Below, in pieces: positions 1 through 40,016 of a stretch of 40,016 nt of DNA (position 1 is its first letter; each line of letters starts with the position of its first letter). The notes below the pieces were generated by a model. It worked only from the letters and a program-made list of their open reading frames with translations. It did not search any database and was not told the origin of the DNA. Location of the stretch: assembly GCA_019894955.1 (NCBI GenBank), contig JAGXNQ010000007.1, positions 1 to 40,016 on the forward strand, given 5' to 3'. Made by a program: the position numbers and the translations under genes. The DNA is from Promethearchaeota archaeon (lineage in GTDB: Archaea > Asgardarchaeota > Lokiarchaeia > Sigyniarchaeales > SOKP01).

Positions 1-623
1 ATCTTGGATTCATCAAGGTTTTTTAATATTGCTCTTTTAACCTTGTTTTTTAAAAAAGGTACATATATTCCTTCAATTTCACTACATTTTGATAAGAAAT
101 CATGTAGTTCATCCTTATCCTTCTTATAATTATCATACAAAGAGAGGAAAGTTCCCAAATTAGGCTCGGCATCACCAATAAATATGATATCGAAAATCTT
201 GCTAAATGGTAAAGGATTAGAAGTCACTACAGGACCCCCAGCAATTAATAAAGGATAGTCTTGCTTCTTAACTTCTTTAAGATTAATTCTTTTGGTATTT
301 GTTAAGGGGATTTTTGCTTTCTCTAAAATCCACAAAATGTTTCTAAAGTCGTTTTCGTAATGGATTGAAAAACCTAAGATATCAAATTGATGAGGTAGAA
401 ATCCTGTTTCAATTCCTTTAACACAATTTATAGGTTTAATATCTTCTAATGCAGGGAATTTAACTCCCTTAGGTAAATGAATTTTATCACAGAATACATT
501 CTCAAAGGAATTAATGAAGTTATAGAGAAAACGTATGGTATAGGATGATTCCATTATGCTAAATTGATTAGGATAAATCAATCCAAAAGAAATTTCATCC
601 TCTTTCCAACTTTTTGAGATCAT
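1..623 (-). CDS. Radical SAM protein, N-terminal B12-binding-like region (partial, C-terminus beyond window)
   Basis: Own translation of minus strand from ATG at 623: MISKSWKEDEISFGLIYPNQFSIMESSYTIRFLYNFINSFENVF...LLIAGGPVVTSNPLPFSKIFDIIFIGDAEPNLGTFL; the AGGP...GDAEP pattern is typical of B12-binding radical SAM proteins. Overlaps the SIR2 stop by a few nt (ATGA). Not in the ORF track because it is truncated. Confidence 0.75.
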   Translation of the reverse strand, partial: MISKSWKEDEISFGLIYPNQFSIMESSYTIRFLYNFINSFENVFCDKIHLPKGVKFPALEDIKPINCVKGIETGFLPHQFDILGFSIHYENDFRNILWILEKAKIPLTNTKRINLKEVKKQDYPLLIAGGPVVTSNPLPFSKIFDIIFIGDAEPNLGTFLSLYDNYKKDKDELHDFLSKCSEIEGIYVPFLKNKVKRAILKNLDESK

Positions 624-1438
624 TTTTCCTTCATTGATAAATTAGATTGTTCCATAGATTCTTTTATAAGTTTAACTTGTTCCACAATAAGAGGGAGTAT
701 TGTTCCTGTTTTATGATGTATTACAACCTCCGCTCGTTCATCTAAATGAGTGGGTTCATCATTTACTATAATTAATTTCCCTTTTTCCCTTAATGTATAA
801 AGTGGTAGATCACAAACAGGAGCTACCTGGAGAGAAGATCCCGCAATAAGCATTACATCTGCTTTTTGAGACAAAGCTTGAGATTGATAAATTTCAAACT
901 TAGGTAAACTTTCACCAAATAAGGTAACTGAGGGTTTCAATGGAGCAGTGCACACATCACATTGAGGAGGATATTTTTTTTCCTTTTTTAATTTTTTTAG
1001 TATTTGATCTTTTGTATAGGAAGCATTACATCCAAAACAATCAAAACGATTAACATTACCGTGGACTTCATAGACTAAAATTGAACCTGCTTTTTGATGA
1101 AGTTCATCGATATTTTGAGTGATAACTCCTTTAATTACATTCATGTTCTCAAGTTCAGCTAAGGCTATATGTCCCATATTTGGTTTCGCCTTAAATAATG
1201 TAGGAGCCATTTTTTCCGCCATTTCCCAAAATTTTGTTGGATCTTTCACGAAGGATCTGATGTTACCATAAATCTCTACTTTATACTTATCCCATATGCC
1301 CCCCTCACCACGAAAATCCGGAATTCCAGATTCTGTGGAAATACCCGCACCAGTTAAGACAATTGCGCTTTTAGAGTTAGCAAGAAGTTCAGCAGCTTGG
1401 TGAATTTTCTTCTTTTCAATAATTCTCATAACTTTCAT
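620..1438 (-). CDS. NAD-dependent protein deacylase, SIR2 family
   Basis: GAGISTESGIPDFRG, TQNIDELHQKAG, VHGN, zinc cysteines CFGC...CDVC, GSSLQVAP motifs. Confidence 0.96.
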   Translation of the reverse strand: MKVMRIIEKKKIHQAAELLANSKSAIVLTGAGISTESGIPDFRGEGGIWDKYKVEIYGNIRSFVKDPTKFWEMAEKMAPTLFKAKPNMGHIALAELENMNVIKGVITQNIDELHQKAGSILVYEVHGNVNRFDCFGCNASYTKDQILKKLKKEKKYPPQCDVCTAPLKPSVTLFGESLPKFEIYQSQALSQKADVMLIAGSSLQVAPVCDLPLYTLREKGKLIIVNDEPTHLDERAEVVIHHKTGTILPLIVEQVKLIKESMEQSNLSMKEK

Positions 1439-1752
1439 TAGAATGTCCTTATTGTACCAATTTTAATATCAATTTAGAATGAATAAAAGAACAAATAGAC
1501 TTATATCGCGAAATTGTCAATTCAATTATATTTACATATTCCCATTTTATAAATATTTTTAATATATTGTTGAAAATTATAAAAACTTAATCATTAGGAA
1601 AAAAAACCCATATTATAACTTTTTATAGAAATTTCGTATTATCTTACATCGCGTAATATTTTTAGTTTCAAAAATAATTAATATATACCCTTAATTTCAT
1701 ATTTTCAATGGGATATCATTCTTATTAATTAACATCTTTTCTGCTTATTTTT

Positions 1753-2640
1753 ATGATTACTGGATTCGCAATAATTTTGGATGAGGAAATACTTTACGTC
1801 TCAAATGAAAATAAATATGCTTTCTTTGAAATAGTTCTCTTTATTGAGAAATTAATCAAAAGTATTAATCCAAAAAATTATTGGCGTCTGAAGAATATAT
1901 TTTTTGAAAATGATAATGGAAGAGAACGAATGATTATCAAGCATCTTATTACAGAAAATAATGAAAACCTATTTTATTGCATTACTGGTGATTTTATTTC
2001 TGGTTCAGAAGAAGCCGATAGGATGTTGGATGAATATATTGAAAAAGTAAGCGCTAATTATCCCAACGCAGAAGCAATTGAAAAAGCTTCCAGTAAATCA
2101 GAATTCTCTAAAATAGTAAAACTAATAACGGCTTATCTTTGGGATAAGTATCGTGATCCTATCGCAGATGAGGAATTAATAGGTAATTGTTTGAGTAATA
2201 ACAATAAAATTCTGTATTGTGGAATCTCTACACAAGGATTACCAATTATTTCAAAATTATATGATGACTCTCTTTTACAAAACATCAAACAAGAAGCATC
2301 AAAAGAAAATATAGATATCTTTACTTCAAATTTATCTGCGAAATTAGCCACAATAACAATGAATACTCAGATCAGAGCAAAAAGCCATATCAAAGAAATT
2401 CATTTCGATGATTTGGGAAATGATGGATGCATGAAATTAATTCTGTATAGTAAAATTAATAATTTTTCATTAGATCTTATTGCTTCTGGAGATTTATTTA
2501 AAATTAAAGAAATTTTTAGCCAATTAGAATCAAAAATTTCCAAAGAGGAAATTTTACTTAGCGAATTTAACGGAGATCTTAAACCTTATAGAACACTTTC
2601 ATCTTATCTAGATGAAATAATAAATGAATTTGATCAATAA
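1753..2640 (+). CDS. Uncharacterised protein, possibly two longin/roadblock-like domains
   Basis: Long ORF; N-terminal ITGFAIILDEEILYVS and second half NKILYCGISTQGLPIISKLYDD resemble alpha/beta longin-type starts; no catalytic motifs. Domain call is tentative. Confidence 0.6.
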   Translation: MITGFAIILDEEILYVSNENKYAFFEIVLFIEKLIKSINPKNYWRLKNIFFENDNGRERMIIKHLITENNENLFYCITGDFISGSEEADRMLDEYIEKVSANYPNAEAIEKASSKSEFSKIVKLITAYLWDKYRDPIADEELIGNCLSNNNKILYCGISTQGLPIISKLYDDSLLQNIKQEASKENIDIFTSNLSAKLATITMNTQIRAKSHIKEIHFDDLGNDGCMKLILYSKINNFSLDLIASGDLFKIKEIFSQLESKISKEEILLSEFNGDLKPYRTLSSYLDEIINEFDQ

Positions 2641-2670
2641 TTTATAATAATATGCTTTTTTTCCTTATTT

Positions 2671-3963
2671 ATGAAAGCTGTAATCCTAGCAGCTGGAAAA
2701 GGAAAAAGATTACGTCCTATAACAGCCACTAAACCTAAACCAATGATTCCCCTTGCGGGTAAACCATTATTGGAACACACAGTTTTAAGCTTAAAAAATG
2801 CAGGTATTGATCACGTTCTAATTATCACAGGTTATAAAGAGGAAGCCATTAAGGATTATTTCAAAGACGGAATTGATAAAGTTGGTATAAAAATATCATA
2901 TATTACCCAAACTGAACATCTTGGTACAGCTCATGCGACTAATTATGCAAGAAATTTTGTAAAAAATGATGAATTCCTCCTAATGTATGGAGATATACTT
3001 GTCGATGAACAAGTCTTTAAAGATGTGATAGAACTATTCAAAAAGCATGATCTTGACGGAGTAATTTGTCTAAATACGGTTGATAATCCCCAAGATTTTG
3101 GAATAATCACATTAGACTCTCAAATGAGTGTAATTAATATCACAGAAAAACCCGATCTAGGTAAAAACTTAGGAAATCTGGCTAATGCTGGGATCTATGT
3201 CTTTAAACCAAATATTTTTGAAGCAATTGAAAAAACGAAGAAATCAGTTCGAGGTGAATTAGAATTTACAGATTCAATGCAAATATTAATAAATGAATTA
3301 AATGGTAAAATTAAAGGACATATCATTAAAAATCTCTTTTGGAGCGATATCGGATTACCTTGGCAGTTATTGGATGCAAACAAGTATTTGCTAGATCGAC
3401 TAAACCCCTCAATAGAAGGTACTGTTGAAAATAATGTAACTTTTTCTGGGACAATTTATGTTGGTAATAAATCAACAATAAAAGCGGGAACAACAATAAT
3501 AGGTCCTTGTTTTATAGGAGCGAATACATTAGTAGGACCAAATGCCTTCATTCGACCTTATAGTTTTATAGGGAATAATTGTCATATTGGAATGTCTGAA
3601 ATAAAAAATTCTTTGATTTTTTCAAATTCAAAAATTCCACATTTTAATTACGTTGGTGATTCTATTATATGTGAAAATGTTAATCTTGGAGCAGGTACGA
3701 AAGTATCTAACTTGAGATTTGATAATAAAAGTATTAAGATGAGAATTAATGGAAAATTGATTAATTCTAAAAGGAGAAAATTGGGAGTAGTAATGGGTGC
3801 CAATTCACAAACAGGTATAAATGTAAGTATTATGTGTGGTAAAAAAATAGGTGAAAATTCTATTATAGGCGCTAATACCCTAATTAACGAAGACGTACCT
3901 CGAGATAGCCTCTACTATCAAGATTCTAATGGAAATTTGATAAAAAAAACTAATCTTTCTTAA
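2671..3963 (+). CDS. GlmU-like bifunctional sugar-1-phosphate nucleotidylyltransferase / left-handed beta-helix acetyltransferase
   Basis: MKAVILAAGKGKRLRPITATKPKPMIPLAGKP, GTAHA, then hexapeptide repeats (GTIYVGNKSTIKAGTTIIGPCFIGANTLVGPNAFIRPYSFIG). Confidence 0.93.
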   Translation: MKAVILAAGKGKRLRPITATKPKPMIPLAGKPLLEHTVLSLKNAGIDHVLIITGYKEEAIKDYFKDGIDKVGIKISYITQTEHLGTAHATNYARNFVKNDEFLLMYGDILVDEQVFKDVIELFKKHDLDGVICLNTVDNPQDFGIITLDSQMSVINITEKPDLGKNLGNLANAGIYVFKPNIFEAIEKTKKSVRGELEFTDSMQILINELNGKIKGHIIKNLFWSDIGLPWQLLDANKYLLDRLNPSIEGTVENNVTFSGTIYVGNKSTIKAGTTIIGPCFIGANTLVGPNAFIRPYSFIGNNCHIGMSEIKNSLIFSNSKIPHFNYVGDSIICENVNLGAGTKVSNLRFDNKSIKMRINGKLINSKRRKLGVVMGANSQTGINVSIMCGKKIGENSIIGANTLINEDVPRDSLYYQDSNGNLIKKTNLS

Positions 3964-4042
3964 GCCGCTTGTTAAATAGTTATAAATTATTATAAATTTT
4001 AATAGAAATGATTTTTAAGCAAAAAAAGTGGGTTAATAATTT

Positions 4043-4846
4043 TTATTCAGTAGTTTCTTTATTCTTGGTCTCAGAAATTTCTTTTGGGGCACTTTCTTCT
4101 TTTCGAGGAGAAGGTCTGGTTTGTGATAATTTTCTAACATTGATCCTTTCGCTTCTTTTTATTTCACTTTTACGAGATCGTTTAACTTCTACTTCAACGA
4201 TATCATAATCTTCTTCTTTTGAAATATATACTTGGTCAGTACCTCCTTCAGGAACTGATATTAGTTTGCTTTTAATGATGGAAGAGTTTGATAACGGATA
4301 AATTGTTTTAGCTACTCTTTGTATTTGCTTTGCAAATTCTCCATAGATCATTCCACTGATAAATTTTTCGTGATCAACAGATTTCCCAAATTCGGTGAGA
4401 ATTTCTTTTATAATCTTTCGTATTAAAATTTGTTGACTACTTCTTGCTTTCTTGATTGTTGTGCAAATTGTAGTTAGACGGTATATGTACCCATCTTTAG
4501 TTGTAATGTTTAAAATAAGTTGGATCTTTGAACTTCCTCTTTCAATCAAAGATCTAACGAAATCATTCGTAAAAATATGTCCGATAAACATTGTATTGCA
4601 AGTGTTAGCTTCAGGATTTACATCAATGACTTTAAATTTAATTTTTAGATTGATATCTGAAAAACTATTTGTTATATCATATAGTAGAATTTCAATTGTT
4701 CTGTCTATTACATTATTTTCAAATCCCATAATTTCTCCAATTTCTTTAAAATTGAAGCTTTGTGGGGCTTTTAGAGAAAACCAGCTCTTATCTTTAAATG
4801 AAACTTTCTTAACTCTCACTTTCTTCTTTTTAGCTTTTTGGCTCAT
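4043..4846 (-). CDS. rps3ae: 30S ribosomal protein eS1 (S3Ae)
   Basis: KKKKVRVKKVSFKDKSWFSLKAP... GHIFTNDFVRSLIERGSSKIQL...TICTTIKKARSSQ typical of S3Ae; directly downstream of uS15. Confidence 0.93.
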   Translation of the reverse strand: MSQKAKKKKVRVKKVSFKDKSWFSLKAPQSFNFKEIGEIMGFENNVIDRTIEILLYDITNSFSDINLKIKFKVIDVNPEANTCNTMFIGHIFTNDFVRSLIERGSSKIQLILNITTKDGYIYRLTTICTTIKKARSSQQILIRKIIKEILTEFGKSVDHEKFISGMIYGEFAKQIQRVAKTIYPLSNSSIIKSKLISVPEGGTDQVYISKEEDYDIVEVEVKRSRKSEIKRSERINVRKLSQTRPSPRKEESAPKEISETKNKETTE

Positions 4847-4851
4847 TTTTA

Positions 4852-5310
4852 TTACCTCGCCATAAGTGTTCTTACTTTTTCAGGAACGTACTTGAAATCT
4901 TGCTCCAGTACTTTCTTTTTCTTATAATATCGAATTAATCGATAGATTTTTGCTTCAGTTCGTTGTAATCCTTTTTTTGAATCAAGATCTTTATGATTAT
5001 TCTCAAGATGTTTACGTAGATTGAGAGCTTTTTTAATTAAATCAGAGATATCTTCTGGTAATGGAGAAATAATATCATTACTGTCGAGTATTTGACTAAT
5101 TGATTTCCCAGTTACTACTTTTACTAAGGGTACTCCATGGGAGTCTCTCAAAATAACTCCAATCATTGATTTGGAATTTCCTTTTTTTGCTAACTTGACA
5201 ACTTCAGCCTCTACTTCTTCGCCAGACAATTCAACCCATACGGGCTTCTCTAATCTCGCAGGTCGAGTACTACCGGACTTTCCCTTCTTTCTTGAATGCA
5301 TCCGAGCCAT
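4852..5310 (-). CDS. rps15: 30S ribosomal protein uS15
   Basis: MARMHSRKKGKSGSTRP N-terminus and RKHLENNHKDLDSKKGLQRTEAKIYRLIRYYKKK are diagnostic. Internal Met at 5310 preferred over the track's 5325 start. Confidence 0.96.
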   Translation of the reverse strand: MARMHSRKKGKSGSTRPARLEKPVWVELSGEEVEAEVVKLAKKGNSKSMIGVILRDSHGVPLVKVVTGKSISQILDSNDIISPLPEDISDLIKKALNLRKHLENNHKDLDSKKGLQRTEAKIYRLIRYYKKKKVLEQDFKYVPEKVRTLMAR

Positions 5311-5505
5311 TATATCACAGCACAATTAAAAATTTTAAGATTCTAATTATACTTCTAAATGATTTTTCGAAAATAAAATTTTGGAATTTTGTTTATTTTC
5401 CAACTATTTTGACACATTTTTTTTTTAAGTAAGGTGATAAAGTCTACAAAAAACATAAACAAATTGTGTGTATATTTAAATAAATATTAGAGGATTATTA
5501 TCAAT

Positions 5506-6090
5506 ATGAATGAAGTAAAAGAGGATATCTTTTTTATTACGGGGAATTCTAGTAAATATAATGAAATTCAACAATTATTCAAACAAGAAACAATAAATTA
5601 TAACCTAATTCAAAAAGATTTAAAAACAATTGAAATCCAAGCTGAATCAATTAAATCTGTTGCAGAATTTAAAATTAATAGTGTAAAAGATAAATTAATC
5701 TGTTCTGCCTTTGTCGAAGATGCTGGTTTTTTTGTTGATAATCCATTGAATGGTTTTCCTGGTGTCTATTCCTCATATGTTATGAAAACAATTGGAAATA
5801 AGGGAATATTGAATCTTATAGAAAATTTTGAGGATAGTAGAGCTCACTTTTCTGCGGCTATAGCATTATATTTTAAACCATTACATAAAATATTTTTCTT
5901 TGAAGGTACTGTAGAGGGTAAGGTATCAAATTTGCAGAAAGGAAATCACGGATTTGGATTCGATCCTATCTTCATTCCAGATGAAATTCCAACAAAAACA
6001 TTCGCAGAATTAACAACTACACAGAAAAATTCAATTTCTCACCGTGGTAAAGCTTGGTTGAAATTGATCGATTTTTTAAGAAAAAATTGA
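5506..6090 (+). CDS. rdgB: XTP/dITP diphosphatase (Ham1/RdgB family)
   Basis: FITGNSSKYNEIQQLF, VEDAGFFVDNPLNGFPGVYSSYV, GFGFDPIFIP, SHRGKA motifs. Confidence 0.95.
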   Translation: MNEVKEDIFFITGNSSKYNEIQQLFKQETINYNLIQKDLKTIEIQAESIKSVAEFKINSVKDKLICSAFVEDAGFFVDNPLNGFPGVYSSYVMKTIGNKGILNLIENFEDSRAHFSAAIALYFKPLHKIFFFEGTVEGKVSNLQKGNHGFGFDPIFIPDEIPTKTFAELTTTQKNSISHRGKAWLKLIDFLRKN

Positions 6091-6098
6091 AAGAAATT

Positions 6099-9062
6099 TT
6101 AAAATGTCTGACGAAATATATCCATTATTGATTGTCTACTCAACCGTATCAGTATAAAATACATTCCTATAACACCTATAGCAATTGATATTGTAAATAC
6201 TCTGAAAATCGAGTCAATTGGCAAGATAAAATTAGCAGGAAGTTCTGTCATTAAAGCCATATTAGTTTCAAGCAAATAACCACAATATGTGCCAATAAAG
6301 GTTCCCATTGTTCCCGCTGACAACAATAATAAAAGACTTTCGATTAGGAACATGTTACGAACATTTCTTGTTTTCATACCCATACTTCTCAAAATCCCAA
6401 TTTCAAATTTTCGTTCAAGCATGATTGCAAACATATTACTAATTAATCCAAAAATTGATATCACTACAGCAAATAAAAGGATAATCTCCATCAAACTACT
6501 TTGGCGTTCCATCATTCCGACCATAAAGTTTACCTTAGAAATCGCATCATCAATTGAAAAACTTCTGTCTTTATAAGTCGTACTTATATCATCCATCGTT
6601 GATTTAATATTTTCTTCGGAGTTTTCAATTAAATTAATAAATATTTTATCAACTATCATATTTGGTTCTCCAGGATTATCGACCTTCATCAAATTCATAT
6701 AATTATCTACCGATACCAAGATTCCGCCACCAAAAGCAGAACCTTCAGAGCTTCTGAAATTCCAATATCCTGGCATTCCTCCACAGATCCCGACAACTTT
6801 AAAAAGTGAAATATTCCCTGGATCATTTTGTATTTTAGGGTTGTAGAAATTAAGCCGAATATATTCACCTACATCATCAATCCCTAAAACTGATGCTATC
6901 GATTTCGCGATAATACATGTATTATTATTTTGGAGCATTTGACTAAAGGAATAATTAAAACCACTATTGGGACTGCTCCAAATTATGAGTTCTTTTTCAA
7001 CAAGATTAGTAAAATCTTCATCAATTCCAATAAATCCTGCTTCTATTTCATTAAAATTAGAGATGTCCGCAGCTGTTACTTGAAATTTAGACTCTGCTTG
7101 TCTAGCATAAAATTCAAATATATTAACGAATGCCTGTTCACTAGAATCATCTCCGAATCCTATACCCCCTTCTGTTGATGAAAAAATAGTCGAAATTATA
7201 GCAGTTAGATCGTAAGTATTAAAGAGAGATATTGCAAGTGATTTAATTCCTGGGAATGATTTTAATTCTTCTACCATTTCAAGTGTCAGAGCACTATCTG
7301 AATCATAACCTTGGTTTGCTAACACTAAATCTGAACCATACTGGAGTTTCAAGCTTGTAGACATGGTTGCTGATTGCATTTCAGTAACACTTGTAATAAA
7401 AAAAATAAAACTAAATGATATTGAAAACATCACAATGGTGCTAGTATTTCTTCTTGTATATCTCTTTAACGAAATCTTAATAATATTCCTATATTTTCTT
7501 ATAAATGGAGAAATAATGCTTAAAAAAACCCGTTGAATTATTGGTATTATACCTACTGAAGCAAATACAAGTCCAAGTAAAATTGCTGCTAACATTCCTA
7601 TAAATAAACCAGCAATCATCATGATTCCCCCAGTTACCATTATTCTAGGTAATAAGATAAATACAATCATTCCTAGAGTAGATATTGATATTCCGATTAA
7701 AAAATTCTTTATATTTATACTACCTTCTTTTTTTACCTCCCAACCCTCTTCTTTTGTATGAAAAGGAGTAATGGATTTTATCAAATCTTGACTAGAGGCT
7801 TTTAATGCAGGTATTAATGCAATTGAAAGCGAAGTAATTGATCCAATGGATAGTTCTAAAATAATAGTTTCTGGATTAATAACAAATTCTTCCATTACAA
7901 AAGGAAAATCCGTCATACTGAAAAGTAAACTGACAATAGAGGGGGTGAAAATAACTCCTATTATAACCCCTATTATGGATCCAAAGACACCTAAAAGTAA
8001 ACCTTCAAACAAAACCATTTTTATTGGGACACCCTTTTTACCTCCTACAACCCGCATTATACCAAACTCTCTCATTCTTTCTTCTATAGAAGTAGATAAA
8101 ATTGAATTGATTAGGATACCTGTTATTAATATAGAAAGGATTGTAATAAACCAAAAGATGATTGTCATCATCATCAAAGTAAATTCTCCACTAGATAATT
8201 CCTCTAACTTTGGCATTGTAACTGAATATGTACTTATTTCTAACCTTTGTTGAATTCGTGTTCCTATTTCGCGTAAACGAGCCGTGGTTTCCTCCAAATT
8301 ACTTACATCATATATAAATTGTGGATTTTCAATTGTCCCCACTAGAAAATTAATTTGATCTGATCTTTGAAAAAAATCCTGTGCCTGATCTAGGTTAACT
8401 AAAATCAAGCTCGTTTCAAATTGGAAAAATTTAAGATCTTGTTCGCATACCATAATAACTTCTAAATCCAAAGTATATTGTTGATATTCTAAGTGAATAA
8501 AATCTCCTATTGAGACATTTAACAATTCAGCTACGTTCCATAAAATGACACATTCTCCATCATCAGGTTCTTCATTATAAATCTCACCAGTTTCAATTCC
8601 GTTATCATCCACAATCTTTAAATCACCCATCTTTCCATTGGTCGCTTCTTGAATAAAATCTATCCCATATAATTGAAGTGAACCATTCGAATTTGAATTA
8701 GTTGAGAAGGTTTTAACTATGGACATAATTCTTGGAAAGAATTCATCAACTCCAGAGATATCATAAAGTTCGTTTTGAATAAGAGATTCTTCAAAATAAG
8801 GATCATAGGTAATATCTGTTTGTGGAATTTTAGTAATCATTATATCAGCACTTCCAGTTGTATTCGTCACCGAATCAATATAATTATAACTCATGGTGTC
8901 GTTAACCATTCCAATTGCGGTTAATAAAATTATTGAAATTGCGATTCCACCAATACCAAAAAATGCTTTAGCTTTACTACGCTTAAGATCAATCCAAGAG
9001 TTCTTAATAAATTGTAAATTAATCTTCAGCTGTAATCGGTACCAAAAATCTCTTATATTCAA
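6099..9062 (-). CDS. FtsX/MacB-type ABC permease, duplicated (987 aa)
   Basis: N-terminal TM plus large extracytoplasmic domain, EERMREFGIMRVVGGKKG FtsX motif, second copy ending ERKFEIGILRSMGMKTRNVRNMFLIE. Paralog of the 17768-20740 product. Confidence 0.93.
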   Translation of the reverse strand: MNIRDFWYRLQLKINLQFIKNSWIDLKRSKAKAFFGIGGIAISIILLTAIGMVNDTMSYNYIDSVTNTTGSADIMITKIPQTDITYDPYFEESLIQNELYDISGVDEFFPRIMSIVKTFSTNSNSNGSLQLYGIDFIQEATNGKMGDLKIVDDNGIETGEIYNEEPDDGECVILWNVAELLNVSIGDFIHLEYQQYTLDLEVIMVCEQDLKFFQFETSLILVNLDQAQDFFQRSDQINFLVGTIENPQFIYDVSNLEETTARLREIGTRIQQRLEISTYSVTMPKLEELSSGEFTLMMMTIIFWFITILSILITGILINSILSTSIEERMREFGIMRVVGGKKGVPIKMVLFEGLLLGVFGSIIGVIIGVIFTPSIVSLLFSMTDFPFVMEEFVINPETIILELSIGSITSLSIALIPALKASSQDLIKSITPFHTKEEGWEVKKEGSINIKNFLIGISISTLGMIVFILLPRIMVTGGIMMIAGLFIGMLAAILLGLVFASVGIIPIIQRVFLSIISPFIRKYRNIIKISLKRYTRRNTSTIVMFSISFSFIFFITSVTEMQSATMSTSLKLQYGSDLVLANQGYDSDSALTLEMVEELKSFPGIKSLAISLFNTYDLTAIISTIFSSTEGGIGFGDDSSEQAFVNIFEFYARQAESKFQVTAADISNFNEIEAGFIGIDEDFTNLVEKELIIWSSPNSGFNYSFSQMLQNNNTCIIAKSIASVLGIDDVGEYIRLNFYNPKIQNDPGNISLFKVVGICGGMPGYWNFRSSEGSAFGGGILVSVDNYMNLMKVDNPGEPNMIVDKIFINLIENSEENIKSTMDDISTTYKDRSFSIDDAISKVNFMVGMMERQSSLMEIILLFAVVISIFGLISNMFAIMLERKFEIGILRSMGMKTRNVRNMFLIESLLLLLSAGTMGTFIGTYCGYLLETNMALMTELPANFILPIDSIFRVFTISIAIGVIGMYFILIRLSRQSIMDIFRQTF

Positions 9063-9088
9063 TTTCTTTCTATTCTTGTTTATTAATT

Positions 9089-12000
9089 CTAATCTAAAAC
9101 ACTAAATTTTTGATCATTTTTTTTATACTTCTTTAAAATTTTTCCTTCTTTTGCCAATAAATCCTTGATTTCTTGTTTTTCTCTTCTAATTAATCTTACT
9201 CCTTCACAGCTTTTATTCTTACAGAAATAATTTTCTCCAGGCTCGTCTTTAAAATACCATTTTCCACAATTCAAACAGTTGTATGCTGCAAAAATTTGAT
9301 CGTGCTCGCAATTTGGACATATATAATTATAGTTTTTTGTAGAAAACCATGATTTGCAATATCGGCAATGTACTATCATCGGTCTAGATAATTCATCCAA
9401 TTCCATCACTTCGATCCTTTTTACTATTTGATCCTTATCAATAGATTTTAGGCGTACTTTTTCAGCATTATTACTTTTAAGGCGTTTATTCCATGATTTT
9501 CTTTTAATAAATACTACTAAACCAATAACGAATGCTATTCCTAAGATAATTAACCATGGTCCAAATGTTTTGAAATTAAATATTCCATTTTGAATAATTA
9601 TAGTATTTGATTCTTCAATCCAATTTCCTTCTTTATCATAAGCGATGATTTTTATGTGGTGTATACCATCATTATAGAGTGTTGTATCCCACTCATATAC
9701 TAATAAGTTAGTATCAATATCATATGATAGAGTGTTTCTATTAATAATTTGCCCATCAATATATAGATATATTTTATCTAAATCTAATTCAATGTTATCA
9801 GTTATATTTACTTCTATAGTGTATGTAGAAGTTAATACTTGGTCATTAATTGGAGTTAAAATTACAACTTCGGGAGATTTAAAATCAGTATTTTGATCAT
9901 ATCCAATATATATATTAGATAATAACCAACCGTACCCCAGTCCTATTGTGTTATCATTCGACTCCAAAACAAACATTATCATTACAATCTCATCTGAATA
10001 TTGTGACAGATTTATAGACTCATTACCTGAAAGGTCATCGTCATCGTAGAAATATTCTTTTAGTATATCCCAGTCCTCTCCATAATTTGTGGAGATTAAA
10101 ACGCTACATTTATCCAATTGATCTTCTTCCATATAAAATTCGTTTTGAAGTGAAATCTCAAATGAATATTGGAGAAATGTAATATATTCATCCCTTAGTT
10201 GAATAGGTTTTGTAATTAATTTAATATCCCAATCGGAACCATATCCTTGTTCAAATCCCCCATAACTCATACCAGTCCCTCCATATAAATAGTTTTGTCC
10301 CAATCTCTCTATAGGGTGCCAAGTATTATCTCTTTTTAACCAGGCTGTAGGATCTTTTGGAGTTGGTTCCCCAGCTGCATAGAAGTCATTTAAATTTTCA
10401 TTAGAAAATTCATAACCAATCAACTTTTCACTATTAATGAGATTGTAATCTAACTCAATAGGAAATTCGAAAGTGAACATCTCATTATTTTGATTGTACC
10501 AGGGTGATTGATAAATAAATTTACCATCAGAGACATGAAATCTAAATGATTGATTGTTATAATTTCCTAAAATTAAATATTTTTGAAATGTGATTCCATC
10601 TCCTTCATTATATTGAATGCTCACATTCCAATCACCATAACTATTGATCATTGAATGGTTTTCATTTCCAATTTCTAAATAAATATATTCAGGATAATTA
10701 TTATCTAAATCGAAATATTTACAATTAATTAAGAATTGTTCATAAATAGAACCCTCGGTAGTTAGGACATCTCTACTTATATTAAAATCAATGAGTGGAG
10801 CGTTAACATTTGTGTAATTTATTAAAGAAAAGTAATCCAGCATTAAACCTTTATAATTAATAGGATCATACTGATCATCAACGATAGTTATAAATTGGAA
10901 TTGGACAAAATTACCAATATATTGGGTTAAATTTATGCTTTCAATGAACCATTCACTTTCTTCATTTGTATATGTTTTGATTGTTGTCCAACCGGTCCAA
11001 TTGAGATTTGCTTGCAAATATATATAATCTCCAACATTTATACTGGTTCTCAATCCAAAATTCGCAAAAGGTTGGGTTTGATTTTCATTTAATCTTGTCA
11101 AATTAAATAATGGGCTGACTAATGTTCCATTAGGATAAGGATTTGATAATATGTATGGCTGATATGTATAGTTCGTTGGAAAATGATGGTCTCTTCCAAA
11201 ATAAACACTATTCCATTGAGTATCATATAATAATGAACGGTTGTCAATTTGATTTGATTGATTTAAAATATTCCATCCTGTTCCAATAAAAGTCCAATTA
11301 TTCCAACCAGTATTAAAATATTGAGAATAAGGTAATTGCTCGCTATCATCGGGAAATTCTAATGTAATATTTAAATAACCTAATCCTGGAAACCTTACTT
11401 TATTCAAACCATCACTCCCTACGAAAAAATAGTGATATACACCCGATGTAGGAAATTCTAAATAATCAGTTCTAAATATGGCTCCATCCGTGTAATTGTT
11501 ATCAAATTCATACATTTGAGACATTGAATAATTTATTGATGTTTCCAATATCGATACATATACTTCTTGAGGAGGAACATTCGAAGTATCCATGTCAAAA
11601 TAGTCAATATAAAAACGATAATTATCTAATGTGTAATTCTTATTTGGATTATATCCCAAATATTCTTGACTGGAAAGGATTGTAGTATTTTTTTGACCCC
11701 CTACATAAGTTACTAGAGGAATATGCAATTCTGGAGCGAAGACATTATCAACCGTTGAAATATTTAAAGTAAAAGTGCTCTCACCACTGATTGCTTTTAC
11801 CACTATCACACATTCCGTTTGATTTTTTTTAGGTGTAAAATAGAGTGAGTCAAAATCACCATACCACTTTCTAGTTGTTTCGAGCAATATTGGTTCTCCA
11901 TTCATTTTTGAAGAATTAGCAAATAAAAATAAATCTAAATTTGAATTTCCATCCACATTATTTAATTCAAAGATGTATTGTGTATCTTTGTTGAGTTTTA

Positions 12001-13849
12001 TTCTACGAGCAAAAGCATGTTTAGCTAAAGGATTTTCTTCTGAACTTGTTACTGAACCTTGAACAGGAGAATTGACTGAAACATAATTTATTAAAGCTTC
12101 AGTAGCCGCTTGAATATTAACACGCCCATATCCTTCATGTACATCTTTAATCGTTGAAGGAATTCCCACATAAGAACCTGGTGAATATTCGCTTTCATCA
12201 ATTCCCGTTGAAGGATTATCTTCCCTATCAAGATTGGTTTCTGAAGCAGTCATTAAAAGAATCGCTTTTAAGGATTTTGCTAATTGTGAAGTATTTTGTA
12301 AACTCCAAGTACTCCAGTCATTCCATCTCGCATCAATTAATATATTAATCGCAGCGGCAATTATCGCTGCTGAGATGGATGTTCCTTGAGAACCAGTAAC
12401 TTCATCCGAATTTGCTTTAGCTCCTAATATATTCCGATGACCTGGTAGTTGACTTCCTCCTGGGGCGAGAATATCCGGCTTTACCGTATTTTCATTAATA
12501 GATTCTCCCATACTGCTATAACTTGCTACTTGGTCTTGATCATTAGTTGCCCCTACAACAATCGCATTTTCACTCAGTGCTAATTTGTTGAGAGGATTTG
12601 ATCCTTCGACACCAGAATTTCCCGCTGCTATAACAACAACAATGCCATTATCAGCGACTTCATTAATTGCCGTAGTTACTGCTTTTACGTCATTACCTAG
12701 AGTCCCAATACTTAAACAAGCAGAAACTATCTTGTTGGTGTCTTTGTTTTGTAATACACTCCCTAATGCTGAGATCAAATCAGAGGTATACCCATAACCA
12801 GAATTATTCACAATTTTATAAGAGTGGATATTGGAAGCATTTGCTACTCCTGTGAAGTGATTGAAATTGGGAATATAGTTTTCTGGATAAGTAGAAATAT
12901 TTACATTATAATAGAATTGGGGATTTTTATTTAGTTGTTTGTGATATTTCATGTACAAGTCATAGATTCCCGTTCCATATTGCGAAGTTTGTTGAGAAAA
13001 CTGGTAATTAGTACTTTGCATTAAGTTATTTGTTGAATTTACTACCGTTGAATTGAAATATAACTCAAACCAAACATCATCTATTCCAGATTCCTCCAAT
13101 TGCCAATTTGAAGTAACAATAATATCTGAACTTAATTGAGTCGCATTAAAAGACACGATTTTGAAAGTGTAATTTGTAGAAGGAATATATTCCTCAAAGA
13201 GATCTAAATGAGAATAATTCGCTTCTAACAGTATTGATGATGGATCTATACTATTATATGGATCTATACCTGTACCTGCTATTATTGAGGATATCAAGGT
13301 GCCGTGTCCATTACCATCAGAAATAGGTGCTGTGTCAACGAAATTTTCCCAACCTGAAATTTTACCCTGCAAGAACTGTTGATTGGAATCAATTCCAGTA
13401 TCTAAAACCGCAATCGAAGAACCAGTATCACCATTAAATCCATTCGTTTCCCAAGTCGAATTAACAGCCCCTGATTGATAGGAAGCATAATTTAATTGAG
13501 TATCTATAATTTCATCTAATTCTAGGTTAATATCAATGAATTCTGAAGCAAATATAGAAATGTTTTCGGAGGGTAAAGCCCCTGCGAAACCAGATATTCC
13601 ATTAAATATATTGTTCCATTCTTCGTTTACTTTTAATTGACCACCATAATATTCAAATCTATTTTTAACAATTGCATTAAAAGTTGATTGATTGAAAAAT
13701 ACAATAAGATCCGGCATATCAGAGTTTGATAAATGAAGATTACTTTTTTCAGTGTCAGAAAAAGTTTGATATGGAATAAGAAATTGAAATCCTGAAATTG
13801 AAGATATAAAAAGGATTATGAAGAGACTCACTTTATATTTCACATTCAC
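9089..13849 (-). CDS. Membrane-anchored subtilisin-like (S8) serine protease with C-terminal cytoplasmic zinc ribbons (1586 aa)
   Basis: Catalytic triad SSIAVLDTGID / DGNGHGTLISSIIAGTG / TGSQGTSISAAIIAA, AAGNSG oxyanion motif; N-terminal hydrophobic signal; C-terminal TM GPWLIILGIAFVIGLVVFI followed by CRYC...CPNC and CLNC...CKNKSC. Confidence 0.95.
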   Translation of the reverse strand: MNVKYKVSLFIILFISSISGFQFLIPYQTFSDTEKSNLHLSNSDMPDLIVFFNQSTFNAIVKNRFEYYGGQLKVNEEWNNIFNGISGFAGALPSENISIFASEFIDINLELDEIIDTQLNYASYQSGAVNSTWETNGFNGDTGSSIAVLDTGIDSNQQFLQGKISGWENFVDTAPISDGNGHGTLISSIIAGTGIDPYNSIDPSSILLEANYSHLDLFEEYIPSTNYTFKIVSFNATQLSSDIIVTSNWQLEESGIDDVWFELYFNSTVVNSTNNLMQSTNYQFSQQTSQYGTGIYDLYMKYHKQLNKNPQFYYNVNISTYPENYIPNFNHFTGVANASNIHSYKIVNNSGYGYTSDLISALGSVLQNKDTNKIVSACLSIGTLGNDVKAVTTAINEVADNGIVVVIAAGNSGVEGSNPLNKLALSENAIVVGATNDQDQVASYSSMGESINENTVKPDILAPGGSQLPGHRNILGAKANSDEVTGSQGTSISAAIIAAAINILIDARWNDWSTWSLQNTSQLAKSLKAILLMTASETNLDREDNPSTGIDESEYSPGSYVGIPSTIKDVHEGYGRVNIQAATEALINYVSVNSPVQGSVTSSEENPLAKHAFARRIKLNKDTQYIFELNNVDGNSNLDLFLFANSSKMNGEPILLETTRKWYGDFDSLYFTPKKNQTECVIVVKAISGESTFTLNISTVDNVFAPELHIPLVTYVGGQKNTTILSSQEYLGYNPNKNYTLDNYRFYIDYFDMDTSNVPPQEVYVSILETSINYSMSQMYEFDNNYTDGAIFRTDYLEFPTSGVYHYFFVGSDGLNKVRFPGLGYLNITLEFPDDSEQLPYSQYFNTGWNNWTFIGTGWNILNQSNQIDNRSLLYDTQWNSVYFGRDHHFPTNYTYQPYILSNPYPNGTLVSPLFNLTRLNENQTQPFANFGLRTSINVGDYIYLQANLNWTGWTTIKTYTNEESEWFIESINLTQYIGNFVQFQFITIVDDQYDPINYKGLMLDYFSLINYTNVNAPLIDFNISRDVLTTEGSIYEQFLINCKYFDLDNNYPEYIYLEIGNENHSMINSYGDWNVSIQYNEGDGITFQKYLILGNYNNQSFRFHVSDGKFIYQSPWYNQNNEMFTFEFPIELDYNLINSEKLIGYEFSNENLNDFYAAGEPTPKDPTAWLKRDNTWHPIERLGQNYLYGGTGMSYGGFEQGYGSDWDIKLITKPIQLRDEYITFLQYSFEISLQNEFYMEEDQLDKCSVLISTNYGEDWDILKEYFYDDDDLSGNESINLSQYSDEIVMIMFVLESNDNTIGLGYGWLLSNIYIGYDQNTDFKSPEVVILTPINDQVLTSTYTIEVNITDNIELDLDKIYLYIDGQIINRNTLSYDIDTNLLVYEWDTTLYNDGIHHIKIIAYDKEGNWIEESNTIIIQNGIFNFKTFGPWLIILGIAFVIGLVVFIKRKSWNKRLKSNNAEKVRLKSIDKDQIVKRIEVMELDELSRPMIVHCRYCKSWFSTKNYNYICPNCEHDQIFAAYNCLNCGKWYFKDEPGENYFCKNKSCEGVRLIRREKQEIKDLLAKEGKILKKYKKNDQKFSVLD

Positions 13850-16800
13850 TGATCTTGTTCTCCTCCTGGTATTGGTGATAATTTTTCTTTTATCCCTTTC
13901 CTCTTATCTTCATAAATTTTATGGAAATCATCTTTTAGTGTCATCTCTACTTTTAGAATCGCATCTACTCCTTTTGTTCTAAATAGTAAATTCTCGTTTC
14001 TTGAAATTTCATATTTTTTAACATTATATCTCCTAGATTGATACAGATAAATTACCAAAACCAAAAGAGCTCCTACTGTTGGTACTATGATAAATAAATT
14101 CTGAGTTTGAACTGGAATGACAATTTTGACATCCACTATGTTTGAGGATATTTTTATTTGATGAAGATAATATAATTGTATATGAGAAGGATTTAATTTT
14201 ACAAGATTTTGACTCATAGCTTTTATTTTATAAGTAAACGTTTTGTTTTCCCCTGGATTGATTGAATCGATTTCATTTATTAATTTTCCTTCGACTAAAG
14301 CAAAATTTATTCTCGTAAAACTTGTTATATCGCTTAAACTCAAACCTTTAACACAGATATTACCTGTATTTACAACTACTAAAGTTATTTCAAGAATATC
14401 TCCAATTTCAACTTGATTCCTATCAATTTTTTTAATGATAGTTAGATTGATATTTCCTAAAATTATTGGTGAAGATTGAGAAATCTGTACTAAACGATTG
14501 TTATGACTATCAAGATAATTTATTGGAGGATAATAATAACCATTCCAATCTAATTTTTTCATTGTTATATTATAAGATAAATTTTCACCAAATTGTATAT
14601 TTGTAATATTGTATATTTCATTTTGAATAATTCTTAAAGCACCAAAATTATCTTGGTGATTTATTAGTAAGTTAGAAATATTTAATCCACTAGGGCTATT
14701 ATTTTGAACGTTTATTGTGATATTGAATAATTCATCGATCATTGGATAATCAATAATGGGACTATAGAGAAATTGAATTGTATTAAGGAATGGTTTTGTT
14801 TTCTCATAATCAATTCTTGTTGAGTAAAATACCTCGTTTGTACGTGTTGTAATTGTATAGGAATCTAAATTCTCTATTTTCTCCGTATTATTGTAATTAA
14901 GTTGTAAAGAATTAATTGTACCCGTATTTGGAGTATAAAATTCCATTTGAATTGTTCCCTGTTCCAAGGGTGCTAATTCATCTAAATAGAAGTATAAATG
15001 ACTATCAAATAAAGTGAAATTAATACAATCGTTCATTATCCCTGGAATAAGCATGGAAAAATTAAGATCGTAAGCAATTTGAGAACCAACGTTTTTAAAA
15101 TTTAAAGTATAAGTATTAACTTCGCCTATTTTAGTACTATATTTTGTTAAATCCGAAAAAATTATGATTGATGCCATATCGTAAGTACTAAGTGATATAG
15201 AATTAGAATGTCGTACATATTGGACTTCTCCACTACTGGTACTGTATATAACTCTAGATCTTGAAGCATCATAATGATTTATGTCACGATAGGACAATTC
15301 TACTTCTAAATAATTTAAGCTAATATTGAAAGAGCTTGAATTTGAACCAATCAACCTAAATACTATTGTATGATTTATTCGAGATGGAGAATCGAAAAGC
15401 CACTCCAAAGAAGCTTTATTTTTAATAAAAGAATAACGGGTAGTACTATTTTCTTGGGACTCAAAATAAGGAGATATATCTTCAAATTGCCCGCTTGAGA
15501 AATTAAAGATTTCTAATGCCAACGTATTTTGTTGGTCCGTTAAATTGATAAGAATTGAAACTCGTTCTAACGATTTATTATAATAATTAATGTGACTAAT
15601 ATTTTGGAATAAAAATTGGACTTCAATTTCATGATGATCGATAAATTTCTCTTGCGAAGTAATATTCCAACTTTCGTTGTCAAGTTTTATAGCCATACTA
15701 GGATCTGTTCCATCTGATGAAGAACCTGAGATAATTGCGGGAAGTTCTGGAAAGGAATCATCAATAAGGAAACTATAATTATAAAATGGAGTAAAAGTAT
15801 CAGATCCTTCGATTGAAAAGTTCGAATATATGTATGAAATCTTTTCTCCTGGTTTTAAAATCCAATTTTCTTCATTCCAAATGCTGAAAGCATTAGTAAA
15901 TGTGTCTTTTAGATCTTCAGAAGTGACCCCTAATATTGATAGAGCATTAATCAACTGAGGATATCCAATGCTTATGATATCAATAACATTACCCATGTTG
16001 TCGTTGTAAGGAAAATAGTTCGATAGATTGTTCATATCTGGAAAGTAAGTGTCGACCAATCCTGATCCTAAACTATCAAGATAGAATATTCTTGGGTTCT
16101 CATCAAAATTAAAAAAATCTTCTAAGGAATCATATTGACTTGGATATTCTACTCTTACAACATCCCATATAGCATCCATGAGTTCACCACCTAAAGGACC
16201 ACCAATTAATGTAAACATCTCATCAAGTTCAAGTGGAAATAAGGTTGGGATTCCCCAAGCTGTTTCATTACCTACATTTTCTACAGTTATGTTAAAGTCA
16301 TAATCATTATATACTCCATATGAAGCATTTCCGCTAACTAAATTCTTGGTTATTTTTAAATTTGGTTCAGAATTTGAAATTTTATAGTCTATAATAAAAT
16401 TAGAAATAGGATTGAATATTCCAGTCATGATACCAGGGATACCTTGGAAACCTAGTTGAGGGAGAAAATTAATAACATCCAAGGGATCATCTAAATTAAC
16501 TGGTGAAACATAACTTTTTTTTATTCCTCCATTGTCAACCCATAACAAATCAAATGAATAATCTTGAAGTGTTTGAAGATCAACATCTAAATCTGCATAA
16601 TATAATAATAAACCAATCTGTTCTAATAAATATTCATACAATTGAAAATAATTTGGAGTACTTTGTATTATATCTGAGCATAAGATTGATACATCGATAT
16701 TACTCAAAAAAGCTCCTGTTAAAGCAATAAATATTTTATCACTAGGCTTTAACGCATCTCCTTTATAGCCCATAGCATCCCAAAGATTAAAAGAATATTC

Positions 16801-17751
16801 ATTATCTCCAATTTTTTGAATTCCATTATCAGCTCCTTCATATTGGATCATTAAACTAGTATAATGTGATTCATTTGATAATGAAAGACCTCCAAAAAGG
16901 GTAGAAAAATCTTCAAGGCCAGTTTGATTTGTATCTTGAGTATCGTTCAAACCCGAAAATCCATCAAATATATTTTCTTCTTCAAGATTGTCCAAATAAC
17001 TGAGATCTAATGAATCTAAATTAAAATTAACTTGATTTGTCAAATCGTATATATTCTTATCAAGAATATCGAGAGAATTTACGAGGAAATAAGTTGATGA
17101 AAGGTGATAATTCTGATTATATCCTTCTGATGTTATCCGATCGATATTTAGAGCACTCCAATATCCATCCTTTGGAAGGTTTAACGTGATTTCATTGATA
17201 TAAACATTCCAATCAGGAACGTGTCCTATAAAAGGATAATAATTTGGTTCAGAAACATTCACAAGAATGAGATCAATTTGAAATTTTCTTCTAATAATTT
17301 CAAGAGCTCTTTCAGCTCTAAAATCAGCCTCAGTTTCACTTAAATCTTCATCATAATACAAAAAACCGGAAAATCCATTAAAGCTCATTTCATATTGTCC
17401 GCTAAATCCGTCTTCAGTAAGTAACCTTGGAAATATTGAAGGTGTAATGCCATTTGATGCACTAATAAGTACATTACACTTATAGAATGCCGGATCTCTC
17501 GTATCAAATTGAGATAAAATACTTGTGTCATTACTAAAAAGAGATTGTTTTATAATCGATTTATTTCCTGCTACATAGGCATCGATATTTTCAGAATATA
17601 GGTCTGTTCCAGCGATATCTGATAATTTCAACTCTTTTATATCTTCTTCATTCTGCGATTCATTTTTGATTGGATCATCAATATTAAAACTAAGAGGGAT
17701 GCTTAAACAAATATAAATGATAAAAAATAAACCTATTTTCCACCTTTTCAT
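13846..17751 (-). CDS. Large membrane-anchored surface protein with CARDB/DUF11-like beta domains (1301 aa)
   Basis: N-terminal signal IGLFFIIYICLSIPLSF; CARDB/DUF11-like segments (LTIIKKIDRNQVEIGDILEITLVVVNTGN); C-terminal TM LFIIVPTVGALLVLVIYLY plus ~65-aa tail; ATGA overlap with subtilase. Confidence 0.85.
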   Translation of the reverse strand: MKRWKIGLFFIIYICLSIPLSFNIDDPIKNESQNEEDIKELKLSDIAGTDLYSENIDAYVAGNKSIIKQSLFSNDTSILSQFDTRDPAFYKCNVLISASNGITPSIFPRLLTEDGFSGQYEMSFNGFSGFLYYDEDLSETEADFRAERALEIIRRKFQIDLILVNVSEPNYYPFIGHVPDWNVYINEITLNLPKDGYWSALNIDRITSEGYNQNYHLSSTYFLVNSLDILDKNIYDLTNQVNFNLDSLDLSYLDNLEEENIFDGFSGLNDTQDTNQTGLEDFSTLFGGLSLSNESHYTSLMIQYEGADNGIQKIGDNEYSFNLWDAMGYKGDALKPSDKIFIALTGAFLSNIDVSILCSDIIQSTPNYFQLYEYLLEQIGLLLYYADLDVDLQTLQDYSFDLLWVDNGGIKKSYVSPVNLDDPLDVINFLPQLGFQGIPGIMTGIFNPISNFIIDYKISNSEPNLKITKNLVSGNASYGVYNDYDFNITVENVGNETAWGIPTLFPLELDEMFTLIGGPLGGELMDAIWDVVRVEYPSQYDSLEDFFNFDENPRIFYLDSLGSGLVDTYFPDMNNLSNYFPYNDNMGNVIDIISIGYPQLINALSILGVTSEDLKDTFTNAFSIWNEENWILKPGEKISYIYSNFSIEGSDTFTPFYNYSFLIDDSFPELPAIISGSSSDGTDPSMAIKLDNESWNITSQEKFIDHHEIEVQFLFQNISHINYYNKSLERVSILINLTDQQNTLALEIFNFSSGQFEDISPYFESQENSTTRYSFIKNKASLEWLFDSPSRINHTIVFRLIGSNSSSFNISLNYLEVELSYRDINHYDASRSRVIYSTSSGEVQYVRHSNSISLSTYDMASIIIFSDLTKYSTKIGEVNTYTLNFKNVGSQIAYDLNFSMLIPGIMNDCINFTLFDSHLYFYLDELAPLEQGTIQMEFYTPNTGTINSLQLNYNNTEKIENLDSYTITTRTNEVFYSTRIDYEKTKPFLNTIQFLYSPIIDYPMIDELFNITINVQNNSPSGLNISNLLINHQDNFGALRIIQNEIYNITNIQFGENLSYNITMKKLDWNGYYYPPINYLDSHNNRLVQISQSSPIILGNINLTIIKKIDRNQVEIGDILEITLVVVNTGNICVKGLSLSDITSFTRINFALVEGKLINEIDSINPGENKTFTYKIKAMSQNLVKLNPSHIQLYYLHQIKISSNIVDVKIVIPVQTQNLFIIVPTVGALLVLVIYLYQSRRYNVKKYEISRNENLLFRTKGVDAILKVEMTLKDDFHKIYEDKRKGIKEKLSPIPGGEQDQ

Positions 17752-17767
17752 CAGAATTTCATTCCTC

Positions 17768-20740
17768 TCACATTGTTTCCCTATAAATTTCTATTATTTT
17801 TTTCTTACGTATTTTTCTCAATAAGAATATCATCGCTATTATGATGAATACTGTTGCTATAAAAAATATGGATAAAGCCTCTGAAAGGGGAAAATTTGTA
17901 GGTGTAGGCAAATCCCCTAATTCATTTAGAGATGAAGCTAGTAATAAACCTGTTGTATATCCAATAAGCACACCTACAGATCCACTACTGAACATAATAA
18001 TAAGAGCTTCTATAGTAAAAAGTCGATTTATCTGCCTACCTTTTAAACCTAAAGTTCTAATAATACCAATATCTTTTTTTCTCTCAATAATTGAGGAATA
18101 AGATGAAGATATTAAACCAAATAAACAGATAATGATAGTAGCATCAAGTGTTATGGTAAAAAAGATATCTAATATCGAAAAATATGATTGTTCTTGGTTT
18201 ATTGAATTTTTGAGATTATTCAAGTCAAAATCAAATATACCTCTATAATTGTCCCATATAATTGTTTCAATTGATTGGGTGTTATTTAATCCAATCTCCG
18301 TTAGTTTTATAAAGATTTTATCTAAATACGGAATGGGGGGAATATCCATTAAAGTCATGTATGTTTGATGATTAATCATTACACCCCCTCCTAAAGCAGC
18401 ACCACTTGATCTACTAAATACAGAAGAGAAACCAGGCATTGCTGTTGCTATTCCAACAATCCTAAAAGGATAAATTTCGGATTCATCCCCTCTATTAACT
18501 ACAATTCTAATTAAATCACCTAAATAGAGATTTAAATTAACAGATATAGCTTCTGATATTATGCAAGTGTAAGGACTCTCAAGAATAAAAAGATTATTAA
18601 ATGAATCAACTATATTTCCACCAGTAAAATCAATGTAACTGGTGTCTATAGTTGATGGGTACTCTTCATCAATCCCAATTAATGAAATTTCTATCGTTGA
18701 TAACCCGGCATAATCTCCAATTTCTGCCGTAAATTCGTTTCCCTCATCAGAGTATATTTGAGTTAAATGAAAAGGACTAGCAATTATAGTTGATATCTTC
18801 TCTATTCCCTCAATTTGTAATAAGGTATCTCCAAACTCACTTGTAAGAATTCTATTCGGATTAACAGAAAAATCGTCAGCAAGTAAATTAATAGGTACTC
18901 CAGAGAGCCCAAAACCTCCTCCAGATTCTATTTCTTCAGGATCATCCCATCCAATTGTTTCAATAACTAAATCAGATCCTAAATCCAAGGTCGTTTCTAT
19001 TTCTCCTTGATCAGATAAGAATGTAAATGCTCCAGAGACGAATATAACAAAAGAAAATGTAAATGCAAACATTAAAATTGTGCTTGAGTTCCTTCGAGCA
19101 TAACGAAACACGAATATTTTATATATCGGAGATAATTTTCTGGAGATTAATCTAAAAACTTGAATAAAAAAATGAAGTATGACTGGCATTAATCCTAAAC
19201 CTGCAAGAGTAGTGCCAATTAAAAATAAAATAAGCAATGCAATAAGAATTCCCGCCATTAATGCGAGATCTCCCGTAATCATAATACGAGGTAATACCAT
19301 TATTATAAATAAACCATTTGCTGTTAAAATTAATCCTACAAGGATAATTTTATAATTAACCGAGGCTCTTTTTTGAAGATGATATAGGGTGTCTTCATGC
19401 CTATAAGGATGAATAGATTCAATTAATTGAAGTTTCATTACTTTCATTGCAGGAGAAATGCTTACGATTAACCCCACACCTATACCAATTACATATGCAA
19501 GAAAAACGGAGGTCATTGTAATGGAGTAAGTTATGTTACCAGCTAGACCTGGAATTGTTCCTGAAATGATTACATCTGCAAAGGGTAAAATAACAAATTG
19601 CGTAAGTAATTGTGCCCCTATGATCCCAAAAATTGTCCCAAAATTACATAAAAGAAAGCCTTGAACTATAACTATCATCAGGTTATGGTTTTTTGTTGCA
19701 CCAAGCGTTCGGAAAATTCCGAATTCTCGTATTCTTTCCTCCACAGAAGTCTTCAAAATACCATTGATGAGCACTCCAGATATAAGCATCGCGATCATGG
19801 ATACAAATACGAAAATAATCGTAATACCTACACTTAACCATTCTGAAAATCCTAGCACCTCTAATTTTGGCAAATCTAAGAAATATTCATTAATTCCTAA
19901 TTCCATTTGAATTTCCCCTGCGAGATCTTTAACCCTGTTTTCAGTTCCCTTTAGATCTCTTACATCATAGAATTCTCCCGCATTTTTAATTGACAGGATT
20001 AAATTATTACATTTTCCCCCAAAAGTTGCTTGACCAAATAAATCATAAAGAGTGTCAATATCAACAACAACTAATGGTGTATTTGCATATCGAATAGGCC
20101 ACTTTTGCTGGAAGTCGAATATCTTTGCTATTGTGAAATTGTGTGTTTTATAATGAGTCACGTTTCCATGTCGTATTCTCATAGCTATTTCAATCGTGTC
20201 ATTTTCAACATATTTAATGTCTTGACTAAACTTGTATAAGATTGCGCATTCATTGACAGATAACTCATTTATTTCTAAAAGAATATTACTTTCTGGTTCA
20301 ACAAATACACCAAAACCTAATGTTTTTTCTAAACTGATATCAATTCCTGATACTAATGCATTTACGCTTTCATTCGTCAATTCTTGAGTTTCTAATCCTT
20401 GAGAAACGTAAACATTACCATATAACTCCATTCTCGGGATAATCCCTTCAATTTGAGGGAAACTACCTTCGATTTTACTAGCTAATGGATTGAATTCAAA
20501 ATAATCAGAACGGTTGCTTGGTTCTCCATTATAATGTCGGACTGAAACTACAATATCTTGATTGCCCGCATCAATGCTCAAATATTGAGCGAACGTTACA
20601 GAAATGGAGTCCGATAAAAAAAGAACTATTGCTAAGAGCGCAATTGAGAAAAATACACCTAAAATTCCAATTGCAGTTCTAACTTTTTGTCTCCCAAGGT
20701 CCTTAAAAGCATATTTGAAAATTATTTTAAAATTCAGCAT
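17768..20740 (-). CDS. FtsX/MacB-type ABC permease, duplicated (990 aa)
   Basis: VEERIREFGIFRTLGATKNHN and ERKKDIGIIRTLGLKGRQINRLFTIE FtsX motifs; two TM/extracytoplasmic halves. Confidence 0.94.
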   Translation of the reverse strand: MLNFKIIFKYAFKDLGRQKVRTAIGILGVFFSIALLAIVLFLSDSISVTFAQYLSIDAGNQDIVVSVRHYNGEPSNRSDYFEFNPLASKIEGSFPQIEGIIPRMELYGNVYVSQGLETQELTNESVNALVSGIDISLEKTLGFGVFVEPESNILLEINELSVNECAILYKFSQDIKYVENDTIEIAMRIRHGNVTHYKTHNFTIAKIFDFQQKWPIRYANTPLVVVDIDTLYDLFGQATFGGKCNNLILSIKNAGEFYDVRDLKGTENRVKDLAGEIQMELGINEYFLDLPKLEVLGFSEWLSVGITIIFVFVSMIAMLISGVLINGILKTSVEERIREFGIFRTLGATKNHNLMIVIVQGFLLCNFGTIFGIIGAQLLTQFVILPFADVIISGTIPGLAGNITYSITMTSVFLAYVIGIGVGLIVSISPAMKVMKLQLIESIHPYRHEDTLYHLQKRASVNYKIILVGLILTANGLFIIMVLPRIMITGDLALMAGILIALLILFLIGTTLAGLGLMPVILHFFIQVFRLISRKLSPIYKIFVFRYARRNSSTILMFAFTFSFVIFVSGAFTFLSDQGEIETTLDLGSDLVIETIGWDDPEEIESGGGFGLSGVPINLLADDFSVNPNRILTSEFGDTLLQIEGIEKISTIIASPFHLTQIYSDEGNEFTAEIGDYAGLSTIEISLIGIDEEYPSTIDTSYIDFTGGNIVDSFNNLFILESPYTCIISEAISVNLNLYLGDLIRIVVNRGDESEIYPFRIVGIATAMPGFSSVFSRSSGAALGGGVMINHQTYMTLMDIPPIPYLDKIFIKLTEIGLNNTQSIETIIWDNYRGIFDFDLNNLKNSINQEQSYFSILDIFFTITLDATIIICLFGLISSSYSSIIERKKDIGIIRTLGLKGRQINRLFTIEALIIMFSSGSVGVLIGYTTGLLLASSLNELGDLPTPTNFPLSEALSIFFIATVFIIIAMIFLLRKIRKKKIIEIYRETM

Positions 20741-20754
20741 AAATTTTTATCCAG

Positions 20755-21942
20755 TTAAAAAAGATTTAATACGTTTCCATCGAGATTACCATTTAGGTTA
20801 TTTTCTTTAATTAATTCTTGTAAAATATCGTTAAAATGTTCGGGTAAATTTAAGAGAATAGCACTGGGGATACTATTTTTAATATCACCTACATCTATTG
20901 CAGTTTTTCCTTGGTTTGAAAAAAGATATCTAAATATCATGCTTTTACATTTTTCTTTGTTCATATCTGCCTCTAGTTTCCTATTAAATTCCATTTGCTG
21001 CGTTTCTTTTAACCCCCCAACTTTACCTTCCGTGGTTAACTTTCCATCTTTCATGTGAAATACGCGATTTGCAAATTCAGAAACAGCAGCATCATGGCTT
21101 ACAGCTATAAATGTTGCTCCTCTACGATTTAAATCTCTTAATAGATTTAATATCATGACCCCCGTTTTACTATCAAGATCTCCTGTTGGTTCATCCAACA
21201 CGCATAACGCAGGATCATTTGCAAACGCTCGTGCTATAGCCACTCTTTGTTGTTCTCCCCCGCTTAACTCTGAGGGGGTGTGATGTGATCTATCCTCTAA
21301 TTCTACTAATCTTAATAAATCTAAACCACGTTTCCTCTTACCTCTTCGACTTAATTTTCCCGAGAAATGTAAAGGAACTAAAACATTCTCCAAAGCGGTC
21401 ATTTGTGGTAATAAATTATAAAATTGAAAAACGAATCCTATATTTTCTCTTCTGATATCTGCTAAATCATTATCTTTAAGAGTTGCAATATTTCTTCCTT
21501 CAAGGAAAATCTTACCTCGAGTAGGAGTATCAAGCCCTCCGATTAAATTCAAAAGCGTTGTTTTGCCACTGCCACTAGGACCCATAATATCGATAAAATC
21601 TCCTTTATCAATGGTTAAATCAACACCACGTAATGCAGCTACCGCAGTCGTTCCTAGCAAATATGTCTTGTGAAGGTTTTCCACCACAATTAAATGTTCA
21701 TAATCTTTATCTACATCTTTTTGATGTTTATCTTCTAATTTTACTCGATTTCTTTCCTCTTGTGAAAGCAATAGTATTTCAGTTTTTTTCTTCTTAATTT
21801 CTTCTTTCTTTTTCTTTTCTTGCCAAGTGTTAAAATTTTTGCTGACTTTTCCTTTCCAAATAGCAAGGTTCCCCGTTTCCTCTTCGTATTGTTCCATTTC
21901 GGGTGTTTTAATAATATGAGCATCTGGCATTAAAATTACCAT
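20755..21942 (-). CDS. ABC transporter ATP-binding protein, MacB/LolD type with N- and C-terminal extensions
   Basis: Walker A GPSGSGKTT, Q-loop QFYNLLPQMTALENV, signature LSGGEQQRVAIARA, Walker B ALCVLDEPTGDLD. Confidence 0.97.
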   Translation of the reverse strand: MVILMPDAHIIKTPEMEQYEEETGNLAIWKGKVSKNFNTWQEKKKKEEIKKKKTEILLLSQEERNRVKLEDKHQKDVDKDYEHLIVVENLHKTYLLGTTAVAALRGVDLTIDKGDFIDIMGPSGSGKTTLLNLIGGLDTPTRGKIFLEGRNIATLKDNDLADIRRENIGFVFQFYNLLPQMTALENVLVPLHFSGKLSRRGKRKRGLDLLRLVELEDRSHHTPSELSGGEQQRVAIARAFANDPALCVLDEPTGDLDSKTGVMILNLLRDLNRRGATFIAVSHDAAVSEFANRVFHMKDGKLTTEGKVGGLKETQQMEFNRKLEADMNKEKCKSMIFRYLFSNQGKTAIDVGDIKNSIPSAILLNLPEHFNDILQELIKENNLNGNLDGNVLNLF

Positions 21943-22077
21943 TAATTTAATATGTATATTTTTTAGAAATTATAATGTTTTTAGGCATTTTAACTTAATA
22001 TATTTGATTTAGGTTTAGCAAAGTTAGGAAAATTTTAAATATTGAGATTCTATTTTATTAGAACTTGTTTTTTATTC

Positions 22078-22812
22078 TTATGAATCAACTTCTCGTTGTT
22101 GAATATACCTCAATGCTTTTAGACAGAAGTCTTTTTCAGCTTCTTTCCGAGTTTCATAAAAATCTGAAGTAATAAAGTGAGGAATTGAGTAAGCTTCTTT
22201 TCCTCCTAAGTCTAAAATTCTTACTTCTTTTACTTTCCATCCAATCGCATTTTCTTGATCAAGTTTTTCATACAAAAACTCAAGATTGGGAGTATATCTT
22301 AGCATCTCTTGGAGATATTCGAGAAAATTGTTTTTTGCGAATTGAGTGGAAAGATTGATTGACTCTTCCCAATTCTTCATAAATCTATCGATAATTTTTT
22401 CTTCTACAATATCCAAATCTTCGTTTGAATCTAAAAATAAAGCCCCACATATACTTTCAAACACATCAGCCATTATGGATGTTCCGACGACCTCTTGTTT
22501 ATTAGATTGAAAAATAAAATCATCTAAACCGATATTTGAAGCGACTCTTATCAAGTTTTGATTGCTCTCTATACATAACTTATTTCTTGTTAAAATATCA
22601 GGATCATCTACTCCTTGATGATACATCTTTAAACTAAATATTAATTTAAGAACAACATCACCAATGGTCTCAAGGATTTCATAATGGGCTGAATTTGTTT
22701 CTTTACCAAGTTTTGGGGTTGTTAGTGCTTGCTTTAAAAGCTTTTGATCATTAAATTGATAGTTTATATATTCTTGAAATTTATTTAATTTTTTTGCAAT
22801 ATATTTCTCCAT
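22078..22812 (-). CDS. rnc: Ribonuclease III
   Basis: Signature YEILETIGDVVL (cf. ERLEFLGDAVL) and ADVFESICGALFLD (cf. ADxFEAxxGAxxLD); C-terminal region NFLEYLQEM...EAEKDFCLKALRYI resembles a dsRBD. Confidence 0.85.
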   Translation of the reverse strand: MEKYIAKKLNKFQEYINYQFNDQKLLKQALTTPKLGKETNSAHYEILETIGDVVLKLIFSLKMYHQGVDDPDILTRNKLCIESNQNLIRVASNIGLDDFIFQSNKQEVVGTSIMADVFESICGALFLDSNEDLDIVEEKIIDRFMKNWEESINLSTQFAKNNFLEYLQEMLRYTPNLEFLYEKLDQENAIGWKVKEVRILDLGGKEAYSIPHFITSDFYETRKEAEKDFCLKALRYIQQREVDS

Positions 22813-22827
22813 GATCTTAACAAACTA

Positions 22828-22871
22828 ATTAATTAAGAAAAATTTATAAACCTAAACTAGACTTAATTAAT
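22828..22871. promoter_or_regulatory. Divergent promoter with palindromic TATA (TTTATAAA, 22843-22850) flanked by 10-bp inverted repeats
   Basis: ATTAATTAAG (22828-22837) and CTTAATTAAT (22862-22871) flank TTTATAAA; start codons at 22812 (-) and 22874 (+). Confidence 0.6.
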
Positions 22872-22873
22872 AT

Positions 22874-23287
22874 ATGGACAAAGAGCAAGCTAAGGAAGCA
22901 TTATCACTCATTAAAGAAATTGAAAACAAGCAATCAGAGATTGAAACATACTTATCAAATTTAAATATATCCTCAAGAGATGAAATGGTTAAAGAACTCA
23001 TAAATGAGATAATCAGAAACAATTCACTCTTTAAGGAATTAGATATTACTCAAGAAATTCTTAATGAAAGTAAATCTAGTGAATCTAAAGAAACGATTAT
23101 AGACCTTTTGATCTCTAATATTCAAAACAATCTATCAAAAAAAATTGTATATTTAAGACTATTCTTAGATAGATTCCACGAGATATCTGATCAAGATAAA
23201 AATGTCATTCTTCAATCAATAAAAAATGAAAAAAATGAAGATCTCAAAGAAAAATTGCTTTCTTTGGTAAATGTTTTTAAAGTGTAA
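22874..23287 (+). CDS. Hypothetical helical/coiled-coil protein
   Basis: 137-aa ORF with a TATA box at leaderless spacing; Lys/Glu-rich, predicted helical. Confidence 0.7.
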   Translation: MDKEQAKEALSLIKEIENKQSEIETYLSNLNISSRDEMVKELINEIIRNNSLFKELDITQEILNESKSSESKETIIDLLISNIQNNLSKKIVYLRLFLDRFHEISDQDKNVILQSIKNEKNEDLKEKLLSLVNVFKV

Positions 23288-23301
23288 GTATAAAAATTAA
23301 A

Positions 23302-23712
23302 TTAAGCACTTTCAGTACTATCAGGTTCTAGAAGAGCAAATAGCTCGAGTATTTTATTCATTCCCTTTATCTTTAACTTACGTGTTAATATCTTCACTAG
23401 TGAAGCTCCCGTACCCAATTTTCCTGATGCCAATTTTAGAAATAACTCTGTTGTAGTTTCGAGTTTCGCTTCCCAACCTAGAACATCCTGCTTTAGATCA
23501 TTTTTTTCTGTATTCACGATTCCTTCTACATCAATAGTTCCATTATCAATGATTACTAACGCCGCGTACTTACCATCAACAGCATTCATTAAAATTTTAC
23601 TTTTGGTGTCTTTGTATTTTTCCTTGAATTTATCGTTATCATTTAATGGCAGTACGGTCTTGTATATCATGCTAGCGAAGCCTCTTGGTCTTTTTTTCTT
23701 CTCTTCTGTCAT
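23302..23712 (-). CDS. SCP2 sterol-binding-like domain protein
   Basis: DGKYAALVIIDNGTIDVEGIVN...TELFLKLASGKLGTGASLVKILTRKLKIKGMNKILELFALL resembles the SCP2 fold pattern (xGKLKIKG at C-terminus); TATA upstream. Confidence 0.65.
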   Translation of the reverse strand: MTEEKKKRPRGFASMIYKTVLPLNDNDKFKEKYKDTKSKILMNAVDGKYAALVIIDNGTIDVEGIVNTEKNDLKQDVLGWEAKLETTTELFLKLASGKLGTGASLVKILTRKLKIKGMNKILELFALLEPDSTESA

Positions 23713-23727
23713 CGTTAATCAAAACTT

Positions 23728-23741
23728 GTTTATATATTACA
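23728..23741 (-). promoter_or_regulatory. TATA-like promoter of the SCP2-like gene
   Basis: Minus strand reads aatatataaac about 20-27 nt upstream of the ATG at 23712, consistent with a leaderless archaeal transcript. Confidence 0.5.
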
Positions 23742-23885
23742 AATCACATTTTAAAGAATAAAAACTTTTAAATTATTTTTGACAAAATTATCCAAACTTG
23801 ATTTATGAAATGGTTTGATAATAGAATATAATAATCCAGAACAAGATTTGAACTGATAAATACGAGTACATCAGCCAATCAGACA

Positions 23886-24137
23886 CTAATAAGAATCGGC
23901 TTCGGATCCCCCAAAAAATTCTTCATAGGCTTTTCTATCTTGAGCAGAAATACGACTGCTTTTCATGCTTTCTCTTAGAACCACTGGGGCTATTTCCTTT
24001 TCATCGTGTTTGATTTTTTTGACTATTTTGTATCCTTCCTTTTCCTGATCTAACTCGAACTCTTCCTCACAAGCTTTACAATAAAGCTTCTTGTTCTTGG
24101 GTATCAGTATATTATCACAGTTAGGACAAAACCGCAC
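23886..24137 (-). CDS. RPB9/TFS-type N-terminal zinc-ribbon protein (83 aa)
   Basis: MRFCPNCDNILIPKNKKLYCKACEEEFEL matches the RPB9/TFS N-terminal zinc ribbon; no C-terminal TFIIS-like ribbon. Confidence 0.8.
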   Translation of the reverse strand: MRFCPNCDNILIPKNKKLYCKACEEEFELDQEKEGYKIVKKIKHDEKEIAPVVLRESMKSSRISAQDRKAYEEFFGGSEADSY

Positions 24138-24410
24138 TTCTGGTATTCACCTTTTTATTCTTTCTTTTAAAGTTTACCTTTCAAGTCTTTATATAACTTC
24201 AGAAATATAAAAGATATTTGCTACTTATAAACTTATCTTAACCCATTGTTTATGTGATGCCGAATCAAGTATAAAAATCTTCTTCTATAAACTATTAATG
24301 AAATGATTGAAAAATGATTAAATTCAATAAGTTAACATACTAAAATTAGATGAAAAACTATGAGTTTTTTACGTGAATTTAGGAAAATACTAATTTATAA
24401 TTGAGATATT

Positions 24411-25160
24411 ATGAATGAGAAAAAAAATAAGATTTTAATCATTGCGCATCGTGGAGCGAGTAAAATAGCGCCTGAGAATACGCTCCTGGCTTTTCGGAAA
24501 GCAATCGAGCTAAAAGCTAATTATATTGAATTTGATGTCTTTACATCAAAGGATGGTGAACTTGTAGTTACTCACGATCCTGAATTATCAAGACTTACGG
24601 GTTATTCTGGATTTACAGAAGATTTAACTTTAGAGGAATTGAAAACTCTTGATTTTGGGGAGGGTGAGAAAATACCAACATTGTTAGATGTTATTGATCT
24701 CACCAAGGGTAAAATTGGATTATGTGTAGAAATTTTATCAAGAAATATTGGTAAAAAACTAGTTCAATTATTAGGTGAATCAGATTTGGTTGAAAATACA
24801 ATCATTAGTTCATTTAATTTTAAAGAACTTAAAAAGATTCAAAAAATAGAGCCAGACTTTAAATTTGCATCATTAATCCCCTATGAAGGGGGTGTGGTCA
24901 ATAATCCAAAATGGACAACCTGGAGAGTAAAAAAAAAAGCAATTGATATAGCTGCTAAAAATAACTTCTCTTTTATCCATGCTCATTATTTGATAGTCGA
25001 TGAACAACTTATAGATTATTCGCATCAACAAAATCTTAAATTAAACGTTTATACTGTTGACGTTAAGCCCGCCATAAAAAGATTGATCAAAAATGGTGTT
25101 GACGGAATAATTACAAATGATATTATAGCAGTAAAAGATGTGATCAATAAGATTACGTAA
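24411..25160 (+). CDS. Glycerophosphodiester phosphodiesterase (GDPD) family, copy 1
   Basis: IAHRGASKIAPENTLLAF, YIEFDVFTSKDGELVVTHDPELSRLT, DGIITND. Confidence 0.94.
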   Translation: MNEKKNKILIIAHRGASKIAPENTLLAFRKAIELKANYIEFDVFTSKDGELVVTHDPELSRLTGYSGFTEDLTLEELKTLDFGEGEKIPTLLDVIDLTKGKIGLCVEILSRNIGKKLVQLLGESDLVENTIISSFNFKELKKIQKIEPDFKFASLIPYEGGVVNNPKWTTWRVKKKAIDIAAKNNFSFIHAHYLIVDEQLIDYSHQQNLKLNVYTVDVKPAIKRLIKNGVDGIITNDIIAVKDVINKIT

Positions 25161-25164
25161 ATTG

Positions 25165-25986
25165 TTAAGTTATGATTTTTTCTTCTAGAGTTATGGTTTT
25201 TTCATAATCACTTCTTAACTTTTTTAAATCTATTGGATTCCCTTCTAAACAAATGTTACTTATTTTTTTTAAGATGCCTAAATCCTTTATTTGAATTATT
25301 TTGTTGTTTGAACAGCCAAAGAAATATAAATTTGAAATATTTGGTATCCCCTCAATATCTCTTATTCTATTATAACTCAAATCTAAATTTTCTAAATTTT
25401 TTAAATGTTCCAGATTACTTATGGAGGAAATTTTGTTTTTTATAAGATTTAAACTCTTTAAATTAATGAGGGAATCAAGTCCCTTAATCTCAGATATCAG
25501 ATTATCACATAAACAAAAATATTTTAATTTTTTAAGTTCATTTAAATTCTTGATTTCAGAAATCTTATTTTTTTTAAGCCAAAGTTCTTCTAGGTTATGA
25601 AGAGAATTTAAGCCGTTGATTTCAGAAATTAGATTTTTTTTCAACCATAATACCTTTAAGTTTTCTAGATTATCAAGACCATTAATCTCAGTAATTTTAT
25701 TATTATTTAAACATAAAATCTCTAATTTTTTTAAATTATCTAATCCTTTAATTTGAGATATCTGGTTGTTTGATAAATCTAAAATGCGTAAATTATATAA
25801 CTTTTCGAGTCCTTGTATTTCTTCAATATCCTTTATGCCTTTATTGGTTAAAAATAAGGCATTGTTTTCTATATTAAATCTTTGTTCATTATATAGAATA
25901 AAATTTGGACTGTTTCGTATACTCATGGATTGATATTGATTTTTGATTCTTTCATATTTAAACTTATCGTATGGTTTCTCATTCAT
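25165..25986 (-). CDS. Leucine-rich repeat (SDS22-like) protein
   Basis: About nine 22-aa repeats of type LxNLxxLxLxxNxIxxIxGLxxL. Confidence 0.95.
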   Translation of the reverse strand: MNEKPYDKFKYERIKNQYQSMSIRNSPNFILYNEQRFNIENNALFLTNKGIKDIEEIQGLEKLYNLRILDLSNNQISQIKGLDNLKKLEILCLNNNKITEINGLDNLENLKVLWLKKNLISEINGLNSLHNLEELWLKKNKISEIKNLNELKKLKYFCLCDNLISEIKGLDSLINLKSLNLIKNKISSISNLEHLKNLENLDLSYNRIRDIEGIPNISNLYFFGCSNNKIIQIKDLGILKKISNICLEGNPIDLKKLRSDYEKTITLEEKIIT

Positions 25987-26035
25987 TAAGAAAAATAAAT
26001 GCTAAATTTTAAAATAATAATTAATTCCCTATAGA

Positions 26036-26788
26036 GTGAATGTGAATATGAATATGAATACAAATAACAAGGTTATTATCATGGGTCATAAAGGCGCGAG
26101 TAAAATAGCCCCAGAGAACACATTAAAAGCATTTAAAGAAGCGATTCGTTTAAAAGCAGACTCTGTTGAATTTGATGTCCATGAAACATTAGATGGTGAA
26201 ATTGTTATCATCCATGATGACAATACCCTTAGCAGAACCGGAACTGAAGGGATTGTAAAAGAAATGACACTTAAAGAATTGAAAAAACTAAATTTTGGAG
26301 AGGGTGAACCAATTCCAACACTGCTGGAATTAATTGATTTAGCAAAGGATAAAATATCTCTCAATTGCGAAATAAAGGTGGATGGTATAGCTAAAAAAAT
26401 TGTTCAAATTTTCCAAGATGCTGATATTCTTGACACTACAATGGTAAGTTCCTTTTTGCATGCTGAATTGATAAAGATACAAAAAAGTGAACCACAATTA
26501 AAATTAGCAACTCTGGTTCCTAATGAAGCCGGAAAATTCTCAGATTGGAATTATAAAAAGAGCTTAATTGATTACACCTCGGAAAATAATTATTATGCAA
26601 TTAATCCGCTATTTAAACTAGCTGATAAACAATTTATTGAATATGCTCATGAAAAAAATGTAAAAGTTTTTCCTTGGACTGTTGATTCTGGAATTGCTAT
26701 GAGGAAATTAATAAATAATGGCACGGATGGAATCATTACCAATGATATAGCTCGTCTTAAAGAAGTTTTGAACTTAATTTCTAATTAA
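26036..26788 (+). CDS. GDPD family, copy 2
   Basis: GHKGASKIAPENTLKAF, VEFDVHETLDGEIVIIHDDNTLSRTG, DGIITND; GTG start. Confidence 0.93.
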   Translation: MNVNMNMNTNNKVIIMGHKGASKIAPENTLKAFKEAIRLKADSVEFDVHETLDGEIVIIHDDNTLSRTGTEGIVKEMTLKELKKLNFGEGEPIPTLLELIDLAKDKISLNCEIKVDGIAKKIVQIFQDADILDTTMVSSFLHAELIKIQKSEPQLKLATLVPNEAGKFSDWNYKKSLIDYTSENNYYAINPLFKLADKQFIEYAHEKNVKVFPWTVDSGIAMRKLINNGTDGIITNDIARLKEVLNLISN

Positions 26789-26836
26789 TTAATCCAATTA
26801 ATAGAATTTAATCACAAATTAATTTGAGGGGATATT

Positions 26837-27568
26837 ATTTTCAATAGAAAAAAAAAAGATTTCTTAGTATTAGGTCATAGAGGTGCTAGTTCAGAAGCAC
26901 CTGAAAACTCGTTAAAAGCTTTTGAACGAGCAATTGAACTAAATGCTGATTATATCGAATTTGATCTTCAGAAGACTATCAATAATGAAATAGTTATAAG
27001 TCATGATTCCAATCTGTTAAGAACTGCTGGTGTTCTAAAAAGCTTACGAGATATGTCAATTGAAGAAATTAAGAAAATAGATATTGGGGAGGGGGAAAAA
27101 GTTCCGACTTTACATGAATTAGTTGCAATCACTAAAGGAAAAATAAACCTCCAACCCGAAGTTATTGCTCCAGGAATTATTAATGATTTAATTAATATAT
27201 TAAGAGAAGAAAACATAATTATCACGTCAATCGTTAGTAGTTTTGAGATTGCGGAATTATTAAAGGTTAAGGAAATTGAACCTATCTTAAAATTAGGCTA
27301 TATAATTCCTAAACTTTTAACAAATATTCGAATGGTTAAAAGATATGTTCAAAAAGCAATAGATAATGAATTTTATGCTATCCACCCATATTTTCCATTA
27401 GTGGATAAAGAGTTTGTAGATACAGCTCATGATAATGGTCTTAAAGTTAATGTATTTACTGTAAATGAAGAATCCATGATGATTAAACTAATAGATTTAG
27501 GTGTTGATGGAATTTTCACTGACGATATTGCTTTATTAAATAAAACTATAGGAAGAACTTATCAATAA
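26837..27568 (+). CDS. GDPD family, copy 3, with apparent non-canonical start (ATT proposed)
   Basis: Own translation upstream of the track ORF (27053): FNRKKKDFLVLGHRGASSEAPENSLKAFERAIELNADYIEFDLQKTINNEIVISHDSNLLRTAG continues in-frame into the 27053-27568 ORF. In-frame TGA at 26825; no in-frame ATG/GTG/TTG before the HRGAS motif. Confidence 0.85.
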   Translation: MFNRKKKDFLVLGHRGASSEAPENSLKAFERAIELNADYIEFDLQKTINNEIVISHDSNLLRTAGVLKSLRDMSIEEIKKIDIGEGEKVPTLHELVAITKGKINLQPEVIAPGIINDLINILREENIIITSIVSSFEIAELLKVKEIEPILKLGYIIPKLLTNIRMVKRYVQKAIDNEFYAIHPYFPLVDKEFVDTAHDNGLKVNVFTVNEESMMIKLIDLGVDGIFTDDIALLNKTIGRTYQ

Positions 27569-27629
27569 AATATTTTAGTCAAACTATATTATCTCTCTTA
27601 ACTTTTAACTTATTTTTGGATTTCATCAC

Positions 27630-29117
27630 ATGTCTACATTAGAGAATTCAAACATAGATTTTTCAAAATTATTTTTCCCTCAATCAATTGGAATAATTGG
27701 TGCAAGTATCGATCCCGCTGGAGGTGGATTTTTTTATCGGGCAATGAAAGATAAATTTAGAGGCTCGATTTATTTATTCAATCCTAAATTAGCTGGAAAG
27801 AAATTATTTGGGAAACCGGTATATGCCTCAATTTTAGATGTCTCTGAACCAATCGATTATGTTATTTTAGCTGTTCCTGCAAGAATCGTTCCACAAATAT
27901 TAGAGGAAATAGGTCAACAAAAGATTCCCTTTTGTACGATTTTTGCTTCGGGATTTAGAGAAGTAGGAAATAAAGATCTTGAAAAAAAAACATTAGAAAT
28001 TGCACGAAAATATAAGGTCCGACTAATAGGTCCTAATTGTTTGGGTGTGTACAATCCAAGAGGAGGTCTTCACTTTGGCTTTGATCAATCTAGAAAAGCG
28101 GGAAATTTTGGAGGAATCTTCCAGTCCGGAGGTATTGCTCAGAATATATCCCAACTTGCTGTTTCTTATGGACTTTATGCCTCGAAATTTATTTCGGTAG
28201 GAAATTCATTAGATTTATCCCCCGCAGATTTTTTAGATTATTTTATAGATGATGAGCACACTAAAATAATCGGATTATATATTGAAAACTTAAGATCCAT
28301 TGAAACCGGGAGAAAATTCATGCAAATGATGAAAAAAAGTAACTTAAATCGAAAACCCGTTATATTATGGCGAGCAGGTTATGGTGAAGCAACTAAAAAA
28401 GCAATTCTTTCTCATACTGGAGGTTTAGCAGGGAATAACCAAATATGGAAAGCTGTTGGAAAACAAACTGGGAGTTGCATTGTAGAAAATTCCAATGAGC
28501 TTGCAGCACTAGCATCTGCATTTAATTTAGTGAGTTTACCCAATTCGCGTGATGTCGGTGTCATTGGAATTGGAGGTGGATCAACGATAGAAGCGGTTGA
28601 TATCCTGGAAAAATATAACTTAAAAATTCCCACCTTATCCGAAAGAACTATCAATAAAATGAAACGATTCATTCCTGACGTGAATACAAATCTTACTAAT
28701 CCCATTGATTTAGGAGGCATGGGAATCCAACCGAATATATATTATAGAACTATATTGGCTCTTAATAGAGATCCTAATATTTCTTCAATCGTATTTATTA
28801 AAGATCCTGAAAGATTTGGAGGATTTGCAGAAATTTTAGATGAATTAGGCTATCATGGCATGGATCTCAATCGAGAGTTTATAAGATACATAACTAAAGC
28901 GAAGAGTGTTTCCACCAAACCAATGTACTGCGTGATGCTTAAAATTAATGAGGGATTTGAGGAATATAAGAGTAGATATAAATTCAAACTGAAGTTACTT
29001 AATAGGAACGTCCCTGTTTTTGAATCTTTAGAGCTCACAGGTTCGATTCTCGATAAATTGAATAGTTATCGAGAATTTCTTCAAAAACATGAGAAATACC
29101 CAAAAAAAAGTAATTAA
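27630..29117 (+). CDS. ADP-forming acyl-CoA synthetase, alpha (CoA-binding/ligase) subunit
   Basis: FFPQSIGIIGASIDPAGGG, IFASGFREVG, LIGPNCLGVYNPRGGLH, SHTGGLAG motifs; no ATP-grasp domain. Confidence 0.92.
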   Translation: MSTLENSNIDFSKLFFPQSIGIIGASIDPAGGGFFYRAMKDKFRGSIYLFNPKLAGKKLFGKPVYASILDVSEPIDYVILAVPARIVPQILEEIGQQKIPFCTIFASGFREVGNKDLEKKTLEIARKYKVRLIGPNCLGVYNPRGGLHFGFDQSRKAGNFGGIFQSGGIAQNISQLAVSYGLYASKFISVGNSLDLSPADFLDYFIDDEHTKIIGLYIENLRSIETGRKFMQMMKKSNLNRKPVILWRAGYGEATKKAILSHTGGLAGNNQIWKAVGKQTGSCIVENSNELAALASAFNLVSLPNSRDVGVIGIGGGSTIEAVDILEKYNLKIPTLSERTINKMKRFIPDVNTNLTNPIDLGGMGIQPNIYYRTILALNRDPNISSIVFIKDPERFGGFAEILDELGYHGMDLNREFIRYITKAKSVSTKPMYCVMLKINEGFEEYKSRYKFKLKLLNRNVPVFESLELTGSILDKLNSYREFLQKHEKYPKKSN

Positions 29118-29122
29118 CATAT

Positions 29123-29905
29123 CTACTTCAAGTGTTTTACTTCAATCGGTCTGCCAGGGCTTCCTTGATAATAAAATTTTTCCGGTTTACCTCTCCAATT
29201 TTTATGTAAGATCGTATTTGGGAAAATTACATTATTCTTTGTGGTGACGGCATTAGGACCAACAATATTTCCTGGATAAAGTGTAGTATTGTTATCTAAT
29301 TTAATTTCCATGATAGAAATTTTACCGAATATTGAATTTACAGCATGAGAAGATAACCCAGAAGTAGGATAGATAAATACATCATTACCTAAATCTGTAA
29401 ATTCTAACCCAACATAAGCATCACAATAAATCACGTTTTTCCCTATTTTATTATGCCCAACCTTCCGTAAACTCCTATTAACTAACCATGGAAAAAAAGA
29501 TTTAGATGTAAGCCACATGGGATATTTAATGATGAATCCACGTTTGTGATAATATTTTATCCTCTTTCCTTCTTCACTATTAACGTCATCTAACTCTCTC
29601 TTAAATACACCTTGTTGAGGAGGGGATTTCCGGTGCCAGTAATTTACCCAGAAGGTCGTAAACTCAATTAAAATAATAAGATATAAAAAATATAAAAATA
29701 GAAGTACAGCCGGTAGGATAATAAGATGAATAATTAGTGGAATTGAAAGTAAAATTATAATATAATATTCAAATATGAGAAATAAACCCAAACATGCATA
29801 TAACGGTAATAGAAAACTTACAATATTAATCTTAAAGAAATCTAAGGCCGGTAGTTCAACAGTTTGCTTTTTTTCTTCTTGAGCTTCTTTACTTTTTTTT
29901 TTCAT
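29123..29905 (-). CDS. Membrane protein with left-handed beta-helix (hexapeptide acyltransferase-like) domain
   Basis: Two hydrophobic N-terminal segments followed by IGKNVIYCDAYVGLEFTDLGNDVFIYPTSGLSSHAVN... hexapeptide-like repeats. Confidence 0.7.
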   Translation of the reverse strand: MKKKSKEAQEEKKQTVELPALDFFKINIVSFLLPLYACLGLFLIFEYYIIILLSIPLIIHLIILPAVLLFLYFLYLIILIEFTTFWVNYWHRKSPPQQGVFKRELDDVNSEEGKRIKYYHKRGFIIKYPMWLTSKSFFPWLVNRSLRKVGHNKIGKNVIYCDAYVGLEFTDLGNDVFIYPTSGLSSHAVNSIFGKISIMEIKLDNNTTLYPGNIVGPNAVTTKNNVIFPNTILHKNWRGKPEKFYYQGSPGRPIEVKHLK

Positions 29906-30110
29906 TATATAAGAAGATATGTATCTTCATAATAAAAAAATATGTGCTCATTTTTCTAACTCTAATAATAAAACCCAAAAAACTCAAAAAGTTAGAGTAA
30001 TATCCTTTTTTTATATCCAAATACAATATTATAAAATAATTTAATAACAATCTTCGATTTAATTCTTTAAATTATTCTATGATCTAATTAAAGTAAGATA
30101 GTGAATTAAT

Positions 30111-31331
30111 ATGTCTGATTTTAAAGAGAAAAAATTATTTAAATATCGAAATTTAACGCCTCTCTGGATTTCTGTATTTATTGATATAATAGGATTTTCA
30201 TTAATACTTCCATTGGCTGTATTCCTTGCAGAAGATTATAAAACTTCCATTTTTATGATAGGATTAGTTTTATCCATTAACGCAATGTTTAGTTTTATTT
30301 TTGGGCCAATATTAGGAAAACTCAGTGATAAATATGGAAGAAGACCCTTGTTATTGATTTCTCAGTTTGGTACTTTCATTGGATTTATAGTATTAGCATT
30401 TTCAAATTCATTAGAACTTCTAATTATCTCAAGAATCATTGATGGGATTTTTGGAGGAAATTTTCCCATCGCAAAAGCGATTGTGAGCGATGTTGTTCCT
30501 CCTAAAGATCGGGGAATACAAATGGCTAATATAGGGATTGCTCATGTGTTAGCATCTCTCATTGGACCGGGATTAGGAGGCCTTTTTTATTTCATTGGAG
30601 GAGGTATTTTTCTCCCCGGTATATTCGCTGCAGGATTATCTGTCTTTACAATGATAATTACGATCCTAATGCTAAAAGAATCGTGGCCTAGAGAGAGACG
30701 AGTGGAATCTCATAAATTTTCCATAGAGAATAATGAAAAAATCCATAAAAATAAAAATGCTCTATTTCTTCTCACACTTTTTGGATTTCACTCCGTATCA
30801 TTCATGATAATGATGGCTTCAATATCATTTTTTAGTAGAATAGTTCTTAAATTAGAGCTCCTAGAAATATCTTTAATAATGATGGTTTCAGGAATTATTC
30901 GTACAACAATTAGGTTCACTCTTTTTAAACCAACTCTTAGGAAACTAGGAGAAAGTAATGCAATTAGGTTGGGATTAACAATGTTTTTAATCTGTTTCTT
31001 TCTTATTGGATTTTCCCCAAATGTCGTGATGTTCTTTATATTATTGATGATAATAAGTTTTGCGGCTTCATTAACAAGAGGACCTTTAAATAGCATGATT
31101 AGTCAGACAGTTTCGCCAAAAATTCAGGGTAAAGTTAATGGATATAGCTCATCTTTGGATAGTTTTGCCCAAATTGTTGGACCGTTAATTGGTACATTCA
31201 TCCTTCAGTTTTTTATGCCCTATTGGTTGGGTATTGTGATTGCTGCTATAGCTTTTCCTCCATTCATAATGGCTTTCCAAAAAATTGAAGAAAAAAAATA
31301 TAAACGTCCTTTATCAAAAGAGGAATCTTAA
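30111..31331 (+). CDS. MFS transporter (DHA1/drug-efflux-like)
   Basis: GKLSDKYGRRPLLL MFS signature, 12 hydrophobic segments, second-half motif GPLNSMISQTVSPKIQGKVNG. Confidence 0.93.
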   Translation: MSDFKEKKLFKYRNLTPLWISVFIDIIGFSLILPLAVFLAEDYKTSIFMIGLVLSINAMFSFIFGPILGKLSDKYGRRPLLLISQFGTFIGFIVLAFSNSLELLIISRIIDGIFGGNFPIAKAIVSDVVPPKDRGIQMANIGIAHVLASLIGPGLGGLFYFIGGGIFLPGIFAAGLSVFTMIITILMLKESWPRERRVESHKFSIENNEKIHKNKNALFLLTLFGFHSVSFMIMMASISFFSRIVLKLELLEISLIMMVSGIIRTTIRFTLFKPTLRKLGESNAIRLGLTMFLICFFLIGFSPNVVMFFILLMIISFAASLTRGPLNSMISQTVSPKIQGKVNGYSSSLDSFAQIVGPLIGTFILQFFMPYWLGIVIAAIAFPPFIMAFQKIEEKKYKRPLSKEES

Positions 31332-31370
31332 AATACAATTAATAAAGAAAAAAAAGATATAAAAAAAAGT

Positions 31371-32207
31371 TCATTCTTTTAAGAAATCAATAATAGCTTG
31401 ATTGACTTCAGGTGCTTTCTCTAGTGGACTACTATGCCCCGCTTTATCAATCACAATAAATTTACTATTAGGTAATTGATTATGAATTTCTTCCATGGAA
31501 GATCGAGGTGTTAGTCTATCATGAGATGCGGCTAATATTAATGATGGATTTTGAATTGTTTTAAGCCTATTGAAAGTATTATGCGTTTTTAATGCCGCAG
31601 CCTGCATTTCAATATCTTCTGCTGTTGCTGGATTAATAATGCTTTCTGCTATTCGTTCTTCAGCAGACCATAGACCATACCATTTTTTTGATGGATTAGC
31701 TTCCATTTCCTTTCTGAATTTAATATGATAACTTGTTCTTGTACTGTCCCACCACGCTTTAACGTGATCTACTTTCTTAGACTTTTGTTCATCTAATCTC
31801 ATATTTTTATATACTATAGGTCCACTTTCATCAGGAAAACCATGATTTGAATTGATTAAAATCATTTTATTGACTTTTTCAGGGTATTTCAAAACAAAAT
31901 TTTGAACTATCATTCCTCCAAGACTCCAACCTATAATATTTGCTTTTTTTATATCAAGGAAATCCATTAGACTACTAATATCATCAGCAAAAAGTTCCAT
32001 GGTATAATCTCCTTTAGGTCTATCACTTCTACCTGCACCTCTGTTATCAAAACGAATAACTTTGAAATGTTTAGATAATTCAGGAAATGTAGCTATCCAA
32101 TTTTCCTTCTTAGCTCCAAATCCGTGTACTAATAATAGAGGTTCACCTTCTCCAGCCATTTCATAAGAAATTTTAATTCCATTAACTTCTGCATACTGTT
32201 CAGTCAT
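31371..32207 (-). CDS. Alpha/beta hydrolase fold protein
   Basis: LLVHGFGAKKENW, RFDNRGAGRSDRP, nucleophile elbow GWSLGG, Asp AASHDRLTP, His KAGHSSPLE. Confidence 0.95.
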   Translation of the reverse strand: MTEQYAEVNGIKISYEMAGEGEPLLLVHGFGAKKENWIATFPELSKHFKVIRFDNRGAGRSDRPKGDYTMELFADDISSLMDFLDIKKANIIGWSLGGMIVQNFVLKYPEKVNKMILINSNHGFPDESGPIVYKNMRLDEQKSKKVDHVKAWWDSTRTSYHIKFRKEMEANPSKKWYGLWSAEERIAESIINPATAEDIEMQAAALKTHNTFNRLKTIQNPSLILAASHDRLTPRSSMEEIHNQLPNSKFIVIDKAGHSSPLEKAPEVNQAIIDFLKE

Positions 32208-32238
32208 AAATTTAACAACTTACCATGAATTAAAAAGA

Positions 32239-33090
32239 TTAATTTTTTAGAAAATCAATAATGTGCTGATTAATTTTATGAGGGTATTCTAATATCGATT
32301 GATGTGCTGCCTTTTCAATTACAATAAACTTGCTATTTGGGAGCAATTCATGAATTTTTTCATTCATTAGTTTAGGACATGATTTATCCTTATCTGCAGC
32401 AATAACTAAGACCTCATTCTTAATTTTGGGTAATTTTTCGTATACATTATGAGATTTTAAAGCTTCAGCTTGATGGTTTATATCTTTTTCTGTTGGACCA
32501 AATCTCATTTTCTCATCTAATAAATCCTCTACACTCCAAATATTATGAAATTTCTTTTTTGGATCCTCATTCATTTGTTTCCAAAACTCTCGAGAATATG
32601 AAGCTTTCGACCCTATTAGAAAGGCTCCAAGTGGATCTTTTTCCATTGCTTCTATTCCTGCAATAGCATTTTTTCTATACATTTCAATTCCTTGATCAGG
32701 AGAAACTCCCGGGGGGGTCATTCCTGCGATTGTATTAATCAGTATAATTTTATTTGCTCTATTAGGATATTTGATCGCAAAGTTTTGAACGATCATTCCC
32801 CCAAGACTATGACCAATAACGTGTGCTTTTTCAATTTTCAAATGATCTAGCAATCCTTTAATATCATCAGCAAAAAGTTCCATATTATAAACCATTTCAG
32901 GTCTATCAGACCTACCAGCACCGCGATTGTCGAATCTAATAACCTTGAAATAATTTGATAAATTATCAAATTGTCCACGCCAATGTTCTTTCCTATCACT
33001 AAATCCATGGACTAAAAAAACGGGTTCTCCTTCACCTTTAATTTCATAGCAGATTTTTATTCCATTAACATCAGCAAATAACTCAGTCAT
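32239..33090 (-). CDS. Alpha/beta hydrolase fold protein (paralog of neighbour)
   Basis: FLVHGFSDRKEHW, RFDNRGAGRSDRP, GHSLGG, AADKDKSCP, KAAHQSILE. Confidence 0.95.
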   Translation of the reverse strand: MTELFADVNGIKICYEIKGEGEPVFLVHGFSDRKEHWRGQFDNLSNYFKVIRFDNRGAGRSDRPEMVYNMELFADDIKGLLDHLKIEKAHVIGHSLGGMIVQNFAIKYPNRANKIILINTIAGMTPPGVSPDQGIEMYRKNAIAGIEAMEKDPLGAFLIGSKASYSREFWKQMNEDPKKKFHNIWSVEDLLDEKMRFGPTEKDINHQAEALKSHNVYEKLPKIKNEVLVIAADKDKSCPKLMNEKIHELLPNSKFIVIEKAAHQSILEYPHKINQHIIDFLKN

Positions 33091-33183
33091 AACTATTCAA
33101 AAACTGGAATGAACATAAGTTTAATGAAAATTTTAATTATAATTATATTATCTAAAATTGAATACTCATAATACAATGAATAA

Positions 33184-33948
33184 GTGAAAAATTTGATTGA
33201 AAAAAAAATCTTAATTCAGAGTTCCACTGGAAGTAATCTTCATGGTATTCTTTATTTGCATGGGGAAGAATCAAAGAAACAATCCATTCTTATGATATGT
33301 CATGGATTTACGGGCGACAAAGATGAATGGGGGCGCTTTCCTAAATTAACCAAATCATTAAATAAAGAAAAGATTAACGCATTAACTTTTGATTTTACTG
33401 GTTCAGGTGAAAATGAAAGAGTACCTATTACTTTATCAAAACAGATCCAAGATGTAGAGTCTGTGTATGAATGGGTAAAAAATGAAGGATATGAAGGAAT
33501 AGCAGTGCTAGGCCTTTCTTTTGGGGGTCGTACTATATTAGGAGCGAATTTACCGGGGATTAGGGCTTATGTATTTTGGGCACCCGCTATATTTGTGCAA
33601 TCTTCAGAAGATCAAAGAGATTGGTTTAAAGATTTAGATAAGGGGCCAGTAAAAATCCCCTCTTCTGGAAAAGGTGAGCCTATCATAATCGATCTTAGTT
33701 TTGTGACAGAATTTGCAAAATTACGGGTAAAACCTCTTTTGAAAAATCTGGAACTCCCTACTCTTATAGTGCAAGGCACCTCGGACGAGTCAGTTCCATT
33801 AGAATTGACAAGAAAAGCATTCCAATTGTTACCGAAAGATGAAAATCATGAGCTTATTGAAATACAAAACGCAACTCATGATTTTGAAGGAAGACATTTG
33901 ACTAAATTTATTAAAAATACTGTAATGTGGTTAAAAAAGTATATTTGA
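33184..33948 (+). CDS. Alpha/beta hydrolase (dienelactone hydrolase/peptidase S9-like)
   Basis: ICHGFTGDKDEWGRF, FDFTGSGEN, GLSFGG, VQGTSDESVP, NATHDFEG; GTG start. Confidence 0.92.
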   Translation: MKNLIEKKILIQSSTGSNLHGILYLHGEESKKQSILMICHGFTGDKDEWGRFPKLTKSLNKEKINALTFDFTGSGENERVPITLSKQIQDVESVYEWVKNEGYEGIAVLGLSFGGRTILGANLPGIRAYVFWAPAIFVQSSEDQRDWFKDLDKGPVKIPSSGKGEPIIIDLSFVTEFAKLRVKPLLKNLELPTLIVQGTSDESVPLELTRKAFQLLPKDENHELIEIQNATHDFEGRHLTKFIKNTVMWLKKYI

Positions 33949-33961
33949 GTAATTAAATAAA

Positions 33962-36088
33962 TTAATATCTATAAAACTCTTTCACAATAATTTGGCAAAA
34001 TTTCAGCATTTTATTACCTAATTCTAATTCATTTCGAGTACTTGTTAGTATCCAATCTTTACCGTACATTTTATTTAGATAATCGCCTTGAGAATCTATG
34101 GAAAATGCAAATATTTTAAAGCGTTTTCTAACATCATGAATATCCGGGATCGCATCAACCAAGCTATATCCTCCATCTGCTGCGGGTTGTCCATCTGATA
34201 CTACTATTATAATATCTTTCTTTTCAAGTTTTTGAGACTCATGTTTTATTGATATCCCATCTAAGTTTTGACGTGAAGTTGTATGACATCCAAATTTATC
34301 AAAATACCTTAATTTTAAAGGCTCATTGAAATCCTTTACTAAAATATTTAAAGCATCATATCCCCCCGTAAACAATACTATTCTAATATTCCCCAAATCT
34401 TCAAGTGCTTCATATAGCATTACCATTGCTATTTTTGCAGCTCGAATTTTAACACCTTTCATGCTTCCACTAATATCTACGATTAATAGCAATCTCAATT
34501 CTTTATTATTAATTTTTCTTGTAAAGCATTGGTTAAATTGGTAATCGCTGGTAATTGCTTTTATAAATTTATTATTCAACCTCCCTTTCTTTTGAAAATT
34601 ATCAACAGAAGCTTTATTCTTCAAATCTGCAAAAATTAAATTCATTTTTTTGATAATATTATGATATTTAGTCTTAATTTGGATGTAAGTCATGGCATCA
34701 GGACACATTTTCTGGGTTTCAATTTTAACGTCGATTACTTTTCTTTCACGTTCACCCTTATTTTGATAAATATGATATTTTTCTCCCCCTAAAATTAATA
34801 GACGTTCTTTCATGGCACTATCTGCTTTCTTAACAAGAGCGCTAATTTCCTTCATATATTCGTCTTTTATTCTCTCATCTTTTAGCGAGATAAAATCATT
34901 TTTCCTTTCTTTTATAGAATTATCTAAAGTGAGAGGATTTTGTGTCCTTGGAACTAGATCTTTTTTTAAATCTTCCAAATCAAAAGCTATTTTGAAGAGA
35001 CTATCAAGTTCCTCATTTAGAAAATTTTTTCCTTTTTTTTTATTTTCTTTATCAACTTTATTTATGTCTTTACTATTTTCACTTTTAGTCCAGTCCTCAT
35101 CAATTGTTTCATCTGTATTTCCTTTTTTTTTCTTATTTTGATTCTTTTCCTTATCTTTACTACTAAACTTCCCATCAGGATTTAATATATCATCAGGATC
35201 TTCTAAATCATCCAAATCTTCAGGACCCAAATTAATGTCTTTTAATTTATCTATGAGTTTTTCACTTATTTTGTCCAATTCCGATTTTTCTTTTGGTTTT
35301 TTATTTTGAGAATTAATTTCAATATGGTTGATAGTATTCATGTGGGGACTAGGATTCATACTAGGATTAGGACTCATACGAGGATTGGAGTTCATATAAG
35401 GATTGGAATCACCTCCCTTTTGCATTGTACTAGAGTCTTTTTTAGGAAAATACTTTTTGAGAATATTACATAAAACATCACATGAAATTAAGGATGCACT
35501 TGGGTTTAATGATCTTAAAAGAAATTTTTTAACCTTCGCTATTCCTTTCCAATCTTTTTCACTTAAACTAAACATTCCTAAAGATGGTTTTTTTTGGAAC
35601 TCGCCAAAATCTTCCATAAACAAATTGATATATAATAATATGTCATTATTCGATTTAATTGAGGATTTAATTTGTGGCAACATCTTATAAGTTAAATCCC
35701 TCAAATTTCTATAAAAACCAGGGAATTTTATGTTATTTATTCCATTAATTCTTACATCTTCAACGACGTTAATCAGATATTTAATAAAGAGTGGCGGTAA
35801 TTCATATTTTTTCGCAAGATTAGTAATCAATTTTATAAAAGCAAGTTCAAAAGAACCATAACCTATGTGACCACTTTCATGAGCAACAAGCCCTTGGGTT
35901 GGTTTTATATGTTTTTTAAATTTTTCAGGTAAATATATAAATTTGCTATCAGTATATACCCCCTGAATATTGTTTCTAAACTGTATCATTATATCCTTGT
36001 TTCCACTAATTCGTTTTCCGATATTAGTTAACGCTGATACATCAGAAGTAAAATCCCTTTCATATAAATCTATTAATTCAGTAATCAC
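33962..36088 (-). CDS. VWA-domain protein (CobT/NorD-like) with N-terminal HESGH motif
   Basis: MIDAS motif LLIVDISGSMKG and VVSDGQPAADGG; N-terminal AHESGHIGYGSFE; acidic/lysine-rich linker; adjacent to MoxR-like AAA+. Confidence 0.9.
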   Translation of the reverse strand: MITELIDLYERDFTSDVSALTNIGKRISGNKDIMIQFRNNIQGVYTDSKFIYLPEKFKKHIKPTQGLVAHESGHIGYGSFELAFIKLITNLAKKYELPPLFIKYLINVVEDVRINGINNIKFPGFYRNLRDLTYKMLPQIKSSIKSNNDILLYINLFMEDFGEFQKKPSLGMFSLSEKDWKGIAKVKKFLLRSLNPSASLISCDVLCNILKKYFPKKDSSTMQKGGDSNPYMNSNPRMSPNPSMNPSPHMNTINHIEINSQNKKPKEKSELDKISEKLIDKLKDINLGPEDLDDLEDPDDILNPDGKFSSKDKEKNQNKKKKGNTDETIDEDWTKSENSKDINKVDKENKKKGKNFLNEELDSLFKIAFDLEDLKKDLVPRTQNPLTLDNSIKERKNDFISLKDERIKDEYMKEISALVKKADSAMKERLLILGGEKYHIYQNKGERERKVIDVKIETQKMCPDAMTYIQIKTKYHNIIKKMNLIFADLKNKASVDNFQKKGRLNNKFIKAITSDYQFNQCFTRKINNKELRLLLIVDISGSMKGVKIRAAKIAMVMLYEALEDLGNIRIVLFTGGYDALNILVKDFNEPLKLRYFDKFGCHTTSRQNLDGISIKHESQKLEKKDIIIVVSDGQPAADGGYSLVDAIPDIHDVRKRFKIFAFSIDSQGDYLNKMYGKDWILTSTRNELELGNKMLKFCQIIVKEFYRY
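35336..35407. repeat. Imperfect 18-bp tandem repeat x4 inside the VWA gene
   Basis: Units attcatgtggggactagg / attcatactaggattagg / actcatacgaggattgga / gttcatataaggattgga; encode NPYMNS-NPRMSP-NPSMNP-SPHMNT. Confidence 0.9.
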
Positions 36089-36138
36089 AATTATCTGGCT
36101 CTTGCATTTGATTTTAGGTTAAATATATATAATATAAG

Positions 36139-37377
36139 TTATAGAATAGGATATTCATCTATAAATCTCTTTAAATCTTCTGATTTTTGTCTATATAACC
36201 ACTTAATATAGCTTAAAGTTATATTTCCATTGAACAAGTAGTTTTTTCCTTGTTCCTGTTTGTATTTAGTATGTAGGTCTAAAAATTCTGTCAATTTGAA
36301 ATAATCTTGTAAAGTTTCTCTCTTATTCAGCCACATCCATGTTATTAGCTTCCATAATATGCTCCCATTATATCTAACTGCATTAGATCTACCATATTTA
36401 CTAATATAGTCCGCAACACATACTTTTGTATTTGTAAGTATCTGATCAAGTGAATCTTTATCGATCATACCTTCCACGTTCATTATTGAGGTCGTTTTGC
36501 TAATCAATTCTTGCTTTAACTTTGTTTCAAACATTTTTCCATCAAGAATCATTGCAATACTTTTCTTTTCTTCCGTAGTAGTTCCGAGTTTATTGATGAT
36601 TACATTTTCAATATTGTGTTTTAAGTATTTTGGGGGCATTAGAGAAATTAACATGCAGAAATTTACTACTAAACGGGTTGAAAATATTTTTGTAATGGAA
36701 TAATCTTGAATCGCCTGTTTTCTAATTTGACGAGCAGCATCTACAACAATTTCCGCAACTTTTTCTTTACATCCTGAGACTCTGGTCGCTATATCGATTT
36801 CTTTATTTTTTAGCGGATATGATATTTCTGGAGTTATGATAAATCGGTCTTCAAAAGATTCTTGTAGTTTATTTATACCAATAACCCCTAAGTTCATGGT
36901 GCCAATAATGATTAATTTACTTTCAGAATTTAATTCGTGTTTTTCAAAACCTTTTGAAATTAAATTGATATGATTTTCGGATAAAAGAGAATTTAGGGAT
37001 ATTTGTTCATTTTCACGAATTGCATTAATTTCATTGATGATTATGAAAGCTATTCCTTCATCATTTGCATCCTTAATGGCTAAAGTTAGCGGACCATAAT
37101 TGAATTTAGTCTCATCCTTTAAAAGTTCCCAGTTACCTTCGATATCTCTTCTATCAAGATCTGGTGACCCGTCGATAATATAATAAGAAGCTTTATATGC
37201 TTTTGCTAGCGAGATTGCTAACAAGGTCTTTCCTGTTCCTGGTGGACCTTGTAGTAAAATTCCAGCACTATTACCCTTTTCAAGAGAGTCTATTAGGCTT
37301 TTTAAATAATCAAATTCGTCTTTTTGTTGAATATATTCAATTTTTTTTTTAGAAATAGTATCAGATATAATATACAC
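36139..37377 (-). CDS. MoxR-type AAA+ ATPase
   Basis: Walker A GPPGTGKTLLAIS, Walker B-like IAFIIINEINA, sensor-1 IIGTMN, followed by VWA gene. Confidence 0.93.
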   Translation of the reverse strand: MYIISDTISKKKIEYIQQKDEFDYLKSLIDSLEKGNSAGILLQGPPGTGKTLLAISLAKAYKASYYIIDGSPDLDRRDIEGNWELLKDETKFNYGPLTLAIKDANDEGIAFIIINEINAIRENEQISLNSLLSENHINLISKGFEKHELNSESKLIIIGTMNLGVIGINKLQESFEDRFIITPEISYPLKNKEIDIATRVSGCKEKVAEIVVDAARQIRKQAIQDYSITKIFSTRLVVNFCMLISLMPPKYLKHNIENVIINKLGTTTEEKKSIAMILDGKMFETKLKQELISKTTSIMNVEGMIDKDSLDQILTNTKVCVADYISKYGRSNAVRYNGSILWKLITWMWLNKRETLQDYFKLTEFLDLHTKYKQEQGKNYLFNGNITLSYIKWLYRQKSEDLKRFIDEYPIL

Positions 37378-37640
37378 CTCTCATTTTTACACGATTTTTT
37401 AATTAATTATTGAGTTTCTTTAGAATTATACTTTAAAGAATAATTTCAGCTGTGAACAACTAATACTTGCTGATTTTCCGACTTTGGTAATAAAAATATA
37501 TAATTTGTTTGTATATAAATCGGATCTCTATCAAGAATTTCAGTAAAAAATCATTGATTTTTTTTGAAAAATCCTCGGTTTTATGTGAAATTGCTCGTTC
37601 AAAAAGAAGAATGGATTTATTAAATCCATAAAAATATTGT

Positions 37641-37922
37641 TTAAATTTTAACTAAATGAAATACATCTGGTTGTTTTAATTCCCACTCCTCAAAAGGATC
37701 ATCCTTCACAGCTTCTATCATGGTAGGTCTTGCAGCTAACCAATCTTCCTTGGAATCCCATATTGCTAATCCAATGAGCCGATTTGAATCTTCATCTTTA
37801 GTGGTATGTGCCATAATTAATCCTTTGCGACCCTCCATAGATTTACCAAATCTATGCATTGATTCAATCAATAGTTCTTCTTTTCCTAGTATAGGATAAT
37901 GAATTGAAATATGAATATACAC
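37641..37922 (-). CDS. Dimeric alpha/beta-barrel (ABM-like) protein
   Basis: IHISIHYPILGKEELLIESMHRFGKSMEGRKGLI...GLAIWDSKEDWLAARP typical of small ABM-like monooxygenase folds. Confidence 0.75.
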   Translation of the reverse strand: MYIHISIHYPILGKEELLIESMHRFGKSMEGRKGLIMAHTTKDEDSNRLIGLAIWDSKEDWLAARPTMIEAVKDDPFEEWELKQPDVFHLVKI

Positions 37923-37948
37923 TTTAAATCACCATTTTTTTGGAGTTT

Positions 37949-39304
37949 TTATCTAGTTTTCATAATTGGCATTAATAAACGAAATAATTTCGCATAAACA
38001 ATTCTAATTAGCTTAAAATCAAAAAAATACCGTATCATCCTTAATAGTAAATACTTCTTCGCCTTGAAAGTGCTTAAATCTTTATCATACGTAATCTTTC
38101 TTATATAAAAGTTTTTTTTAAAAGAGGATAGTAATAAGGAGTAAGTTATAATAGCAATGACATCCCACGCTCGTTTAACATGGTCTTTCGGATAATTCAT
38201 TTCTTCGCCCATACTCATCCTAACTATTTCAATTATATGGTAAAGATCTATTTTACTCATTAACAGTTCCTTAGTAGCCCACATTAAATAAAGACAACCC
38301 CCACAATAAGTTATTAGAGCTTCTGCGCCGGTTTCTTCAGCTTCCTTAAATTTCTTTACTCCTTCAGAAATCATATCAAAAGGTAGAGATATGTTCTTTA
38401 CCCATGATGCTCCTGCTCCAAACCCGCAACATAAAGAGTCCTTTTTAATATGTTTCATTTCAAGAATTTTACACCCACATTTCTCTAATATTGTTCTTGG
38501 GGTTTCCCAATATCCACCTGCTGCTTTAGAATAACAGTTATCGTGAACAGTAACTGTTAGATTAAGTTGGTTTTGAAGATTAATTTCGCCAGAGTTGATA
38601 TTATCCAATAACCAACGATCAAAATTTTGAAAATTCTGATCATGTTCCACTCCCATTTCCTTTGGATGGACCTCCTTGAAGATATACTCAACAGCATCTA
38701 AAGTAGCAACAACATTATTGACACCCCAATCATCAAAATCTCTTTTTGTCCTTTCAGCTATCTTTTGTACAATATCTAAGTATCCCCCTTGATATAAATA
38801 AGCACCACCTTCCCATTGATCGATCCGATCGATAGGCTTGAAGTATTTTAGCAATTTACTACCTCCAATTATAAATGGGAGTAAATGTGTATAGTTTCCA
38901 ATTAGTAATACAGTATCACTGCTCTTAGGAACGTAGTGCATCCATTTATATATCCAACTTCTTTCTTGATTAGATAAAAACAAATTTAGAAGTTGCCAAA
39001 TATTACGATCTTCAGTAGGACAAACAAAATAGTAAAGGGGAGGCGCACCTCTCTCTTTATATAAATTATTCCATCTCTCAAGAATCAACTGATATGGATT
39101 AGCTTTTTGAGGACAGTATATATTACATGATAAACAAGTGTTACATCTTTGGAGGACATATCTTGTTTCCTTTCCTTCGATAAGGAGTTTCATTTCAACT
39201 TTCGCTTCATCCAAAGGCAATTCTAAAACCGGACATTCATGCAAACATACTCCACAGAGATTACATAAATCTTCTTTAAAACCAGAGATTCGCTTATTCA
39301 TCAT
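37949..39304 (-). CDS. Fe-S oxidoreductase with 2x[4Fe-4S] ferredoxin and CCG domain (HdrD/GlpC-like)
   Basis: CNLCGVCLHECP, CNTCLSCNIYCP; CCG motif DNCYSKAAG...CGCK...LCCGFGAG...YCGGC. Confidence 0.92.
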   Translation of the reverse strand: MMNKRISGFKEDLCNLCGVCLHECPVLELPLDEAKVEMKLLIEGKETRYVLQRCNTCLSCNIYCPQKANPYQLILERWNNLYKERGAPPLYYFVCPTEDRNIWQLLNLFLSNQERSWIYKWMHYVPKSSDTVLLIGNYTHLLPFIIGGSKLLKYFKPIDRIDQWEGGAYLYQGGYLDIVQKIAERTKRDFDDWGVNNVVATLDAVEYIFKEVHPKEMGVEHDQNFQNFDRWLLDNINSGEINLQNQLNLTVTVHDNCYSKAAGGYWETPRTILEKCGCKILEMKHIKKDSLCCGFGAGASWVKNISLPFDMISEGVKKFKEAEETGAEALITYCGGCLYLMWATKELLMSKIDLYHIIEIVRMSMGEEMNYPKDHVKRAWDVIAIITYSLLLSSFKKNFYIRKITYDKDLSTFKAKKYLLLRMIRYFFDFKLIRIVYAKLFRLLMPIMKTR

Positions 39305-39324
39305 ATTTATTCTTAGTCCTCATA

Positions 39325-40016
39325 TTAATAAGCAATTTCTAAATCAGGAGGATTTTCGGATATTTCAGCTATTTTAAAAGTTTTTCTTGAAAGAGTTTTA
39401 GGCAATTGCTTTTTCATGATCCCTCTAAAGAAATCTTTTGCTCTTTTCTTCTTTGCTTTGTGCGACATTGGTGTCTCTCCAATTGCCATTTGTAAAAGTT
39501 CAATTATGTGAAATACTTTCATTCTTTTTTTGAAATAAAGTTTCATTGAGGTCATGTACGTAGCTAAACATCCTGCACAATAGACACATAATCCATCTAC
39601 CTTATTTTTTTTAAAATCTTTTAAGTTCCTAAAGGTTGATTTCATTAAATTCATTGGATGATAAGCTGAATCAACAGAAAACCCGCCCCCTATTCCACAA
39701 CATCGCATGTCCTCCCTGCATGCATCAATCTCAATTACTTTAACTCCAATAAACTCGAGTATTTTTCGAGGTAAATCCATGTATTCTTCTCCAAACATTT
39801 TAGAATAGCAAGAGTCTTGAATTGCAACAGTCATATCCAACTTTTCTTTTATTATTATTTCTCCATTAGATATCTTTTCCCATAAAAATTCAATATAGGA
39901 TTTTATCGAATCAAATTTATAGGTTAATCCATAATGGGGGAGTACATTTTTAAATACATTTGTTCCCGCTGTACATAATACTAATAAGTTTTTCGGCTTT
40001 AAAATGTTGAACCAAC
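39325..40016 (-). CDS. CCG-domain (HdrB-like) Fe-S protein, 5' end beyond window
   Basis: Frame stays open upstream of the track ORF to the window edge: WFNILKPKNLLVLCTAGTNVFKNVLPHYGLTYKFDSIKSYIEFLWEKISNGEIIIKEKLDMTVAIQDSCYSKMFG... then RCCGIGGGFS and YCAGC. Confidence 0.88.
   Translation of the reverse strand, partial: WFNILKPKNLLVLCTAGTNVFKNVLPHYGLTYKFDSIKSYIEFLWEKISNGEIIIKEKLDMTVAIQDSCYSKMFGEEYMDLPRKILEFIGVKVIEIDACREDMRCCGIGGGFSVDSAYHPMNLMKSTFRNLKDFKKNKVDGLCVYCAGCLATYMTSMKLYFKKRMKVFHIIELLQMAIGETPMSHKAKKKRAKDFFRGIMKKQLPKTLSRKTFKIAEISENPPDLEIAY

Follow-up and report, generated by a model that had tools for sequence, protein, structure and literature searches.

The 40,016-nucleotide stretch of archaeal DNA analyzed here (the window) encodes a large surface subtilase that continues past its C-terminal transmembrane (TM) helix into a tail with two cysteine-rich motifs. 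On which side of the membrane does this tail lie, and what could a zinc-binding module contribute to a protease there? No known prokaryotes are closer to eukaryotes than the Asgard archaea, and little has been learned of how they act on their surroundings.

The subtilase and its tail

By domain content and catalytic triad, the window protein is assigned to the S8 family, with proteolysis as a prediction only. In Pfam scans, Peptidase_S8 scored 121.7 bits against a curated cut-off of 21.8, and a Big_7 Ig-like domain was matched at residues 1326 to 1400; the triad residues D150, H182, and S491 are all present. The protein is the sole S8 member in its Lokiarchaeia genome. It begins with a signal-peptide-like helix, continues as a sequon-rich ectodomain, and has a single C-terminal TM helix. 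This helix and the motifs CRYC...CPNC and CLNC...CKNKSC were found in one minus-strand open reading frame, where the original prediction had located them (Table 1).

Table 1. Coordinates of features in the window (minus-strand entries) and in related loci
Feature	Coordinates	Strand	Details
ABC ATPase, LolD/MacB/FtsE kind, with N- and C-terminal extensions	20755..21942	minus	395 aa; ABC_tran 6.5e-35
Duplicated FtsX/MacB-type permease B	17768..20740	minus	990 aa; FtsX 3.2e-25, MacB_PCD 2.6e-6, two stretches each
Type I surface protein	13846..17751	minus	1301 aa; membrane-proximal TRAP_beta/DUF11-like domain, TM, short basic tail
S8 subtilase, type I membrane protein	9089..13849	minus	1586 aa, GTG start; Pfam Peptidase_S8 E=4.8e-35
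Predicted C-terminal TM helix, aa 1430-1448	9506..9562	minus	hydropathy 2.64 over 19 aa
Predicted cytoplasmic basic tail	9092..9505	minus	138 aa; sequon density at chance level
Putative zinc ribbon 1 (C1495, C1498, C1511, C1514)	9308..9367	minus	invariant; weak Pfam matches
Putative zinc ribbon 2 (C1525, C1528, C1543, C1548)	9206..9277	minus	invariant; profile match PDB 9fhl_C
Duplicated FtsX/MacB-type permease A	6099..9062	minus	987 aa; FtsX 5.2e-30, MacB_PCD 2.1e-9, two stretches each
VWFA-like genes of family f4	L122 1010-2302; L123 4845-6191; L125 5710-6984		
Candidate stand-alone TRAP-beta	G177:C5:43760-44137; G176:C147:13515-13892; G126:C112:64604-65023; G128:C1:42095-42499		

The tail had been predicted to be a cytoplasmic double zinc ribbon, and sequence statistics bear this out. 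Lysine plus arginine averaged 6.6 per 20 residues after the TM helix versus 1.45 before it, and each of the 40 homologs has the excess after the helix. In the ectodomain, the density of N-x-S/T sequons is 3.19 per 100 residues versus 1.55 expected from composition; in the tail it is 0.34 versus 0.33 expected. TM calls and topology statistics were made with a simple hydropathy model, and the charge and sequon statistics agree. Together, charge and sequons place the tail in the cytoplasm, and by these statistics the subtilase shows a type I topology with its ribbon tail on the cytoplasmic side. Tail-like double ribbons also occur in other proteins (L104 of genome G159, L105, and L107), and those relatives that lack a predicted membrane segment fit a cytoplasmic module.

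A homolog search with the TM helix plus tail as the query, covering 79 genomes of the window's order, returned matches in 53, nearly always one per genome. In dozens of genomes the subtilase homologs are mostly uninterrupted frames of about 1,600 residues; the splitting of homologs into two genes, named at the outset as grounds for dismissing the tail, was not what we found. Since the frames are mostly single and no homolog among 40 lacks any of the eight tail cysteines, a fusion or frameshift artifact is excluded. The wider alternative, that the cysteines are extracellular or the tail artifactual, we judge extremely improbable: nothing was found in its favor beyond an N-x-S sequon (CKNKSC) inside ribbon 2 of the window protein, and against it stand the charge asymmetry in every homolog, the chance density of tail sequons, and the single reading frames.

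Cysteines are concentrated in the tail. The window subtilase has eight in its 138-residue tail versus four in an ectodomain of about 1,430 residues, and 40 full-length homologs average 5.6 versus 0.36 per 100 residues. Each of the eight is conserved in 40 of 40 full-length homologs, while the four ectodomain cysteines are retained in only 23 to 33 of the 40. They are likewise invariant across 26 aligned tails in which the remaining residues vary, a conservation far above that of other tail positions. The tail was further said to turn basic after the ribbons; it does, but it is basic on both sides of them.

From this pattern the tail is read as a tandem C4 zinc-ribbon motif with two conserved knuckle pairs, and zinc binding is predicted. 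C4 ribbon spacing of this kind is typical for structural zinc. A RING-type cross-brace was ruled out by the spacing of 10 residues from the fourth to the fifth cysteine. The nearest PDB profile match of ribbon 2 was an HVO_2753-like small zinc finger (PDB 9fhl_C; E=0.0015), and ribbon 1 gave subthreshold Pfam matches to the HypA zinc domain and double zinc ribbons; among curated Pfam zinc-ribbon models, HypA, Zn_ribbon_15, and DZR all scored under their cut-offs with the window tail. Domain scans of the tail revealed no recognizable DNA-binding or signaling domain above the curated cut-off, and a PHROGs search gave no match. The AF2 model of the tail, built on a shallow alignment (pLDDT 50), contained only the TM helix and two weak beta hairpins, and a Foldseek search with it found no match at E<=0.001. 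In one homolog (genome G001), the ribbon pair is doubled in tandem, giving 16 cysteines.

The ABC operon and its variants

The subtilase gene is the fourth of five, in the order ATPase, permease B, 1,300-residue protein, subtilase, and permease A, and this order held across the archaeal order at all loci with sufficient flank. In the window, the intergenic gaps from ATPase to permease A are 14, 16, -4, and 26 bp. The ATPase matched the NCBIfam LolD model at 5.7e-70, under that model's cut-off, and the NCBIfam matches of permease A (ADOP, LolCE, MacB, and YbbP) were all under cut-off as well. With about 10 hydrophobic or TM segments each by hydropathy count, both permeases are classed as the YbbP/ADOP kind of duplicated permease. 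By domain content, the ATPase and permeases are a Type VII ABC set (MacB/FtsX superfamily), for which assembly and mechanotransmission are predicted.

The membrane-proximal domain of the 1,301-residue partner (aa 1103 to 1200 in the window) matched TRAP_beta in 18 of 18 homologs (best 2.2e-21) and TRAP-beta in the PDB at 2.4e-4, and the partner is the only TRAP_beta match in the host genome. Given its DUF11 similarity, this likeness may be at the level of fold only. Asgard archaea do have TRAP subunits (PMC11417166). The AF2 model of the N-terminal part of the partner reached a pLDDT of 30 on a shallow alignment. Separately, open reading frames of 190 to 220 residues in other Asgard lineages match just the TRAP_beta-like domain plus TM and are candidates for stand-alone TRAP-beta.

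Ribbon tail and partner go together. Across the 79 genomes of the order, 50 have both, 2 the tail only, 8 the partner only, and 19 neither (Fisher p 4e-10, with genome relatedness ignored); the contig ends at the locus in both tail-only genomes and in some partner-only genomes. The suggested link to an ABC ATPase was right as to neighborhood, in the form of a conserved five-gene operon. Docking to this ATPase is a hypothesis, and the most obvious candidate surface for it, the N-terminal extension of the ATPase, does not track the ribbons. As a general docking site the extension was rejected: it is missing in ribbon-bearing families f3 and f2 and genus g2 and is present in genome G017, which has no subtilase.

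Both catalysis and the subtilase itself appear separable from the rest of the system. In three homologs (L052, L053, and L057, from genomes G009, G003, and G002), Asp150 is replaced by Gly, His182 by Gln or Leu, and the Asn of AAGN by Asp, while S491, the TM helix, all eight tail cysteines, and the operon are retained. The three form a single clade (support 100/100), most simply explained by one old, persisting loss of catalysis, and the protease is predicted to be dead. Because this predicted-dead clade keeps ribbons and operon, the tail would not serve catalysis alone, and the subtilase itself appears to be retained without catalysis in one clade. Conversely, five genomes in all (G017 and those of family f4) carry the operon without the subtilase, the partner gene being followed directly by permease A; in G017, no S8 match was found anywhere in the genome. 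Since such operons exist, the ABC core can persist without the subtilase, which is not an obligate subunit.

Two further arrangements are recorded here as observations. Family f4 encodes a VWFA-like protein with six CxxC motifs after permease A, and L104 of genome G159 is a VWFA-like protein that ends in a double ribbon akin to the subtilase tail.

Ribbon tails on other Asgard proteins

The original prediction had assumed that subtilases normally end outside the cell. This does not hold for long Asgard S8 proteins: among 37 others, picked by length and match strength so that the fractions are not population estimates, 31 have a C-terminal TM helix, and 14 of these 31 have at least two CxxC motifs in the tail. 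The 14 are 1,239 to 1,411 residues long, distant from the window family, and mostly single ribboned; two that were checked reach the cut-off of Pfam Zn_Ribbon_1. The survey of S8 proteins with TM helix and ribbon covered the Asgard phylum.

This pan-Asgard S8 family of about 1,240 to 1,410 residues resembles the window family in its S8 ectodomain, C-terminal TM helix, cytoplasmic zinc ribbon, and, sometimes, an FtsX-type permease neighbor; it differs in having mostly one C4 ribbon (Zn_Ribbon_1, Pfam PF13240) rather than two, and the two families align only in and around the S8 domain. In two other lineages, three genomes place the gene beside an FtsX-type permease. At L191 and L196 (lineage f10) an FtsX-type permease and a MacB-type ATPase come before it, the ABC ATPase being directly adjacent, and at L193 (genome G128) a duplicated MacB/FtsX permease comes after it. 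Of 10 loci of this family that were inspected, 7 have no FtsX-type ABC neighbor. The L191 protein (8758-12513, minus strand) also has an ABC_transp_aux/IFT52 GIFT-like stretch at aa 620 to 730 of its ectodomain.

In a rough background count over non-S8 type I proteins of the retrieved loci, 3 of 50 had ribbon tails; 34 members of this set are sized like the 1,300-residue partner, and two of the three positives came from ribbon-directed searches. Ribbon tails thus occur on type I proteins unrelated to the subtilases: a 340-residue protein with a double-ribbon-like tail in genome G009 (L106 1326-2345, minus strand), which adjoins a 1,187-residue protein with one C-terminal TM helix; a 238-residue protein with a single-ribbon tail in the window's own genome (L140 889-1602; G000:C228 around 4233); and L204. 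A weak tail match in genome G170 was set aside, as it lies in a protein resembling the DNA polymerase D large subunit, whose zinc ribbon weakly matches the profile.

Searches of the open-access literature turned up no report that zinc-ribbon cytoplasmic tails recur among tethered subtilases of Asgard archaea. Their recurrence is the wider result of this analysis.

A docking model and its alternatives

As the best reading, we give even credence to a model in which the five Lokiarchaeal proteins form a Type VII ABC membrane system with a tethered surface subtilase, the zinc ribbons acting as its cytoplasmic docking module. One ATPase and two internally duplicated permeases of the MacB/FtsX superfamily would make up the core, and the 1,300-residue tethered protein and the tethered subtilase would be surface subunits held in or beside the ABC complex. 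As structural zinc modules, the ribbons would hold the subtilase to some partner in the cytoplasm, for which the ABC assembly is the simplest candidate. We infer further that ATP-driven motion of the MacB-like ectodomains (mechanotransmission) might present substrate to the surface subunits or gate them, proteolysis being a usual yet dispensable part of the complex's job. In favor of docking are the fixed operon order, tail-partner co-occurrence, the invariant cysteines, the topology statistics, the ribbons kept in the predicted-dead clade, the tandem pair in G001, and the other ribbon-tailed S8 genes beside FtsX-type permeases. Against it are the mostly stand-alone position of those other genes, the few unrelated type I proteins with ribbon tails, core and partner without subtilase in G017 and f4, an ATPase extension that does not follow the ribbons, and the poorly modeled tail. 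The fuller version, a new kind of Asgard membrane machine in which a Type VII ABC core and its pair of duplicated permeases control two giant tethered surface proteins, one of them the subtilase, by zinc-ribbon docking in the cytoplasm, so that ATP inside gates proteolysis outside, strikes us as doubtful.

The main rival, a real though lesser possibility, is that such ribbons serve Asgard type I surface proteins as a generic tail module in the cytoplasm, used for sorting, retention, or tethering to translocon, ribosome, or cytoskeleton, with nothing specific to the ABC system. Ribbon tails on 14 of 37 long Asgard S8 proteins outside the operon, mostly lacking ABC neighbors, are what it would predict, as are the tails of L106, L204, and L140, the double-ribbon relatives without predicted membrane segments (L104, L105, and L107), and the resemblance of ribbon 2 to a small HVO_2753-like zinc finger. 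Yet the window-type double ribbon is fixed in a single operon context across the order, and its eight cysteines outlast the other tail residues. That the ribbons instead sense redox state or zinc to regulate surface proteolysis from inside, or form a signaling tail freed by regulated proteolysis, would suit their position, metal-binding motif, and basic flanks; the spacing typical of structural zinc, the survival of the ribbons in the predicted-dead clade, and the lack of a DNA-binding or signaling domain above curated cut-offs make this improbable. It is quite improbable, too, that the subtilase works independently at the surface as a nutritional protease and is merely cotranscribed with the ABC genes. 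Extracellular peptidases are widespread in Lokiarchaeota, some of which catabolize protein (PMC9123169), and the operon does persist without the subtilase gene; however, the gene occupies an invariable slot between partner and permease A at all loci with flank, and the protein was kept after a whole clade lost catalysis.

Among known systems, the docking model has its closest counterparts in two. YbbAP-TesA of Escherichia coli joins a Type VII ABC transporter to a periplasmic serine hydrolase, 2:1:1, with the hydrolase carried on the permease outer domains (PMC12646458). It shares with the window operon the broad ATPase group, a duplicated permease with two MacB-like ectodomains and 10 TM segments, and an extracytoplasmic serine hydrolase (PMC12646458). 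TesA, however, is a periplasmic esterase without a tether, and its gene belongs to a neighboring divergent operon, whereas the hydrolase here is a 1,600-residue S8 protease with its own TM helix and ribbon tail, encoded alongside a pair of duplicated permeases and another giant tethered protein. With permease A scoring 14 bits on NCBIfam YbbP (cut-off 999) and an S8 hydrolase, the operon falls outside YbbAP-TesA. Mycosin MycP of ESX type VII secretion is a membrane-anchored S8 protease from outside the Asgard archaea and, as the docking model proposes for the window subtilase, is tied to a membrane complex, which it stabilizes with its protease activity being dispensable; the portion of the source consulted mentions no ribbon tail (PMC5082899). 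The mycosin model TIGR03921 was the best NCBIfam match of the window subtilase, and mycosin identity was rejected at 62.4 bits against a cut-off of 278.75.

Two other comparisons are more distant. FtsEX-EnvC/PcsB/RipC are Type VII ABC systems that steer extracellular hydrolysis via mechanotransmission; their targets are peptidoglycan hydrolases, and they differ in having no known tethered S8 protease and one FtsX domain per chain. Kex2, furin, and S1P are eukaryotic type I membrane subtilases whose topology, an S8 ectodomain, one TM helix, and a cytoplasmic tail, matches that predicted for the window subtilase. We know of no ribbon tails among them, and a Pfam scan of the window subtilase gave no match to the kexin/furin P domain (P_proprotein).

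The naturally predicted-dead clade and the protease-less operons separate a structural role from enzyme activity without mutagenesis. If the docking model is true, a surface protease fixed in an ABC operon and linked through a zinc module to the cell interior would offer one of few examples of proteolysis at the surface coupled to energy use, and the cell may hold or control proteolysis at its surface from inside.
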